Shown here one piece after another: positions 1-64,000 of a stretch of 64,000 nucleotides of DNA. Under the pieces are notes generated by a model. It ran no database searches. It was given only the letters and a program-made list of their open reading frames with translations, and was not told where the DNA came from. Origin of the DNA: Roseateles sp. (GTDB lineage: Bacteria > Pseudomonadota > Gammaproteobacteria > Burkholderiales > Burkholderiaceae_C); the NCBI GenBank assembly GCA_016790285.1, contig JAEUPJ010000081.1:1-64000 (forward strand), in the 5' to 3' direction. A program made the translations under genes and the position numbers. Numbering within the stretch: the stretch's first letter is position 1; every line of letters starts with the position of its first letter.

Positions 1-1
1 C

Positions 2-145
2 CCGGGCAAGTACGTGCCGCTGAAGGAAACGATCCGCGGCTTCAAGATGATCGTCAACGGCGAGTGCGACCACCTGCCCGAGCAGGCGTTCTACATGGTC
101 GGCACGATCGACGACGCCTTCGAGAAGGCCAAGAAGCTCAACTAA
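2..145 (+). CDS. atpD: ATP synthase F1 subunit beta, C-terminal fragment
   Basis: The last 47 codons of the catalytic beta subunit of F1Fo ATP synthase, read in the second frame from the window edge to a TAA. The residues include [23 protein letters not shown] and [16 protein letters not shown], the family's typical C-terminal helical region. The nucleotide-binding domain lies outside the window. It is a fragment only because the window starts here; nothing suggests a broken gene. The next gene, 21 bases downstream, is atpC, which is the normal order at the end of a bacterial atp operon. Confidence 0.97.
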
Positions 146-166
146 CCGCTCAACCGAGGAGCCGCC

Positions 167-595
167 ATGGCGACCATCCACGTCGATGTCGTCTCGGCCG
201 AGGAGAGCATCTTCTCGGGCGAGGCCAAGTTCGTCGCCCTGCCGGGCGAGAACGGCGAACTCGGCATCCTGCCGCGCCACACGCCGCTCATCACGCGCAT
301 CAAGCCCGGTGCCGTGCGCATCGAGCGGGCCAATCCTGATGGCAGCAGCGGCGAGGAGGAGTTCATCTTCGTCGCCGGCGGCATTCTCGAGGTGCAACCC
401 GGCACGGTGACCGTGCTCGCCGACACCGCCATCCGTGGCCACGACCTCGATGAGGCCAAGGCCAACGAGGCCAAGAAGCTCGCCGAAGAGGCGATGCGCA
501 ACGCCAAGAACGACATCGACCTGGCCAAGGCGCAAGGCGAATTCGCGGCGATGGCGGCGCAGATCGCGGCGATCCAGAAGCTGCGCAGGAAGTAG
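167..595 (+). CDS. atpC: ATP synthase F1 subunit epsilon
   Basis: A 142-residue protein matching the usual length of the epsilon subunit, which joins the central stalk of F1 and restrains ATP hydrolysis. The N-terminal beta-sandwich is recognisable ([13 protein letters not shown], then [19 protein letters not shown]) and is followed by the C-terminal helical hairpin, rich in Ala, Lys and Glu ([17 protein letters not shown], ending QKLRRK). The ATG follows GAGGAG at 157-162 with a 4-base spacer. It is the last gene of the atp operon here; a strong GC hairpin lies about 60 bases after the stop. Confidence 0.97.
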
Positions 596-928
596 GCAGC
601 GGGCCTCCCGCTTCGGCCTGCGACCGCCGCCCAGACCAAAGGCCGTTGCGGGCTTTCCCCGGGCGGCCTGCCCGGGGGAGCCGTTACCCTCGCGGCTTGA
701 TGGACGCCGCCCGCACCTCTGCAACCTGCTTCAAAGCAGTGCCTCCGGTCATCCCGGCAAGCACGCCTTGCCGCGCGCCACTGGCATGCTGTCGCCGCCC
801 TGAAGGTCGTTCTGGCGCGCCTGGATGCGGTGCCCCGAGCGGCAAGCTGCTGAAGCGCGAGCTGCGCACGGCGCAAGAGACGTTGTTTGCCGGTTGATCC
901 GGCGCCGACAAACCGGAGCGAGGCACCG
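596..928. other. Intergenic spacer after atpC, with two GC-rich hairpins
   Basis: No gene is convincing in these 333 bases. A perfect 8-bp stem (CCCCGGGC/GCCCGGGG, 5-base loop) lies at 657-677 and a 6-bp stem (GGCAAG/CTTGCC) at 756-772. Neither is followed by a run of T, so they are not classical intrinsic terminators; the first could act in Rho-assisted termination or protect the 3' end of the atp message. Short open frames here have no codon pattern of their own. Confidence 0.5.
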
Positions 929-1753
929 ATGGGCAAAGGCAAGTCGAAGGACAAGAGCGGAGACAAGAAGCGGCCGGTCCAGAGTGCCGGCAAGGGCCTT
1001 TCGAAGGCCGAGTACTACGAAGCGCTCGCGCCACTGCAGCTGCAGCTCAACGAAGTGGCGCGCTGGCTGCAGCACACCGGCCGTCGCCTGCTCGTCGTCA
1101 TCGAGGGGCGCGACACGGCCGGCAAGGGCGGAGTCATCTCGGCCATCGCGGATACGCTCAATCCACGCCAATGCCATGTGGTGGCCTTGCCCAAGCCGAG
1201 CGACCGCGAACGCTCGCAGTGGTACTTCCAGCGCTATGTGACGCACCTGCCTGCCGCTGGCGAGATCGCGCTCTTCGATCGCAGTTGGTACAACCGCGCC
1301 GGTGTCGAGCGCGTCATGGGCTTCTGCAGCGAAGAGGAGGCCCGCCACTTCCTGAAGCAGGCGCCGGTGTTCGAGAAGCTCCTGGTCGACGACGGCGTGC
1401 TGCTCTTCAAGTACTGGCTCACGGTGGATCAAGCGCAGCAGGAGGAGCGCTTCGCCGAGCGCCGCGAAGACCCCCTCAAGCAGTGGAAACTCTCGCCCAT
1501 CGACCTGAAGGCGCGCGAGAAGTATGCCGACTACACCCGCGCGCGCGAGGCCATGCTGGAGGCCACGAACACGAAGCACGCACCGTGGGTGCTGGTGGAC
1601 TTCAACGACCAGCGGCGGGGCCGCCTGGCGCTCATCCGCCACCTGATCGACACGCTGCCGGAGTACGCCGTGTCCGAGCCGCTGATCGAGTTCCCGCCGC
1701 TCGGCCACGAGCCGCTGCAGGAGCGCTTCAAGGCCGGTCTGAAGCCGATCTGA
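929..1753 (+). CDS. ppk2: Polyphosphate kinase 2 family protein (copy A)
   Basis: A 274-residue PPK2 enzyme, a family that transfers phosphate between inorganic polyphosphate and nucleotides, usually favouring NDP phosphorylation. The P-loop is IEGRDTAGKGG, the Walker B/lid region is ALFDRSWYNRAGVERVMGF, and the conserved LSPIDLKAREKYADYT and APWVLVDFNDQRRGR blocks follow. I chose the ATG at 929, not the in-frame ATG at 887, because GCGAGG lies 6 bases upstream and because this start matches the copy at 7667. Roughly four residues in five match that second copy. Substrate preference cannot be read from sequence. Confidence 0.93.
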   Translation: MGKGKSKDKSGDKKRPVQSAGKGLSKAEYYEALAPLQLQLNEVARWLQHTGRRLLVVIEGRDTAGKGGVISAIADTLNPRQCHVVALPKPSDRERSQWYFQRYVTHLPAAGEIALFDRSWYNRAGVERVMGFCSEEEARHFLKQAPVFEKLLVDDGVLLFKYWLTVDQAQQEERFAERREDPLKQWKLSPIDLKAREKYADYTRAREAMLEATNTKHAPWVLVDFNDQRRGRLALIRHLIDTLPEYAVSEPLIEFPPLGHEPLQERFKAGLKPI

Positions 1754-1817
1754 GGCGCCGCCGAATCGTTTTCGAGCCACTTCCCAGCCACCGTGCCGAC
1801 AACGTCCAGGCCCGACC

Positions 1818-2513
1818 ATGCAGATCGACTTCGACAAGCGCTACCCGGTGGCGTCGACCCCTGAGCAAGCCTGGGCTGTGCTTGCCGACATTCGCGCCAC
1901 GGCCGCCTGCTGGCCCGGCGCCGCCATCGCCACCCAGGTGGACACGCGGCGCTACCAGGGCACGATGGGCCTGCAGGTGGGCGCCGAAGCGGTGCGTCTG
2001 GACGGGGGCATCGAATTGCTGGGCATGGATGCGGCGCGTCGCGAACTGCGCCTTCGCGGCCAGGGCCGGGAGGAACAGGGCTCGGCCGTGTCGGCCGAAC
2101 TGGTGGCCCGCGTCGATCCGGGCGACGTGCCCGGTTCCAGCGCGCTCGTCGGCCGCGCCACGCTCACGGTGGACGGCCGGTTGGCCCAGTACGACAAGCG
2201 CATTCTCGTGACGGTCGGCGACCGTCTGCTGGCGCAGTTCGCCGAGAACTTTCGCGTCGCCGCTGCGGCGGCACCCGCGCCGAAGGCGCTGCGCGCCGGT
2301 GCCGATGGCAAGCGAGGTTCGAAACTCTCCACCTCCGGCGCCGACTCGACCCTCACCCTGATGGTGCAGGCCGGGCAGGCCCCTGGCGCGGCGTTCGCGG
2401 CCCAGGATGGCGGTGGTTCGCCGGCCCATCCTCCGGCCGCAGGCGGCACCCTGGCGGCGCTGCGGCGCTGGTTGGCCGGCCTCTTCGGGAGTGGCGGGCG
2501 CGGCGAGCGCTGA
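1818..2513 (+). CDS. CoxG-like SRPBCC-family protein
   Basis: A 231-residue cytosolic protein. The first 150 or so residues look like the CoxG branch of the START/SRPBCC fold: an FDKRYPVASTPEQAWAVLADI start, a CWPGA motif after the first helix, alternating hydrophobic strands (GRATLTVDGRLAQYDKR), and a final helix DRLLAQFAENF. CoxG proteins assist maturation or membrane attachment of CO dehydrogenase, but no cox genes are nearby, so a general ligand-binding or membrane-recruiting role is as likely. The C-terminal 80 residues are low-complexity Ala/Gly and end in a basic stretch. It follows ppk2 by 64 bases and may share its transcript. Confidence 0.75.
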   Translation: MQIDFDKRYPVASTPEQAWAVLADIRATAACWPGAAIATQVDTRRYQGTMGLQVGAEAVRLDGGIELLGMDAARRELRLRGQGREEQGSAVSAELVARVDPGDVPGSSALVGRATLTVDGRLAQYDKRILVTVGDRLLAQFAENFRVAAAAAPAPKALRAGADGKRGSKLSTSGADSTLTLMVQAGQAPGAAFAAQDGGGSPAHPPAAGGTLAALRRWLAGLFGSGGRGER

Positions 2514-2532
2514 CGCACGTGCGCGCCGGCGC

Positions 2533-3108
2533 TCAGTTGGCGGCGCTTCCCTTGCCCGGGGCCCAGGCGGCGATGAAGGCTCTCTGGGCGTCCGTCTCGG
2601 GCGTCTGGCGCACGAAGGCACTCTTGGCCATCACGCGCCACTTCCGCTGCAGCAGGGCCAGCGCTTCGTCGGGCGCAAAGCCGTGCTCCACCAGCAGACA
2701 GCCGGCGACCGTGCCCGTGCGCCCGATGCCGGCGCGGCAATGCAAGTACACCACCTCGTGCGCATCGAGCGCCGCGCCGATGGCATCGAGCACCTGCCGC
2801 ATGCGCTGCGGCGTGGGCACGCCGAAGTCCGAGATCTCGAAGGCCAGGCGGTGCGCCGCGCGCCCGGCCACGGGTAGCGGTGCATAGGCGCCGCCGCCAG
2901 CGCCGTCACCGGTGAGGTCGACGCAGCAGGTGATGCCCACGGCCTGCAGCGCCTGCAACCGCAGCGCCAGGCCCTCGGCATGGCCCGGATGCGGGTGCTC
3001 GCCGGCGAGCAGGCGGCCGGGCAGCAGCCAGTAGGTGTTGGTGTGCGGGCGGCGGGGCGGTGAGTCGCCGGGGGTTTCGAACGACTCGCGTGCGATCGCA
3101 GACGGCAT
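2533..3108 (-). CDS. Dual-specificity / tyrosine protein phosphatase-like protein
   Basis: A 191-residue cytosolic protein with the cysteine-phosphatase signature HCRAGIGRTG (CX5R), preceded by EVVYLH and by the acidic general-acid region FEISDFGVPTP. The fold class covers protein Tyr/Ser/Thr phosphatases and some phosphoinositide or RNA phosphatases; the true substrate is unknown. It starts 27 bases after the amino-acid transporter ATPase on the same strand, so it is probably the last gene of that operon, although no functional link is known. An ATG without a strong Shine-Dalgarno was accepted as start; a slightly later start is possible. Confidence 0.8.
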   Translation of the reverse strand: MPSAIARESFETPGDSPPRRPHTNTYWLLPGRLLAGEHPHPGHAEGLALRLQALQAVGITCCVDLTGDGAGGGAYAPLPVAGRAAHRLAFEISDFGVPTPQRMRQVLDAIGAALDAHEVVYLHCRAGIGRTGTVAGCLLVEHGFAPDEALALLQRKWRVMAKSAFVRQTPETDAQRAFIAAWAPGKGSAAN

Positions 3109-3135
3109 CGGGTTGGCCTGCGCCCGCTGGAGCGA

Positions 3136-3879
3136 TCAGTGGCCGAGGATCTTCGACAGGAAGTCCTTCGTGCGCTCGCTCTTCGGGTTGTTGAAGAACT
3201 CGTGCGGGGTGTTCTGCTCGACGATCTGGCCCTGGTCCATGAAGATGACGCGGTCGGCCACCGCCTTCGCGAAGCCCATCTCGTGGGTGACGCAGAGCAT
3301 CGTCATGCCGAGGCCCGCAAGCTCGGTCATCACGTCGAGCACTTCCTTGATCATCTCGGGGTCGAGGGCCGAGGTCGGCTCGTCGAAGAGCATGATCTTC
3401 GGTGTCAGGCACAGCGCGCGCGCAATGGCCACGCGCTGTTGCTGGCCGCCGGAGAGCTGCAGCGGGTACTTCTGGGCCTGCTCGGCGATGCGCACGCGCT
3501 TGAGCTGCGTCATCGCGCGTTCCTCGGCTTCCGCCTTCGGGGTGTGGCCGACCCACATCGGCGCCAGCGTCAGGTTCTCCAGCACCGTGAGATGCGGGAA
3601 GAGGTTGAACTGCTGGAACACCATGCCCACCTGTTTGCGCACGGCCTCGATGGCCTTCACGTCGTCGGTGAGCGGCGTTCCGTCCACCGTGATGCGGCCT
3701 TCCTGGTACTCCTCGAGCGCGTTGACGCAGCGGATCATCGTGCTCTTGCCCGAGCCGGAGGGGCCGCAGATGACGATGCGTTCACCTTTGGCGACAGAGA
3801 GGTCGATGTCGCGCAGCACGTGGAAGTTGTTGCCGTACCACTTGTTGACCTTCTCGAAGACGACGATGGGTTCGCTCAT
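3136..3879 (-). CDS. aapP: Polar/general amino-acid ABC transporter, ATP-binding protein
   Basis: A 247-residue ABC ATPase that powers import of amino acids through the two membrane proteins encoded upstream. Walker A is GPSGSGKST, the Q-loop follows at [16 protein letters not shown], the signature is LSGGQQQR, and Walker B is [15 protein letters not shown], then the switch His in CVTHEMGFA. Length and motifs are those of the GlnQ/AapP/GltL group. The family symbol is assigned by operon content; transport specificity is not proven. It lies 52 bases downstream of the permease gene. Confidence 0.93.
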
Positions 3880-3931
3880 GGCGGTGGGGCCGTGGTGGGC
3901 GGTTGGTGTGGGTCGACGGGTGCCGGCGGGC

Positions 3932-5077
3932 TCAGCGTGTCTTCGACACGCTGACCTGCTTCTCCACCCACAGGCTGTAGCGGCTCATGGCGAAGCAGAA
4001 GGTGAAGTAGATGGCGGTGATGAAGAAGTAGGCCTCGAGCTTGTAGGGCCGCCAGTCGACCTCGGAATTCAGCGCCAGCCCGTGCGAGCCGGTGAGCTCG
4101 TAGAGCGAGACGATCGTGACGAGCGACGTGTCCTTGAAGATGCTGATGAAGTTGTTCATCATGCTCGGCACCACCATCGCCAGCGCCTGCGGCAGCACGA
4201 TCTTGCGCTGCGTCTGCCAGTAGCTCAGGCCGAGTGTCTGAGCCGCCTCGAGCTGGCCCTTCGGGATGGCCTGCAGGCCGCCGCGCACGATCTCGGCCAT
4301 GTAGGCCGCGGCAAAGAGGGTGATGCCCACCAGCACACGCACCAGCACGTCGATGGTCACGCCCTGCGGCATGAACAGCGGGAACATGAACGAGGCCATG
4401 AACAGCACGCTGATCAGCGGCACGCCGCGAATCAGCTCGATGTAGATCACGCACACCGTGCGGATGGCCGGCAGGTTGCTGCGCCGGCCCAGCGCCACCA
4501 GCACCGCCAGCGGGAAGGCCAGGAAGATCGACAGCGTGGCCAGCATCACCGTCAGCGGCAGGCCGCCCCACAAATCGGTGCGCACGGGCTCCAGGCCGAA
4601 CAGGCCGCCGCCCATCAGCAGGAAGAAGACGGCGAGCACGGCCACCCACATCGCCGCCAGCCACGGCTTCCAGAACCAGCGGATGCAGCTGAGCACCAGC
4701 GCGGCCACCATCAACGCGGTGGCCAGTTCGGGGCGCCACTGCTGCTCGAAGGGGTAACGGCCGAAGATGATGACGCGCCACTTCTCGGCCACCACGCCCC
4801 AGCAGGCGCCGCTGCCGCGGGCGTTCTGGCAGGCGTTGGCGTCGGCGCCGAACACCGCCTGCACCAGGCCCCAGTCGGCCACGCCGGGCATCAGGTACAG
4901 CGCCAGGCCGACCAGCACCACGGTCGTGAGCGCGCTCTTCCAGTCGCCGAGCAGGTTGCGCTTGACCCATGGCACGAAGCCCTCGGTCCGCACCGGCGCC
5001 GGCCGCGCGGCGATGGGCTTGAAGGCATCGGCCGCGGAAGCGGAGGACCCAGAGGGGGCAATTGCAGCGTCGGCCAT
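3932..5077 (-). CDS. aapM: General amino-acid ABC transporter permease (AapM-like)
   Basis: A 381-residue inner-membrane permease of the His/Glu/Gln/Arg/opine transporter family. The long N-terminal part carries several hydrophobic segments, and the C-terminal half has the permease core with the EAA loop (ETVRGGLQ-type sequence at [24 protein letters not shown]), which docks on the ATPase. The length exceeds that of GlnP-type permeases and is typical of AapM/BztC. I chose ATG 5077 over 5101: it follows AAGGAG at 5085-5090 and begins one base after the stop of the partner permease, which implies coupled translation. Confidence 0.92.
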
Positions 5078-5078
5078 C

Positions 5079-6257
5079 TCAACGCTCCTTGATCGCGACA
5101 CGCTTGTTGTAGGCGTTCATCAACCCCGAGGTCGACAGCGAGGTCGTCAGGTACACGAGCATGATGATCGCGATGCACTCCACCGCGCGGCCGCTCTGGT
5201 TGAGCGTGGTGTTGGCGATGGAGACCACATCGGGGTAGCCGATGGCCACCGCCAGCGAGCTGTTCTTCGTGAGATTGAGGTACTGGTTGGTCAGCGGCGG
5301 GATGATCACGCGCAGCGCCTGCGGCAGTACCACCAGCTTCATCGTCTGCCCGCGTGACAGGCCCAGCGCCCCGGAGGCCTCGGTCTGCCCGTGGCTCACC
5401 GACTGGATGCCGCCGCGCACCACTTCGGCCACGAAGGCCGCGGTGTACATCACCAGGCCCACCAGCACGGCCATGAACTCGGGCGTCACTGCCGCGCCGC
5501 CGTCGACTTGGAAGGCCTGCTGCTCGGGCACGTTCCACGCCGTCGGCGCGCCGCCGGCCAGCCAGCCCAGGAACGCCAGGCCGAACACCGCGGCCAGCGG
5601 CACGGCCCAACGGTTGCCGTCCTGCCCGGTGAGTTCGAACCGCCGCTGCACGCGCCCCCGCCACCACCAGCCCACCCCCAGGCCGAGCACGGCACCCGCC
5701 GCAGCCAAGGCCTGGCCGGTGCCCCACACCGGCACCGGGAACGACAGGCCGCCCTTGCTGAGGAACACGAGGCCGCCGAGCTTCCACGCTTCGTTCGGCT
5801 GCGGCAGCACCTCCACGAAGAACAAGTACCACATCAGCAGCTGCAGCAGGATCGGCACGTTGCGGAACAGCTCAACGTAGCCGTAGCACAGCCCGCGCAC
5901 CAGCGCGTTGCGCGAGAAGCGCCCCACGCCCACCAGCACGCCCAGGATGGTCGTGAGGATGATGCCCACCACCGCCACGCGCAGCGTGTTGAGCACGCCG
6001 ATGACGATGGCGCGGCCGTAGCTCTGGCTGGGGTCGTAGGCCACCAGCGTCTCGCCGATGTCGAAGCCGGCGGCCTGGCCGAGGAAGTCGAAGCCGCTCT
6101 GGATGCCGCGCACTTCCATGTTGCGCTGCGTGTTGGTGGCGAGGAACCAGACGGCGGCGGCGATGAGGGCCAGCGCCACCACCTGGTAGACGAGGCCGCG
6201 CGCCGCGCGGCTGCGCCAGCTCCATTCACGGCGCTTGGCCGGGGCACGTGCATCCAC
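5079..6257 (-). CDS. aapQ: General amino-acid ABC transporter permease (AapQ-like)
   Basis: A 392-residue inner-membrane permease and heterodimer partner of the downstream AapM-like protein. It has an N-terminal membrane segment (LVYQVVALALIAAAVWFLA), the GFDFLGQAAGF periplasmic segment typical of AapQ/BztB, and an EAA loop (EVVRGGIQSVSHGQTEASGALGLS). A periplasmic insertion interrupts the transmembrane core, which explains the length. Its stop is followed after one base by the next permease start. The gap to the binding-protein gene upstream contains a terminator-like hairpin, so this gene is probably made at a lower level than aapJ. Confidence 0.92.
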   Translation of the reverse strand: MDARAPAKRREWSWRSRAARGLVYQVVALALIAAAVWFLATNTQRNMEVRGIQSGFDFLGQAAGFDIGETLVAYDPSQSYGRAIVIGVLNTLRVAVVGIILTTILGVLVGVGRFSRNALVRGLCYGYVELFRNVPILLQLLMWYLFFVEVLPQPNEAWKLGGLVFLSKGGLSFPVPVWGTGQALAAAGAVLGLGVGWWWRGRVQRRFELTGQDGNRWAVPLAAVFGLAFLGWLAGGAPTAWNVPEQQAFQVDGGAAVTPEFMAVLVGLVMYTAAFVAEVVRGGIQSVSHGQTEASGALGLSRGQTMKLVVLPQALRVIIPPLTNQYLNLTKNSSLAVAIGYPDVVSIANTTLNQSGRAVECIAIIMLVYLTTSLSTSGLMNAYNKRVAIKER

Positions 6258-6304
6258 GGGCGTTCCTCCTCAGCAGCGGCCGGGGTTGCGCCCCCCGCCC
6301 AAGC

Positions 6305-6329
6305 AAAACGGGCCGGGAAGTCCGGCCCG
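6305..6329 (-). terminator. Hairpin plus T-run between aapJ and aapQ (possible partial terminator)
   Basis: Read on the minus strand, CGGGCCGG (6329-6322), a 5-base loop and CCGGCCCG (6316-6309) form a perfect 8-bp stem, followed directly by TTTTGCTT. It sits about 45 bases after the aapJ stop and 50 bases before the aapQ start. In many ABC operons such a hairpin lets most transcripts end after the binding-protein gene. Confidence 0.7.
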
Positions 6330-6373
6330 CTTGTCGTTTCATCGGCGCGTGATCGTGGTCAACGCGCGCCGCA

Positions 6374-7408
6374 TCACCGCACCGGCGGCGCGTACATCAG
6401 GCCGCCCTTGTTCCACAGGTTGTTGGCGCCGCGCGGCAGGCCGATGGGGGTCTTGGGCCCGACATGGCGCTCGAAGATCTCGCCGTAGTTGCCCACCGTC
6501 TTGATGGCGCGGTAGGCCCATTCCTTGTCCAGGCCCAGCACCTTGCCGGTGTCTTCGGTGCCGGCGCCCAGCAGGCGCATCACGCCAGGCGTCTTGCTGT
6601 CCTTCTTCAGTTCGTCGACATTGGCCTGGGTGATGCCGTGCTCCTCGGCTTCGAGCAGTGCGTTGAGCACCCACTTGGCGACCGCGAAGTACTCGTCGTC
6701 ACCGCGGCGCACCGAAGGGCCCAGCGGCTCCTTGGAGATGAGCTCGGGCAGGATGACGTGATCGTCGGGCTTCTGCGCTTCCTTGCTGCGCACCGAGGCC
6801 AGGCCGGAGGCATCGGTGGTGAACAGCTGGCAGCGGCCGCTGAAGTAGGCGCCGGTGGCGGCTTCCTGCTTCTCGAACACCACGGGCTTGAGATTGAGGT
6901 TGTTGGCGCGCGAGAAGTCGGTGAGGTTCAGCTCGGTGGTGGTGCCCGATTGCACGCACACCGTGGCGCCCTTGATCGCCTTGGCGCCTTTGACGTTGAG
7001 CTTCTTGGGCACCATGAAGCCCTGGCCGTCGTAGAACGTGACACCCACGAAGTGCATGCCGAGCGAGGCGTCGCGCGTCAGCGTCCAGGTGGTGTTGCGC
7101 GACAGCACGTCGATCTCGCCGGACTGCAACGCGGTGAAGCGCTGCTGCGCGGTCAGCGGCGAGTAGCGCACCTTGTTGCCGTCGCCGAGGATGGCCGCAG
7201 CCAGCGCGCGGCAGTAGTCGACATCCAGGCCCGTCCACTTGCCCTGGCTGTCGGCGGCGGAGAAACCGGCCAGGCCGGTGTTGACGCCGCACACCAGCGC
7301 GCCGCGGGCTTTGATGGCATCGAGATCCTTGCCGGCCAGCGCGGGGGTGGCGGCCAGGCCCAGCGTGGCGGCCACGGCCGCGAGCGTGAGGGAGAGTTTG
7401 CGAGACAT
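6374..7408 (-). CDS. aapJ: Amino-acid ABC transporter periplasmic binding protein (AapJ-like)
   Basis: A 344-residue family-3 solute-binding protein that captures amino acids in the periplasm. It starts MSRKLSLTLAAV and has a classical signal peptide with probable cleavage after ATPALA. The family blocks VCGVNTGLAGFS, DVDYCRALAAAILGD, EIDVLSRNTTWTLTRD and VCVQSGTTTELNL are clear. ATG 7408 was chosen because the frame upstream lacks a signal-peptide pattern and GGAG lies about 9 bases before it. It heads the aapJQMP operon. A possible -10 (TATACT on the minus strand, 7523-7518) lies about 110 bases upstream, without a good -35. Confidence 0.93.
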   Translation of the reverse strand: MSRKLSLTLAAVAATLGLAATPALAGKDLDAIKARGALVCGVNTGLAGFSAADSQGKWTGLDVDYCRALAAAILGDGNKVRYSPLTAQQRFTALQSGEIDVLSRNTTWTLTRDASLGMHFVGVTFYDGQGFMVPKKLNVKGAKAIKGATVCVQSGTTTELNLTDFSRANNLNLKPVVFEKQEAATGAYFSGRCQLFTTDASGLASVRSKEAQKPDDHVILPELISKEPLGPSVRRGDDEYFAVAKWVLNALLEAEEHGITQANVDELKKDSKTPGVMRLLGAGTEDTGKVLGLDKEWAYRAIKTVGNYGEIFERHVGPKTPIGLPRGANNLWNKGGLMYAPPVR

Positions 7409-7517
7409 CGGTGAATGCTCCTGAGAACTGATAGGGAAGGCAGCGAGACGGGCGGCAGGCCGCAAGGCCCGCAAGCCACACGACAACGAATGCCATACCG
7501 CGGGAAAATCGCGGGGC

Positions 7518-7523
7518 AGTATA
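7518..7523 (-). promoter_or_regulatory. Possible -10 element of the aapJ operon
   Basis: TATACT on the minus strand, one mismatch from TATAAT, in the 258-base divergent region between aapJ and the second ppk2. The -35 window 17 bases further upstream is GC-rich and does not match TTGACA, so an activator may be needed. Confidence 0.35.
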
Positions 7524-7666
7524 GGAGTGGGTTTTCGGCGCGCGCCCCCGCGCTTCTACGTAGCATCGCCCGATGCGCGAGGCGCATGAAGCCGGGGCTC
7601 GGCGGCGTGCGGTGGTTGGCGCAGGAGCCGCGGCAGCCCGTTCGCGGGCCAGCGCGAGGAGATGCG

Positions 7667-8479
7667 ATGGGCAGGAAAGCCGACAAGGCTGCAAAGCAGG
7701 CCAAGGCGCCGGGCAAGCTCGGCAAGGGCGAGTATTACGAGCGCCTGGCACCGCTGGAACTGGAGCTCAACCGGCTGGCGCGCTGGCTGCAGCACACCGG
7801 CAGGCGGCTGCTGGTGGTGATCGAGGGCCGCGACACGGCGGGCAAGGGGGGCGTCATCAGCGCCATTGCCGACACGCTGAACCCGCGCCAGTGCCACGTG
7901 GTGGCGCTGCCCAAGCCCACCGAGCGCGAGAAAACGCAGTGGTACTTCCAGCGCTATGTCGCGCACCTGCCGGCCGCCGGCGAGGTGGCCCTGTTCGACC
8001 GCAGCTGGTACAACCGCGCCGGCGTCGAGCGCGTGATGGGGTTTTGCACCGAGCCCGAGGCCAAGGCGTTCTTGAAGCGAGCGCCGGTGTTCGAGCAGAT
8101 GCTGGTGGACGACGGCCTGCTGCTGTTCAAGTACTGGCTCACGGTCGACCAGGCCCGGCAGGAAGAGCGCTTCGCCGAACGGCGCGCCGACCCGCTCAAG
8201 CGCTGGAAGCTCAGCCCCATCGACCTGAAGGCGCGCGAGAAGTACGCCGAGTACACCGCCGCGCGCGAGGCGATGCTGCGGGCCACGCACACGAAACACG
8301 CGCCCTGGGTGCTGGTGGACTTCAACGACCAGCGGCGCGGCCGGCTGGCATTGATCAAGCACCTGCTGAAGTCGATTCCGGACCTCGATGTGCCCGAGAC
8401 CGCGGTGGACTTTCCGCCCCTGCCGGGGCCGCTGCTCGAAGAGAGCTTCGGCAGGAAGAGCGGGCTGCGGCCGATCTGA
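7667..8479 (+). CDS. ppk2: Polyphosphate kinase 2 family protein (copy B)
   Basis: A 270-residue PPK2-family kinase, paralogue of the gene at 929. It has the same P-loop (IEGRDTAGKGG), the same FDRSWYNRAGVERVMGF block and the same KLSPIDLKAREKY segment; the two differ mainly in the first 25 residues, in surface positions and in the last 30 residues. The start ATG follows GAGGAG at 7656-7661 with 5 bases between. It is divergent from aapJ and convergent with the TPM genes. Two copies six kilobases apart suggest a local duplication, with separate regulation since their upstream regions do not resemble each other. Confidence 0.93.
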   Translation: MGRKADKAAKQAKAPGKLGKGEYYERLAPLELELNRLARWLQHTGRRLLVVIEGRDTAGKGGVISAIADTLNPRQCHVVALPKPTEREKTQWYFQRYVAHLPAAGEVALFDRSWYNRAGVERVMGFCTEPEAKAFLKRAPVFEQMLVDDGLLLFKYWLTVDQARQEERFAERRADPLKRWKLSPIDLKAREKYAEYTAAREAMLRATHTKHAPWVLVDFNDQRRGRLALIKHLLKSIPDLDVPETAVDFPPLPGPLLEESFGRKSGLRPI

Positions 8480-8537
8480 GGGCGTCAAGGGCCGGCGGTT
8501 GGCCGGCGCTGGCCATCGGCCGAATCGTGGCCACGGC

Positions 8538-8558
8538 GGCACCGGCGAGGCCGGTGCC
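8538..8558. terminator. Hairpin between convergent ppk2 and TPM gene
   Basis: A perfect 9-bp stem (GGCACCGGC/GCCGGTGCC) with a 3-base loop lies between two convergent stop codons at 8479 and 8564. There is no T-run on either side, so it is either Rho-assisted or a 3'-end stabiliser for both messages. Confidence 0.5.
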
Positions 8559-8563
8559 TGGGC

Positions 8564-9145
8564 TCAGCGCATGTCGGGCGCGTCGGGCAGTTCGTTGGGG
8601 TTGTGCGCGCCCTCGGCGAGCGGAAAGTGCGCGGCGAGCATCTCGTCCACCGCCCGCACCGCGGCTTCGAGGCCAGCTTCGAAGCGCCCGGCGCGGAAAG
8701 CCTCGCGCATGCCGGCGAGCACCTGGTCCCAGTGCGCCTGCGGCACGAGCCGCGCCAGGCCACGGTCGGCGACGATCTCGATGGCATGCTCGGCCAGCAG
8801 GAGGTAGATGAGCACGCCGTTGTTTTGCTCGGTGTCCCACACCCGCAGCTTGCCGAACAGCGCCACCGCCCGCTCGCGGGCCGAAGCGCCGCGCCAAAGG
8901 TATGACAGTGGCAGCCCGGCCTCGACGCTGACGCGGATCTCGCCGCTGTGCCTGTGCTCGCTGGCGGCCACCTGCTGCTCCAGGCGGCGCAGCGCGGCCG
9001 CGTCGATGGCGCGGGCGGCGTCGCGCTCGTCGTGCCAGCGGTGGCGCAGGATGCGCGCGAGGCGGTTGCGCGGGCGCCGCGCGGGTGCCAAGGGCGGGGC
9101 TTCGGGTGCGGGTGCGCTGCGCATCGGCTCCTGCTCGCTTGTCAT
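8564..9145 (-). CDS. TPM-domain protein (soluble)
   Basis: A 193-residue protein of the TPM (TLP18.3/Psb32/MOLO-1) family. After a basic N-terminal segment come SEHRHSGEIRVSVEAGLP, RVWDTEQNNGVLIYLLLAEHAIEIVADRGLA and a C-terminal helical part (FRAGRFEAGLEAAVRAVDEML). No signal peptide or membrane span is obvious. The ATG at 9145 was preferred because the longer frame overlaps the upstream gene; it begins 22 bases after that stop. Together with the two upstream genes it forms a lemA-TPM-TPM operon found in many Proteobacteria. The biochemical function is not established. Confidence 0.85.
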   Translation of the reverse strand: MTSEQEPMRSAPAPEAPPLAPARRPRNRLARILRHRWHDERDAARAIDAAALRRLEQQVAASEHRHSGEIRVSVEAGLPLSYLWRGASARERAVALFGKLRVWDTEQNNGVLIYLLLAEHAIEIVADRGLARLVPQAHWDQVLAGMREAFRAGRFEAGLEAAVRAVDEMLAAHFPLAEGAHNPNELPDAPDMR

Positions 9146-9167
9146 GATCGGTCCGATTGCCGTGCCG

Positions 9168-10187
9168 CTACCAGTCGCCCGAGGCGCCACCGCCGCCGAA
9201 GTCGCCGCCGCCGCCGGACGAAAAGCCACCGCCGTCGCTGCCGCCTCCACCCCAGCTGCCGCCGCCCCAACTGCCGCCGTCCCAGCCCCCCACGTGCGGC
9301 CGGCCGCGGCCGCTGCGCCGCATGGCGCGGCCCGTCGCGGCACCGAATCCGATGATGCCCACCAGCACCAGCGCCGCCATGCCCACGCCGACGGCGACAA
9401 ACGTGCTGGCGGTGAACCACCACGCTGCGTAGCCGGCACCGCCCGCGGTGAGCAGCGAGCCGACCTTGCGCCCGAACAGCCGCGTCAGCACCGTGGCGAT
9501 GACGGGAACCGCGACGAACAGGAACATCGCGATCTCTTCGAGCTGGAAGCCGGGCAGCGCGCCGTCGCGCGCGGGCACGGTGGCCGGTGCGGGAAGGCCT
9601 TCGCCGCGGATGCGGCCGATCAGCTGGTCGAGCGCGGCATTCAGGCCGCCGGCGTAGTCGTCGGCGCGGAACGCCGGTCGCAGCGCGTTGTCGATGATCT
9701 GCCGGGCGGCCAGGTCCGGGACCGCCCCTTCCAGTGCCTTGGCGACCTCGATGCGCACGCGGCGGTCGTTCTTGGCCACCACCACCAGCACGCCGTCGCC
9801 CACCTCGCGGCGGCCGATCTTCCAGGTGTCGGCCACGCGCTGCGCATAGGCCGCGATGTCCTCGGGCGCGGTGCTGGCCACCAGCAGCACGACGATCTGC
9901 GGGCCCGACTGGGCTTCGAAGGCGGCGAGCTTGCTGTCCAGCGCCGTGCGCTGCGCGGCACTCAGGGTTCCCGTCTGGTCGATGATGCGGCCGCTGAGCG
10001 CGGGCGCCGGCTGTTGGGCGAAGGCGGTGGCGCCCAGCAACGCGATGGCCGCCAGTACCCACATGCGAGCCCAGGCGGCCCACCGCGCGAGCCACTCCCC
10101 GCGCCGTCGTTGCGGCACGCTCGCGCTGCCGCCGCCGGCAACCGCAGCCGCGGGCCCGGGCATCAACGTGGCGAGGTCGTTCGGCAC
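9168..10187 (-). CDS. TPM-domain membrane protein, YgcG type
   Basis: A 339-residue exported protein. A signal peptide or anchor (MWVLAAIALLGATAFAQ) is followed by a TPM domain (SGRIIDQTGTLSAAQRTALDSKL, IVVLLVASTAPEDIAAYAQRV, GDGVLVVVAKNDRRVRIEV), two or three membrane spans between about residues 215 and 280, and a Gly/Ser-rich tail ending GGGGASGDW, a signature of this family. The first 40 residues before the hydrophobic segment are unusually long, so the true start may be the internal ATG at MWVLAA. It lies 58 bases after lemA and belongs to the same transcript. Confidence 0.87.
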   Translation of the reverse strand: MPNDLATLMPGPAAAVAGGGSASVPQRRRGEWLARWAAWARMWVLAAIALLGATAFAQQPAPALSGRIIDQTGTLSAAQRTALDSKLAAFEAQSGPQIVVLLVASTAPEDIAAYAQRVADTWKIGRREVGDGVLVVVAKNDRRVRIEVAKALEGAVPDLAARQIIDNALRPAFRADDYAGGLNAALDQLIGRIRGEGLPAPATVPARDGALPGFQLEEIAMFLFVAVPVIATVLTRLFGRKVGSLLTAGGAGYAAWWFTASTFVAVGVGMAALVLVGIIGFGAATGRAMRRSGRGRPHVGGWDGGSWGGGSWGGGGSDGGGFSSGGGGDFGGGGASGDW

Positions 10188-10245
10188 GGTGGCAGCAAAT
10201 GCGGTGCGCCCGCAGGGGCAGACCCGCGGCCGCGCATCGAGGCGC

Positions 10246-10917
10246 CTACTTCGACGCCGGCGCGGCGGGGGCGGCCGGCTTGCTGCCGAAGTCCACTGTC
10301 GGCGGCGCCGAGATCTGCGCCTCGTTCTGCACCGTGAAGCTGGGCTTGACCGAGTAGCTGAACAACATGGCCGTCAGGTTGGTGGGGAACTGCCGCGCCA
10401 GCACGTTGTAGTCGGCCACCGCCTTGATGTAGCGGTTGCGTGCCACGGTGATGCGGTTCTCGGTGCCTTCGAGCTGCACGCGCAGATCCTGGAAGCCCTG
10501 GTTGGCCTTCAGGTTGGGGTACTGCTCCACGGTCACCAGCAGGCGGCTGAGCGCGCCGGAGAGCTCACCCTGCGCGGCCTGGAACTTGGCGAAGGCCTCG
10601 GGGTTGTCGATGAGCTCGGGCGTGGCCTGGATCGCCGTGGCCTTGGAGCGCGCCTCGATCACGCGGGTGAGCGTCTCCTGCTCGAAGTTGGCCTCGCCCT
10701 TCACCGTGTTGACGATGTTCGGGATGAGGTCGGCGCGGCGCTGGTACTGGTTCAGCACCTCCGACCACGAGGCCTTGACCTGTTCGTCCAGACGCTGGAA
10801 GTCGTTGTAGCCGCAGCCGCCGGCCAGCGCAGCGGCGGTCAGCGCGAGAGCGAGCGCAGCCAATCGCTGCCAAGTGTTGCGGAACGCGGCCGGGCCGCGT
10901 GATGCTGCGATGACCAT
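10246..10917 (-). CDS. lemA: LemA family protein
   Basis: A 223-residue membrane-attached protein. A hydrophobic N-terminus ends in AALAGGCGYND, which reads as a lipobox, so it may be a lipoprotein. The LemA helical core is clear: LDEQVKASWSEVLNQYQRRADLIPNIVNTVKG, then FEQETLTRVIEARSKA and NLKANQGFQDLRVQLEGTENRI. The start ATG follows AGGAGG with a 9-base spacer. LemA proteins occur with TPM-domain proteins, exactly as here, and their role in the envelope is undefined. It is the first gene of a three-gene minus-strand operon. Confidence 0.93.
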   Translation of the reverse strand: MVIAASRGPAAFRNTWQRLAALALALTAAALAGGCGYNDFQRLDEQVKASWSEVLNQYQRRADLIPNIVNTVKGEANFEQETLTRVIEARSKATAIQATPELIDNPEAFAKFQAAQGELSGALSRLLVTVEQYPNLKANQGFQDLRVQLEGTENRITVARNRYIKAVADYNVLARQFPTNLTAMLFSYSVKPSFTVQNEAQISAPPTVDFGSKPAAPAAPASK

Positions 10918-11118
10918 TGGGGGGATCCTCCTGCGCACCGAGATGAGCTTGCCGACGCGTTGCCCGTTGGGTGGGTTGGGGCGGGCGCGGGCATCGTATC
11001 CGGCAGCCGGCCGGCGGCCCGAGACCTTCGGCCAGCGCCGCGGGTACCGCCGCCAGATGGGGCGCGACAATGGGTCTTCAAGTCGCCCGCGTGGTCGGCT
11101 GGGATCGGAGGCACAGGC

Positions 11119-11967
11119 GTGGACCCACTCGCCCAGGCTCTGCAGGCGGCGGCGCGCGTTGCCCCACCCCTCGGGCAGCCCGGTGTTGCGCCGGCGCAGC
11201 CCGTGCTGCTGGTCGGCGCCGGCGGGAGATTGGGCTCGGCGCTGCTGGCCGAGGCCCTGGTGGCCGGGCGGTTCGCCAGTGTGGCGGCCCTGGTGGCGGC
11301 GCCGCTGACCAGCACCGTGCGTGGCCTGCAGGCGCTGACGATGGACCGCTGGGGCGCGCCCGGGCCGCTGGGCGCGACGGTGGCGCTGGTGGCTTTCGAG
11401 CGCGAGCGTTTCAGCAACGGCCGCGACGACGCCTTCGTGATGCCGCACCCGGCCGAGTTGCCGGCGCTGGCGCGGCGGCTGCATGCGGGCGGCGTGCGCC
11501 GGCTGATGGTGGTCCTGCCGCACGCCGGCTCGATGCTTCCGGGCGCGCTGGCTGCCGGCTTCGGCTCGCACGCCGAAGCGGCGGTGGCGGCGCTGGGCTT
11601 CGAACAACTCGTGCTCGTCAAGCCGTCGCAGCACGCATCGCCGGCGCCGGTGGCCGGCTGGCTGCAGCGCCTCGCGCGATGGTGGCTGTCGCAATTGCGC
11701 TGGATGGTGCCGCAGCGCGAACAGCCGCTGCGCAGCGAGGTACTGGCGCGGCTGGCCGTGCAGGTGGCGCGGCACCTCGCGCTGGCCGCGCCGGGCACGC
11801 ATGTGCTGTCGCAGGCCGTGTTGTGGCAGGCGGCGCAGGACGCCGACGGCGGCGGCTCGCGGTTGATGCGTTGGCTGGCGCGCGGGCGCGACGGTTTCGA
11901 TGACAGCGCGCAGGCCGCGGCGGCCGCCACCCACCGAGCCCGGGGCGAGGAGGCCGCCCCTCGATAA
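11119..11967 (+). CDS. Rossmann-fold NAD(P)-binding protein, unknown substrate
   Basis: A 282-residue protein with a dinucleotide-binding P-loop near the N-terminus ([19 protein letters not shown]) in the manner of atypical short-chain dehydrogenases or NmrA/HTATIP2-like proteins. Later segments ([32 protein letters not shown]) fit the same fold, and no clear catalytic Tyr-x3-Lys is seen. I chose GTG 11119 because GGAGG lies 7 bases upstream; upstream in-frame ATG codons have no ribosome site and encode low-complexity sequence. It ends 8 bases before hemE, so the two are probably co-transcribed. Confidence 0.65.
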
Positions 11968-11975
11968 TCGCCCGC

Positions 11976-13100
11976 ATGAGCGAGCCCGCCGCGCTGATCA
12001 ACGACACCTTCCTGCGCGCCTGCCTGCGCGAGCCCACCTCGCACACGCCACTGTGGCTGATGCGGCAGGCCGGCCGCTACCTGCCCGAGTACAACGCCAC
12101 GCGCGCGCGCGCCGGCAGCTTCATGGGGCTGGCGACGAACCCGCAGTTCGCCACCGAGGTGACGCTGCAGCCGCTGGAACGCTGGCCGCTGGATGCGGCG
12201 ATCCTGTTCTCCGACATCCTCACCGTGCCCGACGCGATGGGGCTGGGCCTGTCGTTCGCCGCCGGCGAAGGCCCGCGCTTCGCACATCCGGTGCGCGACG
12301 AGGCGGCGGTGGCGAAGCTGGCGGTGCCGGACATGGAGCGCCTGCGTTATGTCTTCAACGCCGTGGCCTCCATCCGAAAGGCGCTGGTCAGCACCGATGC
12401 CCAGGGGCGCCCCGCGGGCCGCGTGCCGCTGATCGGCTTTTCCGGCAGCCCCTGGACGCTTGCCTGCTACATGGTCGAAGGCGCGGGCTCCGACGACTAC
12501 CGGCTCGTCAAGAACATGCTGTACGCGCGGCCCGACCTGATGCATCGCATCCTGGAGGTCAACGCGCAGGCCGTGGCGGTCTACCTGAACGCCCAGATCG
12601 ACGCCGGCGCGCAGGCGGTGATGGTGTTCGACTCGTGGGGCGGGGTGCTTGCCGATGCGGCCTTCCGCCGCTTCAGCCTGCACTACACGCGACAGGTGGT
12701 TGCCGCGTTGAAGCGCCACGCCCAGGGGCGCCGCGTGCCCTGCATCGTCTTCACCAAGGGCGGGGGCGGCTGGCTGGAGGAGATCGCCGGTTGCGGTGCC
12801 GACGTGGTGGGCCTGGACTGGACCGCTGATCTCGGCCAGGCGCGGCGGCGCATCGATGACCGAGTCGCGCTGCAGGGCAACCTCGACCCGGCGGTGCTGT
12901 TTGCGCCACCCGAGGTGGTGGCGGCCGAGGCACGGGCGGTGCTCGACAGCTTCGGCCCGCCGCAGCGCCCCGACGGGCGACACGGCGGACATGTCTTCAA
13001 CCTTGGCCACGGCATCCACCAGCACACGCCGCCAGAGCACGTGGCGGCGCTGGTGGAGGCGGTGCACAGCCATTCACGGCGCATGCGCAACGGCGCGTAA
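11976..13100 (+). CDS. hemE: Uroporphyrinogen decarboxylase
   Basis: A 374-residue cytosolic enzyme that removes the four acetate carboxyls of uroporphyrinogen III to give coproporphyrinogen III in haem synthesis. The hallmark [14 protein letters not shown] is near residue 28, with [38 protein letters not shown] and a C-terminal [18 protein letters not shown]. The length is normal for the family. It follows the Rossmann-fold gene by 8 bases; after it lies a 367-base spacer and then priA. Confidence 0.97.
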
Positions 13101-13467
13101 GGCGCGGCGCGCGAACGCACCCCGCAGCGGTCAGGGCAAGATGGGTAAGTGAGCGCTCATGGCTTGACTTATCCCCACGGTCCGTGTTTTAGGGGGAGAG
13201 CGGCCGGTGGCCGGCCATCGCCGCGCGTGGAATTCACGCGTTGTGTACCAAGTGATTGATTTCAAAGGGAGAAGTCACCTGCCTCCAAACCGGGCAGGGA
13301 AGGCGATCGACCGAAGAATCAAGCACTTGCGGGCGCTCGGCGCAGCTTGATCACATTGTTATCCACAGAAATCGTGGATAGCTGGAAAAGCCCTTTCGAA
13401 TCATGAACTTGGGGCCTTCTTCTCAGGTGAGAACTGCGGTCGCGCCGGCAGGCCGGCAAGCTGTTAC
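13101..13467. promoter_or_regulatory. hemE-priA intergenic region with DnaA-box-like sites
   Basis: This spacer holds no convincing gene. TTATCCACA at 13359-13367 is a perfect match to the DnaA-box consensus. An inverted box-like CGTGGATAG (two mismatches) follows at 13373-13381, and TTATCCCCA (one mismatch) lies at 13169-13177, overlapping a TTGACT at 13164-13169 that could be a -35 element. The spacer is less GC-rich than the genes beside it. Control of the downstream replication-restart gene by DnaA is a reasonable inference. Confidence 0.5.
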
Positions 13468-15609
13468 ATGAGCGAAGCCTCGGGACAGATGACAGCCCAG
13501 GGGCCGGCAGGCGCGCGCCTGCGCGTGGCTGTGGAAGCGCCGCGACACACCTCGATCGCCGTGCTGCTGGACTACACCTGCGAGCACGCGCTCGCGCCGG
13601 GCACGCTGGTGCGAGTGCCGCTGGGTGCACGCGAGGTGGCCGGTGTCGTCTGGGAATCCGCACCCAGCGCAGCGCTGGGTCGGGACGATCCGGCCCGCGA
13701 GGCGGCACCGAAGGACTTGCGCGCGGTGCGCGCGGTGCTCGACGCGATGCCGGCACTGGATGCCCGCTGGCGCGCGATGATCGATTTCGCCGCCTCGTAC
13801 TACCAGCGCGGACTGGGCGAGCTGGCGCTGGCGGTGCTGCCGCCGCAATTGCGGCAGATCGACAACGGGCAACTGGCGCGCCGCATCAAGTCCGCCACGA
13901 GCGCGGCGGCCGCAGAGCTTGGCCAGGCCGTTGCGCGGCCGGTGGCACTCAATGCCGACCAGGCGGCGGCGCTGGAGGCCTTCTTCGCGGAAGCGGGGCG
14001 GCCGGCGCTGCTGCACGGCGTCACTGGCAGCGGCAAGACCGAGGTCTACCTGCACGCGGCGGCGCGGGCGCTTGCCCAGGGCGGGCAGGTGCTGGTGCTG
14101 GTGCCCGAGATCAACCTCACGCCGCAGCTCGAAGCACGCTTTGCCGAGCGCTTTCCGCAGCACCTGCTGGCCAGCCTGCACAGCGCGCTGACGCCGGCGC
14201 AGCGCCTGCGCCACTGGCTGCTGGCCCACCTGGGCCGCGCGCAGCTCGTGCTGGGCACCCGGCTGGCGGTGTTCGCCTCGATGCCGCGGCTGGCGCTGAT
14301 CGTCGTCGACGAGGAACACGATGCCTCGTTCAAGCAGCAGGAGGGGGCGCGCTATTCGGCACGCGACCTCGCCGTGTGGCGGGCGCAGCAACTGGGCATC
14401 CCGGTGCTGCTGGGCTCGGCCACGCCTTCGCTGGAAACCTGGCAGCGCGTGCAGCAGGGGCGCTACCGGCGCCTGGTGCTCGGCAGCCGCATCGGCCAGG
14501 GTGAGCTGCCACGCGTGCGCATGGTCGACATGCGGCAGCTGCTGCGCGCGGGTGCGGGCCAGCGTGCCGCGCAGGGTGCCCCCTCGGGCGCCGCCGACGA
14601 CGCGCCGCTCGCCCCGCCGCTGCTGGACGCGGTGCGCGCGCGCCTGGAGCGCGGCGAGCAGAGCCTGCTGCTGTTGAACCGCCGCGGCTACGCGCCGGTG
14701 CTGCACTGCCCTGCCTGCGGCTGGAAGAGCGGCTGCCCGCATTGCAGCGCCTGGCGCGTGTTCCACAAGCTCGACCGTACGCTGCGCTGCCACCATTGCG
14801 GCCTGGCCGAGCGCGTGCCGCGCGCCTGCCCGGAGTGCGGCAATCTGGACATCACGCCGATGGGCCGCGGCACGGAGAAGTTGGTCGAGCAGCTCGGGGC
14901 GGTGCTGCCGGGGGCGCGCATCGCGCGCATCGACGCCGACACCACCCGCGCCGCCGGCGAACTGGTGCGCCAGCTGGCCGCCGTGCACGAAGGCGAAGTC
15001 GACGTGCTGGTGGGTACGCAGATCCTGGCCAAGGGCCACGACTTCCGCCGCGTCACGCTGGTGGCGGCGGTGAATCCGGACGGCGCGCTGTTCAGCGCCG
15101 ACTTCCGCGCCCCGGAGCGCCTGTTCGCGCTGCTCATGCAAGCGGCCGGGCGCGCCGGGCGCGACGCGGCGCATGCGGCGCGCAGCGAGATGTGGATCCA
15201 GACCACCGTGCCGGCCCACCCGCTGTACGCGGCGCTGGCCGCCCACGACTACGAGGCGTTCGCCCGGGCGCAACTCGACGAGCGCGCCGCCGCCGGCTTG
15301 CCGCCGTTCACGCACCTCGCGCTGGTGCGGGCCGAGGCGCGCGATGCTGCCCCGGCGATGGCGTTCCTGCACGCCGCCGCCGCGCAGCTGGCGACACTGG
15401 CCGTGCCCGGGGTGCGGGTCTACCCGCCGGTGCCTCCGGCGATGGCCCGGCTGGCCGACGTCGAGCGCGTGCAGATGCTGCTGGAGTCCGCATCACGCCC
15501 GGCGTTGCACAAGGCGCTGTCGCAGTGGCTGCCCGGGTTGAACGCACTGCGCGCCGCGCACAAAGGGGTCATTCGATGGGCGGTGGATGTGGACCCCCAG
15601 GCCATATGA
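13468..15609 (+). CDS. priA: Primosomal protein N', replication-restart helicase
   Basis: A 713-residue superfamily-2 helicase that recognises stalled forks and reloads the replisome. An N-terminal 3'-DNA-end binding domain precedes the helicase core: Walker A GVTGSGKTEVYL near residue 187, DEEH box VVDEEHDASFKQQEG, motif III LLGSATPS, and VLVGTQILAKGHDF in the second lobe. Eight zinc-binding cysteines occur in CPACGWKSGCPHC and CHHCG...CPECGN. The length is usual. An upstream spacer with DnaA-box-like sequences suggests cell-cycle-linked control. Confidence 0.97.
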   Translation: MSEASGQMTAQGPAGARLRVAVEAPRHTSIAVLLDYTCEHALAPGTLVRVPLGAREVAGVVWESAPSAALGRDDPAREAAPKDLRAVRAVLDAMPALDARWRAMIDFAASYYQRGLGELALAVLPPQLRQIDNGQLARRIKSATSAAAAELGQAVARPVALNADQAAALEAFFAEAGRPALLHGVTGSGKTEVYLHAAARALAQGGQVLVLVPEINLTPQLEARFAERFPQHLLASLHSALTPAQRLRHWLLAHLGRAQLVLGTRLAVFASMPRLALIVVDEEHDASFKQQEGARYSARDLAVWRAQQLGIPVLLGSATPSLETWQRVQQGRYRRLVLGSRIGQGELPRVRMVDMRQLLRAGAGQRAAQGAPSGAADDAPLAPPLLDAVRARLERGEQSLLLLNRRGYAPVLHCPACGWKSGCPHCSAWRVFHKLDRTLRCHHCGLAERVPRACPECGNLDITPMGRGTEKLVEQLGAVLPGARIARIDADTTRAAGELVRQLAAVHEGEVDVLVGTQILAKGHDFRRVTLVAAVNPDGALFSADFRAPERLFALLMQAAGRAGRDAAHAARSEMWIQTTVPAHPLYAALAAHDYEAFARAQLDERAAAGLPPFTHLALVRAEARDAAPAMAFLHAAAAQLATLAVPGVRVYPPVPPAMARLADVERVQMLLESASRPALHKALSQWLPGLNALRAAHKGVIRWAVDVDPQAI

Positions 15610-15719
15610 ATGAATGAACCGCCTCTGGAGTGATTGGGCCTGGCCCCCCTTGGCGGCCCGAGGCGCCCCAGCGATCGCCGCGCGGCGCGCGGGTGGCGCC
15701 GGGTCTCCGCGCCGCTGGT

Positions 15720-15983
15720 TCAGCGGCTCTCGCCGGCGTCGATGAACCGGTCGGCGGCCGCGTAGAGATCGGCGGCGAAGCCCGGGTCGGTGTGGCTGAC
15801 CTGGCTGGCGTAGCGGCGCACCTGAGCGGCTTCCCGGCCGCGCGCCAGGGCGGGGTCGGTGCGCGAGCGTGTCGTCCACAGCGTGTGGATCGCGTGCGCG
15901 AGGGCCGAGAAGAAGCTGGCGGCCCAGACGGCGCCACGGGGCATCGCGACGGCAGCGGGCATTTGGATGGCGATCTGTGTCAT
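15720..15983 (-). CDS. Small hypothetical protein (87 aa)
   Basis: An 87-residue protein that I do not recognise. It has a short hydrophobic stretch in the N-terminal half (GAVWAASFFSALAHAIHTLW) and a charged C-terminal half (RYASQVSHTDPGFAADLYAAADRFIDAGE). The pattern is of a small membrane-associated or helical protein. AGGGA lies about 8 bases before ATG 15983. It runs divergently from the LysR-type gene at 16145, and such pairs often include the regulator's target. The acidic, Asp-rich tail and sensible codon use argue that it is real. Confidence 0.55.
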   Translation of the reverse strand: MTQIAIQMPAAVAMPRGAVWAASFFSALAHAIHTLWTTRSRTDPALARGREAAQVRRYASQVSHTDPGFAADLYAAADRFIDAGESR

Positions 15984-16144
15984 GGCAGGTTCCCTGTCGC
16001 GGCGGTGGGCTGTTCTTTCCCGCCGTGTGCCCAATACTAGGGTTTCTACTCATGTCGCACAAATGAATCCGAAGAAGATCAGACATGCATGGCGCGCATG
16101 ACACAGCTTCCATCGCCCCCGCCTCCTGACCGCGTCGTCTGCAT

Positions 16145-17125
16145 ATGCCCGTCAACTTCCGCACCCTCGACCTGAACCTGCTGCGGGTGTTCGATGCCGT
16201 GATGGCCGAATCCAGCCTGACCCGCGCCGCCGCGGCGCTGGCCATGACGCAGCCGGCGGTCAGCCACGCGCTGAAGCGGCTGCGCGAGGCGCTGGGCGAC
16301 GAGCTGGTCCAGCGCACCGCGCGCGGCGTGCGGCCGACGCCGCGCGCCCAGGCCCTGTGGCCGCAGGTGCGCGCTGCGTTGACTTCGCTGCGGCAGACGC
16401 TGGCCCCCAGCGAGTTCGACCCCCGGCGGGACGCCGTGCAGTTGCGCCTGGCGATGGCCGATGCGACCGCGGCGCTGCTCGTGCCCGCGCTGGTCGCCGC
16501 GATAGAGCGCGAGCAGGCGCTCGCCACGCTGCACGTACAGCCGCTGACCACGCGCGACCCGCGCCGGCATCTGGCCGCCGACGCCATGGATCTGGCCGTG
16601 GGGTCCTTCCCCGAGCTGCTGCCGGCCGTGAATGCCGAGGGCGCCGACTCGACCCTGAGGCATCGCCCGCTGTACGAGACCCGCTACGTCTGCGTCATGC
16701 GTCGCGGCCACCCGCTGGCGCGCCGCGGCGCGCTGACCTTGGAGGCCTACTGCGCCGCATCACACCTGCTGGTGAGCTTCTCGGGCCGTGCGCTGGGCTA
16801 CGTCGACCAGGCACTGGCGGCCATCGGCCGCCAGCGGCGCGTGGTGCTGACCGTCAACCAGTTCTTCACCGCCGGGCGTGTCGTCTCGCGCAGCCACCTG
16901 CTGACGGTGCTGCCCGAGACTTTCATCGAGGCCACCGGCTATCGAGACGAACTGGCCGTGGCCGAACTGCCACTGGCGTTGCCCACCGTCCACGTGGGGA
17001 TGCTTTGGCACCTGCGCAAGGACGCCGACCCGGCCCATCGCTGGCTGCGCGGCCTGGTGGGCGCAGCTGCGGCGCCACAACCTGCTGCGCGACAACCCGC
17101 TGCTCGACAGCCCGCTGCGCGATAG
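16145..17125 (+). CDS. LysR-family transcriptional regulator
   Basis: A 326-residue regulator. The N-terminal winged helix-turn-helix reads LDLNLLRVFDAVMAESSLTRAAAALAMTQPAVSHALKRLREALGDELVQR, and the effector-binding domain spans about residues 95-300, with a C-terminal HVGMLWHLRKDADPAHRWLR block of the NodD/PcpR-like branch. The inducer is unknown. The last residues (PAARQPAARQPAAR) come from a 15-base tandem repeat that also contains the stop codon. The adjacent divergent small gene at 15720-15983 is the likeliest local target. Confidence 0.9.
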   Translation: MPVNFRTLDLNLLRVFDAVMAESSLTRAAAALAMTQPAVSHALKRLREALGDELVQRTARGVRPTPRAQALWPQVRAALTSLRQTLAPSEFDPRRDAVQLRLAMADATAALLVPALVAAIEREQALATLHVQPLTTRDPRRHLAADAMDLAVGSFPELLPAVNAEGADSTLRHRPLYETRYVCVMRRGHPLARRGALTLEAYCAASHLLVSFSGRALGYVDQALAAIGRQRRVVLTVNQFFTAGRVVSRSHLLTVLPETFIEATGYRDELAVAELPLALPTVHVGMLWHLRKDADPAHRWLRGLVGAAAAPQPAARQPAARQPAAR

Positions 17126-17140
17126 CCCGCTGCACCGGCG
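17081..17140. repeat. 15-bp tandem repeat at the 3' end of the LysR gene
   Basis: Four units of 15 bases: CCTGCTGCGCGACAA (17081), CCCGCTGCTCGACAG (17096), CCCGCTGCGCGATAG (17111) and a degraded CCCGCTGCACCGGCG (17126). The LysR stop codon TAG ends the third unit, so a single C/T difference in the repeat decides where the protein ends. Confidence 0.8.
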
Positions 17141-17170
17141 CCCGCGGTGGCGAGCGCCGGCCGCCCCACG

Positions 17171-18364
17171 TCAGGCGATCACCGCCGCCATCGCGCTGGC
17201 GGTGCGCTCGACGTTGCCGGTGTTCAGCCCGGCCACGCAGATGCGTCCGGAGCGGATCAGATAGACGCCGAATTCCTCGCGCAGCCGGTCCACCTGCGCG
17301 GCACTCAGGCCGGTGTAGCTGAACATGCCGCGCTGGCTGAGGAAGTAGCCGAAATCGCGCCCCGGCTTCTTGGCAGCGAGCGTGGCGTGCAGGCTGCTTC
17401 GCATGGCGAGGATGCGCGCGCGCATCGCAGCCACGTCGGCCTCCCAGGCCGAGCGCAGGCCGGCCTCGCCCAGCACGCGGCTGACGATGCCCGCGGCGTG
17501 GATCGCCGGGCTGGAGTAGTTGCGGCGCACGGTGGCCTTCAGCTGGCCGAGCACGAGTTCGGCCTCGGCGGCGCTGCTGCACACCACCGAAAGCGCGCCG
17601 GCGCGCTCGCCGTACACGCTCATGCTCTTGGAGAACGAGTTGGCCACGAAGAACGTGAGCCCGTTGTCGGCCAGCAGGCGCACCGCGTAGGCGTCTTCGG
17701 CGATGCCGTCGCCGTAGCCCTGATAGGCGAGGTCCAGGTACGGCAGCAGTTCGCGCTGGCGCAGCAGCGGCACCAGCTCGCGCCACTGGGCGGGCGAGAG
17801 GTCGACGCCGGTGGGGTTGTGGCAGCAGGCGTGCAGCAGCACCACGCTGCGCGGCGGGAGCTTGTCGATCGCCTCGCGCATCGCGTCGAAGCGCACGCCG
17901 CCGGTGGCGGGGTCGTAGTAAGGGTAGGTCTGCACGGCGACGCCGGAGCCCTCGAACATGGCGCGGTGGTTGTCCCAGCTCGGGTCGCTGATCCAGACCC
18001 CGCTGCCCGGCAGCCAGCGCTTGATGAAGTCGGCGCCGACCTTCAGCCCGCCGCTGGAGCCCACCGTCTGCAGCGTGGTGATGCGCCCGGCCTTCACCGC
18101 CGGGTGCTCGGCGCCGAACAGCAGGTGCTGCACCGCGGTGCGCATGGCGCCTGCGCCCTCGATGGGCAGGTAGGGCTTCGCGCCGCCCTCGGCCAGCATT
18201 TTCGCCTCGGCGTCGCGCACGCACTGCAGCACCGGGATGCGCCCGTCGTTGTCGAAGTAGATGCCGATCGACAGGTTGACCTTGTCGCGGCGCGCGTCCT
18301 TCTGGAACGCTTCGTTCAGGCTGAGGATCGGGTCGCCGGCGTACGGCTCGAGGTGCTGGAACAT
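17171..18364 (-). CDS. tyrB: Aromatic amino acid / aspartate aminotransferase
   Basis: A 397-residue class I PLP aminotransferase. The start MFQHLEPYAGDPILSLNEAF and the family blocks KVNLSIGIYFDNDGRIPVL, YLPIEGAGAMRTAVQHLLFG, HACCHNPTGVDLSPAQW and the PLP lysine in NSFSKSMSVYGERAG are typical of TyrB/AspC-type enzymes, which exchange amino groups between glutamate and aromatic keto acids or oxaloacetate. Length matches exactly. The symbol is by similarity: AspC-like activity cannot be separated by eye. ATG 18364 lacks a strong Shine-Dalgarno but gives the conserved N-terminus. It follows the peroxidase gene by 74 bases. Confidence 0.88.
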   Translation of the reverse strand: MFQHLEPYAGDPILSLNEAFQKDARRDKVNLSIGIYFDNDGRIPVLQCVRDAEAKMLAEGGAKPYLPIEGAGAMRTAVQHLLFGAEHPAVKAGRITTLQTVGSSGGLKVGADFIKRWLPGSGVWISDPSWDNHRAMFEGSGVAVQTYPYYDPATGGVRFDAMREAIDKLPPRSVVLLHACCHNPTGVDLSPAQWRELVPLLRQRELLPYLDLAYQGYGDGIAEDAYAVRLLADNGLTFFVANSFSKSMSVYGERAGALSVVCSSAAEAELVLGQLKATVRRNYSSPAIHAAGIVSRVLGEAGLRSAWEADVAAMRARILAMRSSLHATLAAKKPGRDFGYFLSQRGMFSYTGLSAAQVDRLREEFGVYLIRSGRICVAGLNTGNVERTASAMAAVIA

Positions 18365-18438
18365 GGGTGGCGGGCCTGGGCAGTTGAACCCCCGCATTGT
18401 CGCGGGGAGCGCGGCCTCCCCGCTGACCCCAGCCGATT

Positions 18439-18939
18439 TCAGGCCGGCACCGGCACGGCCAGCGCCGCTTCGATGTCGCTGCGCATGGCGTCGGGCGACT
18501 CGTTGGGCGCGTAGCGCCGGACCACCTTGCCGTCGCGGCCGACCAGGAACTTGGTGAAGTTCCACTTGATGCCCTCGCTGCCCATCAGGCCGGGGGCCTC
18601 GGCCCGCAGCCATTGCCACAGCGGGTGCGCCTGGGCGCCGTTGACCTGCGCCTTGGCCATCATCGGGAAGCTGACGCCGTAGTTCATCTCGCAGAACGAC
18701 GAAATCTCATCGTTGCTGCCCGGGTCCTGCGCCCCGAACTCGTTGCTCGGAAAGCCCACCACCACGAGGCCCCGCCCGCTGTAGTCGCGCCAAAGCTGCT
18801 CCAGGCCCTTGAACTGCGGGGTGAAGCCGCACTTGCTGGCGGTGTTCACCACCAGCAGCACCTTGCCGCGCTGGGTGGAGAAGTGCGCGGGCTTGCCCGC
18901 GATCGAGTCGGACTGGAAGTCGTAGATGGTGCCGGGCAT
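18439..18939 (-). CDS. gpx: Glutathione peroxidase family protein
   Basis: A 166-residue thiol peroxidase that reduces hydroperoxides in the cytosol. The peroxidatic cysteine lies in VNTASKCGFTPQFKGLEQL, with the family's downstream VVVGFPSNEFGAQDPG and the conserved WNFTKFLVGRDGKVV block. The active residue is cysteine rather than selenocysteine, as in most bacterial members, which often use thioredoxin. The chosen ATG follows GGAG with a 7-base spacer. It is divergent from the response-regulator gene at 19330. Confidence 0.93.
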   Translation of the reverse strand: MPGTIYDFQSDSIAGKPAHFSTQRGKVLLVVNTASKCGFTPQFKGLEQLWRDYSGRGLVVVGFPSNEFGAQDPGSNDEISSFCEMNYGVSFPMMAKAQVNGAQAHPLWQWLRAEAPGLMGSEGIKWNFTKFLVGRDGKVVRRYAPNESPDAMRSDIEAALAVPVPA

Positions 18940-19329
18940 GGGGAGTCTCCTTGCGTGCAGGCGTTGCCGCGGGCCTCGGGCGCGCCGCTGCCCCATCGTA
19001 GCGGCGCGGGCGCGGGGATGCAGCACGCTGCGGTACGCCAGACCGCCGGCGGCCGGCGCGACTGCCCGCTGCGGGCGCTGCCCCGCTCGACCGCGGGTCC
19101 CCCGGCACGGCGGCCGATCGGCATATCGGCACATCGGACCCTCGGCCCAACGGCCCGACTCCACGCCCATCCACCTGCGTGGCGATTGACAGCCGCGCGG
19201 TCCGCGCCGCAGGATGCCCGGGAGGCACGGCAAGCCCATGCGCGCGCCTCGGGCGCCGGCCTCCTCTGTCACCACGCCACCCGCGCCGCCAGCCTCTCCC
19301 CGCCCAACCGCGTTTCCGCGCCCAGGACC
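18940..19329. other. Divergent spacer between gpx and the response regulator
   Basis: 390 bases without a convincing gene. It must contain promoters for both neighbours, but I find no strong -35/-10 pair. A short 8-base direct repeat (ATCGGCAT, ATCGGCAC, ATCGGACC) lies at 19117-19140 and could be a protein-binding site. Confidence 0.4.
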
Positions 19330-20628
19330 ATGACGACCCTGCACCGCATCGCCCTGCTCGGCTTCAGCGCCTTCGAGCGTTCCACGCTGGCATCGTATTT
19401 CCGCCTCGCCGGCACGCGAAACCCGCGCTACGAGCAGGTGCAGATGCTGCCCGAGGCCGACTTCATCGTCGCCGACGCCGACCACGAGCCCTCGGTGAAG
19501 CTGGTGACGGCGGTGGAGCGCATGCCCGAGACCGTGTTCGTCGGCAGCGCTTCGCCTGCCGGCGCGGTTTCGTGGCTGGCGCGGCCGATCGACCCGATGC
19601 GCGTGCTGCGCGAACTGGACGTGCTGGCGGCGCGCCGCATGTCGCAGCCCTCGGCGGCGCGGCCCGGCGGGCGCGGGGTGGCCGCGGCCGACGCGGCCCG
19701 GCGGCGCACTGTCATCCAGCCCGTGCGCCCGGCGCGGCCCGAGCCTGCGGCCGAGCTGCTGCGCGCAGCGGCCCCCGACGCGATCGACTTCCCGCTGCCC
19801 GACTTTGCCGCCGCAACGGCACAGCCGCCGCCGCCGCTCGAGTCGCCGCCGATGGTGCTGCAGCGCCCGCGGCCGCTTTCCATCTCGTCGATTGCCGCTG
19901 CGGCTGTGGCGGAAGTAAGGCCTCGGGTACCAAGCGCACCGATCGCACCGACCTCGCCAATGGCAGCGGTGGCAGCGGTGGCAGCAGTGGCACCCATGGC
20001 ACCGGTGCCGCCATCGCCGCCAACTTCCGTCGCGCCGCGCGGGGCGCCCGCCCCGACCCTTGCTTGCGCGCATCTGCCGCCGATGGTCGCCGCGCCGGCC
20101 GCCGATGCGGCGCCGGCGCAGGCCGTCGCGCCCGCAGCGGCGGCCCGTGCCGCGGCCAACGTGCCGGCGCAGGCGGCCCGCGTCGCCGCGCCGCGCCCGG
20201 TGTCGCCGCGTGGGGCCGGCCGGCCGGTGCCCAGCACGGCCTTGCTCGTCGACGACAGCGAGCTTGCCTTGCGTTTCCTCGAGAAGAAGTTGGCGCCCTA
20301 CGGCCTGGTCACCGAGTGCGTATCGCACAGCGACGCGGCGGTGCAGCGGCTGGCCGAGCGGCGCTACGACTTCATCTTCCTGGACATGGAGCTGGGTGAG
20401 CGCAGCGCGCTGGACGGCCTGGGCCTGTGCCAGCGCATCAAACGCGCGGCGACCGATGCGAACGTGGTGATGGTCACCGCCCACCACACCGAACTGGACC
20501 GCGTGCGCGGCGCGCTGGCCGGCTGCGACGGCTTCCTCGGCAAGCCGCTGGACGAGCAGGAGCTCGCGTTGTACCTGGCGCGCTTCGGTGTGCGGCCGGC
20601 GGCCAACGCAGGGTGCGTGCCCTCCTGA
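19330..20628 (+). CDS. Response regulator with degenerate N-terminal and intact C-terminal receiver
   Basis: A 432-residue protein. Residues about 5-105 look like a receiver fold without the acidic pocket (HRIALLGFSAFERSTLASYF, then FIVADADHEP, TVFVGSAS, and SWLARPID in place of the usual K-P). A Pro/Ala-rich linker of about 190 residues follows. The C-terminal receiver is complete: ALLVDDSELALRFLEKKL, phospho-acceptor Asp in YDFIFLDMEL, VMVTAHH and GKPLDEQEL. There is no DNA-binding or enzymatic output domain, so it may act by protein contacts. No histidine kinase adjoins it; the partner is unknown. Confidence 0.8.
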   Translation: MTTLHRIALLGFSAFERSTLASYFRLAGTRNPRYEQVQMLPEADFIVADADHEPSVKLVTAVERMPETVFVGSASPAGAVSWLARPIDPMRVLRELDVLAARRMSQPSAARPGGRGVAAADAARRRTVIQPVRPARPEPAAELLRAAAPDAIDFPLPDFAAATAQPPPPLESPPMVLQRPRPLSISSIAAAAVAEVRPRVPSAPIAPTSPMAAVAAVAAVAPMAPVPPSPPTSVAPRGAPAPTLACAHLPPMVAAPAADAAPAQAVAPAAAARAAANVPAQAARVAAPRPVSPRGAGRPVPSTALLVDDSELALRFLEKKLAPYGLVTECVSHSDAAVQRLAERRYDFIFLDMELGERSALDGLGLCQRIKRAATDANVVMVTAHHTELDRVRGALAGCDGFLGKPLDEQELALYLARFGVRPAANAGCVPS

Positions 20629-20676
20629 CCTGACCTGACCGGCCTGCCGCAAGGGCGGCCCGAGGCCACCTGCGCG

Positions 20677-20704
20677 AGGCGGGCCGTCGCCTTCGAGCCC
20701 GCCT
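20677..20704. terminator. Hairpin between convergent genes
   Basis: An 8-bp inverted repeat (AGGCGGGC/GCCCGCCT) with a 12-base loop lies between the response-regulator stop (20628) and the convergent DMT exporter stop (20726). No T-run is present. Confidence 0.4.
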
Positions 20705-20725
20705 GTCGACGATGCGCCGGCGCCT

Positions 20726-21721
20726 TCAACCCGGCTCGCGCGCCGCCTCCGGGTCCCAGGCGGCCAGCAGCGCGGCACCGACGATCAGCATGGCCCCCGC
20801 GGCCAGCCCCGGCGTGACCTCGCTGGCACCCAGTGCCACCGCCGAGACACTGGCGAACAGCACCTCACTGACCATCACCACCGCCGTGACATTGGCGCGC
20901 ACGCGCGCTGCGCCGTACTGGAGCGCCAGGTTGGCGGCCAGGAACCACAGCGCCAGCAGGCCGACCCCGGCCACCCACCCGGAAGGCGCGGCCGGCCACG
21001 GCACCGCGCCGTGGCCCGACAGCGACAGCGCGAGCGCGCCGGCCACCCCCACGCCGCCGGCGAACATCGCCAGCGCGCGGGCGCTCTCGGAGGTGGCGGC
21101 CTCGCGGCGCAGCAGCACATTGGTCATCGCGAAGGCGAAGCCGCCGGCCACGCCCAGCCACTCGGCCAGCGAGCGCGGCCAGGGCAACCAGGACGCAGCG
21201 CCGCCGACGCCGCCATGTGCTCCGACAGCCGAAGAAGACGGCCAGAGAACGATCGCTGCACCGGCCAGCGCCATCGCCAGCCGCAGCAGTGCGCGGGGGG
21301 TCAGGGCCTCGCCCAGCAGCAGGCGCGCCAGCAGCACCGCCCACAGCGGCATCAGGTAGAACAGCAGCACCACGCGCACCACGTCGCCGATCGTCACGCC
21401 CCAGTTGAAGGTGGCGTTTGTCGCACCCGAGGCCAGCGCCAGTGCCCACAGCGCGGGCGAGCGGACGAGCACCCCCCAGGCCGCCGGCCGCCACACCGTG
21501 AGCACTAACACGCCGACGGCGTAGACGATGACCGTGGCCCACAGTGCGTGCAGGCCGCGCGCTTCCAGCTCCCGGAAGGGCCACCACGACAGGCCCCAGG
21601 CGAAGGCGTTGAACAGCAGCGCGCCAATCGCCGCCCGCGGCACGGCTCGCAAAGGGAGCGCGGCGCCCGCCGCCGGGGCGTGCGCCGCAACGCCGGGCGG
21701 GGCCGGGCTCTCGGTGCCCAT
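20726..21721 (-). CDS. EamA/DMT-family exporter
   Basis: A 331-residue inner-membrane protein with about ten hydrophobic segments arranged as two EamA repeats (FNAFAWGLSWWPFRELEARGLHALWATVIVYAV in the first, NVLLRREAATSESARALAMF at the start of the second, and a final VTPGLAAGAMLIVGAALL). Members export metabolites or amino acids by proton exchange; the substrate is not predictable. The first 30 residues are Pro/Ala-rich and the true start may lie slightly downstream. It is followed upstream on the same strand by lplT, with 43 bases between. Confidence 0.85.
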   Translation of the reverse strand: MGTESPAPPGVAAHAPAAGAALPLRAVPRAAIGALLFNAFAWGLSWWPFRELEARGLHALWATVIVYAVGVLVLTVWRPAAWGVLVRSPALWALALASGATNATFNWGVTIGDVVRVVLLFYLMPLWAVLLARLLLGEALTPRALLRLAMALAGAAIVLWPSSSAVGAHGGVGGAASWLPWPRSLAEWLGVAGGFAFAMTNVLLRREAATSESARALAMFAGGVGVAGALALSLSGHGAVPWPAAPSGWVAGVGLLALWFLAANLALQYGAARVRANVTAVVMVSEVLFASVSAVALGASEVTPGLAAGAMLIVGAALLAAWDPEAAREPG

Positions 21722-21733
21722 CGATCCGCGCGG

Positions 21734-21763
21734 TGCCCGTCAGTGCCCGTCAGTGCCGGTCAG
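21734..21763. repeat. Three 10-bp direct repeats
   Basis: TGCCCGTCAG, TGCCCGTCAG and TGCCGGTCAG in direct tandem between the lplT stop and the DMT exporter start. Likely replication slippage; it could also place the exporter's upstream control region. Confidence 0.8.
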
Positions 21764-21764
21764 G

Positions 21765-23042
21765 TCAGTGACCATCCGTGCGGGCGATCGCCAGCAGGTG
21801 GTCCACCTCGGCGCGGTGGCGCACCAGGTTGCCGGCATGCCAGCGGCGGATGAGTTCCATCGTGCCGGCCACCACGATGCCGAAGATGGCAATGGCGCCG
21901 AACGCCGAGAGCCCGAACTTCGTCATCGCCGCGTAGAACGCCCCCAGGCCCAGGATGCAGGCCTGTTCGTTGAAGTTCTGCACCGCAATCGAACGCCCCG
22001 CGCCCATCAGGTTGTGGCCGCGGTGCTGCAGCAGCGCGTTCATCGGCACCACCAGGAAGCCGCCGAGCGCACCCAGCAGCGTGAGGAACGGCGCGGCCAC
22101 CCACACGTTGTCGATGAACACCATCAGGATCACCAGCAGGCCCATGCCGATGCCCAGCGGGATGACCGAGGTCGCCCGGTCGAGCTTCATCATCACCGTG
22201 GCCACCACCGCGCCCACTGCGGTGCCGATGGCCACCACACCCACCAGCCGCGAGGCCTGCGTGGTGTCGTAGGTCAGCGCCGCCGCCGCCCAGGCCAGCA
22301 CGATGTAGCGCAGGTTGCCGGCCACGCCCCAGAACAGGGTGGTGGTGGCCAGCGAGATCTGCCCGAGCTTGTCGTGCCACAGGCGCGAATTGCAGTCGGC
22401 GAACTCGCGCACCAGCCCCACCAGCTTGAAGCTGAACGGGATCAGCGGCGCTTCGGTGCGCGGGATGTACAGGTTGAACACCGCCGCCAGAACGTACACG
22501 AACACCAGCACCGCGATCGCCGCCTCGGGCGCTGTGTCGATGCCGGTGTCGAGCATCGGCAGGTCGACGCCCAGCAGCACGGCCGCCAGCTTCTGCCCCA
22601 CCAGCTGCCCGCCCAGCAGCACGCCCAGGATGATGGAGGCGATGGTCAGGCCCTCGATCCAGCCGTTGGCCTTCACCAGCTGCGACGCCGGCAGCAGCTC
22701 GGTGAGGATGCCGTACTTGGCCGGCGAGTAGGCCGCGGCCCCCAGGCCGACGATGGCGTAGGCAGCGAGCGGATGCGTGCCGAACAGCATCATCAGGCAG
22801 CCGACCACCTTGATGCTGTTCGAGAAGAACATCACCTTGCCCTTGGGTACCGCGTCGGCGAAGGCCCCCACGAAGGGTGCGAGCACCACATAGAACAAGG
22901 CGAACATGGGCACCAGGGCGGCGCGTTGCCACTCGGCTGCGCCGGACGAGCGCAAGAGCTCGACCGCGGCAACGAAGAGGGCGTTATCAGCCAGCGAGCT
23001 GAAGAACTGCGCCGACATGATGGTGTAGAAGCCGCGTTTCAT
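21765..23042 (-). CDS. lplT: Lysophospholipid transporter
   Basis: A 425-residue inner-membrane protein of the major facilitator superfamily. LplT flips lysophosphatidylethanolamine inward for reacylation. The N-terminus FYTIMSAQFFSSLADNALFVAAVELL, the loop FVGAFADAVPKGKVMFFSNSIKV and SPAKYGILTELLPASQLVKANGWIEG are characteristic. About twelve membrane spans are visible. E. coli pairs lplT with the acyltransferase aas; no acyltransferase is seen here. ATG 23042 is the only plausible start after the divergent alr region. Confidence 0.9.
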   Translation of the reverse strand: MKRGFYTIMSAQFFSSLADNALFVAAVELLRSSGAAEWQRAALVPMFALFYVVLAPFVGAFADAVPKGKVMFFSNSIKVVGCLMMLFGTHPLAAYAIVGLGAAAYSPAKYGILTELLPASQLVKANGWIEGLTIASIILGVLLGGQLVGQKLAAVLLGVDLPMLDTGIDTAPEAAIAVLVFVYVLAAVFNLYIPRTEAPLIPFSFKLVGLVREFADCNSRLWHDKLGQISLATTTLFWGVAGNLRYIVLAWAAAALTYDTTQASRLVGVVAIGTAVGAVVATVMMKLDRATSVIPLGIGMGLLVILMVFIDNVWVAAPFLTLLGALGGFLVVPMNALLQHRGHNLMGAGRSIAVQNFNEQACILGLGAFYAAMTKFGLSAFGAIAIFGIVVAGTMELIRRWHAGNLVRHRAEVDHLLAIARTDGH

Positions 23043-23154
23043 CGGGCGAGGCGCAATCCTGAACTGTCTCTTCGTATTAGGCCGGTGCGGCGCGGGTTTA
23101 TAGCACGCGCACCTGTCGCCGCGCCCGGGGCGCCGGCACGCGCAAAATGACGGC

Positions 23155-24267
23155 ATGCCCCGCCCGATCGAAGCCCTCATCCACACTGACGCCCTCGCGC
23201 ACAACCTCGCCCGCGCCCGCGCCCTGGCCCCCAACGCCCGCGTCTGGGCGGTGGTGAAGGCCAACGCCTACGGCCACGGCATCGAGCGCGCCTTCGACGG
23301 CCTGCGCGCCGCCGACGGCTTTGCCCTGCTGGACCTGGCCGAGGCCGAGCGGCTGCGCGCGCTGGACTGGCGCGGCCCCATCCTGCTGCTGGAAGGCGTG
23401 TTCGAGCCGCGCGACCTGGAGCTGTGCTCGCGCCTGAAGCTCTGGCACGCGGTGCACTGCGAGCAGCAGATCGACTGGCTGGCCATGCACAAGACGCACG
23501 AGCCGCACCGCGTGTTCCTCAAGCTCAACTCCGGCATGAACCGCCTGGGCTTCACGCCCGCGGCCTTCCGCGCCGCCTATGCGCGGCTGGACGCCCTGCC
23601 CCAGGTCGACGAGATCGGGCTCATGACGCATTTCTCCGACGCCGACGCGCTGCGCCGGGGCCAGGACGGCATCGCCCACCAGCTCGCCGCCTTCGACGCG
23701 GCCGCCGACGGCCTGGCTGGCGAGCGCACCATTGCCAACAGCGCGGCCACCCTGCGCCACGCCACGCGCACCGCCAGCGACTGGGTGCGCGCCGGGATCA
23801 TGAGCTACGGCGGCGTGCCCGACTTCCCCGAGCACGACGCCGCCCACTGGGACCTGCGCCCCGCGATGACCCTGCGCTCCAAGGTCATCGGCGTGCAGCA
23901 GCTGCAGCCCGGCGACACGGTGGGCTACGGCAGCGCCTTCACGGCGGAGCAGGCCATGCGCATCGGCATCGTCGCCTGCGGCTACGCGGACGGCTACCCG
24001 CGCCACGCGCCCACGGGCACGCCCATCCTCGTGGACGGCGCGCGCACGCGCACGCTCGGCCGCGTGTCCATGGACATGCTGGCGGTGGACCTGACCCACC
24101 TGCCCGCCAGCGGCTGGGGCAGCGAAGTCACGCTCTGGGGCGAGGGGCCCGTCATCAGCGGCAAGGGCTCGCGCCTGCCCATCGACGAGGTCGCGCAGGC
24201 GGCGGGCACCATCGGCTACGAGCTGATGTGCGCCGTGGCGCCGCGCGTGCCGGTGCGCAATGGCTGA
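23155..24267 (+). CDS. alr: Alanine racemase
   Basis: A 370-residue fold-III PLP enzyme that interconverts L- and D-alanine for peptidoglycan. The PLP lysine is in [15 protein letters not shown] near residue 36; other blocks are [31 protein letters not shown] and the catalytic-tyrosine segment [12 protein letters not shown], with DGYPRHAP and [12 protein letters not shown] near the C-terminus. Length is normal. Its last codons overlap the start of arfB by 8 bases, so the two are co-translated. It is divergent from lplT. Confidence 0.96.
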
Positions 24268-24670
24268 ACTGCGCTGGTCGCCCCAGCCCGGCGAGATCAC
24301 CTTCGACGCGATCCGCGCCAGCGGCCCCGGTGGCCAGAACGTCAACAAGGTCAGCAACGCCGTCCACCTGCGCTTCGACATCCGCGCCTCCAGCCTGCCC
24401 GAGGCCGTGAAGACGCGGCTGCTGGGCTGGCCCGACCAGCGCATCAGCAGCGACGGCATCGTCGTCATCAAGGCCCAGGACGCGCGCAGCCTGGAGCGCA
24501 ACCGGGCGGACGCCGTCGCCCGCCTGATCGAGCTCGTGCAGGCCGCCGCGCACGTGCCCAAGGCGCGCCGCGCGACCAAGCCCACCTACGGCTCGCAGCA
24601 GCGGCGCCTGGAAGGCAAGGCCAAGCGCAGCGGGATCAAGGCGGGGCGGCGCGGGGGCGGGGATTTCTGA
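24260..24670 (+). CDS. arfB: Alternative ribosome-rescue factor / peptidyl-tRNA hydrolase ArfB
   Basis: A 136-residue release-factor-like protein (formerly YaeJ). The catalytic GGQ loop is in [20 protein letters not shown], and the basic C-terminal tail, which enters the empty mRNA channel of stalled ribosomes, is [22 protein letters not shown]. There is no codon-recognition domain, as expected for ArfB as opposed to RF1/RF2. Length is that of the family. It overlaps alr by 8 bases. Confidence 0.95.
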
Positions 24671-24847
24671 GCCGGCCCGGGCCGCTGCGCCGTCTCACGT
24701 CGCGAGTTGGCTGCGTGGTACAAAACTTGACTCGACGTGCCCCTCAGATGGGCTACGACCTCACCCTGCTGTCGCCGCGCCATCCACATGCACATCCGCT
24801 GGATCAGAACGGCATGGCCAGGGGGCGTTTCTCAAGAGGACTGATCG

Positions 24848-25276
24848 ATGCGTACTCAGATCGCCTTCCTTCTCTTCGCCGCAGCGCTCGTGCAGTCGTC
24901 AGAGGTGCTCGCCAATCCGCGTTGTGCCGCGCAGCTTCAAGCAGAGCAATTGAGAATCGAGCGCGACTTCGCCCGCGACCGCCCTCCGAAGAGCGACAAG
25001 GTTGCCTTCGAGCGATGGGCGAACAACATGCACGCCGCCCTCAATGCGGCAGGGAAACAGGCCGAAGCCTGTGAGCGCGAGAGCACCCCGCCCATGAGCT
25101 CGGAACGCCGCAAGACGCTCGAGAGCTGCCTTGCGAAAAATAGCGCCAAGACCGATGAGGTCCTTCGCAAGTACTCGCGCCCGAACCCCACACGTGAGGA
25201 GCAGGCCCAGCAGCGCGCTGAACTGGAGGAACTCCATCAACAACGCATTGCTTGTGACCTCGCATCACGCAAATAG
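24848..25276 (+). CDS. Secreted hypothetical protein (142 aa)
   Basis: A 142-residue protein of no family I recognise. A signal peptide (MRTQIAFLLFAAALVQSSEVLA) precedes a charged helical protein with four cysteines (ANPRCAAQL, AEACERES, ESCLAKN, IACDLASRK) that could form two disulphides in the periplasm. It is preceded by AAGAGGA about 8 bases before the ATG. Base composition is visibly less GC-rich than that of the neighbours, with A-rich codons such as AAA, CAA and AGA, hinting at recent acquisition or weak codon selection. It stands alone between arfB and a convergent exporter. Confidence 0.7.
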   Translation: MRTQIAFLLFAAALVQSSEVLANPRCAAQLQAEQLRIERDFARDRPPKSDKVAFERWANNMHAALNAAGKQAEACERESTPPMSSERRKTLESCLAKNSAKTDEVLRKYSRPNPTREEQAQQRAELEELHQQRIACDLASRK

Positions 25277-25412
25277 GATGGCGTCTGGAGCGCGCCGGCA
25301 TCGGCAGTTCCCGCCCCACCAGATCGACCTGCACCTCCAGTCGGCATCGACGCAGGCCTGGGCGCCTTTGGCGGCGCGGGGCGCACCCCGCTGAGCGCCA
25401 CGACGTTGCCGA

Positions 25413-26315
25413 CTACATCTTCGGCCGCGTCGCCACGAACAGGCTCACGAGGCACAGCCCCATGCCCCCCACCGCCAGCGGCGTGGCCTGCCAGCCTTCC
25501 AGCGCCGCCGACACCATCAGCGCGATGACCGGCACCAGCACACCCACGAGCGCGGCTTGCGCCGCACCGCGGCGTTGGGCGAGCTGGTAGTACAGCGTGA
25601 AGGCGACGACGGAGCCGAAGGCGGCCAGGTAGACGAGGCTCGCCACATACGTCCAGCCGCCGTCGAACGGCAGGCCGTGCCCCATGCCCACCGACATGGC
25701 CAGCAGGAACGCCGCCCCGTAGCCCATGCTCCAGGCCAGCACCGGCACCAGCGGCAGGCCGCGGCGCGTGAGCACCAGCGTGAAGAAGCCGCCGATGCAG
25801 GCCAGCACCACCGCGGCGAAACTCAGGCCCAGGCCGAGCGCCGCATGCGGGCGCGCGCCCGTGGCGGCGATCTCGGGCCAGAAGATGAGGGCCACGCCGA
25901 GCACGGCGCCGCTGGAAGCGCCGATGAAACGGCGGCTCACCGACTGGCGCCAGAGCATCCAGGCCACCCCGGCGTTCATGAACACCAGCAGGCAGAACAG
26001 CACGGCCACCAGCCCGCTCGGAATGAACCGCTCGGCCTCGTAGACACACCAGTAGTTGCCCGCGTACTGGATGACGCCCGTGGCCAGCGCATAGCCGTGG
26101 GCATAGCGCGGCATCCGCAGGGACAGGCCCTGCCAGCGCGCGAACGCGGCCAGCATGACCGCCGAGATCAGGAAGCGCCAGCCGACCGAGGTCAGCGCCG
26201 GGACGGTGGAGGCCAGCTGGTAGAGGATGACATGCCAGGTGCTGGCCCAGATCGCCACCGGGGCCAGGAACAGGAACCAGGTGGGAAGTCGGCCGCTCGT
26301 CTGCGCGCCGGGCAT
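25413..26315 (-). CDS. EamA/DMT-family transporter
   Basis: A 300-residue inner-membrane protein with ten predicted spans in two EamA repeats (WASTWHVILYQLASTVPALTSVGWRFLISA in the first; AVVLACIGGFFTLVLTRR opening the second; LVGVLVPVIALMVSAAL near the end). RhaT/RarD-like members move small metabolites or amino acids. It overlaps the LysE-type gene by one base (TGATG), so the two are translated together. Two exporters in one operon would suit export of an excess amino acid; this is inference. Confidence 0.87.
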   Translation of the reverse strand: MPGAQTSGRLPTWFLFLAPVAIWASTWHVILYQLASTVPALTSVGWRFLISAVMLAAFARWQGLSLRMPRYAHGYALATGVIQYAGNYWCVYEAERFIPSGLVAVLFCLLVFMNAGVAWMLWRQSVSRRFIGASSGAVLGVALIFWPEIAATGARPHAALGLGLSFAAVVLACIGGFFTLVLTRRGLPLVPVLAWSMGYGAAFLLAMSVGMGHGLPFDGGWTYVASLVYLAAFGSVVAFTLYYQLAQRRGAAQAALVGVLVPVIALMVSAALEGWQATPLAVGGMGLCLVSLFVATRPKM

Positions 26316-26944
26316 CAGGCGGCGCGCTTGAAGGTCGCCAGCAGCGCACCCGCCGCGACGAAGAGCGTGCCGAAGACGCGGTTCAGGGCCTTGATGTGGC
26401 TTTCACTCTTCAACGCGGCCAGCACGCGCGCGGCCAGGGCCGTGTAGCCGGCCATGACGACCAGGTCCGTGAAGGCCAACGTGCCGCCGATGACGAGGTA
26501 TTGCGGCGCCAGCGGTGCATGCAGGTCCAGGAACTGCGGCACCACGGCCAACAGGAAGACCGTGCCCTTGGGGTTGACGGCATTGATGCCCCAGCCGCGC
26601 AACACGAGCTGGCGGCGCGTGGCCAGCACCGCGCCTTCGTCGGCCGCCGCCAGGGGCCGGGCCGGCGCGCGCCACTGCTGCACGCCCAGGTAGATGAGGT
26701 AGGCCACACCGGCCCATTTGACGATGGCAAAACCGAGCGACGACGCCGCAATCAGCGCGCCGAGGCCCGCGCTCACGAGCACCACCTGCGTGAGGATGCC
26801 CAGGATGAGGCCGAAGGTCATGAAGTAGCCGCGCCGGAACCCGTGGCTCAGGCCCGCACTCATCGCCGCCACCGCACCCGCGCCGGGCGACAGGCTGATC
26901 GCCCACGACGCCGCGAAGAACGCCAACCACACCGAGAAACTCAT
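26315..26944 (-). CDS. LysE/RhtB-family amino-acid exporter
   Basis: A 209-residue inner-membrane protein of five to six spans. The LysE/RhtB N-terminal signature FAASWAISLSPGAGAVAAMSAGLSHGFRRG is present, with GINAVNPKGTVFLLAVVPQFL in the middle. Members export lysine, homoserine, threonine or related compounds. ATG 26944, after GGCGAGG, was chosen since it gives the standard family N-terminus. The next gene is a DMT transporter with a one-base overlap. Confidence 0.92.
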   Translation of the reverse strand: MSFSVWLAFFAASWAISLSPGAGAVAAMSAGLSHGFRRGYFMTFGLILGILTQVVLVSAGLGALIAASSLGFAIVKWAGVAYLIYLGVQQWRAPARPLAAADEGAVLATRRQLVLRGWGINAVNPKGTVFLLAVVPQFLDLHAPLAPQYLVIGGTLAFTDLVVMAGYTALAARVLAALKSESHIKALNRVFGTLFVAAGALLATFKRAA

Positions 26945-27058
26945 GACCGCCTCGCCCACCTGACTGCAAGGGCGCGAGTTTCCCACGCAGTGCCCGGCTT
27001 CGCATGCACGGGGGAGCTGCTGTCACGCGGGGGTACGCCCGGCCCCGACAATGGCCGG

Positions 27059-28423
27059 ATGGCCACCAGCAAAAGCATCTACACCTGTACCGAGTGCGGC
27101 GGCACCAACGCCAAATGGCTGGGCAAATGCCCGCACTGCGGCGCCTGGAACACGCTGACCGAAACCGCGGCCGAGGCGCCCGGCGCCGGCAAGAACCGCT
27201 ACCAGGCCCTGGCCAAGAGCCAGCCGGTGGCCACGCTCTCGGAGATCGAGGCGAGCGACTACGACCGCACGCCCACCGGGCAGGACGAACTCGACCGCGT
27301 GCTCGGCGGCGGCATCGTCTCCGGCGGCGTGGTGCTCATCGGCGGCGACCCGGGCATCGGCAAGTCCACGCTGCTGCTGCAGGCCGTGGAGTCGCTCTCG
27401 CAGACCGTGAAGGTGCTCTACGTGACCGGCGAGGAAAGCGGCGCCCAGGTTGCCATGCGCTCGCGCCGGCTCGGCCTGGCCGGCGACAAGGTGCGGGTGC
27501 TGGCCGAGATCAGCCTGGAGAAGATCCTGGCCACCATCGAGGTCGAGGCGCCCGACTTCTGCGTCATCGACTCCATCCAGACGCTGTACTCCGAGCAGCT
27601 GTCCTCGGCGCCGGGGTCGGTGGCCCAGGTGCGCGAGTGCGCCGCGCAGCTCACGCGCACGGCCAAGGCGCGCGGCTGCGCGATGGTGCTGGTGGGCCAC
27701 GTCACGAAGGAAGGGGCGCTGGCCGGCCCGCGCGTGCTGGAGCACATCGTCGACACCGTGCTGTACTTCGAGGGCGACACGCACAGCAGCTTCCGCCTCG
27801 TGCGGGCCATCAAGAACCGCTTCGGCGCGGTCAACGAGATCGGCGTCTTCGCGATGACCGAGAAAGGCCTGAAAGGCGTGGCCAACCCGAGCGCCATCTT
27901 CCTGTCCACCCACGCCGAGCCCGTGCCCGGCAGCTGCGTGCTCGTGACGCTGGAGGGCACCCGGCCGCTGCTCGTGGAGCTGCAGGCGCTGGTGGACAGC
28001 GGCGGCGTGAGCCCGCGGCGCCTGTCCGTCGGCCTGGACCGCGACCGCCTGGCCATGCTGCTGGCCGTGCTGCACCGCCATGCGGGCGTGGCCACGGGAG
28101 ACCAGGACGTCTTCATCAACGCCGTGGGCGGCGTGCGCATCACCGAGCCGGCGGCCGACCTGGCCGTGCTGCTGGCCATCCAGAGCTCGCTGCGCGGCCG
28201 CGCCCTGCCCAAGGGCTTCATTGCCTTCGGCGAGATCGGCCTGGCCGGCGAGGTGCGCCCGGCGCCACGCGGCCAGGAGCGGCTCAAGGAGGCCGCCAAG
28301 CTGGGTTTCAGCGTGGCCGTGGTGCCCAAGGCCAATGCGCCCAAGAAGCCCATCGAGGGGCTGACCATCCACGCCATCGAGCGCGTGGAGCAGGCCATCG
28401 AGGTGTTGCGCGGGCTGCATTGA
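27059..28423 (+). CDS. radA: DNA repair protein RadA
   Basis: A 454-residue RecA-like branch-migration ATPase used in recombinational repair. The N-terminal zinc finger is CTECGGTNAKWLGKCPHCGAW, Walker A is GGDPGIGKSTLLL, the RadA-specific KNRFG lies in AIKNRFGAVNEIGVF, and a Lon-like C-terminal domain follows (GDQDVFINAVGGVRI, RGRALPKGFIAFGEIGLAGEVRP). The length equals the family norm. The ATG is preceded by no strong ribosome site, but it places the zinc finger at the start. It is divergent from the LysE-type gene. Confidence 0.96.
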   Translation: MATSKSIYTCTECGGTNAKWLGKCPHCGAWNTLTETAAEAPGAGKNRYQALAKSQPVATLSEIEASDYDRTPTGQDELDRVLGGGIVSGGVVLIGGDPGIGKSTLLLQAVESLSQTVKVLYVTGEESGAQVAMRSRRLGLAGDKVRVLAEISLEKILATIEVEAPDFCVIDSIQTLYSEQLSSAPGSVAQVRECAAQLTRTAKARGCAMVLVGHVTKEGALAGPRVLEHIVDTVLYFEGDTHSSFRLVRAIKNRFGAVNEIGVFAMTEKGLKGVANPSAIFLSTHAEPVPGSCVLVTLEGTRPLLVELQALVDSGGVSPRRLSVGLDRDRLAMLLAVLHRHAGVATGDQDVFINAVGGVRITEPAADLAVLLAIQSSLRGRALPKGFIAFGEIGLAGEVRPAPRGQERLKEAAKLGFSVAVVPKANAPKKPIEGLTIHAIERVEQAIEVLRGLH

Positions 28424-28510
28424 GACGCGAAGAAGTGGGACAACAGGTTTCCGCCATGCACGCGAGGCCAAAGTCTGCTTAGGATCAGGCCTCACTCAGG
28501 AGGAGCGCCC

Positions 28511-28942
28511 ATGGCCAACCCAGAAGACCTCAGGCAACACGCACGCGTCGACTTCCTCGCCGCCCAGCACGACGCCGAATCCCTGCCCGGCTGGGTGTTC
28601 AAGCCCGTGCAGTTCAGCCAGGGGCCTGCAGGGCTGGTGCTGAACATGAGCGATGGTGGCCTGCAGGTGCTCACCAGCGCCACCGAGCCGCTGACCGAAG
28701 CCAAGTACGAGGTCGTGCTGCTGCTGGGCCGCGCCGACGTCGACGACGAGGACGAGCAGGTGTCGTGGTTCAACGGCGTCGTGGAGCGCAAGTGGTCCCG
28801 CCCCGTGCCGCGCATGGGCATCCTGCACGGCATGAGCTTCACCGCCCGCAACTCCACGGCCGAGCAGTTCCTGAAGGGCCACCAGATGGAGCTGGACAAC
28901 GGCCACTGGGTGCGTTGCGTGCTGCTCAAGGTGCCTGGCTGA
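28511..28942 (+). CDS. PilZ-like domain protein
   Basis: A 143-residue cytosolic protein. An RxxxR (R8 to R12, RQHAR) precedes N45-M-S-D-G-G, a [D/N]xSxxG motif, the two signatures of PilZ domains that bind cyclic di-GMP. Beta strands follow (YEVVLLLGRADV, VSWFNGVVERKWS), and the spacing is plausible. The rest is not informative. GGAGGAG directly precedes ATG 28511. It shares a transcript with the VOC gene, which starts one base after its stop. The c-di-GMP link would suit the two diguanylate cyclases near 46 kb, but this is speculative. Confidence 0.65.
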   Translation: MANPEDLRQHARVDFLAAQHDAESLPGWVFKPVQFSQGPAGLVLNMSDGGLQVLTSATEPLTEAKYEVVLLLGRADVDDEDEQVSWFNGVVERKWSRPVPRMGILHGMSFTARNSTAEQFLKGHQMELDNGHWVRCVLLKVPG

Positions 28943-28943
28943 C

Positions 28944-29354
28944 ATGGACCACGTCGGCCGCCTGGTCGACCACATCCATCTGCGGGTGCGCGACCTGGCG
29001 GTGAGCCGGCAGTTCTATCGCGCCGCGCTGGAAGCGATCGGCCGGCTGGACAGCTTTGGCGAAGCGCCCGGCTGCTTCTTCGCCGACGAGCTCTACGTGG
29101 ACGCCGCCGACCCCGGCGCCCCGGTATCGCGCGTGCACCTGGCCTTCCAGGCCCGCAGCCCGCAGGACGTGCAACGCTTTCATGCGATGACGCTGGCGGC
29201 CGGTGGCCGAGACAACGGCGCACCTGGCCCGCGGCAATACCACGCCGGCTACTACGGCGCCTTTGTGCTGGACCCGGACGGCAACAACATCGAGGCCGTC
29301 TACCACGGGCCGACGCGGCGCTCGGCCGAGAGCGTGGAGATCACCCGGCTCTGA
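28944..29354 (+). CDS. VOC-family (glyoxalase/bleomycin-resistance) protein
   Basis: A 136-residue VOC-fold protein with two beta-alpha-beta-beta-beta modules (LVDHIHLRVRDLAVSRQFYRAALEA in the first; YHAGYYGAFVLDPDGNNIEAVYH in the second). Metal ligands are likely His in HIHLRV, His in VHLAFQ and Glu in NIEAV. Such proteins include glyoxalases, isomerases and antibiotic-binding proteins; the substrate is unknown. It begins one base after the PilZ-like gene. Confidence 0.87.
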   Translation: MDHVGRLVDHIHLRVRDLAVSRQFYRAALEAIGRLDSFGEAPGCFFADELYVDAADPGAPVSRVHLAFQARSPQDVQRFHAMTLAAGGRDNGAPGPRQYHAGYYGAFVLDPDGNNIEAVYHGPTRRSAESVEITRL

Positions 29355-29466
29355 GCCGTGGCAGGATGCGCGGTTTCCCGGCCCACTGCTGCCCAACTGC
29401 CATGCGCGCCCTGCCTTGCCCGCCCGACGTCTCCGTGTCCCGCCTGCGCCCGCAGGCCCGCCGCCC

Positions 29467-29853
29467 ATGAACCCCTGGATCGGCGTGGGCCTGGCCCTCA
29501 TCGCCCTGCTGGGGGGCGGCGCGCTGCTGGGCTGGCAGGGCGTCATGTTCGCAACGACCGGCATCGTGTTCTGGCTGCTGCTGCAGATCTCGCGGCTGAT
29601 GCGGGTCATGAAGACCGCCGGCGCCGCGCCGATGGGGTCGGTGGCCAATGCGGTCATGATGTCGGCCAAGCTGCACGCCGGCATGAAGCTGGTGGACCTG
29701 ATCACGCTGACCGGCAGCCTCGGGCTCAAGCAGGCGCCCGAGACCTACCGCTGGTGCGACGCCGGCGGCGACGCGGTGGACGTGGTGCTGCGCAAAGGCA
29801 AGCTCGCCGAATGGCGGCTGGTGCGCGCAGACGCCGACACGGCCTCTTCGTAA
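29467..29853 (+). CDS. Hypothetical protein with two membrane spans
   Basis: A 128-residue protein with two hydrophobic N-terminal segments (WIGVGLALIALLGGGALLGW and VMFATTGIVFWLLLQISRL), then a cytosolic part (MSAKLHAGMKLVDLITLTGSLGLKQAPETYRWCDAGGDAVDVVLRKGKL). The pattern LHxGMxLxxxxxLxxSLG and the WxD near residue 100 look conserved, but I cannot name the family. It stands just upstream of ilvE on the same strand (34 bases) and may be co-transcribed. Confidence 0.65.
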   Translation: MNPWIGVGLALIALLGGGALLGWQGVMFATTGIVFWLLLQISRLMRVMKTAGAAPMGSVANAVMMSAKLHAGMKLVDLITLTGSLGLKQAPETYRWCDAGGDAVDVVLRKGKLAEWRLVRADADTASS

Positions 29854-29887
29854 AATCGCCGGTTTTCACCTGCACCCTGGAGTCACG

Positions 29888-30820
29888 ATGGTTCCCGCCC
29901 CCCTGCACGACCGCGACGGCAAGATCTGGATGGACGGCGAGCTCGTCGACTGGCGCGACGCCAAGATCCATGTGCTGACCCACACCCTGCACTACGGCTG
30001 CGGCGCCTTCGAGGGCGTGCGCGCCTACGACACGGTCAACGGCACGGCCATCTTCCGGCTGCAGGAGCACACGCAGCGCCTCTTCAACAGCGGCAAGATC
30101 CTGCGCATGAAGCTGCCCTTCTCGATGGAGGAGGTCAACGAGGCCCAGCGCGCGGTGGTCAAGGCCAACAACCTCAAGAGCGCCTACATCCGCCCGCTGA
30201 TCTGGATCGGCTCCGAGAAGCTCGGCGTCAGCCCCAAGGGCAACACGGTGCACCTGATGGTGGCCGCCTGGAGCTGGGGCGCCTACCTGGGCGAGGAGGG
30301 CATGCGCCGCGGCATCCGCGTCAAGACCAGCTCCTACACGCGCCACCACGTCAACATCACGATGACGCAGGCCAAGACGGTGTCCAACTACACCAACTCC
30401 ATCCTGGCCAACATGGAAGCCACCGACGACGGCTACGACGAGGCCCTGCTGCTGGACGCCTCGGGCTTCGTCAGCGAAGGCGCGGGCGAGAACCTCTTCG
30501 TCATCAAGAACGGCGTCGTCTACACGCCCGACCTGTCGGCCGGCGCGCTCAACGGCATCACCCGCAACACCATCTTCGCGATCTGCCAGGACCTGGGCCT
30601 GAAACTCGTGGAGAAGCGCATCACCCGTGACGAGGTCTACATCTGCGACGAGGCCTTCTTCACCGGCACCGCGGCGGAAGTGACCCCTATCCGCGAGCTC
30701 GACCGCATCGAGATTGGCGCGGGTTCGCGCGGCCCCATCACCGAGAAGATCCAGTCGGCCTTCTTCGACATCGTCAATGGCCGCAACCCCAAGTACGCAG
30801 AATGGCTGACCGCCGTCTGA
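29888..30820 (+). CDS. ilvE: Branched-chain amino-acid aminotransferase
   Basis: A 310-residue class IV PLP enzyme completing valine, leucine and isoleucine synthesis. The blocks HTLHYGCGAFEGVRAYDT, RLFNSGKILRMKLPFSMEE, YIRPLIWIG, the PLP lysine in QAKTVSNYTNSILANMEA, LLDASGFVSEGAGENLFVIK and AEVTPIRELD are those of IlvE. Length is typical. It lies first in a row of same-strand genes (zinc-finger protein, SnoaL-like, YheT hydrolase, unknown protein) with very short gaps, probably an operon. Confidence 0.96.
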   Translation: MVPAPLHDRDGKIWMDGELVDWRDAKIHVLTHTLHYGCGAFEGVRAYDTVNGTAIFRLQEHTQRLFNSGKILRMKLPFSMEEVNEAQRAVVKANNLKSAYIRPLIWIGSEKLGVSPKGNTVHLMVAAWSWGAYLGEEGMRRGIRVKTSSYTRHHVNITMTQAKTVSNYTNSILANMEATDDGYDEALLLDASGFVSEGAGENLFVIKNGVVYTPDLSAGALNGITRNTIFAICQDLGLKLVEKRITRDEVYICDEAFFTGTAAEVTPIRELDRIEIGAGSRGPITEKIQSAFFDIVNGRNPKYAEWLTAV

Positions 30821-30833
30821 GAAGAACACCACC

Positions 30834-31049
30834 ATGAGCACGACCCAAGCCCCCGCCGCCACCGTCGAAGTCACCGCCAAGGACTGCAACGACAACGGCA
30901 CCGTCTTCTGCCCCAACCCCAAGATGGCGCTGTGGAGCAACCACCCGCGCGTCTTCATCGACCTGACCCACGGCGGCCAGGGCCAGTGCCCGTACTGCGG
31001 CACCGCCTACAAGCTCAAGGCCGGCGAGGTCGTGGGCGGCCACCACTGA
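30834..31049 (+). CDS. Zinc-finger (CHCC/NDUFS6-like) protein
   Basis: A 71-residue protein with one zinc-binding pattern: CP at residue 24-25, His in SNHPRVFI, then CPYCGTAYKLKAGE. This resembles the zf-CHCC domain of mitochondrial complex I subunit NDUFS6 and its bacterial relatives. Its role in bacteria is not settled. It lies 13 bases after ilvE, a placement frequently seen in Burkholderiales. Confidence 0.87.
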   Translation: MSTTQAPAATVEVTAKDCNDNGTVFCPNPKMALWSNHPRVFIDLTHGGQGQCPYCGTAYKLKAGEVVGGHH

Positions 31050-31055
31050 GCCCCC

Positions 31056-31511
31056 ATGCGCCGCAACCCCGCGCAGCAGGCTGCCCTGCAGGCCTCGCCC
31101 GACGACACCGAGGCCCAGTTCTACGAGGCGCTGCAGCACGCCGACCTCGACCACCTCATGGCCCTGTGGGCCGATGACGAGGAGATCGCCTGCGTGCACC
31201 CCGGGGGGCCGCGCATCGTCGGCATGGTGGCCATCCGCGCGGCCTTCGAGGCGGTGTTCGAGCGCGGTGCCGTCAATGTGCACCCCGAGCGCGTGCGGCG
31301 CCTGCACAGCGGCGACTGCGCCATCCACCACGTGCTCGAGCGCGTGCAGCTGCACGGCGAGGACAAGACCACCGCCCCGACCGCCTGGGTCATCGCCACC
31401 AACGTCTACCTGAAGACGGCCCTCGGCTGGCGACTCGTGCTGCACCACGCCAGCCCCGGCAGCGCAGGCGACGTGCAGGAACTCGTGGCCGACGCCGGCA
31501 TCCTGCACTAG
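31056..31511 (+). CDS. SnoaL/NTF2-like domain protein
   Basis: A 151-residue protein of the NTF2 fold. Typical of ketosteroid-isomerase-like proteins are EAQFYEALQHADLDHLMALW near the start, then EIACVHPGGPRIVG, IRAAFEAVF and a C-terminal YLKTALGWRLVLHHASP. Function in this family ranges from enzymes to ligand-binding domains; none can be inferred here. It follows the zinc-finger gene by 6 bases. Confidence 0.82.
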   Translation: MRRNPAQQAALQASPDDTEAQFYEALQHADLDHLMALWADDEEIACVHPGGPRIVGMVAIRAAFEAVFERGAVNVHPERVRRLHSGDCAIHHVLERVQLHGEDKTTAPTAWVIATNVYLKTALGWRLVLHHASPGSAGDVQELVADAGILH

Positions 31512-31530
31512 GCCCCGCCCCATCAAGCGC

Positions 31531-32496
31531 ATGCAGTACCGCGCCCCCCGCTGGCTCCCCGGCGGCCACGCCCAGACCATCTGGCCGGCCCTCTTCAGCC
31601 GCCAGCACGACGGGCCCGCGCCACGCTGGACGCGCGAGCGCTGGGACACGCCCGACGGCGACTTCATCGACGTCGACTTCCTCGCCGACACGCCGCCCGG
31701 CGCACCGCTGTTCGTGCTTTTCCACGGCCTGGAGGGCGACCGCACCAGCCACTCCAGCGTCGCCTTCGCGAGCGCCGCCCGTGAGCGCGGCTGGGCCATG
31801 GCGCTGCCGCACTTCCGCGGCTGCTCGGGCGAGCTCAACCGCGCCCCGCGGGCCTACCACTCGGGCGACTACGAAGAAGTGGGCTGGATCCTGCAGCGAC
31901 TGCGCGAGCGCCACGGCGCCCCGCTGCTCGTGGCGGGCGTCTCGCTGGGCGGCAACGCGCTGATGCGCTGGGCCGAAGAGGCCGGCCACACCGCCGCCGG
32001 CGTGGCGCAGGCGGTGTGCTCCATCTGCTCGCCCATCGACCTGGCCGCCGCCGGCGCGGCCATCGACCGCGGCTTCAACAAGGCCGTCTACGCGCGCCGC
32101 TTCCTGCGCACCATGATCCCCAAGGCCCTGCGCAAGCTGCAGCAGCACCCGGGCCTGTTCGACGGCGAGCGGCTGCGTCACGCCACCACCATCTACGAGT
32201 TCGACAACCTCTTCACCGCCCCGCTGCACGGCTTCCGTGACACCGAGGACTACTGGACCCGCGCCGCGGCCAAGCCCCACCTGCACCGCATCCGCATCCC
32301 CGCGCTCGTGCTCAACGCGCGCAACGACCCCTTCGTGCCGGGCCACAGCCTGCCGCATGCGGCCGAGGTCGGGCCCTGCGTCACCCTCTGGCAGCCGGGA
32401 CACGGCGGCCACGTGGGCTTCCCGGCCGGGCGGCTGCCCGGCCATCTGCTGACCATGCCGGAGCAGGTCTGCGACTGGCTCCGCGCCCAACGCTAG
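31531..32496 (+). CDS. YheT-family alpha/beta hydrolase
   Basis: A 321-residue alpha/beta-hydrolase fold enzyme. The N-terminal PGGHAQTIWPALF is characteristic of YheT; the oxyanion/HG motif is FVLFHGLEGD, the nucleophile Ser is in GVSLGGNALMRW, acid in LNARNDPFVPG, and the His in HGGHVGF. YheT-like enzymes hydrolyse short-chain esters; the physiological substrate is unknown. It begins 19 bases after the SnoaL-like gene. Confidence 0.92.
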   Translation: MQYRAPRWLPGGHAQTIWPALFSRQHDGPAPRWTRERWDTPDGDFIDVDFLADTPPGAPLFVLFHGLEGDRTSHSSVAFASAARERGWAMALPHFRGCSGELNRAPRAYHSGDYEEVGWILQRLRERHGAPLLVAGVSLGGNALMRWAEEAGHTAAGVAQAVCSICSPIDLAAAGAAIDRGFNKAVYARRFLRTMIPKALRKLQQHPGLFDGERLRHATTIYEFDNLFTAPLHGFRDTEDYWTRAAAKPHLHRIRIPALVLNARNDPFVPGHSLPHAAEVGPCVTLWQPGHGGHVGFPAGRLPGHLLTMPEQVCDWLRAQR

Positions 32497-32503
32497 GCCT
32501 GCC

Positions 32504-33034
32504 ATGGACGCCATCGTCGCCGCTGCCCTCAAGAAGTGGCCCAATGTGCCGCACTGCTACGGCTGGCTCGCGCTGGACGCGCGCGGCGACTGGTACATGC
32601 GCGACGAGCGCATCCAGCACGCGGGGCCCTTCCCGCAGGTCAAGGGCAGCCGCATCGAGCACGACAAGCTGCTTGCCTTCATCGGCCGCAACTACGCGCA
32701 TGACGACGCCGGCTGCTGGTTCTTCCAGAACGGCCCGCAACGCGTCTACGTGGCGCTGGAAGCCACACCCTGGGTGTGGCGGCTGCAGCCCGATGGCCGC
32801 GTGCTGAGCCACACCGGCCTGCCGGCCACCGTGCAGGCGAGCTGGCTGGACGAAGCCGGGCGGCTCTACCTCACGACCGACCTGGGCGCCGGCCTCGTGC
32901 ACACGGCCGACATGGGCCTAGCCGCCGACGCCGTCGAGCAGGGTCGCTGGACGCCCGGCGAGCTGCAAGCCGAAGACCTCCCGCAGCGCTTCGGCTTCGT
33001 GCGCCAGCCCATGCCGCCGCAGCCCACCGCCTGA
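32504..33034 (+). CDS. Conserved hypothetical protein (176 aa)
   Basis: A 176-residue cytosolic protein. It begins MDAIVAAALKKWPNVPHCYGWLALDARGDWYMRDE, and later has GCWFFQNGPQRVYVALEATPWVWRL and LYLTTDLGAGLVHTADM. Many tryptophans and alternating hydrophobic positions indicate a beta-rich fold. The function is not known to me. It starts 7 bases after the hydrolase and is last in the ilvE cluster. Confidence 0.7.
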   Translation: MDAIVAAALKKWPNVPHCYGWLALDARGDWYMRDERIQHAGPFPQVKGSRIEHDKLLAFIGRNYAHDDAGCWFFQNGPQRVYVALEATPWVWRLQPDGRVLSHTGLPATVQASWLDEAGRLYLTTDLGAGLVHTADMGLAADAVEQGRWTPGELQAEDLPQRFGFVRQPMPPQPTA

Positions 33035-33040
33035 TCCCAA

Positions 33041-33075
33041 GCCGGAAACGAGGGCCGGGAACGAGGGCCAGAAAC
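33041..33075. repeat. 13-bp imperfect direct repeat
   Basis: GGAAACGAGGGCC, GGGAACGAGGGCC and a diverged AGAAACGACAAGG follow one another just before a terminator hairpin, in the spacer between two convergent genes. Confidence 0.6.
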
Positions 33076-33078
33076 GAC

Positions 33079-33100
33079 AAGGGCTGCCGAAGCAGCCCTT
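33079..33100 (-). terminator. Terminator of the cytochrome c gene
   Basis: A perfect 9-bp stem (AAGGGCTGC/GCAGCCCTT) with tetraloop CGAA lies 20 bases after the cytochrome c stop. On the minus strand it is followed by a moderately T-rich GTCGTTTCT. It also sits 45 bases after the convergent plus-strand gene and may serve both. Confidence 0.65.
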
Positions 33101-33119
33101 GCAGGTGATACGCCGACGC

Positions 33120-33659
33120 TTACTGCGCGGCCGATGCCGCCGCGGCGGGCATCTTCGGCTCGTCGAACTTCGCGCCGCCGCCGTTGGCCATGTAGACCAC
33201 GGCACGGGAGATCTCGAAGTCGCTGAAATCGCCGCCGCCCTGCGGGCCCATGTTGCCCTTGCCCTTCAGCGCGGATTGAACCAGCGTGTCCAGGCCCGAC
33301 TTGATGCGCGGGGCCCAGGCGGCGGCGTCGCCGAACTTGGGCGCACCGGCAGCACCGGTGGCGTGGCAGGCCGAGCACTGGGCCTGGTACACCTGCTCGC
33401 CGGTCTTCATGGCGGCAGCGTCATTGGCATCCTTCACCTCGACATGACCCACTGGCGCGATGCGCTCGGCCACCGCCTGCGCGTCGAAGGCCGCGGTACC
33501 GGCGGCCGGCTTGGCGGCGGTGGTCACGTAGTTGGCCAGCAGGATGATGACCACCACCGGCACCACGAAGGCGAAGAACACGGCCCAGGCCAGCTGCTTG
33601 GGCGTCTTGATCGGGCCGGTGTGGGCGTCGTCGTGGTCGTGATCGTGGCTGGCGCTCAT
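33120..33659 (-). CDS. Membrane-anchored cytochrome c (c5 type)
   Basis: A 179-residue protein. A short His/Asp-rich N-terminus (SHDHDHDDAH) precedes one membrane anchor (LAWAVFFAFVVPVVVIILLANYV) and a periplasmic class I cytochrome domain with haem site CSACHATG and probable Met ligand in KGNMGPQGGGDFSD. It probably carries electrons to a terminal oxidase or another reductase; the exact partner is not given by its context. It is transcribed away from the tRNA gene and ends in a hairpin. Confidence 0.9.
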   Translation of the reverse strand: MSASHDHDHDDAHTGPIKTPKQLAWAVFFAFVVPVVVIILLANYVTTAAKPAAGTAAFDAQAVAERIAPVGHVEVKDANDAAAMKTGEQVYQAQCSACHATGAAGAPKFGDAAAWAPRIKSGLDTLVQSALKGKGNMGPQGGGDFSDFEISRAVVYMANGGGAKFDEPKMPAAAASAAQ

Positions 33660-33802
33660 GGATTCCTCTTGGCTCCCCAGTCGGGCTGGATGGACGGGCG
33701 GATCGGTCTGGACTCGGCTTCATGCCCACACGAGGTGCAGCACGAAAAACCGCCGAATTATAGGCAGGCCCCCACCACCTTCTGCCCGGTGCAGACCCCG
33801 AC

Positions 33803-33811
33803 TGCTAGAAT
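33803..33811 (+). promoter_or_regulatory. Extended -10 promoter of the tRNA-Arg gene
   Basis: TGCTAGAAT carries the TGn extension and TAGAAT, one mismatch from TATAAT, with the tRNA starting 11 bases later. The -35 window is poorly matched, which an extended -10 would compensate. Confidence 0.55.
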
Positions 33812-33821
33812 GCGTGGCTTC

Positions 33822-33897
33822 GCGCCCGTAGCTCAATGGATAGAGTACTGCCCTCCGAAGGCAGGGGTTGTTGGTTCGATCCCAACCGGGCGCGCCA
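33822..33897 (+). tRNA. tRNA-Arg, anticodon CCG
   Basis: A 76-base tRNA with all arms: acceptor GCGCCCG/CGGGCGC, D arm AGCTCAATGGATAGAGT, anticodon stem CTGCC/GGCAG with loop CTCCGAA (anticodon CCG, reading CGG), T arm with TTCGATC, and a genomically encoded CCA. A terminator follows within 10 bases. It is a single-gene transcription unit. Confidence 0.97.
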
Positions 33898-33905
33898 GAC
33901 AGATC

Positions 33906-33940
33906 AAGCACCTGACTTTGCAGCCAGGTGCTTTTTTCTT
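33906..33940 (+). terminator. Intrinsic terminator after tRNA-Arg
   Basis: A perfect 9-bp stem (AAGCACCTG/CAGGTGCTT) with a 10-base loop, followed by six T. It is the best classical terminator in the window. Confidence 0.93.
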
Positions 33941-33952
33941 GCCCGCCCGGCG

Positions 33953-35611
33953 CTACCTCGCCGGGCTGTCGCCGTCCGACGCGCGAGGCGGGCCGTTGTC
34001 CAGCACCATGCGAACGCGCCGTGCGAGGTCCTTCATGACGAAGGGCTTGCGAATGACGTCGAACTCGTTGGTGCTGCCCGCTTCCAGCCGGCCGCCGAGC
34101 TCGCCCGCGTAGCCCGTGGTCAGCAGGATCTTCAGGCCGGGCACCGTGCCTTGCAGCTTGCGCGCCAGCACATAGCCATTGATGCCGCCGGGCATGATGA
34201 CGTCGGAGAACAGCAGGTCGGGTCGCTGGGCCGGGCGCATGAGCTCCACCGCCTCCAGCGCCTGCGCGCCACCGCCGGCCACCGTCACGCGGTAGCCCAG
34301 CGATTCGAGCATCTGGGCGGTGGTCTCGGCCACTTCGGCACGGTCGTCCACCACGAGGACGTGCTCCGTACCGCCCCGGTACCGCGCCGCGCCGTCCAGC
34401 CGCTCGGCGGGTGCCGCCTCCGTCACCGAGGGGAAGTACATCCGCACCGTCGTGCCCACGCCTTCTTCCGAGTACAACGTCAAGGCCCCGCCCGACTGCT
34501 TGGCGAAACCGAAGGCCATCGACAGGCCCAGGCCCGTGCCCTTGCCCTCTTCCTTGGTCGTGAAGAAGGGGTCGATGACGCGCGACAGCAGGTGGGCCGG
34601 AATGCCGGAGCCGGCGTCGGACACGGTGATCACGGCGTAGCGCCCGGGCTGCAGCGCGCCGGCCACTTCGCGGTCGTCGGGCTGGATGGCGACATTGCCG
34701 GTCGACAGGCTGACCACGCCGCCCGCGGGCATCGCATCACGGGCGTTCATGACGATGTTGAGCAGCGCCACCTCGAACTGCGTGCTGTCGACGCGGCAGT
34801 TGTCCAGGTCGGCATGCAGGTCCCGCTTGATGACGACGTCAGGCCCGAGGGTGCGGTCCAGCAGCACGGCCAGAGACTCGACGAGCTGGTTGATGTTGAC
34901 CACGCGCCCCTGCAGCTGCTGGCGGCGGCTGAAGGACAGCAGCTGCGACGTGAGCGTTGCCGCCTTGTCGACGGCCCCGCGCAGCTTCTCGGCCGAAGTG
35001 ATGGCATCGGCCGCGGCGAGCTTGCCCAGCCGCGCCTTGAGCGTCAGCAGGTCAATGTGCCCGCCCATGACCTGCAGCAGGTTGTTGAAGTCGTGGGCAA
35101 TGCCCCCGGTCAGCTGGCCCAGCGCCTCCATCTTCTGCGTCTGGTGCAGGGCTTCCTCGGCGTCGCGGCGCCGGCTCACGTCCAGCTGGGAGGCGAAGAA
35201 ATACACCAGGTCCCCTGTCTTGTTGAAGACCGGCGAGATGTAGAGCGCGTTCCAGAAGCTGGTGCCGTCCTTGCGGTAGTTCAGGATCTCGACGGTGATG
35301 TCGTGGCGGGCCTGCACGGCCTCCCGGATGGCCCGCACGGTTTCACGGTCGGTGCCCTCGCCCTGCAGGAAGCGGCAGTTGCGGCCGATGATCTCGCCCT
35401 CCCCGTAACCCGACATCTGGATGAACGCCCGGTTGGCGAAGACGATGGGGTTGTCGGGCTGATGGGGGTCCGTGACGAGCATGGGCATGCGCGTCGTCTG
35501 CATGGCGGCAAAGAACATGTCGTCATGCTCGTGCTTCATGCCAGCTGAGCCGCTGATGCCGTCGTCAATGCGCGGGGACCGCCCGGAAAGTTCAGGCTTC
35601 TCGGTACTCAT
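33953..35611 (-). CDS. LOV-domain hybrid histidine kinase (blue-light receptor)
   Basis: A 552-residue soluble sensor. Residues about 35-148 are a LOV domain: the photoactive Cys79 in GRNCRFLQG, flavin-contacting Asn111 (NYRKDG), Asn121 (FWNALY) and Gln142 (ASQLDV). Then come the phospho-acceptor His173 in GGIAHDFNNLL, an ATPase domain (DAGSGIP, TGLGLSMAFGF) and a C-terminal receiver (VLVVDD, acceptor Asp in LLFSDVIMPGG, Lys in VIRKPF). Blue light should form a flavin-cysteine bond and alter phosphotransfer. I placed the start at ATG 35611, 11 bases after the upstream kinase; an upstream ATG at 35659 is possible. No separate output regulator adjoins. Confidence 0.9.
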   Translation of the reverse strand: MSTEKPELSGRSPRIDDGISGSAGMKHEHDDMFFAAMQTTRMPMLVTDPHQPDNPIVFANRAFIQMSGYGEGEIIGRNCRFLQGEGTDRETVRAIREAVQARHDITVEILNYRKDGTSFWNALYISPVFNKTGDLVYFFASQLDVSRRRDAEEALHQTQKMEALGQLTGGIAHDFNNLLQVMGGHIDLLTLKARLGKLAAADAITSAEKLRGAVDKAATLTSQLLSFSRRQQLQGRVVNINQLVESLAVLLDRTLGPDVVIKRDLHADLDNCRVDSTQFEVALLNIVMNARDAMPAGGVVSLSTGNVAIQPDDREVAGALQPGRYAVITVSDAGSGIPAHLLSRVIDPFFTTKEEGKGTGLGLSMAFGFAKQSGGALTLYSEEGVGTTVRMYFPSVTEAAPAERLDGAARYRGGTEHVLVVDDRAEVAETTAQMLESLGYRVTVAGGGAQALEAVELMRPAQRPDLLFSDVIMPGGINGYVLARKLQGTVPGLKILLTTGYAGELGGRLEAGSTNEFDVIRKPFVMKDLARRVRMVLDNGPPRASDGDSPAR

Positions 35612-35622
35612 GGGTCGCCAAT

Positions 35623-37089
35623 CTATCGGAGTGCGTCGGGTCTTGCAGCGGTGAGGCATTCGCCCGCCTGCGGCTGCGCGGGCAGCTCCACGGTGAAGGT
35701 GGCGCCCTGACCCAGGCCTTCGCTGCGCGCCCGCACCTCGCCTCCGTGCAGGCGCACGAGTTGTTTCACGAGGGCCAACCCGATGCCCAGTCCGGTCTGC
35801 AGCGACCGGCCGGCGGGCGATTGCACGAAAGGTTCAAACACGGTGTCCAGCATGTGGGCCTCGATGCCCGTCCCGTGGTCGATCACGGAGACTTCATGCC
35901 TGCCGGGCAACCAGCGTGCCCGAACGTTGACCACGCCGCCGTCCTGGCTGAACTTGACGGCGTTGGTCAGCAGGTTGGTGAAGACCTGGATCAGCCGCCC
36001 GGCGTCGCCGTCGACGAGGCCCTGCTCGGCAGGCAGGTCCAACTCGATGCGGACCGACTTGCGGTCGCTGAGTTGCTGCGAGGCTTCCACGGCAGACTGG
36101 ATGACGGCGCCCAGGTCGACGGCGGACCGGTTCAGGTCAATCAGGTTGGCGCGGATGCGGGTCAGGTCCATGAGGTCGCTGACCAGGCGCGACATCTGGA
36201 TCGTCTGGCGCCGCATCGCCGCGGTGGTCCGCCGCACGGCGTCGGATGGCTCGGGCAGGCGCTCGAGCAGGTCCACTCCCGCCGAGAAAGTGGTCAGCGG
36301 GTTGCGCAGTTCGTGGGCGACCGTGGCCAGCATCTGATCCTTGAGCTGGTCATGGGCCTGCAGGGCCTGCTCATGGCGGTCGATCTCGGTGACGTCGCGC
36401 GTGACGCCCAGGACCGACTTGACCGTCCCTGAGCCGGGGGCGAACTCCGGCACCAGCGTGGCTGCAAACACCTTGCCGTCGAATCCGAAGCGCAGCGACA
36501 CGGGGCGCCCCTCGCGGAACACCGAGGCCAGCGCCGCTTCCCACTGGTCGCACAGCCCGGCCGGCATGCCCAGTTCGCGGTTGGTGCGCCCCACGAAGTC
36601 GGCCACTGGCCTGCCCGTCAGGCGCTCGATGGCACCGCTCACGAACAGGTGGCGGTACTGCCGGTCGAAGCGCGTGAGCACGTCCGGCGAGTTCTGCGTG
36701 AGCTCACGCAGGTCATGCTCGCGCTCGGCCACCAACCGGCGCGAGCGCGACAGCAGGTGCAGGATGAGGCAGTCCACCACCAGGATGGAGCTGAAAAAGA
36801 TCAGGGCGATCAGTTCGCCACGCGCCAGCCCGAGCACGCCGGCATCCGTGTGCGGGATGAAAGACACATAGGCCGCCACCACGCTCAAGCCCGCGCACAG
36901 CAGGCCCGGCCCCAGCCCGAAGAAGTAGGCGGCCAGCATGACCGCGGGGAAGAAGGTGAGGAAAGGAAAGCCCTGCGCGGGCAGGACGCCGATCAGCGCG
37001 TGACGCCCAGCCCAGCCCAGTGCCCACAGGCCCGTGGCAGCGACGTATCTCAACGCTCCGAGCCATCTTTGGCTGTTGTCAGTATTCAT
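35623..37089 (-). CDS. Membrane sensor histidine kinase (DUF4118-PAS)
   Basis: A 488-residue inner-membrane kinase. Three to four spans at residues about 10-110 (FPFLTFFPAVMLAAYFFGLGPGLLCAG is the DUF4118/KdpD-like signature), a PAS domain (ELTQNSPDVLTRFDRQYRHLFVSGAIERLTGR), the H box TVAHELRNPLTT, and the ATPase domain (NLLTNAVKFSQDGG, DHGTGIEAHMLDTVFEPF, GIGLALVKQLVRLHGGEV). No receiver domain is attached. It is directly upstream of the LOV kinase (11 bases) on the same strand, and the two probably act on one pathway. The cognate response regulator is not encoded nearby. Confidence 0.9.
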   Translation of the reverse strand: MNTDNSQRWLGALRYVAATGLWALGWAGRHALIGVLPAQGFPFLTFFPAVMLAAYFFGLGPGLLCAGLSVVAAYVSFIPHTDAGVLGLARGELIALIFFSSILVVDCLILHLLSRSRRLVAEREHDLRELTQNSPDVLTRFDRQYRHLFVSGAIERLTGRPVADFVGRTNRELGMPAGLCDQWEAALASVFREGRPVSLRFGFDGKVFAATLVPEFAPGSGTVKSVLGVTRDVTEIDRHEQALQAHDQLKDQMLATVAHELRNPLTTFSAGVDLLERLPEPSDAVRRTTAAMRRQTIQMSRLVSDLMDLTRIRANLIDLNRSAVDLGAVIQSAVEASQQLSDRKSVRIELDLPAEQGLVDGDAGRLIQVFTNLLTNAVKFSQDGGVVNVRARWLPGRHEVSVIDHGTGIEAHMLDTVFEPFVQSPAGRSLQTGLGIGLALVKQLVRLHGGEVRARSEGLGQGATFTVELPAQPQAGECLTAARPDALR

Positions 37090-37300
37090 CCCTGGCGCCA
37101 ACGTCGTTCTGTTGGCCGCCGGCACTTTAGACGATGGTCGTCGTCGGACGGCAGTCATTTCAAACCCACCAGCTCTCCTACAGCCGCATCGTCCGGCGCT
37201 GACGCCGCACCGCCTGGCTGCCGCCTAGATTCAGCGTCAGTGGGGCCTGCGTCCTTCGCGCACGCCCACCACTTTTCATCCTCATCCCGGAGTCCTGCCC

Positions 37301-37813
37301 ATGCGTGCTGCCCACCGTTGCCTCAGTCTCACCGTGCTGCTTGCCGGCGCTGCGCTCGCCAGCCATGCCCACGCGCGCTCCGATGCGTCGTTCATGAAGG
37401 AGGCAGCCCACGCGGGGGCCGCCGAGATCCAGGCCAGCAAGCTCGCGCAGACCAAGGCGAAGAACGCCGACGTGAAGGCCTTCGCCGACGCGATGATTGC
37501 CGACCACACCAAGGTGGCCGACGAGCTGAAGGCGCTGGCCGCCACCAAGAAGGTGAAGCTGCCCGACGAGCCGTCCATGAAGCAGAAGGCCGAGATCAAG
37601 CTGATCGACGCGGGCGACAACGACAAGTTCGACGAGCGCTACGCGCGCAACTTCGGCGTGAAGGCCCACGAAGACACCATCAAGCTCTTCGAGGAAGCCT
37701 CGCGCGAGGCCAAGGACCCTGAGGTCAAGGCCTGGGCCGCCAAGACGCTGCCGGGCCTGAAGCACCACCTCGAGATGGCCAAGGCCCTCCCGGCGGCGGC
37801 GGCCAAGCCCTGA
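37301..37813 (+). CDS. DUF4142-family periplasmic protein
   Basis: A 170-residue secreted protein. A signal peptide (LSLTVLLAGAALASHAHA) precedes a ferritin-like four-helix pattern: FMKEAAHAGAAEIQASKLAQTKAKNADVKAFADAMIADHTKVADELKAL and HLEMAKAL at the end, typical of DUF4142. These proteins are often induced by stress; no enzyme activity is known. Six bases separate its stop from the convergent LysR gene. It is preceded by CGGAG about 8 bases before the ATG. Confidence 0.88.
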   Translation: MRAAHRCLSLTVLLAGAALASHAHARSDASFMKEAAHAGAAEIQASKLAQTKAKNADVKAFADAMIADHTKVADELKALAATKKVKLPDEPSMKQKAEIKLIDAGDNDKFDERYARNFGVKAHEDTIKLFEEASREAKDPEVKAWAAKTLPGLKHHLEMAKALPAAAAKP

Positions 37814-37819
37814 CGCCCC

Positions 37820-38713
37820 TCAGGCCGCGCCCACGTGGCGCGACAAGCCCGCCACCAGCGCCTCGAACACCACGCGGCAGGCCGCGTTCTGCCGCAGGTC
37901 CTCGTGCATGGCGACCCAGGTGTCCAGCGGCCAGCTGAAATGATCTGCCAGCACGCGCTCCAGCACAGGCCCGCGCTGGGCCACCGGGAGCTGGCACACG
38001 CCAATGCCGGCGCCCGCGCGCACGAGGGCAAGTTGGGCGAGGTCGGAGTCGCAGCGCACGTTGAAAGCCTCGCGCGTGATGCCGCCCAGCCGCTTGGCAC
38101 CGGCGCGGATGAAGCTCGTGACCGTGTCGAAGCCCACCAGCGTGTGGCCGCGCAACTCCGCCAGCGTCGCCGGGCGGCCGTGGCGGTCCAGGTAGTCGGG
38201 CCGGGCGAAGAACCCAAGTTCGATGTTGCCGATGCGCCGCGCGATCAGCTGACCCTGCTCGGGCGGCGTCATGCGCACGGCGATGTCCGCCTCGCGGCGC
38301 AGCAGGTCCTGCAGCTGGTTGCTCAGCGCCAGCTCCAGGACCACGCCGGGGTGCCGCTCGCGCAGCTCGGCAAACACACCCGCCAACACCTCCACGCCGA
38401 TGATCTCGCTGGCCGTCACGCGCACCGTGCCGGCCACCGTGTCGGCGCGCGACGTCGCGGCGCGCTGCAGCGCCGCAGCGGCGGCTTCCATCTGTTCGGC
38501 ATGGCCGCGCAGCGCCAGCGCGGCCTCGGTGGCCAGCAGGCCCGTGGGCGAGCGGGTGAAGAGCGGCTGTCCCAGCGCCTGCTCCAGGGCCGCCACGTGC
38601 CGCCCGACGGTGGGCTGCGTCAGGCCCAGCGCGCGGGCCGCGCCCGAGAGCGACCCCTCGCGCAGCACGCCGAGAAAGGTGTGGAGCAAGGCCCAAGGGA
38701 CGGTGGAGGTCAT
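37820..38713 (-). CDS. LysR-family transcriptional regulator
   Basis: A 297-residue regulator with an N-terminal winged helix-turn-helix (LHTFLGVLREGSLSGAARALGLTQPTVGRHVAALEQALGQPLFTR) and an effector domain. ATG 38713 was chosen as start because it gives the standard family N-terminus. It is divergent from the epimerase-Anbu operon and is the obvious candidate to control it; a small perfect inverted repeat (ATACA-N4-TGTAT) overlaps its start codon. The inducer is unknown. Confidence 0.9.
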   Translation of the reverse strand: MTSTVPWALLHTFLGVLREGSLSGAARALGLTQPTVGRHVAALEQALGQPLFTRSPTGLLATEAALALRGHAEQMEAAAAALQRAATSRADTVAGTVRVTASEIIGVEVLAGVFAELRERHPGVVLELALSNQLQDLLRREADIAVRMTPPEQGQLIARRIGNIELGFFARPDYLDRHGRPATLAELRGHTLVGFDTVTSFIRAGAKRLGGITREAFNVRCDSDLAQLALVRAGAGIGVCQLPVAQRGPVLERVLADHFSWPLDTWVAMHEDLRQNAACRVVFEALVAGLSRHVGAA

Positions 38714-38725
38714 ACACAAATGTAT
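38712..38725. promoter_or_regulatory. Inverted repeat at the LysR start
   Basis: ATACA-CAAA-TGTAT, a perfect 5-bp inverted repeat with a 4-base spacer, in the 95-base divergent region and overlapping the LysR start codon. It could be an operator for autoregulation; the typical T-N11-A LysR box does not fit exactly. Confidence 0.35.
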
Positions 38726-38808
38726 AGCCGCACGATCACCTTCATCAATTCCCAACGAACCCGCCGGTTTCCAGAATGCCTTCCATCGACAACGACTGGA
38801 GAGCAGTG

Positions 38809-39840
38809 ATGCAAGGCAAGGACAGGACGGCCCTGGTGCTGGGCGCGAGTGGTGGCATCGGCGGCGAGGTGGCGCGCCGCCTGCGGGACGCCGGCTGGCG
38901 GGTGGTGGCGCTGCGCCGCGGCCTGCCTGCGGCGCATGAGGTGCGCGACGGCCTGCACTGGCAGCGTGGCGACGCGCTGAACGCGGCCGACGTGCGGGCC
39001 GCCGCGCGCGGCTGCGGCGTCATCGTGCACGCCGTGAACCCGCCCGGCTACCGCGACTGGGACCGCGTCGTGCTGCCCATGCTCGACCACAGCATCGCCG
39101 CCGCGCAGGCCGAGGGCGCCACGCTCGTGCTGCCGGGCACGGTCTACAACTACGGCCCCGACGCCTTCCCGCTGCTGGCCGAAGACGCCGCTCAGCGCCC
39201 GGTCACCCGCAAGGGCGCCATCCGCGCGGAGATGGAGGCCCGGCTGCGCGCAGCCAGCGGCGCGGCGCTGCGCGTCATCATCGTGCGGGCGGGAGACTTC
39301 TTCGGCCCGCAGGCGCGCAACAGCTGGTTCTCGCAAGGCATGGTCAAGCCCGGCCAGGCGGTGAAGACCATCGCCAACCCGCCGGCAGCGGGCGTGGGCC
39401 ACCAGTGGAGCTACCTGCCCGACGTGGCGCAGGCGATGGTGGAGCTGCTCGGCGTGCGCCACACCCTGCCGGCCTTCAACAACCTCCACATGACCGGCCA
39501 CTGGGACGCTACCGGCCGCGAGATGGCCGAGGCCATCCAGCGCGTCGTGGCCCGGCGCACAGGCCGCACGCCGCGCATCGCGGGCTTTCCGTGGTGGCTG
39601 CTCACGCTGGCTTCGCCCTTCGTGAAGACCTTCCGGGACATGCGCGAAATGCGCTACCTCTGGCAGCGCCCGGTGCGCCTGGCGGGCACGCGGCTTGCCA
39701 CGGTGCTGGGTCGCGAACCCCACACCCCGCTGGACGAGGCGGTGGAGGCGGCCCTGCAAGGCCTGGGCTGCCTGCCCGCCGCGGTGCACGAGGTGGCCGG
39801 CGCGCGCCCCTCGACGCCACTTCACCCCTCACGCCCATGA
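38809..39840 (+). CDS. NAD-dependent epimerase/dehydratase-like protein
   Basis: A 343-residue extended short-chain dehydrogenase. The NAD motif is ALVLGASGGIGGEVARRL (GxxGxxG), and VYNYGP holds the catalytic-type Tyr in a YxxxD/N-like context, with VRAGDFFGP and YLPDVAQAMVELLG later. Substrates in this family include nucleotide sugars and flavonoid-like ketones; none can be named. The start at 38809 follows GGAG (38798-38801). Its stop overlaps the first Anbu gene by 4 bases (ATGA), so the two are coupled. It is the first gene of a probable four-gene operon. Confidence 0.82.
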   Translation: MQGKDRTALVLGASGGIGGEVARRLRDAGWRVVALRRGLPAAHEVRDGLHWQRGDALNAADVRAAARGCGVIVHAVNPPGYRDWDRVVLPMLDHSIAAAQAEGATLVLPGTVYNYGPDAFPLLAEDAAQRPVTRKGAIRAEMEARLRAASGAALRVIIVRAGDFFGPQARNSWFSQGMVKPGQAVKTIANPPAAGVGHQWSYLPDVAQAMVELLGVRHTLPAFNNLHMTGHWDATGREMAEAIQRVVARRTGRTPRIAGFPWWLLTLASPFVKTFRDMREMRYLWQRPVRLAGTRLATVLGREPHTPLDEAVEAALQGLGCLPAAVHEVAGARPSTPLHPSRP

Positions 39841-40577
39841 CCTACTGCGTTGCGATGCGCCTGCGCGCCGGCCTGCTGTTTGCGTCCGACACCCGAACCA
39901 ATGCCGGGGTCGACCAGATCGCCACGTTCCGCAAGATGCACCAGTTCCAGATCCCGCACCAGCGCGAGATCGTGGTGCTCACGGCGGGCAACCTGGCGAC
40001 GACGCAATCCGTCATCTCGCTGCTCAACCAGCGCCTGAAGGGCGACGCCGAGCACCTGCTCAACGTGCCCAGCCTGTACGACGGCGCCGTGCTGCTGGGC
40101 CGCACGGTGCGCGAGGTCATCGAGCGCGACCAGGACCACCACGACCGCCGCCACGTGGACTTCGGCGCCAACTTCCTGCTCGGCGGCCAGATCAAAGGCG
40201 AAGGCCCGCGCCTGTTCCACGTCTACCCGCAGGGCAACTTCATCGAGGCCACCGAGGACACGCCCTACTTCCAGATCGGCGAGAGCAAGTACGGCAAGCC
40301 CATCATCGACCGGGTCGTGCACTACGAGACCACGCCGCTGGACGAAGCCGCCAAGTGCACGCTCGTGAGCTTCGACTCCACCATCCGCTCCAACCTGTCG
40401 GTCGGCCTGCCCATCGACATCCTGATGCTGCGCGCCAACCAGTTCGAGCAGGCCATGAAGCCGCCGCACCGCGTGGAGCGCGACGACCCCTACTTCCTCG
40501 CGCTGCGCAACGGCTGGAGCGCCGGGCTGCGCAAGGTCTTTGACGAACTGCCCGACGAGCCCTGGTTCGAAGTGTGA
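39837..40577 (+). CDS. Anbu-type proteasome-like peptidase (copy 1)
   Basis: A 246-residue Ntn-hydrolase of the Anbu (ancestral beta subunit) group, related to HslV and proteasome beta subunits. If Met1 is removed, Thr becomes residue 1; Asp17 in FASDTRTNAG and Lys32 in FRKM occupy the catalytic Asp/Lys positions. Other blocks are VLTAGNLATTQSV, ANFLLGGQIKGEGPRL and GESKYGKPIIDRV. Its start overlaps the epimerase stop (ATGA). Anbu is normally beside transglutaminase-like and ATP-grasp genes; that context is missing. A near-identical paralogue follows. Confidence 0.9.
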   Translation: MTYCVAMRLRAGLLFASDTRTNAGVDQIATFRKMHQFQIPHQREIVVLTAGNLATTQSVISLLNQRLKGDAEHLLNVPSLYDGAVLLGRTVREVIERDQDHHDRRHVDFGANFLLGGQIKGEGPRLFHVYPQGNFIEATEDTPYFQIGESKYGKPIIDRVVHYETTPLDEAAKCTLVSFDSTIRSNLSVGLPIDILMLRANQFEQAMKPPHRVERDDPYFLALRNGWSAGLRKVFDELPDEPWFEV

Positions 40578-40649
40578 GCTGGCCCCTGCGCGACACGGGC
40601 CATGAAGTGACTCGCGATAATCCGCCGAGCCACTTCGCGCCCCATTCCC
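40578..40649. other. Anbu1-Anbu2 spacer, duplication junction
   Basis: 72 bases. The last 25 (GAGCCACTTC...CCCATTCCC) resemble the bases just before copy 1 (CGCCACTTC...CCTCACGCCC), so the duplicated unit starts about 25 bases before the ATG. GATAAT at 40616-40621 might be a -10, without a matching -35. Confidence 0.5.
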
Positions 40650-41393
40650 ATGACCTACTGCGTTGCGATGCGCCTGCGCTCAGGCTTGCTGTTCGCCTCC
40701 GACACCCGCACCAACGCGGGCGTCGACCACATCGCGAGCTTTCGCAAGATGTACCAGTTCCAGATCCCGCACCAGCGCGAGATCGTGATCCTGACGGCGG
40801 GCAACCTCGCCACGACGCAGTCGGTGCTGTCGCTGCTCAATGCGCGGCTCGCCGGTGAAGGCGAGCACCTGCTCAACGTGCCGAGCCTGTACGACGCCGC
40901 CGTGCTGCTGGGTCGCACGCTCAAGGAAGTCGTCGCGCGCGACGCCGAAGGCGGCGCCCAGCGCCAGGGCGTGGACTTCGGCGCCAACTTCCTGCTCGGC
41001 GGCCAGATCAAGGGCGAGGGCCCGCGCCTGTTCCACGTCTACCCGCAGGGCAACTTCATCGAGGCCACCGAGGACACGCCCTACTTCCAGATCGGCGAGA
41101 GCAAGTACGGCAAGCCCATCATCGACCGCGTCATCCACTACGAGACCACGCCGTTGGACGAAGCCGCCAAGTGCACCCTCGTGAGCTTCGACTCCACCAT
41201 CCGCTCCAACCTGTCGGTCGGCCTGCCCATCGACATCCTGATGCTGCGCGCCAACCAGTTCGAGCAAGCCATGAAGCCGCCGCACCGCGTGGGGCGCGAC
41301 GACCCCTACTTCCTGGCGCTGCGCGATGGCTGGAGCCAGGGGCTCAAGAAGGTCTTCGACGACCTGCCCAACGAGCCGTGGTTCGACGCGTGA
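40650..41393 (+). CDS. Anbu-type proteasome-like peptidase (copy 2)
   Basis: A 247-residue paralogue of the preceding gene, roughly 87% identical by eye. It keeps the N-terminal MTYC, Asp17 and the Lys in FRKM, so both copies should be catalytically competent. Differences concentrate in residues 80-107 (AEGGAQRQG in place of DHHDRRH) and the last 25 residues, whereas the segment from VDFGANFLL to MKPPHRV is almost unchanged, including at DNA level. The two may form mixed rings or differ in expression. Its stop overlaps the next gene's GTG start by four bases. Confidence 0.9.
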   Translation: MTYCVAMRLRSGLLFASDTRTNAGVDHIASFRKMYQFQIPHQREIVILTAGNLATTQSVLSLLNARLAGEGEHLLNVPSLYDAAVLLGRTLKEVVARDAEGGAQRQGVDFGANFLLGGQIKGEGPRLFHVYPQGNFIEATEDTPYFQIGESKYGKPIIDRVIHYETTPLDEAAKCTLVSFDSTIRSNLSVGLPIDILMLRANQFEQAMKPPHRVGRDDPYFLALRDGWSQGLKKVFDDLPNEPWFDA

Positions 41394-42280
41394 CCGTCGA
41401 TCGCCTCGAACGCTGGGAGCACACGTCCCCCATCACCGGCACCGTGCTTCGCAGTTGGCGCAGCGTGCCCAGTGGCAAGCCGCTGCTGCACTTCCTGCAC
41501 GGCAACGGATTCTGCGGCCGGGTGTACGAGCCCATGCTGCAGGCGCTGGCCGCCGACTTCGACCTCTGGCTGTGCGACGCCCCCGGCCACGGCGACAGCG
41601 AGGCAGCCGCGCGCTTCCCCGGCTGGAATGCCTGCGCCAATGCCGCGCTGGAGGCCTTCCAGGCGGGGCGCGGGGCGTATGGCGACGTGCCCTGCTTCGC
41701 CGTGGGCCACAGCTTCGGCGGCGTGCAGACGGGCCTGCTGCTGGCCGAGCCGAAGCAGCCCTTCTCCCGAGCGGTGCTGCTGGACCCGGTGCTGTTCCCG
41801 CCGCCCATGCTGCTGACGGCGCAACTGATCGGCCGCGTGGGCAGCGGCCTCGCCAACCCGCTCGCGCGCGCCTCGCGCCGCCGCCGCCGCGAATGGCCGA
41901 GCCGCGACGAGGCCCGCGAGCGCCTGCGCGGGCGCGGCACCTACCGCGGCTGGACGGAAGCCGCGCTCAACGCCTTCGTCACGCACGCCCTGCGCGACAC
42001 GCCCGCTGGCAGCGTCGAGCTCAAGTGCGCGCCCGAGCTCGAAGCCACGATCTTCAGCACCATGCCCGCCCAGCTGTGGAGCCGGCTCCGGCGCATCCCC
42101 GTGCCCACGCTGCTGGTCCATGGCCGCGAGACCATGCCTTTCGTGCAGGCGGGCTGCGCACGCGCGGCGCGGCACAACCCGTCCCACGTGCACGTGCAGG
42201 TCACGGCCGGCGGCCACTGCTTCATGCAGCAAGACCCGGCCGACGCCGCCGCGCGGGTGCGCGCCCACCTGCTGGGCTGA
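41390..42280 (+). CDS. Alpha/beta hydrolase
   Basis: A 296-residue alpha/beta-hydrolase. HG motif LHFLHGNGFCGRVYEPML, the residue after the second strand in DAPGHGDSE, nucleophile Ser in VGHSFGGVQ, acid near LLVHGRETMPF and catalytic His in AGGHCFMQQDP. The substrate is unknown. GTG 41390 overlaps the stop of the second Anbu gene by four bases (GTGA), so the enzyme is coupled to the peptidase. The coupled gene set (epimerase, Anbu, Anbu, hydrolase) is unlike the usual Anbu locus. Confidence 0.82.
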   Translation: MTVDRLERWEHTSPITGTVLRSWRSVPSGKPLLHFLHGNGFCGRVYEPMLQALAADFDLWLCDAPGHGDSEAAARFPGWNACANAALEAFQAGRGAYGDVPCFAVGHSFGGVQTGLLLAEPKQPFSRAVLLDPVLFPPPMLLTAQLIGRVGSGLANPLARASRRRRREWPSRDEARERLRGRGTYRGWTEAALNAFVTHALRDTPAGSVELKCAPELEATIFSTMPAQLWSRLRRIPVPTLLVHGRETMPFVQAGCARAARHNPSHVHVQVTAGGHCFMQQDPADAAARVRAHLLG

Positions 42281-42292
42281 AGGCCGAGCAGC

Positions 42293-43165
42293 TCAGCCCG
42301 TGACGGGGCCCAGCACGCGCATGGAGTAGTCCACCGCGCGCACGTCCTTGGTCAGCCGGCCGATGGAGATGCGGTCCACGCCCGTGGCCGCGATCCAGCG
42401 CAGCTGGTCCAGCGCCACGCCGCCCGACACCTCCAGCAGCGCGCGGCCCGCATTGACGGCCACGGCCTCGCGCATCTGCGGCTCGGTGAAGTTGTCCAGC
42501 AGCACGCTGACCGCGCCCGAGGCCAGCGCCTCGCGCAGCTGGTCGAGCGTCTCGACCTCGACCTGGATGTCCACGCCCGCGTTCAGCGCCTGGGCCGCGC
42601 GCAAGGCCGCGCCCACGCCACCGGCGGCGGCGATGTGGTTTTCCTTGATCAGGATGCCGGCATACAGCGCCAGGCGCTGGTTCTGGCCGCCACCCACGCG
42701 CACGGCGTACTTCTGCGCCAGGCGCAGGCCCGGAATCGTCTTGCGCGTGTCCAGGATGGCGCAGCCGCGCGGGTTGGGGCTGGCGCCCGCCACCGCGTCC
42801 ACATGGGCGCGGGTGATCGTGGCGGTGCCCGACAGCAGCTGCAGGAAATTCAGCGCTGGCCGCTCCGCGCTCAGCAGCGCCCGGCCATCGGCCTCGATGC
42901 GGCAGACCTCGCTGTCGGCCGTCATGGACGCGCCTTCGTCGTAGAGCCAGTCGATGCGAGCGCTGGTGTCGAGTGTGGCGAACACGCCGTCGAACCAGTC
43001 ACGCCCGCACAGCACCGCCGCTTCGCGCACCAAGACCCGCGCGGCCACGCGCCGGCCGGCGGGCACGAGCTGGGCCGTCCAGTCGCAGCGGCCGATGTCT
43101 TCGGCCAGCGCCTCGCGGATGTTGCGTGCGCGCGCTTCGGCCAGCGTCTCCTCGGCAAACATCAC
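42293..43165 (-). CDS. nadC: Nicotinate-nucleotide pyrophosphorylase (carboxylating)
   Basis: A 290-residue quinolinate phosphoribosyltransferase that makes nicotinate mononucleotide in NAD synthesis. The blocks EDIGRCDWTAQLVP, LNFLQLLSGTATITRAHVDAV, ILDTRKTIPGLRLAQKYAVRVGGGQNQRLAL, ILIKENHI and SGGVALDQLRWIAATGVDRISIG are diagnostic. The length matches. Its start overlaps the FAH-family stop by 4 bases (ATGA), so it is second in a two-gene operon. Confidence 0.96.
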   Translation of the reverse strand: MMFAEETLAEARARNIREALAEDIGRCDWTAQLVPAGRRVAARVLVREAAVLCGRDWFDGVFATLDTSARIDWLYDEGASMTADSEVCRIEADGRALLSAERPALNFLQLLSGTATITRAHVDAVAGASPNPRGCAILDTRKTIPGLRLAQKYAVRVGGGQNQRLALYAGILIKENHIAAAGGVGAALRAAQALNAGVDIQVEVETLDQLREALASGAVSVLLDNFTEPQMREAVAVNAGRALLEVSGGVALDQLRWIAATGVDRISIGRLTKDVRAVDYSMRVLGPVTG

Positions 43166-43860
43166 TCGGGCTGCCCCACCGTCAGCGTGATCTCGCCCAG
43201 GCCCTCGATGCGGCCCACGAGCACGTCGCCCGGCACCACGGCACCCACGCCCGCCGGCGTGCCGGTGTAGATCAGGTCGCCCGGGTGCAGGTGGTAGAGA
43301 TGGCTGAGGTTGGAGACGATCTCGGCCTGGTTCCAGATCATGTCGGCCAGGTCACCGTGCTGCTTCTCCACGCCATTGACCGACAGCGTGATGGCGCCCT
43401 TGTCCAGGCGACCCACGTCACCCACGCGCACGATCTCGCCGAGGATGGCGGACTGGTCGAAGCCCTTGGCCGTGTCCCAGGGCTTGCCGGCGGCCTTGGC
43501 GGCGGCCTGCAGGTCGCGGCGGGTCATGTCCAGGCCCGCGGCATAGCCCCACACGGCCGCCACGGCCGCCTCGGGCGTGACCTTGAACACCGGCGCGCCG
43601 ATGGCCAGCACCAGCTCCATCTCGTAGTGGTAGTTCTGGGTCTCGGTCGGGTAGGGCACAGTGGCGCCCGACGGGGTCAGCGCATGAGCTGGTTTCGTGA
43701 AGTAAAACGGCGGCTCGCGCGTCGGGTCGGCGCCCATCTCGCGGGCATGATCGGCATAGTTGCGGCCGACGCAGAAGATGCGGCGCACCGCGTAGCGCGC
43801 GTCCGTGCCACGGACGGCGGCGCTGGGAATCTCGGCCGGAGGGAAGACGAAATTGCTCAT
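43162..43860 (-). CDS. Fumarylacetoacetate-hydrolase family protein
   Basis: A 232-residue metal-dependent enzyme of the FAH family, which cleaves or isomerises diketo acids. The core motifs are RIFCVGRNYADHAREMG, YHYEMELVLAIG (metal Glu ligands), GYAAGLDMTRRDLQ, KGFDQSAILGEIV and GDLIYTGTPAGVG. The substrate (for example acylpyruvates or oxaloacetate) cannot be assigned. Its ATG lies opposite the start of the divergent RlpA-like gene, within CATG at 43858-43861. It is coupled to nadC by a 4-base overlap. Confidence 0.9.
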   Translation of the reverse strand: MSNFVFPPAEIPSAAVRGTDARYAVRRIFCVGRNYADHAREMGADPTREPPFYFTKPAHALTPSGATVPYPTETQNYHYEMELVLAIGAPVFKVTPEAAVAAVWGYAAGLDMTRRDLQAAAKAAGKPWDTAKGFDQSAILGEIVRVGDVGRLDKGAITLSVNGVEKQHGDLADMIWNQAEIVSNLSHLYHLHPGDLIYTGTPAGVGAVVPGDVLVGRIEGLGEITLTVGQPE

Positions 43861-44788
43861 GGCATGGCTTGGACGATGCAAGGACAGCGCGCAGCATACT
43901 GGGCTGGCGTTGGCCCTGGCCACGCTGGCGCTCATGACCGGCTGCGCCACGCGGGCACCGGCGCCTGGCACCGCCCCGGCGCCGTCATCGTTCCCGGCCG
44001 ACCGCGACGGCCCGCTGCCCAACCCGCCCGCCGACCTCGCCCGCGTGCCCGACGCCGTGCCCCGCCTGGAGCCCATCCGCTTCGGCGGCCCCAACAAGCC
44101 CTACGAGGTGCTCGGCGAGCGCTACGAGCCCATCGCGGGCGACGCGCCCTATGCCGACCGCGGCCTGGCGTCCTGGTACGGGCGCAAGTTCCACGGCCGC
44201 CCCACCGCCAGCGGTGAGGTCTACAACATGTACGCCATGACGGCGGCCCACCCCACGCTGCCCATCCCGAGCTATGCCCGCGTGCGCAACCCGGCCAACG
44301 GGCGCGAGGTCATCGTGCGCATCAACGACCGCGGGCCCTTCCACAAGGGGCGCCTCATCGACCTGAGCTACACGGCGGCCCTGAAGCTCGACCTGCTGCG
44401 CGGCGTGGCGCCCGTGGAGGTGCGCCGCATCACCTACGCCGAGATCCGCGCGGGCCTGGCCACGCCCTCCCCCGCCACCGCCGAGCCCGCCCCGGTCTAT
44501 GTGCCGGCCGCGCCGCAGGGCGGCCCCGAGCGCGAGACGACGCCGGGCGGCGGCAGCACCTACTGGCTGCAGTTCGGCGCCTTCGGCAAGCTCGACGGCG
44601 CCGAGGCGCTGCGCCAGCGCGTGGCCGAGGCCGACCTCACACTGCTGCCCCTGCTCACCATCGTGCGCGAGGCCGGCCTGCACCGCCTGCGGGCCGGCCC
44701 CTTCCCGAGCGCCGACGAGGCCCGTGCCACCGCCGCGCGGCTGCGCGACGACAGCCGGCTGGACGCCACGCTGGTGGAGAAGCGCTAG
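43859..44788 (+). CDS. rlpA: RlpA-like septal-ring lipoprotein (DPBB and SPOR domains)
   Basis: A lipoprotein of about 309 residues. The signal peptide (LALALATLALMTGC) ends in a lipobox. A double-psi beta-barrel follows (GLASWYGRKFHGRPTASGEVYNMYAMTAAHPTLP, VRINDRGPF, DLSYTAALKLDL), typical of RlpA, a lytic transglycosylase acting on stem-peptide-free glycan. A Pro/Ala-rich linker leads to a C-terminal SPOR domain (YWLQFGAFGKLDGAEALRQRV). The chosen ATG 43859 shares bases with the FAH start; an upstream ATG at 43805 is less plausible. Its stop overlaps the convergent SDR stop. Confidence 0.85.
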   Translation: MAWLGRCKDSAQHTGLALALATLALMTGCATRAPAPGTAPAPSSFPADRDGPLPNPPADLARVPDAVPRLEPIRFGGPNKPYEVLGERYEPIAGDAPYADRGLASWYGRKFHGRPTASGEVYNMYAMTAAHPTLPIPSYARVRNPANGREVIVRINDRGPFHKGRLIDLSYTAALKLDLLRGVAPVEVRRITYAEIRAGLATPSPATAEPAPVYVPAAPQGGPERETTPGGGSTYWLQFGAFGKLDGAEALRQRVAEADLTLLPLLTIVREAGLHRLRAGPFPSADEARATAARLRDDSRLDATLVEKR

Positions 44789-45525
44789 CGCCCGCCGGCC
44801 ACGTCCAGCATGGCGCCCACCGTGTAGCTGGCCGCATCGCTGAGCAGCCAGGCGATGGCCTCGGCGATCTCCTCCGGCCGGCCCAGGCGCTGGATGGGAA
44901 TGGTGGATGCGGCGTCGTGCAGGTCCAGGCCGCTGTCGGCGTGGATGTCGGTCTCGATGATGCCGGGGCGCACGCCGTTGACGCGGATGCCTTCGCCGAT
45001 GAGCTCACGCGCGAGGCCCTTGGTCAGCGTGTCCACGGCGCCCTTGCTGGCGGCGTAGTCCACGTAGATGCCGGCCGAGCCGAACTCGGCCGCGCGCGAA
45101 CTCAGGTTGACGATGGCGCCTCCCGCGCCGCCGTGGCGGGTGCTCATGCGGCGCGCCGCGTGCTGGCAGCACAGCAGCGTGCCGATCACGTTGACGTCGA
45201 AGACACGGCGCCAGCGCGCGGTGGTCATCGTCTCCAGCCGCCCGGCCGGGGCCACGATGCCGGCGTTGTTGACCAGCCCCGCCAGACGCCCGCCGGCGGC
45301 GTCCAGGCGCTCGAACATCGCGGCCACCTGCGCCTCGTCGGCCACGTCGGCCTGCAGCACGAGGGCACGCCGGCCGAGCTGCTCGATGCGCGCAGCCAGC
45401 GCCTGGGCGGCAGCGGCGTCGCGCGCGAAGTTCAGGGCCACGTCCCAGCCCGCCTGCGCGCAACGCCAGGCGGTGGCGGCACCGATACCGCGTGAACTTC
45501 CCGTGATCAATATCCAGTCCGGCAT
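44785..45525 (-). CDS. Short-chain dehydrogenase/reductase
   Basis: A 246-residue classical SDR. The cofactor motif is ILITGSSRGIGAA, the NNAG motif LVNNAGI, catalytic Ser in NLSSRAAEF and Tyr-x3-Lys in YVDYAASKGAVDTL, and a C-terminal VRPGIIETDIH. Sequence does not show the substrate. FabG-like and sugar-dehydrogenase-like roles both fit. It ends four bases into the end of the RlpA gene (convergent) and its start is opposite the diguanylate cyclase. Confidence 0.9.
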   Translation of the reverse strand: MPDWILITGSSRGIGAATAWRCAQAGWDVALNFARDAAAAQALAARIEQLGRRALVLQADVADEAQVAAMFERLDAAGGRLAGLVNNAGIVAPAGRLETMTTARWRRVFDVNVIGTLLCCQHAARRMSTRHGGAGGAIVNLSSRAAEFGSAGIYVDYAASKGAVDTLTKGLARELIGEGIRVNGVRPGIIETDIHADSGLDLHDAASTIPIQRLGRPEEIAEAIAWLLSDAASYTVGAMLDVAGGR

Positions 45526-45568
45526 GCCCGGCATTGTGGCGTTGTCGGAGAAGATGCAAGACCTGCCC

Positions 45569-46759
45569 ATGAATTTCCTCGACGTCCCGACCCTGCTGCA
45601 GGTCAGCGCCACTTTCAACGTGATCGCCGCGCTGGCCTGGCTCGTGCTTGCCAAGGCCTTCCGCATCGCGCCGCGTGCGAGCTGGCTGATGGTGGCCAGC
45701 CACCTGGTGCGCGTGCCGCACCTGAGCTGCGGCGACTGCATGGCCACAGCCCCCGTGGCCGTGCGCCTGGTCATCCCCGAGCTGCTGCTGATGTCCAGCA
45801 TCGTGCTGCTGCTGCTGGCGCTGCGCCGCATGCTGGGCAGCCGCGTGCGCCCGCGCCACATCGCGTGGATCAGTGGCGTGGGTGCCGTGAGCGTCGTGGC
45901 CGGCGCGGTCAGCGGCTCGGCCACGGCGCCGCAGCTGGCCAACATGCTGAGCATCGCGCTGCTGGCCGGCCTGGCCGTGCGCGAGATCTCGCGCGGCGTC
46001 GGCGACAGGCTCTCACGCGCCATCACGGTCTGCACGGCGCTCCCCTTCGCCTTGCTGTCCCTGCTGAGCCTGATACAGGCGGCGATGCTGCTGACCGTGC
46101 ACGGCTGGGGCGAGCGGCTGCTGGCCAGCCCGCTGCCCGGGCCGTGGCGCGCGCTGATCGGGCTCGTCGTCACCGTGGGCATCAGCCTGACCCTGATCGC
46201 GCTGATGATCTGGCGGCTGGTCATGCGCATCCAGCACCTCACCCACCGCGACCCGCTGACGGGTGCGCTGAACCGGCGCGCGTTCGAGCAGGCCCTGGCC
46301 GAGGCGCAGGCGCAGCTCGCCCGCGGGCGCGGCTTTGCCTTGGTGATGATCGACATCGACCACTTCAAGCGCATCAACGACCAGCACGGCCACGCCGCCG
46401 GCGACGCGGCGCTGCTGCACTGCGTGGCGCTGTGGCAGGCCAACCTGCGCGAGTTCGACCGCCTGGGCCGGCTCGGCGGCGAGGAGTTCTGCGCGCTGCT
46501 GCCGCTGGCCACGCCCGGCGACCTGACGACGGCCGCGGCCGTCGCCGAACGGCTGCGCAGCCAGCTGGCCGCCACGCCCTTGCGCTGGGGCAGCATCGAG
46601 CTCGTGCTGACGGCGAGTTTCGGCGTCGCCCTGCCGGCGCAGGAAGACGCGGGCGGCGAAGTGGCCCTGGTGCGTGCCGATGCCGAGCTCTACCGCGCCA
46701 AGGCCGAGGGCCGCAACCGCGTCTGCGTGGCGACGCACCTGGTGCCGGCGGCCGCATGA
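45569..46759 (+). CDS. Membrane diguanylate cyclase (copy 1)
   Basis: A 396-residue protein with about six to seven N-terminal spans (residues 1-225) and a C-terminal GGDEF domain. The active loop reads GRLGGEEFCALLP, and RxxD (REFD) five residues before it is the c-di-GMP feedback site; RDPLTGALNRRAFEQ and IDIDHFKRINDQHGHAAGD are the substrate and metal motifs. It should make cyclic di-GMP from two GTP. The start at 45569 is supported by alignment with the second copy. A weak GGAG lies further upstream. Confidence 0.88.
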   Translation: MNFLDVPTLLQVSATFNVIAALAWLVLAKAFRIAPRASWLMVASHLVRVPHLSCGDCMATAPVAVRLVIPELLLMSSIVLLLLALRRMLGSRVRPRHIAWISGVGAVSVVAGAVSGSATAPQLANMLSIALLAGLAVREISRGVGDRLSRAITVCTALPFALLSLLSLIQAAMLLTVHGWGERLLASPLPGPWRALIGLVVTVGISLTLIALMIWRLVMRIQHLTHRDPLTGALNRRAFEQALAEAQAQLARGRGFALVMIDIDHFKRINDQHGHAAGDAALLHCVALWQANLREFDRLGRLGGEEFCALLPLATPGDLTTAAAVAERLRSQLAATPLRWGSIELVLTASFGVALPAQEDAGGEVALVRADAELYRAKAEGRNRVCVATHLVPAAA

Positions 46760-47919
46760 CCGTCACGCCCGCCCAGACCCAGACGCTGCTGGCGGCCGTC
46801 ACCCTCGTGGCGACGGTGGGCACCGTCGTGTGGCTGGCCATGGCGCTGGTCGCGCGCATCGCCCCGCGGGCGTCGCTGGCGATGGCCTGCGCCAACGCCG
46901 CCGCGGCTGCGGCCCTCACGCTGCACTCGCTGCGCGGCGCGCTGCCCGACGCCGTCACCTACTGGCCCGGCGACGTGCTGGCCGTCGCGTCCTTTGCGCT
47001 GCTGGCGGCTGCGGTGTCGGACATCACCGCCCGGCAGCTGGCCTGGCGGGCCGGCGCGGCGACCGTGGCCGTGTCTGCCGTGCTGCTCTTTGGCCTGCCC
47101 TACGAGGGCGACCTGCGCTGGCACTCGCGCATCGTCGGCCTGGCCAGCGCCGGGCTCATGATGATGGCCGGCCTGCAGGCGCGCCAGGCACTCAGCGGTC
47201 GCGGGGACGGGCGGCTGTCGCCCCTGCCGCTGACGCTGCCGCTCTTCCTCATCGCGGTGCTGCTCGGCGCACGCGCCGTGGAGACGCTCGTGAACCCGGG
47301 CCACACGCCCGACATGCGCGTGCCCACCGAGTTCAACCTCGTGTTCCTGTGGGGCGCACTCGTGCTGACGCTGCTGCAGAACGCCACGCTGGCCTTCCTC
47401 GTGATGATGCGGCTCATCCTGCGCATCGAGAGGCTGCTGCAGCACGACCCGCTCACCGGCACGCTCAACCGCCGCGCCTTCGACAAGGCGCTGGAGGACG
47501 CGCACGCGGCCTTCCTGCTGGGCCGCGGCTACGCCCTGGTGATGATCGACATGGACCGCTTCAAGCAGCTCAACGACACCCTCGGCCACGCGGCGGGCGA
47601 CGCGGCCCTGCGGCAGATGGTGCAGGAGCTGCGCCCCTGCGTGCGCGACGTCGACCGCTTTGGCCGGCTGGGCGGCGAGGAGTTCTGCGTGCTGCTGCCC
47701 GACACCGACCTCGCCGGTGCTGCCCTCGTGGCCGAGCGCATGCGCATGCTGGTGGACGCCGCCCCGCTGCGCTGGCTGGAGCAGGACTGGCCGCTCTCCG
47801 CGAGCTTCGGCATCGCCGAGGCCGAGCGCGGCGACACCTGGGGCACGACCGTGCTCGCCCGCGCCGACGCGGCGCTCTACCGCGCCAAGGGGCAGGGCCG
47901 CAACGTCGTGCAGGCCTGA
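46756..47919 (+). CDS. Membrane diguanylate cyclase (copy 2)
   Basis: A 387-residue membrane GGDEF protein and tandem paralogue of the preceding gene. Motifs are HDPLTGTLNRRAFDK, DMDRFKQLNDTLGHAAGD, RxxD (RDVD) and GRLGGEEFCVLLP, so it too looks active and feedback-inhibited. Similarity to copy 1 is strong in the cyclase domain and weak in the membrane part, which suggests different signals. The start overlaps the previous stop by 4 bases (ATGA). Confidence 0.9.
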   Translation: MTVTPAQTQTLLAAVTLVATVGTVVWLAMALVARIAPRASLAMACANAAAAAALTLHSLRGALPDAVTYWPGDVLAVASFALLAAAVSDITARQLAWRAGAATVAVSAVLLFGLPYEGDLRWHSRIVGLASAGLMMMAGLQARQALSGRGDGRLSPLPLTLPLFLIAVLLGARAVETLVNPGHTPDMRVPTEFNLVFLWGALVLTLLQNATLAFLVMMRLILRIERLLQHDPLTGTLNRRAFDKALEDAHAAFLLGRGYALVMIDMDRFKQLNDTLGHAAGDAALRQMVQELRPCVRDVDRFGRLGGEEFCVLLPDTDLAGAALVAERMRMLVDAAPLRWLEQDWPLSASFGIAEAERGDTWGTTVLARADAALYRAKGQGRNVVQA

Positions 47920-47986
47920 TCGGCAGCCCGACGGGAACCGAACGCCCCGGCGGCGTCACTCATGGCGTCTGCACTTGCACGCCACC

Positions 47987-48595
47987 ATGGACCTCGATCC
48001 CAAGGACCTCATCGAACAGGCCGCCGAAGCCACTGAAGCCGCCGAAGCCAGGGCGGCCCGGCTCAACGCCACCGTGGCCATCACGGTGGCCGCGCTCGCC
48101 ACCTTCATGGGCATCTGCAAGGTCAAGGACGACAACATCGTGCAGGGCATGCAGCAGGCCCAGGTCAACAAGCTCGACTACTGGGCCTACTACCAGGCCC
48201 GCAACATCCGCGCCGACGTGGCCGAGACGACCGCCACGCAGCTGGAGCTCGCCAAGGGTGGCGCCCCCGCCGCGCAGGCCGCGGCCTACGACCAGGCGAT
48301 TGCCGGCTACCGCACCAAGGCCGCCGACCAGATCAGGAAGCGCGACGAGCTGCGCGCGTTGGCCGAGCAGGCGCAGTCCACCTACGAGACCCTGAACCGG
48401 CGGGACGACCAGTTCGACCTGTCCGACGCGCTGCTGGCCATCGCCATCGCGCTGCTGGCGGTGACGGCGCTCACCAAGCTCTGGCCGTTGTACGTCGTGG
48501 CCATGGTGCCGACCTTCTTCGGCGTGCTGATGGGCGCGGCCGGCCTGGCCGACTGGCCCATCCACCCGAACATGCTGTTCCGGTTGCTGTCCTAG
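47987..48595 (+). CDS. DUF4337-like membrane protein
   Basis: A 202-residue protein. A charged N-terminus (DLIEQAAEATEAAEARAARLN) leads to one span (ATVAITVAALATFMGICKV), a long helical segment with the conserved DYWAYYQARNIRADVAE, and two C-terminal spans (LLAIAIALLAVTALTKLWPLYVVA and FFGVLMGAAGL). This layout is that of DUF4337, of unknown function. It follows the second cyclase by about 65 bases. Confidence 0.82.
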   Translation: MDLDPKDLIEQAAEATEAAEARAARLNATVAITVAALATFMGICKVKDDNIVQGMQQAQVNKLDYWAYYQARNIRADVAETTATQLELAKGGAPAAQAAAYDQAIAGYRTKAADQIRKRDELRALAEQAQSTYETLNRRDDQFDLSDALLAIAIALLAVTALTKLWPLYVVAMVPTFFGVLMGAAGLADWPIHPNMLFRLLS

Positions 48596-48642
48596 CGCGC
48601 CAGTTCCGGGGCGGGGCGCCGGGGTGGTTATCCTGCCGCGCC

Positions 48643-50325
48643 ATGTACGCGCCTTTTTACGGCTTGCGGCAGGCGCCGTTCTCCATCGCGCCCGACCCGC
48701 ACTACCTGTTCATGAGCGAGCGCCACCGCGAGGCGCTCGCCCACCTGCTGTACGGCCTGGACGGCGGCGGCGGCTTCGTGCTGCTCACCGGCGAGATCGG
48801 CGCGGGCAAGACCACCGTGTGCCGCTGCTTCCTGGAGCAGATCCCGGCGAACTGCAACGTCGCCTACGTCTTCAACCCCCGGCTCACGGCCACCGAGCTG
48901 CTGCAGTCCATCTGCGACGAGTTCCACGTGGCCGTGCCCGCGGGGGCCCAGACCGTCAAGGCCTACGTCGACCCGCTGAACGCCTTCCTGCTGGCCCAGC
49001 ACGCGGCCGGGCGCAACAACGTCCTCATCATCGACGAGGCCCAGAACCTCTCGGCCGACGTGCTGGAGCAGCTGCGCCTGCTGACCAACCTCGAAACCAG
49101 CGAGCGCAAGCTGCTGCAGGTGGTGCTCATCGGCCAGCCCGAGCTGCGCGACATGCTGGCCCGCCCCGAGCTGGAGCAGCTGGCGCAGCGGGTGATCGCG
49201 CGCTTTCACCTCGGCGCGCTGTCCGAAGGCGAGACGGCCAAGTACATCTTCCACCGCATGAAGGTGGCCGGCCTCACGGGCCCGCTGCCCTTTGACCGCC
49301 CGGCGCTGAAGGTGATCCACGAGATCACGCGCGGCGTGCCGCGGCGCATCAACCTGCTGTGCGACCGCGCCCTGCTCGGCGGCTATGCGGGTGGGCTGAC
49401 GACGGTGACGCCTGACATCGTGCGCAAGGCCGCGGCCGAGGTCTTCGACCAGCCCCGCAGCACGCGGGCGCGCTCACGGGGGCGCCGCCGCCGCGACCCG
49501 GTGGGCCTGGCCCTCGTGGTGCTCGCCGCCGTGCTGGCCGGGGCCGGCCTCACCTGGGCGCTGCAGCAGCCCTGGCAGGCCAGCCGCAGCGCACGGGAGG
49601 CCGCGCCCGCGAGGACGGCAGCGCTGCCCGCCAGCGCGGCACCCGCGGCCAGTGCCACGGCGGCAGCGGCCTCGGCGCCGGCTCCTGCGGCCAGTGCGGC
49701 GCCGCCGGCCCCTGCGCCGCTGCGGCTGGCCGACTGGCAAGCCGACGACGCGGCCGCCTGGGCCGCCCTCGCCGACCGCTGGGGCCTGCCCCTGCCGGCG
49801 AAGGCCGACGCCTGCACCGTGGCCCAGCAGCGCGGGCTGCAGTGCTACCGCAGCGGCACGGGCAGCCTGTCGCTCATCCGCCTCATCGACCGCCCCGTGC
49901 TGCTGACCCTGCAGCGCCCCGGCCAACCCGCGGCCCTGGCCGCCCTCGTGGCGCTGGACGGCCAGCACGCCACGCTGGTGGTGCAGGGCCAGCCGCGCCG
50001 CGTCGCCCTGGCCGACCTGGCCAGCACCTGGCGCGGCGAGTTCGCCACCTTCTGGCGCCCGCCGCCGGGCTATGCGGGCCGCGCCAGCAACATCGTGCCG
50101 CTGCGCGAGTGGCTGGGCGCCCGGCTCGCCGAGCTGCAGCAGCCCGCAGGCGCTGCGTCGGGCGCCAGCGGCGTGCCACCCAGTTGGCCCGAGCTGAGCC
50201 GCCAGATCCAGGCTTTCCAGGCCAGCCAGGGCCTGCAGCCCGACGGCCGCGTCGGCCCCGTGACCCTCATGCTGATCAACCAGGCCGCCGGCATCCCCGA
50301 GCCGCGGCTGGACCCGGCCCCCTGA
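48643..50325 (+). CDS. ExeA/GspA-like ATPase with peptidoglycan-binding domain
   Basis: A 560-residue inner-membrane AAA-type ATPase. Cytosolic residues 1-280 carry PFSIAPDPHYLFMSERHREALAHL, Walker A TGEIGAGKTTVCR, Walker B VLIIDEAQNLS and RRINLLCDRALLG. One span (GLALVVLAAVLAGAGLTWAL) is followed by an Ala/Pro linker, and the C-terminal PGB domain is IQAFQASQGLQPDGRVGPVTLMLIN. ExeA with ExeB helps the type II secretin pass the peptidoglycan. A GspB-like gene follows, but the other gsp genes are not in this window. Confidence 0.9.
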   Translation: MYAPFYGLRQAPFSIAPDPHYLFMSERHREALAHLLYGLDGGGGFVLLTGEIGAGKTTVCRCFLEQIPANCNVAYVFNPRLTATELLQSICDEFHVAVPAGAQTVKAYVDPLNAFLLAQHAAGRNNVLIIDEAQNLSADVLEQLRLLTNLETSERKLLQVVLIGQPELRDMLARPELEQLAQRVIARFHLGALSEGETAKYIFHRMKVAGLTGPLPFDRPALKVIHEITRGVPRRINLLCDRALLGGYAGGLTTVTPDIVRKAAAEVFDQPRSTRARSRGRRRRDPVGLALVVLAAVLAGAGLTWALQQPWQASRSAREAAPARTAALPASAAPAASATAAAASAPAPAASAAPPAPAPLRLADWQADDAAAWAALADRWGLPLPAKADACTVAQQRGLQCYRSGTGSLSLIRLIDRPVLLTLQRPGQPAALAALVALDGQHATLVVQGQPRRVALADLASTWRGEFATFWRPPPGYAGRASNIVPLREWLGARLAELQQPAGAASGASGVPPSWPELSRQIQAFQASQGLQPDGRVGPVTLMLINQAAGIPEPRLDPAP

Positions 50326-50337
50326 GGCTGCCCCACC

Positions 50338-51027
50338 ATGTCCTACATCCTCGATGCCCTGCGCCGCGCCGAAGCCGACCGCGAACGCGACCGCGGCCAC
50401 GTGCCGGGCCTGAACGCGCAGCCGCTGCCTGACGGCGCGTCTGCGCAGACCCGGCCGGCGCGCCGCTGGCTGCCCTGGGCCGGGGGCGGCCTGCTGCTCG
50501 TGGCGGGCATCGGCGCGGGCAGCTGGTGGGCCGGCAGCGCCCGCGAGGCCATGCCACCTGCGGCTGCACCGGCCCCGACGCCCAGCACGATCGTGGCGCC
50601 GCCGCCACCGGCGCCTGTGGCCGCTCCTGCTTCTGCTCCTGTGCTTGCTCCTGTGCCTGCACCGGCGCCGGCCATCGCGCCCGCGCCGGCCGCGTCCGCC
50701 TCGCCCTACCTGCCGCCCGTGCCGCCGCCCGCCCCGCCGGCCCTGGCGCCGGCCCCCGCTCCCCGCGCCACACCCGCGGCCGAGCCCGCGGCTCCGGCGC
50801 GCGTCCCGCTGCTGTCTGAACTGCCCGAGGCCACGCGGCGCGAACTGCCCCGCCTGGCGCTGGGCGGCTCGGTCTACTCCGACGACCCGCGCAGCCGCCT
50901 CGTCGTCATCAACGGCGAGGTGCTGCACGAAGGCGCGCGGCTGGGCAACGAGCTGGTGCTGGAGCAGATCCGCCCGCGCGAGCTGGTGCTGCGATTCAAG
51001 GGCCAGGCCTATCGGCAACCGCTGTGA
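50338..51027 (+). CDS. GspB/ExeB-like protein
   Basis: A 229-residue membrane protein. The N-terminus MSYILDALRRAEADRERDRG is the hallmark of GspB/ExeB and of related secretion accessory proteins. One span (WAGGGLLLVAGIGAGSWWAG) precedes a Pro/Ala linker and a C-terminal domain (LALGGSVYSDDPRSRLVVINGEVLHEGARL) typical of GspB. It lies 12 bases after the ExeA-like ATPase, the expected partner in secretin localisation. Confidence 0.9.
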   Translation: MSYILDALRRAEADRERDRGHVPGLNAQPLPDGASAQTRPARRWLPWAGGGLLLVAGIGAGSWWAGSAREAMPPAAAPAPTPSTIVAPPPPAPVAAPASAPVLAPVPAPAPAIAPAPAASASPYLPPVPPPAPPALAPAPAPRATPAAEPAAPARVPLLSELPEATRRELPRLALGGSVYSDDPRSRLVVINGEVLHEGARLGNELVLEQIRPRELVLRFKGQAYRQPL

Positions 51028-51165
51028 GCGGGGCCCCCCTAGGACCCTCGCGCGCCATCCTCCCGTTGCAGGACGTCGCCCCCTAGCTTGGGCCGCGAAA
51101 GCGCGGCCGGCGCCGCCTAGTCTTCCTTCAAGCGCGACTTTCATTCACGCGCCAGGGAGATCCAG

Positions 51166-52341
51166 ATGCTGCGCCAACTGCTGCTGCTTGGCCTTGTGCC
51201 GCCCCTGCTCGCCGGCTGTGCGGGCACCCCGGTGGTCAAAGCCCTGCACAACCCGCTCTACCGGGCGGAAAACCACACCTCCACCATCACCGTGCGCGCC
51301 ACCGAGCCGCGCGACGGCATCGCCGAGATCCGCATCAACGCGGTGGTCGGCGAGCTGACGGCCTGCCCGACGGGCGTCTTCTCGTTCCCGAGCCTCATCC
51401 CGTGCCGCACCAGCGCGATGTCGGTGGGCGCGGTGTGCAACTTCGCCAACGTCAAGACCGAGGTGAGCTGCAGCCTGCCGATCGCCATCACGCCGCGGCG
51501 CCTGGTGACCTACTCCGCCACCGCACGCAGCGGGCGCAACATCACCAGCTCAGCGCCCGCCATCACCTACGCGGGCGGCGCGCCGCTGACGCAGGCCACG
51601 GTGCGGCTGCCTTTCGCCACCATCACCCAGCCGTGGGAGACGGCCAGGCCCATCATCTGGCGCACGGACACACCGTCGCTGGCCACCGACCGTGGCGACA
51701 AGATCGACTGGGGCCTGGTGCCCGACGCCGACATGCCGACCTACCGCGCCTTCACCGACGACCTGCAGCCCATGGTGCTCGCGCTCTTCTACACCGACAC
51801 CAACAGCTTCAGCCAGTGGACGCGCTTCTGGCGCGGCCTGTTCAACGTGTGGGCCGGGCCCGCGGGCGCCGACGGCGAGGGCTGCAGCCGCAGCTTCGGC
51901 GGCGCCGCATCGACCGTGAGCGCCGTGTTCGACGGGACTCAGATCCTGCACCGCAACGACTTCCGCGACTGCGCCTCCATCTCGCTGGGTGGCGGCTCGG
52001 GCACCGTGCAGACCAACCTCGGTGACGCCACCTGGGTGATGCTGCACGAGGCCGGCCACTTCCTGTTCGGCCTGGGCGACGAATACGACGGCGGCGGCAA
52101 CGCGTCCATCTCCACACCGAAGAACGTCTTCCCGACCAAGGCGGCCTGCGAGTCGGCGTCCACCTCCAACAGCCTGCCCATCGCCCAGTGCCAGCAGATC
52201 GGCAGCACCGGCACCTGGCGCAATGACGACGGCCTGGCCACCACGATGGAAGACCGCACGCTCACGAGCGACTGGCGCACCCTGGCCGGCCGCGCGATGA
52301 GCACCCGCATCAGCCGCTGCGCCAGCGGCGCCTGCTACTGA
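51166..52341 (+). CDS. Lipoprotein with M64-like metalloprotease motif
   Basis: A 391-residue secreted lipoprotein (lipobox at LLAGC, Cys18). The zinc motif HEAGH at 294-298 is followed by LFGLGDEYDGG, where HExxH and GLxDEY match the M64 (IgA peptidase) pattern, and E305/Y306 or D304 may supply the third ligand. Several cysteines suggest disulphides. Cleavage specificity is unknown; the family name here is by motif only. It follows gspB by 138 bases and is followed at 11 bases by a second secreted protein, so both may be type II secretion clients. Confidence 0.7.
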   Translation: MLRQLLLLGLVPPLLAGCAGTPVVKALHNPLYRAENHTSTITVRATEPRDGIAEIRINAVVGELTACPTGVFSFPSLIPCRTSAMSVGAVCNFANVKTEVSCSLPIAITPRRLVTYSATARSGRNITSSAPAITYAGGAPLTQATVRLPFATITQPWETARPIIWRTDTPSLATDRGDKIDWGLVPDADMPTYRAFTDDLQPMVLALFYTDTNSFSQWTRFWRGLFNVWAGPAGADGEGCSRSFGGAASTVSAVFDGTQILHRNDFRDCASISLGGGSGTVQTNLGDATWVMLHEAGHFLFGLGDEYDGGGNASISTPKNVFPTKAACESASTSNSLPIAQCQQIGSTGTWRNDDGLATTMEDRTLTSDWRTLAGRAMSTRISRCASGACY

Positions 52342-52352
52342 AGGAAGTCATC

Positions 52353-52922
52353 ATGCGAACCCACCTGCTTGTGATGACGGCCTCGCTGATGGCGCTGGCC
52401 GCGGGAGTTCGGGCTCAGTCCGTCGCGGCCGACAACGGCCCCGCCGCCTCGGACGGCGGCAAGGCCGTGCTCATCGAGCCCCGGCAGCTGGCCGAGTCCG
52501 AAGACCCGGTCAACGCGCGCGTGCTGGCCGAGACGGCCAACGGCCTGGCGCTGAGCCTCACCATCGACGGCGCCAGCGTGCGGCTCGAAGCGGCCGTTGC
52601 CGCGCGCGTGCCGCGCCGCCAGGCGCGCACCGCGCGCGAAGACGCCGACGTGGTCACCGTGACCGGCCTGTCAGGCGGTCGCGTGGTGGCCACGACCGTC
52701 GTGCCGGATGCCGTGCTCAATGCCAGCGAAGGCAGCGGCCTCGTGCGCGTGGCACGCCGCCAGCTCGCCGTGGTGCTGGTGTCGGAGGCCCCCATCGACA
52801 CCATCCAGGTGTCGGCCCCGGCCACGGCGGCCAGCGCGACACTGGACGTGCGCGCCGCCTACGCGCGGCTGTGCGAGGCCGCGCCCGAGCACCCGCAGTG
52901 CCCGCGGCAGGCGCCCCGCTGA
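52353..52922 (+). CDS. Secreted hypothetical protein (189 aa)
   Basis: A 189-residue protein of no recognised family. A signal peptide (MTASLMALAAGVRAQ) is followed by a mostly beta domain of repeated short strands (SLTIDGASVRLEAAVAARVPRR, VVTVTGLSGGRVVATTVVPDAVLN, LAVVLVSEAPIDTIQV) and a C-terminal segment with two cysteines (LCEAAPEHPQCPRQ) that may pair. It starts 11 bases after the M64-like gene and is probably co-transcribed, so it may be an inhibitor, chaperone or partner of that protease; this is inference. Confidence 0.65.
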   Translation: MRTHLLVMTASLMALAAGVRAQSVAADNGPAASDGGKAVLIEPRQLAESEDPVNARVLAETANGLALSLTIDGASVRLEAAVAARVPRRQARTAREDADVVTVTGLSGGRVVATTVVPDAVLNASEGSGLVRVARRQLAVVLVSEAPIDTIQVSAPATAASATLDVRAAYARLCEAAPEHPQCPRQAPR

Positions 52923-52947
52923 CGCAAGCCGCCGCGGGCGCGCGGCG

Positions 52948-55014
52948 TCACCAGACCTTGCAGTGCTGCCCGGCCGGCTTGACGAGCTTGGCGCCGGGCT
53001 TGCACGCGAAGGCCTTCTCGAACTCCGGCATGTTCACGACCACGCCGTTGATGCGCCACCGCGGCGGCGAATGCGGGTCGATGCGGGCCTGCACGCGCAG
53101 CGCCTCGGGGCGGGCGTCGGCGCAGTCCCACTGCGCGAAGCCCACGAAGAAGCGCTGCTCGGGCGTCATGCCATCGCGGTTCTCGAGCGTGCGGCCCTTC
53201 ATGTGCGCCTTCCAGGCCTCCCAGGCGAGCACGAGGCCGCCGAGGTCGGCCAGGTCTTCACCCAGCGTCAGCTTGGCGTTGATCTTGATGTCGTCCACCA
53301 CCGTGTAGGTCGCGTACTGGTCGGCCACGCAGGCGGCGCGCTTCTCGAACTCCTGGCCGTCCTTCTTCGTCCACCAGTTCTTGAGGTTGCCCTGCGCGTC
53401 GAACTGGCGGCCTTCGTCGTCGAAGCCGTGCGTGAGCTCGTGCCCGATGGTGCCGCCGGTGTTGCCGTAGTTGGGGGCTTCGTCCATGCGCGGGTCGTAC
53501 AGCGGGGGCAGCAGCACGGCGGCGGGGAAGTTGATGTCGTTCATCTGCGCGTCGTAGTAGGCGTTGACCGTCTGCGGGGTCATGCTCCACTCGCCACGGT
53601 CCACCGGCTGGCCGATCTTGGCCAGGCGGCGCCGCGCCTCGAAGGCATTGCCGCGCATGACATTGCCCAGGAAGTCGCCGCGCTGCACGGCGAAGGCGCC
53701 GTAGTCGCGCCAGCGCTCGGGGTAGCCCACCTTGTTGACGATGGCCTTGAGCTTCTCGTGGGCGCGGGCCTTGGTGGTGGCGCTCATCCACGTGAGGCTG
53801 TCGATGCTGCGCGCCATGGCGGCCTCGATCTCGTCGGTCATCTGCACGGTGGCCGCCTTGAGGTCGGGCGTGAAGTTGCGCGACACGAACTCCTGGCCGA
53901 GGGCCTCGCCGAGCTGCATGTCGACGAGCGCGACGCAGCGCTTCCAGCGCGCCTTGAGCTGCGGCGTGCCGGTGAGCGCCTGGCCATAGAAGTCGAAGTT
54001 GGACTGCACGAAGGCGTTGTCCAGCGCGGCGCTCAGGCTGCTGGTGAGCTGCCAGCGCAGGTAGGTCTGCAGCTCGGCCAGCGGCACGGCCTTCAGGCGG
54101 GCGCCGAGCGCCTTGAAGAAGGCCGGCTCCGTCACGTTGTAGCGAGGCTGGCCGGGCGGGGTGCCGAGTGCTGTCTGGTAGGCCGCCCAGTCAAAGCCCG
54201 GCATCAGCGCCTGCAGGCCGCGCGCATCGACGACATGGAAGGTCTTGTACGGGTCTCGCTTGTCGACCTTGGACAGCGAGGCGCGGGCCAGCAGCGTCTC
54301 GGTGGCCAGCACGCTGCGCGCCGAGGCCTTGGCCGCCGCGGGCGACTCGCCCAGCAGCTCGAAGGTGCGGGCCACGTGGGCCTCGTAGGCGGTGCGGATC
54401 TTGAGCGTCTTGGCGTCGCGCTTAAGGTAGTAGTCGCGGTCGGGCAGGCCCAGGCCCCCGGCGTAGGCGAAGGCGATCTGGCGCGTCGCGTCGGCGAAAT
54501 CCTGACCGGCGCTGAACCCGAAGAACAGCCGCTCGCCGCCCGCGGCCAGCTGCAGCTCGGCCAGCAGCGCGGGCAGCTCGCGCTTGTCCTTCAAGGCGGC
54601 GATGCGATCCAGCAGCGGCTGCAGGGGCTTGAGGCCGGCGGCCTGCACGGCGCTCTCGTCCATGCAGCTGGCGAAGTAGTCGCCCAGCTTGGCCTGGTTG
54701 ACCGAGCGCTCGGCGCCCGCTGCTGCCGGTGCGGCCAACGTGTTCAGCACGCCCCAGAGGTAGCGCTGGTTCTCGTTGGCCATCTTGGCGTAGACCGACC
54801 AGCGCGACTGGTCGGCCGGGATGGGGTTGGCCTTCGTCCACGCGCCGCAGGCGAAGCGGTAGAGGTCCTCGCAGGGGTCCGCCGTGCGGTCCATGGCCGT
54901 GAGGTCCAGGCTCGGGGTGTAGGGCAGGGCGTCGAGCGGGGCTTCCTGCGGTGAGGAACCGGAAGCGTGGGCCAGGGTGGCGGCCAGCAGCGCCGGGAGC
55001 AGCAGTCGTTTCAT
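52948..55014 (-). CDS. M13-family (neprilysin/PepO-like) metallopeptidase
   Basis: A 688-residue exported zinc peptidase. A signal peptide (LLLPALLAATLAHASG) precedes the M13 N-terminal region (DPCEDLYRFACGAWTKANPIPADQSRW). The zinc motif is IGHELTHGFDDEGRQFD, the third ligand Glu lies in LGEDLADLGG, and NAYYDAQMNDINFPAAVLLPP is the substrate-binding block. Such enzymes cut peptides in the periplasm. The length is normal. It is convergent with the preceding gene. Confidence 0.94.
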   Translation of the reverse strand: MKRLLLPALLAATLAHASGSSPQEAPLDALPYTPSLDLTAMDRTADPCEDLYRFACGAWTKANPIPADQSRWSVYAKMANENQRYLWGVLNTLAAPAAAGAERSVNQAKLGDYFASCMDESAVQAAGLKPLQPLLDRIAALKDKRELPALLAELQLAAGGERLFFGFSAGQDFADATRQIAFAYAGGLGLPDRDYYLKRDAKTLKIRTAYEAHVARTFELLGESPAAAKASARSVLATETLLARASLSKVDKRDPYKTFHVVDARGLQALMPGFDWAAYQTALGTPPGQPRYNVTEPAFFKALGARLKAVPLAELQTYLRWQLTSSLSAALDNAFVQSNFDFYGQALTGTPQLKARWKRCVALVDMQLGEALGQEFVSRNFTPDLKAATVQMTDEIEAAMARSIDSLTWMSATTKARAHEKLKAIVNKVGYPERWRDYGAFAVQRGDFLGNVMRGNAFEARRRLAKIGQPVDRGEWSMTPQTVNAYYDAQMNDINFPAAVLLPPLYDPRMDEAPNYGNTGGTIGHELTHGFDDEGRQFDAQGNLKNWWTKKDGQEFEKRAACVADQYATYTVVDDIKINAKLTLGEDLADLGGLVLAWEAWKAHMKGRTLENRDGMTPEQRFFVGFAQWDCADARPEALRVQARIDPHSPPRWRINGVVVNMPEFEKAFACKPGAKLVKPAGQHCKVW

Positions 55015-55073
55015 GGGTGTCGAAGGAGATGCAGTGCGGGGATTGTCAGGGGCCTGGGCGGGCGAGCCATTCG

Positions 55074-55637
55074 TCAGCGGATGCGGCGGCCCTCGGCAGC
55101 GCCGGCCATCAGCTGCGCCAGGCGCCGCTCTCGCGTCTCGTCCTGCTTGGCGCTCATGACCCAGCGCAGCATCTGGCGCTTCCAGCCCGGCGGCTGGGCC
55201 TCGAACCAGGCCCAGGCGGCACGCTGGCGGCGAAAGCGCTTCTCCATATCGGCCGGCAGCGCCACGTCGCCCGCGTGCTCATAGCTGTAGACGATGCTGC
55301 GCCGCTCTGTGCGCTTGTCGAAGGCGGCCAGCCCGGCCGGCGTCATGCGACCTTCGGCTGTCAGCACGGCCACACGCTCGATGTTGATGCGGCTCCAGAT
55401 GGACGTGGGCCGGCGGGGCGTGAAGCGGATCTGGTAGCGCAGCTCGTCCACCCGCTTGCGCACGCCGTCGATCCAGCCCACGCACAGGGCTTCGTCGACC
55501 GACTCCGGCCAGGTCATGCTCGGCACGCCGGAGCCGACCTTGTGATAGCCCACGACCAGCTCCGGGGCGGTGGCGGCGTGCTGGGACAGCCAGTCGCGGA
55601 ACTCGGCGGGCGAGGCGAAGTAGACGGGTTCGGCCAT
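55074..55637 (-). CDS. YdeI/OmpD-associated family protein
   Basis: A 187-residue cytosolic protein. Signature segments are YFASPAEFRDWLSQHAATAPELVVGYHKVGSG, WPESVDEALCVGWIDGVRKRVDELRYQIRFTPRRPTSIWSRIN and a basic C-terminus (WVMSAKQDETRERRLAQLM). This is the YdeI family; some members protect against peptides or stress, but the mechanism is not known. ATG 55637 was preferred over upstream starts because it gives the family N-terminus. Confidence 0.85.
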   Translation of the reverse strand: MAEPVYFASPAEFRDWLSQHAATAPELVVGYHKVGSGVPSMTWPESVDEALCVGWIDGVRKRVDELRYQIRFTPRRPTSIWSRINIERVAVLTAEGRMTPAGLAAFDKRTERRSIVYSYEHAGDVALPADMEKRFRRQRAAWAWFEAQPPGWKRQMLRWVMSAKQDETRERRLAQLMAGAAEGRRIR

Positions 55638-55678
55638 GATGTGCGGATTCTGGACGGACTCCGCGGCTCGACACCCCC

Positions 55679-56611
55679 ATGACCACCCTGCTCCTGCTCG
55701 TCGCCATCGCCGACGACCACAAGGCCCTGTTGCACGCACGCTTTCGCGTCATCGACGCCCCCGACGCCGCGCGCCGCGCCGCGGCCATCGCCACCCATGC
55801 CGACGAGATCGAGCTGGTGCTGACCAACGGCGCCACCGGCTTTCGGGCCGACGAGATCGCCGCCCTGCCGCGGCTCAAGCTGCTGGCCGCCCAGGGCGCC
55901 GGCTACGAGAACCTGGACGTGGCCGCCGCCCGCGCGCGCGGCGTGCCGGTGTGCAACGGCGCCGGCACCAACGAGGACTGCGTGGCCGACCACACGCTGG
56001 CCCTGCTGCTGGCCAGCGTGCGCGCCCTGCCCCAGCACGGCGCGGCCGTGCGCGCCGGCGTGTGGCGCGACGCCCTGCCGCTCTACCCACAGTTCACGGG
56101 TCGCCGCCTGGGCGTCATCGGCCTGGGCGGCATCGGCCGCAAGATCGCCGCGCGGGCGGCGGCCTTCGGCATGGTCGTCGGCTATCACAACCGCCGCCCG
56201 CGCGAGGATGCCGCCGGCCTGGCCTGGTTCGACAGCCCCACCGCCCTGGCCACCTGGGCCGACGACCTCGTCGTGGCCACGCCGGGCGGCGCCAGCACCA
56301 GGCACATCGTCAACGCCGACGTGCTGGCCGCCCTCGGCCCCGGCGGCCATGTGGTGAACATCGCCCGCGGCAGCTGTGTGGACACCGCGGCCCTGGCGGC
56401 TGCGCTGCGCAGCGGGCAGATCGCCGGGGCGGCGCTGGACGTCTACGAGAGCGAGCCCCGCCCGCCCGAGGCCCTGCTCGGCCTGGACAACGTCATCCTG
56501 ACGCCCCACGTGGCGGGCTGGTCACCGCAGGCCATCCGGGCGACGGTGGAGAACTTCATCGCCAACGTGGACGCGCTGGAGCGCGGCGAGCCGCTGCCCA
56601 CGCCGGTCTGA
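55679..56611 (+). CDS. D-2-hydroxyacid dehydrogenase
   Basis: A 310-residue NAD(P)-dependent D-2-hydroxyacid dehydrogenase. The cofactor motif is GVIGLGGIGRKIAARAAAFGM, catalytic Arg in VVNIARGSCVDTAAL, Glu in AGAALDVYESEP and His in VILTPHVAGWSPQAI. It may act on glyoxylate, hydroxypyruvate or a related keto acid. It is divergent from the YdeI-like gene, and a small convergent gene follows. Confidence 0.92.
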   Translation: MTTLLLLVAIADDHKALLHARFRVIDAPDAARRAAAIATHADEIELVLTNGATGFRADEIAALPRLKLLAAQGAGYENLDVAAARARGVPVCNGAGTNEDCVADHTLALLLASVRALPQHGAAVRAGVWRDALPLYPQFTGRRLGVIGLGGIGRKIAARAAAFGMVVGYHNRRPREDAAGLAWFDSPTALATWADDLVVATPGGASTRHIVNADVLAALGPGGHVVNIARGSCVDTAALAAALRSGQIAGAALDVYESEPRPPEALLGLDNVILTPHVAGWSPQAIRATVENFIANVDALERGEPLPTPV

Positions 56612-56615
56612 GGCC

Positions 56616-56858
56616 TCAGTGGCGCTCCAGCACCTCGGCCTCGCCGCGCATGGGGTACTGGCGGCGGGTGCCCTCGTCGAGCGCGCGCTCCAGGTCGCGG
56701 CGCGTCGGCGGCAGGGCGCTGCGCGGGTGCACGGCTGCCTGGGCGTCGTCGGGCAGGCGGGTGTCCAGGTCGGGTTCGTGGCGCTCAGGCAGCGGCCGGC
56801 GGCGGGCGAACAGGGCGTTCAGGGTCAGCAGGCGGCGGGGGGTGGGCTGGGGCTTCAT
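56616..56858 (-). CDS. Small hypothetical protein (80 aa)
   Basis: An 80-residue basic protein without recognised domain (MKPQPTPRRLLTLNALFARRRPLPERHEPDLDTR...). Pro- and Arg-rich segments alternate with acidic ones. CGGAGGA lies 5 bases before ATG 56858, the strongest evidence that this frame is used, and the stop lies 5 bases after the convergent dehydrogenase's stop. Longer frames extending upstream lack a ribosome site. Confidence 0.55.
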   Translation of the reverse strand: MKPQPTPRRLLTLNALFARRRPLPERHEPDLDTRLPDDAQAAVHPRSALPPTRRDLERALDEGTRRQYPMRGEAEVLERH

Positions 56859-57044
56859 GGGGTCCTCCGAAGCGGGGCGTTCCTGAATAGACGACATCCG
56901 CGGCCGGATTGCGACAAGCGCCCTGCGGCCAACCCCGATCCGGGCCGCCACCGGGGCTGACGACAATGCGCGCATGCGATCGACGCCCCTGCCTCCGCTG
57001 AACCGGCCCCGCCGGGGCCGCGGCGTGGCGATGGCCGGGCCGGC

Positions 57045-58511
57045 TTGAGCCGCTGGTCCACCGACCCGGGGCGCACGCCGCCGCCGCGCGCCGCGCGCCG
57101 CCAGCGTGGCCCGGCGCGCGCGCTGCTGGTGTCGCTGGCCGCGCACGGCCTGCTGCTGAGCCTGACCTTCGGCGGGGAGGGTCTGGGCCTGCCCGGGCTG
57201 GCCCTGCCCTGGCAGGCACGCCGCGCCGAGGTGCCCGACCTGCGGGTGGTGCTGGTGCAGCCGGCTGGCGCGCCGGTGCCCGCGGCGCCCATGCCGGAAG
57301 CGCCCATGCCGGAGGCCCTCGCTTCGCCGCCGCCGCCGCCCGCCACCGTCGACGCCCCCCTCAAGGATGCGCCCAAGGAAGCACCCGACGACGCGCCCCC
57401 GCCGCCGCTGCTCGCCGCGCCCGCCGCCGTGGCAGCGCCCGCCTTGATCGCCGTGGAGAAGGCTGCCGACCCGCGCTGGACCGTGCCCGCAGCGCTGCCC
57501 GCCTCGGCGCCCGTCATCGCCGCGTTCGAGGCCGCGTCCAGCCCCGCGGGGGAGCTGACCCGGCTGCGCGCGGAGCGCGACACGGCCCTGGCGCGGGACG
57601 GCAGCGGGCGCGCCACGGACCTGGCCCAGCTGGATCGCGCCCGCGGCGAAGCGCAGCAGCTCGCCCAGCAGGCCGAACGGCTGGAAGCCACGCGCGCCGA
57701 GGCCGAGCGGCAGGCCGCGGCGCGGGCCGAAGCGGCACGACTGGAGGCGGAGCGTCAAGTCGCGGCGCGCCAGGAAGCAGCCCGCCAGGAGGCAGCCCGC
57801 GCCCAAGCCGCGCGGCTGGAAGCCGAACAGCAGGAAGCCGCCCGCCGCCTGGCCGCACAACAGGACGCGGCGCGGCGCGAAGCCGCACAGCAGGAATCCG
57901 CCCGGGCCGAAGCCGCCCGCCAGGAAGCTGCGCGCCAGGACGCGGCCCGGGCGCAAGCCCAAGCCCAAGCCCAAGCCCAAGCCCAAGCCCAAGCCCAAGC
58001 CCAGGCCCAGGCCCAGGCCGCAAAGCTAGCCGAGGCCAAGGCGGCGCAAGAGCAGCGCGAGGCGCGGCTGCGCGCCATCGGCCAGCAGCTCAACGAAGAA
58101 GCCGCCAAGCGCGAAGCCGCCCGGCAGGCCGCATCCAACCTGCCCTCGTCGTGGAGCAGCGCCCGCCGCGGCCGTTTGTTTGGCCGCACCGATGCCAACG
58201 CCGAGATGGTGCTGTACGCCGAAGCCTGGGCGCGCAAGATCCAGCTCAACCCGACGATGGACGCCGTCCGCGAGCTGGTGCGCCAGCCGCACACCGACCC
58301 GCTCGTGACCGTGGCCATCCGCGCCGACGGCACGGTGGAGTCCGTCAGCTTCTACCGCTCCAGCGGCGTGCCGGCCATCGACGACGCGGTGCGCCGCATC
58401 ATCGAGGCCCAGGCCAACTACCCGGCCTTCCCGCCGGCCCTGGCGCGCGAGTACGACGTCATCGAGATCCGCCGCACCTGGCATTTCGACTCGGCCATCC
58501 GGCTGTACTGA
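57045..58511 (+). CDS. TonB/TolA-like energy-transducer protein
   Basis: A 488-residue inner-membrane protein. One N-terminal anchor (ALLVSLAAHGLLLSLTF) precedes a Pro/Ala segment, a long Ala/Arg/Glu/Gln coiled region from residue about 165 to 370 (ending in eleven Gln-Ala pairs), and a C-terminal TonB-like domain (VTVAIRADGTVESVSFYRSSGVPAIDDAVRRII). It spans the periplasm as TolA and TonB do. No tol, exb or receptor genes are nearby, so the partner is unknown. The start is TTG 57045, overlapping a short upstream frame. Confidence 0.8.
   Translation: MSRWSTDPGRTPPPRAARRQRGPARALLVSLAAHGLLLSLTFGGEGLGLPGLALPWQARRAEVPDLRVVLVQPAGAPVPAAPMPEAPMPEALASPPPPPATVDAPLKDAPKEAPDDAPPPPLLAAPAAVAAPALIAVEKAADPRWTVPAALPASAPVIAAFEAASSPAGELTRLRAERDTALARDGSGRATDLAQLDRARGEAQQLAQQAERLEATRAEAERQAAARAEAARLEAERQVAARQEAARQEAARAQAARLEAEQQEAARRLAAQQDAARREAAQQESARAEAARQEAARQDAARAQAQAQAQAQAQAQAQAQAQAQAAKLAEAKAAQEQREARLRAIGQQLNEEAAKREAARQAASNLPSSWSSARRGRLFGRTDANAEMVLYAEAWARKIQLNPTMDAVRELVRQPHTDPLVTVAIRADGTVESVSFYRSSGVPAIDDAVRRIIEAQANYPAFPPALAREYDVIEIRRTWHFDSAIRLY
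57954..58019 (+). repeat. Hexanucleotide repeat encoding (Gln-Ala)11
   Basis: Eight copies of CAAGCC and then three of CAGGCC, in frame inside the TonB/TolA-like gene. Each gain or loss of one unit adds or removes one Gln-Ala pair without shifting frame, so the length of the periplasmic arm can vary. Confidence 0.95.
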
Positions 58512-58666
58512 TGGCAGGCAGCAACATGCTGCAGCGCACACAGAGGGAATCTCCGCAGCACCCCGCGCAACCCGGGTGCTAGCGTGATGCAGCGTTCGCG
58601 GCCCGCCCTTGCCGTACCCGGGGCCAGCTGTTCGTTCCGCCAAGAAGACCCCACAAGGAGACATCG

Positions 58667-59755
58667 ATGAGAACGTTCCTCCGCCCGGCCCTGGGCCGCG
58701 CCACCCTGGCCGTCCTGGCCGTCTGCCTGGCCGCCCCGGCCGCGGCCAGCACGCTCACCCAGAACGTGTCCTGGACGATCAACCGCACCGGCACCACCGC
58801 CAAGTACCGCGTCGTGGCCTACGGCGACTCCATCTACGCCGGCTACAACGGCTCGGTCACCAGCGCCGCCAAGTACTCGGCCCCGACGGTGGACGCCGAG
58901 TACCTGGCCGCCAAGTGGAACGCCAGCATCGAGAGCGTGCGCCGCGCCAAGTCCGGCGCCGTGGCGTCCGACGTCTACAACAACAAGATCGTGGCCGAGA
59001 AGTCCTACATGCAGGCCGCGTCCACGCGCGTCGTCACGTTCGAGATGTGCGGCAACGACGGCCTGCAGGCGCGCTCGGCCTTCAAGAGCCAGTCGGGCAC
59101 CTGCAACTACGCCGGCATGGACGCGGCCGTGGCCAGCTGCAAGACCTACGTCGCCTCGGCCATGGACTTCATCAACGCCAACGCCTACTCCGGCGTGAAG
59201 CTCAAGGTCATCTCCAACCTGCACTACCCCGGCTACAACGCCGACAACACGCAAAGCAGCTGCAAGGACGCGAGCACGGGTGCCACCGTCAACCTGCGCG
59301 ACCGCTTCCTCCCGAAGCTCGCGCAGATGAACTACTGGATGTGCGAGTACGCGCGGCAGAAGGGCTTCGTCTGCGCCGACAACTTCGCGCAGTACATGGG
59401 CGCCGACTACGACAGCAACGGCGACGGCGTCATCGACTCCGACGGCCTGCGCTACGTGGCCGGCGAGAGCGAGGCGAGCTATGTGGCGCGCATCACCGGC
59501 ACGCTCAAGAGCACCATCCGCGACGCCAACGCCAAGTTCGTGTCGGCCAGCAGCAGCTTCGACTACATCCAGTCCGACGACACCCACCCGACCTACAGCG
59601 GCGGCACGGTGTCGGCCGGCCTCTTCGGCGGCACCACGGGCTCGGGCGCGGCTCGCTACACGAGCTTCACCAACGGCAAGAGCCCGATCTGGAACCAGTA
59701 CGGGCACGAGCGCATGGGCTGGGCGATCTCGGTCTCCAACCCGGCAGCACCCTGA
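58667..59755 (+). CDS. Secreted SGNH/GDSL-type hydrolase
   Basis: A 362-residue exported hydrolase. Signal peptide (LAVLAVCLAAPAAAS), nucleophile Ser in AYGDSIYAGY (block I), the Asn-containing CGND (block III) and DDTHP (block V) place it in the SGNH esterase fold. A stretch ADYDSNGDGVIDSDG resembles a calcium-binding DxDxDG loop. Substrate is unknown. It stands alone with a clear AAGGAG about 6 bases before the ATG, and the following membrane protein starts 23 bases after the stop. Confidence 0.85.
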   Translation: MRTFLRPALGRATLAVLAVCLAAPAAASTLTQNVSWTINRTGTTAKYRVVAYGDSIYAGYNGSVTSAAKYSAPTVDAEYLAAKWNASIESVRRAKSGAVASDVYNNKIVAEKSYMQAASTRVVTFEMCGNDGLQARSAFKSQSGTCNYAGMDAAVASCKTYVASAMDFINANAYSGVKLKVISNLHYPGYNADNTQSSCKDASTGATVNLRDRFLPKLAQMNYWMCEYARQKGFVCADNFAQYMGADYDSNGDGVIDSDGLRYVAGESEASYVARITGTLKSTIRDANAKFVSASSSFDYIQSDDTHPTYSGGTVSAGLFGGTTGSGAARYTSFTNGKSPIWNQYGHERMGWAISVSNPAAP

Positions 59756-59778
59756 GCCAGGGCTGAGCGAGCCGTCGC

Positions 59779-60438
59779 ATGACCCCGCGCGCGCCACGAC
59801 CCCGCCAGGCCTGGGGGCCCTCGCCCTGGGCGATGGCGCTCGCGCTCGCGGCGGTCGCGGGCGGCATCGCCTGGTGGTGGCCGGCCGCGGAGCCACCGAC
59901 GGCGCCCGTGGCCACCGCCCGGGCCGTGGCGCCGCTGCCCTTGCCGGCCCCGCCGGTGGGCACGGCGGCCAGCTCGCCCGTCGTCGTGGCGGCCGTGACA
60001 CCGTCTGCGGCGCCGACGCCGGCTACGCCGCAGATCCCACGGCTGCGCGAAGGCGGCGACACCACCCCCGACCTGGCCGACTACGTCAACCCCGGCGAGC
60101 GCCCGACCATGGCTGAAGTGATCCAGCGATTGCACGCGGCCGGCGTGCGCACGGGCCTGGGCGCCTTCAACCCGCCGGGCACGCGCCCGCCACTGATCGG
60201 CCTGGCCGTGCCCGAGAGCTTCGAGCTGCCACCGGGTTATGTGCGCCACCACCAGGCGACCGACGACGGCCAGCGCATCGAGCCCATCCTGATGTTCGCG
60301 CCCGACACGCCCACGATCGTCATCAACGGCCGCACCGTCACCGTGCCGGCCGACCGCGTGGTGACACCGGCACTCGCCCCGCCGGGGCTGCCCCTGCGCC
60401 GCATCGTCGTGCCCGCGCCGGTGGACGGCCCGCGTTGA
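59779..60438 (+). CDS. Membrane-anchored hypothetical protein (219 aa)
   Basis: A 219-residue protein of no known family. One N-terminal anchor (WAMALALAAVAGGIAWWW) is followed by a Pro/Ala segment and a small domain (MAEVIQRLHAAGVRTGLGAFNPPGTRPPLIGLAVPESFELPPGYVRHH, then GQRIEPILMFAPDTPTIVINGRTVTVPADRVV). It may be periplasmic. Its stop overlaps the TTG start of the Lnt-like gene by three bases, so the two are coupled. Confidence 0.65.
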   Translation: MTPRAPRPRQAWGPSPWAMALALAAVAGGIAWWWPAAEPPTAPVATARAVAPLPLPAPPVGTAASSPVVVAAVTPSAAPTPATPQIPRLREGGDTTPDLADYVNPGERPTMAEVIQRLHAAGVRTGLGAFNPPGTRPPLIGLAVPESFELPPGYVRHHQATDDGQRIEPILMFAPDTPTIVINGRTVTVPADRVVTPALAPPGLPLRRIVVPAPVDGPR

Positions 60439-62870
60439 GCGCCGCCGCCTCGCTCGCCCGGCTCGCGCGCAGCCGGTGGGTCGGCATCGCCGGGGCCGCG
60501 GCCCTGTGCGGCCTGTACGCGCACGGCGTGCAGGGCGGGCCGGGCTGGATGCTGGGGTTCTTCGCCCTCGTGCCCTGGCTGCGCGTGCTGGACCGCGAGA
60601 CCACCCTCGGCCGCGCGCTGCTCAGTGCGTGGGCCATGGCGGTGGCCTACACAGCAACGGTCTTCTACTGGTTCGGCGCCGCGCTGGGCGACTACACGCA
60701 GGTCGGCGCCGGCGCGGGGCTGGCGCTGCTGCTCGCGGCGGCACCGCTGCTGCAGCCGCAGTTCATCGCGTTCGCCCTCGTGCGGCACCTGGCGCGCCAC
60801 AGGCACGGCCGGGGCTTCGCGGCGCTGGCCGCCGCGGCCGCCTGGCTCGCCACCGAATGGGCCTGGCCGCACCTGCTGGGCGACACCCTTGGCCACGGCC
60901 TGCACCCGGCGCCGTGGCTTCGCCAAGCTGCGGCGATCGCGGGTGCTGCGGGCCTGACCGCCGTGCTGCTGCTGGCCAACGAGGCCGTATCCGCGGCGCT
61001 CGCCCGCCGCGCGGGCGGCTGGCGCGCGGCCGCACCGGCGCTGGCACTGGCCGCGGCGGCCCCGCTGCTGCTGGCCCTGGCCGGGTGGGCCGCGGCGCCG
61101 CAGGCGGCACCGCCCGGCACGCCCACCGTGCGCCTGGGCCTGGTGCAGGCCAACATCACCGGCTACGAGCGCCGCCGCCGCGAGCAGGGGGCTGGCGCGG
61201 TCGTGCGCGAGGTGCTCGACACGCACTTCGCCATGAGCTACGACGCCGTGGAGCGGCGCCGCGCAGACGCAGTGCTGTGGTCGGAGACGGTCTACCCCAC
61301 CACCTTCGGCCAGCCCAAGAGCGAGGCCGGCGCGGCGCTGGACGCCGAGATCCACGCCACGATCGATGCGGCCGGCGTGCCCTTCGTCTTCGGCACCTAT
61401 GACCGCGACGGCGAGGGCGAGTACAACGCGGCGGCCATCGTGCAGCCCGGTGCCGGCCTCGTGGGCCTGTACCGCAAGACGCGGCTCTTTCCGTTCACCG
61501 AGGCCCTGCCCGCGTGGCTGGACACGCCCGCCGTGCGCGCGGCACTGCCCGCTGCCGGCCAGTGGCGGCCGGGCAGCGGCGCCCGCGTGTTCCCGCTGCG
61601 CCTGAGCGGTGGCCGCGAGGTACCGGTGCTGCCGCTGATCTGCCTGGACGACACCGACCCGCGCCTGGCCCTCGACGGCGCGCGGCTCGGCGCCCAGCTC
61701 ATCCTGACGATGTCCAACGACGAGTGGTTCACCCGGCACCCGCAGGGCGCCGCGCTGCACCAGGCGGTCGCGGCGTTTCGCAGCATCGAGACCGGCCTGC
61801 CGCAGTTCCGCGTGACGACCAACGGCCTGAGCGCCGTCATCGGCTCGCGCGGCGAGCTGCTGGCCACGACGCGCATGGGCGAGCAGGCCCTCGTCATGGG
61901 CGAGCTGCCGGCGCGGGAGCCGGCGCCCACGCTGATGGTGCGCTGGGGCGACTGGGTCGGGCGCGCGGCCGCCGTGCTGTTGGCGGGCCTCGTGTTGATG
62001 GCCGCCACGCGGCGGTGGTCTCGCAGCGCGGTGGCCGCGACCGCGACCGAGCTGCCCGGCGAAGTGGCCGTGCTGCCACCCGCCGCACGCACGGTCGCGG
62101 GGCTGCTGCGGGCCGTGTCGCGCGGCGGCGCGCTGGCCATCGCCGCGGCCTGGCTCTGGGGCGACGGCAGCCTCACCGGCAGCACGCTGGCGCTGCTGCG
62201 CATGTTCACCGCGCTGTGCGTGGTGCCTGAAGCCGCGGCCTGGCTGCTGATGCGCAGCAGCAGGGCGCAGCTGCGCGTGGCCGGCGGGGAGCTGCACCTG
62301 ACCAAGGGCGGGCAGGAGAGCAGCCTGAGCGGCATCACCGCCGTGACCCCCTGGCGGCTCGCCTTGCCGGCGGCCGGCGTGTCGATCGCCAGCGCAGGCG
62401 GCACGACGACCCACCTCGCGCTGCGCGACGCCTGGGCGCTGGCGGCAGCCCTCGGGGTGCCCGTGAGCGTGGCGCCCGCACGCCTGGGTGCCTGGCTCCA
62501 GGCCCGCGCCCGCCACCGCCCCGGCCGGCTCGACCACCCGCCCGTCAAGTGCCTGCTGCTGCCCTTGCTGCTGGCCCTGCCGGCCTTCACGCTGCACCAG
62601 AACATCGCCTACGGCAGCCCGCTCGGCGAGTTCTACAGCTTCGGCCTGGCGGCCTATCTCGGCGCGTTTGCGCTGTGGTGGGGGGCCTGGATGGCGGGCG
62701 TGGCCGCCAGCGCAGCCGTGGTGCGGGTGGGCATCGAAGCCGCCGCGATCACCGCCGCCGCCGTGGACCCCGCCGGGGCACCGGCAGCGCGGTCGATGCT
62801 GGAGCGAATGGGCCAGTTCGCCCTGTACGCGGGCATGCCGGCCTGGCTGCTGGTGCGTGCGGTGGCCTGA
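60435..62870 (+). CDS. Apolipoprotein N-acyltransferase-like protein with long C-terminal extension
   Basis: An 811-residue inner-membrane protein. Residues 1-220 carry membrane spans as in Lnt. The nitrilase domain (about 230-480) has the catalytic triad at Glu284 (LWSETVYP), Lys348 (GLYRKTRLFPFTE) and Cys403 (LICLDD). Family members normally end near residue 510-550; here some 300 more residues follow, with extra spans and a beta-rich segment (AQLRVAGGELHLTKGG... TAVTPWRLALP) that recalls a bacterial PH-like domain. The start is TTG, overlapping the upstream stop. It may acylate lipoproteins or another amine. Confidence 0.78.
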   Translation: MSAAASLARLARSRWVGIAGAAALCGLYAHGVQGGPGWMLGFFALVPWLRVLDRETTLGRALLSAWAMAVAYTATVFYWFGAALGDYTQVGAGAGLALLLAAAPLLQPQFIAFALVRHLARHRHGRGFAALAAAAAWLATEWAWPHLLGDTLGHGLHPAPWLRQAAAIAGAAGLTAVLLLANEAVSAALARRAGGWRAAAPALALAAAAPLLLALAGWAAAPQAAPPGTPTVRLGLVQANITGYERRRREQGAGAVVREVLDTHFAMSYDAVERRRADAVLWSETVYPTTFGQPKSEAGAALDAEIHATIDAAGVPFVFGTYDRDGEGEYNAAAIVQPGAGLVGLYRKTRLFPFTEALPAWLDTPAVRAALPAAGQWRPGSGARVFPLRLSGGREVPVLPLICLDDTDPRLALDGARLGAQLILTMSNDEWFTRHPQGAALHQAVAAFRSIETGLPQFRVTTNGLSAVIGSRGELLATTRMGEQALVMGELPAREPAPTLMVRWGDWVGRAAAVLLAGLVLMAATRRWSRSAVAATATELPGEVAVLPPAARTVAGLLRAVSRGGALAIAAAWLWGDGSLTGSTLALLRMFTALCVVPEAAAWLLMRSSRAQLRVAGGELHLTKGGQESSLSGITAVTPWRLALPAAGVSIASAGGTTTHLALRDAWALAAALGVPVSVAPARLGAWLQARARHRPGRLDHPPVKCLLLPLLLALPAFTLHQNIAYGSPLGEFYSFGLAAYLGAFALWWGAWMAGVAASAAVVRVGIEAAAITAAAVDPAGAPAARSMLERMGQFALYAGMPAWLLVRAVA

Positions 62871-62890
62871 GCGCCGCGGCCCGGGTGGGG

Positions 62891-63334
62891 TCAACGCTCA
62901 GGCACCGGGAACCAGCTGATCTGCGGCCCGCCGCTGTTGCGCAGCATGCTCTCGAACAGCCGCAGCACGTCGCCGTCGGGCAGGTCCAGCGCCCGCGCCT
63001 GCTGAACGGCCTGCGCCAGGATGGGGCGCATCAGCTCGAGCTGCAACCCGAGCAGGCGCGGCTTGCCGTCCTCCTGCGCAGACACCTGGTCGGCCACCGT
63101 CATGGGCAGGCCGCCGCGGCGCTTGAGCAGCCCTTCCCGCTCCAGCACCGCGTAGGCCTTGGACACCGCGATGGGCGAGGCCGAGATCAGCTGCGCCAGG
63201 TCACGCACCGAGGGCACGGGCTGGCCGGGCTGGAGCAGGCCACTGTTCACGCGGGCGCGGATCCAGTCCACGATCGGCTCATGACGCGAGCCGGGGTCCG
63301 CCGCATTGAGCGCGGGATCCCAGTCGAAGTTCAT
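62891..63334 (-). CDS. GntR-family (YtrA-like) transcriptional regulator
   Basis: A 147-residue repressor. The winged helix-turn-helix is EPIVDWIRARVNSGLLQPGQPVPSVRDLAQLISASPIAVSKAYAVLEREGLLKRRGG; the short C-terminal part is helical and lacks a large effector domain, as in the YtrA group. AGGAGG lies 5 bases before ATG 63334. A long inverted repeat in the divergent spacer may be its operator. The neighbouring secreted gene at 63653 could be its target. Confidence 0.9.
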   Translation of the reverse strand: MNFDWDPALNAADPGSRHEPIVDWIRARVNSGLLQPGQPVPSVRDLAQLISASPIAVSKAYAVLEREGLLKRRGGLPMTVADQVSAQEDGKPRLLGLQLELMRPILAQAVQQARALDLPDGDVLRLFESMLRNSGGPQISWFPVPER

Positions 63335-63652
63335 CGCGCCCTCCTGCAGCAGCGAGCGACGGTCGTGACGCGAGGCGCCATCTCCATGCAATGCCCCCGT
63401 GCGGCGTGGGTCGGCACGCCGTTGCGTGGCATTGCAGGGCGGGCAGGTTGGCGCCGCCAGCACCAACCCGTTCTGGGGATGGCGCCACGCGGGCCCGCCT
63501 GGCCCCGCACCAGGGACAGCGCGCGAGAACCGGACATGCCTTTGCCCCGCGCCCCCGGGGGGTTGCCGACCTGCAAACGACGCTATCGCGCGCATCCGGC
63601 GCTCCCTAGAGTCAGCCACGCGGTGACGCCTGCCGCGATGAAGGAGCGCTCG
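63335..63652. promoter_or_regulatory. Divergent spacer with a two-tier inverted repeat
   Basis: 318 bases without a gene. An outer perfect 9-bp inverted repeat (TGCAATGCC 63387-63395, GGCATTGCA 63428-63436) encloses a 6-bp one (GGCGTG 63403-63408, CACGCC 63415-63420), with equal 7-base gaps on the two sides. It is 53-102 bases before the GntR start and could be an operator or a cruciform/RNA hairpin. Confidence 0.6.
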
Positions 63653-64000
63653 ATGAACGTCTGGACCCCCCTGCTGCGCCTGGCCACCACGGCCGTGCTG
63701 GCGCTCGCCACCGCTGCCGCCGCGGCCGCACCGGTCACCCTGCGCCTGAACGGGCACATCACCGGCTACAACTTCATCGACCTCGGCACCGCCGCCGGCC
63801 TGACCGTGGGCACGAACGTCGACCTGACGCTGCACTTCAACGAAACCTGGAGCGACGGCAGCTACGACTTCTCCGACCCCCTGGGCCCCGTGAGCGGCTC
63901 GGCTCAGGTCGGCGCGAACACCTTCAACTTCACGGGGGCCGACCCGTTCTCCTACGTCGGATTCCCGAACGCGGTGACCAAGGTGCAGCCCAAGTTCACC
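63653..64000 (+). CDS. Secreted protein, truncated by window end
   Basis: The first 116 codons of an exported protein. A signal peptide (MNVWTPLLRLATTAVLALATAAAAAA) precedes a beta-rich part (LRLNGHITGYNFIDLGTAAGLTVGTNVDLTLHFNETWSDG). ATG 63653 was chosen over 63638 because AAGGAG lies 6 bases before it. No stop occurs before the edge, so length and family are unknown; the start resembles the N-terminus of many PEP-CTERM-type exported proteins, but no such sorting tail can be seen here. Confidence 0.6.
   Translation, partial: MNVWTPLLRLATTAVLALATAAAAAAPVTLRLNGHITGYNFIDLGTAAGLTVGTNVDLTLHFNETWSDGSYDFSDPLGPVSGSAQVGANTFNFTGADPFSYVGFPNAVTKVQPKFT

Follow-up and report, generated by a model that had tools for sequence, protein, structure and literature searches.

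The window analysed here, a stretch of 64,000 nucleotides from the contig JAEUPJ010000081.1 of a Roseateles sp. in the Roseateles/Pelomonas group, carries two genes for the proteasome-like protein Anbu in tandem. They lie between an SDR/epimerase-like gene and an alpha/beta hydrolase gene, with a LysR regulator gene diverging from the group and nadC closing it on the other side (Table 1). The gene order, the ATGA and GTGA overlaps and the divergent LysR gene, all given in a preliminary description of this DNA, are confirmed by the ORF coordinates.

Table 1. Features of the Anbu locus (window positions)
Feature	Position	Strand	Remarks
LysR regulator	37820..38755	-	divergent; Pfam LysR_substrate 1.1e-31
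SDR/epimerase-like gene	38809..39840	+	Pfam Epimerase 2.5e-11; neighbour, judged outside the Anbu system
Anbu1 (246 aa)	39837..40577	+	second Anbu copy; ATGA overlap with the SDR gene
Homogenised tract in Anbu1, approximate	40167..40487	+	residues 111-217
Gap between Anbu1 stop and Anbu2, 72 nt	40578..40649	+	ATAAT at -33 from the Anbu2 start
Anbu2 (247 aa)	40650..41393	+	resident Anbu; starts 72 nt past the Anbu1 stop
Homogenised tract in Anbu2, approximate	40983..41303	+	residues 112-218
Alpha/beta hydrolase	41390..42280	+	GTGA overlap with Anbu2; Pfam Abhydrolase_6 3.3e-20; judged outside the Anbu system
nadC	42293..43165	-	syntenic anchor

Both Anbu genes are intact, and their products are 87% identical in pairwise comparison. 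Each matches the Pfam Proteasome family (1.1e-8 and 9.9e-8), and the best phmmer matches of both are the solved Anbu chains 5nyw, 5loy, 5lox, 5nyj and 5nyf (E 5e-71 to 7e-95). The predicted Anbu1 monomer (mean pLDDT 87.2) is nearest by Foldseek to 5nyw, with a TM score of about 0.9. The alignment bears out the earlier observation that both copies keep a threonine exposed by removal of the start methionine, Asp17 and the lysine: mature Thr1, Asp17, Arg19 and Lys32 are equal in the two, and the threonine directly after the start methionine, Asp17 and Lys32 are invariant across 22 aligned Anbu sequences. The S1-pocket residues T20, F30, T48, L52 and T55 are likewise equal. In the available part of one structural account, an amphiphilic S1 pocket marks Anbu-1 and a basic pocket marks Anbu-2 (PMC5666114); judged by the residues given there, both copies have the amphiphilic Anbu-1 type. 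They resemble the Anbu-1 proteins of known structure (Pa-Anbu 5lox, Yb-Anbu 5nyw and the designed 5loy) in length, fold, Thr1/Asp17/Lys32 and C-terminal H5 helix, which spans residues 218-237 in the Anbu1 model and has four differences to Anbu2. Four of the pocket residues (T20, F30, T48 and L52) are also alike, whereas T55 stands here where Pa-Anbu, as reported in that part of the source, has S55. Both proteins are thus predicted, from their residues, to be N-terminal-threonine hydrolases of the known Anbu-1 kind with one S1 pocket. A split in specificity between them is unsupported, since the pocket residues are equal. The locus had been called rearranged or diversified. Rearrangement holds, in that the usual partner genes are not adjacent and two intact copies are present; diversification is weak, the active-site and S1-pocket residues being equal. 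What sets the locus apart from known Anbu-1 is the presence of two near-identical copies in tandem. Where the passages of the literature available to us describe two Anbu in a genome, these are one of each distinct subtype, Anbu-1 and Anbu-2, or else the paralogue pair of C. hutchinsonii (PMC6376114, PMC5666114).

The overlaps invite the reading first given to the locus, in which the SDR gene, the two Anbu genes and the hydrolase form one unit and a dedicated pathway, and the position of the hydrolase would agree with it: in 78 of 131 Anbu-bearing family genomes, the gene that best matches the window hydrolase immediately follows Anbu on its 3' side. However, the neighbours of Anbu differ among 18 same-clade relatives. 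Seven of them show an SDR match within about 150 bp 5' of Anbu, six have the hydrolase between Anbu and nadC, and three have both, always with a single Anbu, so that the proposed epimerase-Anbu-Anbu-hydrolase order is not conserved. The LysR regulator accompanies the SDR gene, not Anbu, in relatives. Nor does the hydrolase link survive its control, in which 20 stretches were inspected for the adjacency of mutS, Anbu and the hydrolase. In eight, the hydrolase directly adjoins mutS without Anbu between; three of these are in genomes without Anbu (L193, L194, L195), four are in genomes where Anbu adjoins alpha-E at another site (L198, L199, L201, L203) and one has Anbu elsewhere (L204). Four more have mutS some 4 kb from the hydrolase, six are without a mutS match within the stretch, and the remaining two (L206, L207) carry hydrolase orthologues, 53% identical to that of the window, away from Anbu. 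The hydrolase is rejected as a conserved Anbu partner because it is a neighbour of mutS also where Anbu is absent; it seems that Anbu was inserted between these two genes.

The notion of a single unit also meets the gap before Anbu2, which carries a -10-like ATAAT box that has no counterpart before Anbu1. The box stands at -32 to -36 from the Anbu start in 12 of the 18 relatives, 5' of their single Anbu, and 35 nt before Anbu2 (TGACTCGCGATAATCC...) are also found 5' of the single Anbu in L014. No full sigma-70 match was found by a consensus scan of the promoter region. With a conserved box of its own before Anbu2 and variable neighbours on both sides, a dedicated four-gene pathway is highly improbable.

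Two Anbu genes occur in this genome only: each of the 18 other genomes in the genus that have Anbu, among them that of Roseateles puraquae (L010), carries one copy, and no other tandem was found among the genomes searched. The two copies also differ in descent. In trees, Anbu2 groups with L009/L010/L014 (96/84), as do the flanking genes: NadC and FAH (98/97) and the hydrolase (99/97) with the same three, and the SDR gene with L010/L014, without L009 (100/98). Anbu1 instead groups with L016/L019/L020/L052, both outside the homogenised tract and as a whole gene (100/99 in each case). Outside the tract, dN/dS of Anbu1 against four relatives is 0.18-0.23, which indicates that it is under constraint. 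If the resident gene had simply been duplicated in tandem in recent times, and Anbu1 had then drifted, that would account for two adjacent copies in the same orientation with similar bases directly 5' and a middle part only slightly diverged. This origin is disfavoured by the trees and accordingly unlikely: outside the tract, L020, L052, L019 and L016 are all closer to Anbu1 than Anbu2 is, and on the 5' part Anbu2 comes 16th of 19 in nearness. An old duplication, with both Anbu forms in the genus ancestor and nearly all species retaining one, fits the finding of both forms in the genus on separate branches, as well as the resemblance between the 24 bases 5' of Anbu1 and those 5' of Anbu2. However, only one of the 19 Anbu-bearing genus genomes has both forms, so that many separate losses would be needed; this alternative is doubtful, though less so than a recent duplication. 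Anbu1 is probably, from these sequence relationships, an acquired or recombined second copy that was later partly homogenised.

The homogenisation is seen as a third-position difference between the copies that is 5% in codons 122-222 and 27-35% in the remainder, and a dS of 0.084 in the tract against 0.418 outside. The two genes have an exact stretch of 110 bp in common. In a conversion test the score was reached by one of 10,000 site shuffles, yet two of 190 sequence pairs outscore Anbu1/Anbu2, and no branch is strongly supported in the tree built from the middle part. The genome assembly, on which alone the picture of this species is based, has 107 contigs and 3.85% contamination, so that some of the mosaic could have arisen in assembly. 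The same figures, with the exact common stretch, could be taken to mean that two strains in the sample were merged into an apparent tandem. A switch between strains at that stretch, however, would be expected to give one mosaic gene rather than two, and in the 72-nt gap that joins the copies the 3' half corresponds to the upstream region of L014; the tandem as a whole is very unlikely to be artefactual.

In sister genera (L035, L171, L173) a full canonical operon of ATP-grasp, alpha-E, transglutaminase and Anbu genes lies beside nadC, and the Anbu of this genus is sister to that of the canonical Inhella operons (100/99). The locus is thus like the canonical operon in the descent of its Anbu and in nadC as neighbour, but the three partner genes are missing from this site, and ATP-grasp, alpha-E and transglutaminase genes of the canonical branch were not found in this genome. 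An unlinked cluster of genes for ATP-grasp, alpha-E, a DUF2126-transglutaminase, a fused ATP-grasp-alpha-E and a transglutaminase lies on two other contigs, C42 and C23, which have an end-to-end overlap of exactly 120 bp; the cluster is a single locus in all seven relatives read. Its genes are not displaced canonical partners: in trees both ATP-grasp and alpha-E of the genus fall with another branch (100/99 and 100/100).

The best overall explanation, to which we give a probability of roughly 0.55 on sequence, synteny, trees and co-occurrence, combines a genus-wide replacement of partners with a private second Anbu, and probably with co-assembly of the two copies. Anbu2 would be the resident orthologue, which stayed next to nadC where the operon once lay when its ATP-grasp, alpha-E and transglutaminase neighbours were lost, and which is presumably read from its own promoter. 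Anbu1 would be an extra copy from another lineage of the genus, placed by transfer or recombination at the 3' end of the SDR gene, its middle part afterwards made like Anbu2 by gene conversion. Co-assembly into one split-ring particle with one specificity is most likely, because the two are nearly identical in the segment with the known lateral contact and show only slight differences in the C-terminal dimer helix. That particle may serve the usual pathway, as a peptidase or amidase for ATP-grasp/alpha-E/transglutaminase products, with the unlinked cluster of different descent as their present source. A bolder form is possible but decidedly tentative: that in the genus an Anbu from one operon lineage serves the ATP-grasp/alpha-E/DUF2126 cluster of another, acting on its product rather than in a fitted complex, and that in this species an imported second Anbu, whose compatibility is maintained by gene conversion over the region of the lateral contact, builds a mixed split ring.

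Partnership and activity are unproven even for ordinary Anbu, since co-expression, in the part of the report available, yielded neither a stable complex of Anbu with the proteins of its operon nor peptidase activity (PMC6376114). An Anbu cut off from its usual operon, in a genome whose only partner enzymes found are of another branch, separates the idea of a complex with partner proteins from that of action on their product, which the usual operon cannot do, and makes this genome a natural experiment on what the working of Anbu requires. The tandem with its homogenised middle offers a compact example, open to experiment, of how subunits diversify in the proteasome family; a mixed ring, if true, would show bacteria moving from a single proteasome-like subunit to several. 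Across the family, Anbu occurs in none of the 18 genomes without alpha-E, and G006, the one genome of the genus without Anbu, also has no alpha-E or transglutaminase match; alpha-E is present in all 131 Anbu-bearing genomes among the 160 family genomes surveyed.

The SDR/epimerase-like gene, two middle genes, hydrolase and divergent LysR gene of the preliminary description are borne out in position by the sequence and by domain matches. The middle genes are indeed both Anbu, their best PDB matches being Anbu chains, and the predicted Anbu1 model (mean pLDDT 87.2, pTM 0.86) is nearest to 5nyw, the Anbu of Yersinia bercovieri. The observation is real and mildly surprising. Anbu matches in the genome (95.11% complete) are Anbu1 and Anbu2, with no third found, and among 20 genomes of the genus (the Roseateles/Pelomonas group) 18 carry a single Anbu, this one two and one (G006) none. 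Anbu is present in 84 of a set of 120 genomes, this one included, and in 131 of the 160 of an overlapping family set. Two Anbu per genome is already known and not rare, since five other genomes (G094, G127, G150, G158 and G168) carry two, on separate contigs or more than 1 Mb apart. What is rare is the tandem of close copies: no further tandem was seen among the 120-genome and 160-genome sets, and the tandem alone is private to one assembly. No title or abstract describing tandem Anbu or partner replacement was found, which is weak evidence of absence as subscription journals were mostly outside the coverage. In both G094 and G158, an internal stop interrupts one of the two Anbu matches.

Locations of features in the window, or in the contig or stretch named
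Feature	Location	Strand	Remark
LysR	37820..38755	-	
SDR/epimerase-like	38809..39840	+	
Anbu1	39837..40577	+	
Anbu2	40650..41393	+	
alpha/beta hydrolase	41390..42280	+	
nadC	42293..43165	-	
GGDEF-domain gene	45068-46759		neighbouring, overlapping next
GGDEF-domain gene	46756-47919		neighbouring, overlapping previous
alpha-E, first	C42 (own genome)		3' of ATP-grasp gene
alpha-E, second	C23 (own genome)		fused to ATP-grasp domain
Abhydrolase_1 alpha/beta hydrolase	L008:8726-9568 (C23 end)		within ATP-grasp/alpha-E/DUF2126 cluster
Anbu match, internal stop	G094 C16:226-954		
Anbu match, internal stop	G158 C107:29740-30462		

The flanking genes place the window species with the stretches L009, L010 (Roseateles puraquae) and L014, which join it in the NadC plus FAH tree (support 98/97) and the hydrolase tree (99/97); the SDR tree groups it with L010 and L014 (100/98). 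L009 comes from a record titled Methylotenera, probably wrongly; its Anbu, NadC and FAH group with Roseateles puraquae. Anbu2 falls with the same three stretches, both in the whole-protein tree (96/84) and in DNA outside the tract (87/92), the tract being the near-identical middle part of the copies (Anbu1 residues 111-217). Anbu1 falls with L016, L019, L020 and L052 (100/99 in both). Third-position differences between the copies are 5% in codons 122-222 versus 27-35% elsewhere, and dS is 0.084 in the tract versus 0.418 outside. Within the tract the copies are the most similar of 190 pairs (92.3% of variable sites, followed by L011/L013 at 91.5%), and site shuffling gave 1/10,000 for their best segment and 91/10,000 for their longest run. 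Their segment score is nevertheless surpassed by two other pairs, Anbu2/L025 and L013/L025, in other regions of the gene, and no branch is strongly supported in the tree of the middle part. We read Anbu1 as a second copy, apparently of different descent and homogenised in part; the main rival is an old duplication followed by losses. Judged by dN/dS (computed for 11 pairs), Anbu1 is under constraint: compared with four relatives, the ratio outside the tract is 0.18-0.23.

The retention of Thr1, Asp17 and Lys32 noted earlier holds for both copies, which also share Arg19 and five pocket positions. The proteins are 87% identical, with 14 of the 33 differences in H2 and the following loop (residues 80-110), two in residues 111-217 and four in H5. 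Both have A53 and N133/N134, corresponding to the lateral contact that excerpts of PMC5666114 describe as crosslinked at A53 and N132/N133 in Pa-Anbu and consensus Anbu. This spread of differences, together with the shared lateral-contact positions, favours co-assembly with one specificity. The same excerpts report binding of epoxomicin and MG132 by Anbu Thr1; those of PMC6376114 report that Anbu showed no peptidase activity and did not form a stable complex with the operon proteins, and those of PMC8665760 describe the function of Anbu as still open.

An ATAAT box lies at -33 of Anbu2, and 35 bases upstream of Anbu2 match L014; no such box precedes Anbu1. Among 18 relatives, ATAAT occurs at -32 to -36 in 12, TAACAT at -36 to -39 in four and TACCAT in one, with no box in the remaining one (L023); by shuffling, ATAAT is expected by chance at 0.7% per 50 nt. 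A scan for the consensus promoter gave no complete site. From these control regions, separate transcription of SDR-Anbu1 and Anbu2-hydrolase is probable. The SDR frame of L010, as read from the sequence, continues across the same box and overlaps the single Anbu there by ATGA, and thus the SDR/Anbu overlap is older than the second copy.

A conserved SDR-Anbu-Anbu-hydrolase order was not found in the 18 relatives surveyed (L009-L025 and L052): an SDR match lies within about 150 bp upstream of Anbu in seven (anywhere in the stretch in nine), six have the hydrolase between Anbu and nadC, and three have both. In the wider family, Anbu is often 3' of mutS and followed by a hydrolase about 29% identical to that of the window; in 78 of 131 genomes the hydrolase 3' of Anbu is the best genome-wide match to the window hydrolase. 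A mutS gene cluster occurs in 21 of 40 loci. The hydrolase was rejected as an Anbu partner and the adjacency taken as positional, because it adjoins mutS without Anbu in eight of 20 control stretches. A detached Anbu between mutS and an alpha/beta hydrolase is seen in many family genomes (L148-L167, L177, L179, L182, L184 and L187).

What could serve a specialist is that, throughout the genus, Anbu stands apart from the partners of its own operon. Outside the window clade ATP-grasp and alpha-E genes adjoin Anbu in 55 of 62 loci, unlike in the genus; in L035, L171 and L173 the full canonical operon (ATP-grasp, alpha-E, transglutaminase, Anbu) directly adjoins nadC. The genus Anbu forms the sister group of Anbu from canonical Inhella operons (100/99), whereas the alpha-E and ATP-grasp proteins of the genus stand apart from the Inhella/Roseateles operon proteins and group with the other branch of the family (splits 100/99 and 100/100). 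This is best read as a probable partner replacement. Two canonical outliers in the alpha-E tree (L175 and L176) lie near that branch on long branches, and Yersinia/Rahnella were flagged as long branches; the split is independent of all of these. With the C42 alpha-E as query, 19 of the 20 genus genomes gave one match at E up to 1e-30, those in the genus genomes other than this one being 81-96% identical, and thus no canonical alpha-E was found in the genus. A canonical transglutaminase query gave only partial matches there (42-48% identity), 18 of 19 agreeing in position or length with the other cluster.

The genome itself has two alpha-E genes. Close to the one on C23 are genes for a DUF2126/transglutaminase protein, another alpha/beta hydrolase and a small transglutaminase-like protein. 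C42 and C23 have an exact 120-bp overlap at their ends (L007 and L008), and the cluster genes form one locus in all seven relatives read. The shared stretch falls between alpha-E and the DUF2126/transglutaminase gene, and a small number of its 25-mers are present in L141 and L145 too. The Abhydrolase_1 protein of this cluster has counterparts in all seven relatives (L141-L147).

In the 160-genome family set, 131 genomes have Anbu and alpha-E, none has Anbu without alpha-E, 11 have alpha-E without Anbu and 18 have neither (Fisher 1.3e-16, uncorrected for kinship). Among the matches listed, Anbu lies within 12 kb of alpha-E in at least 20 of the 131 and apart from it in at most 111; a single alpha-E is present in 17 of the 20, and at least two in 99 of the 111. 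In G006, Anbu, alpha-E and transglutaminase matches are all absent. From this co-occurrence, the distances and G006, Anbu appears to require an alpha-E system in the same genome, though not as a neighbour.
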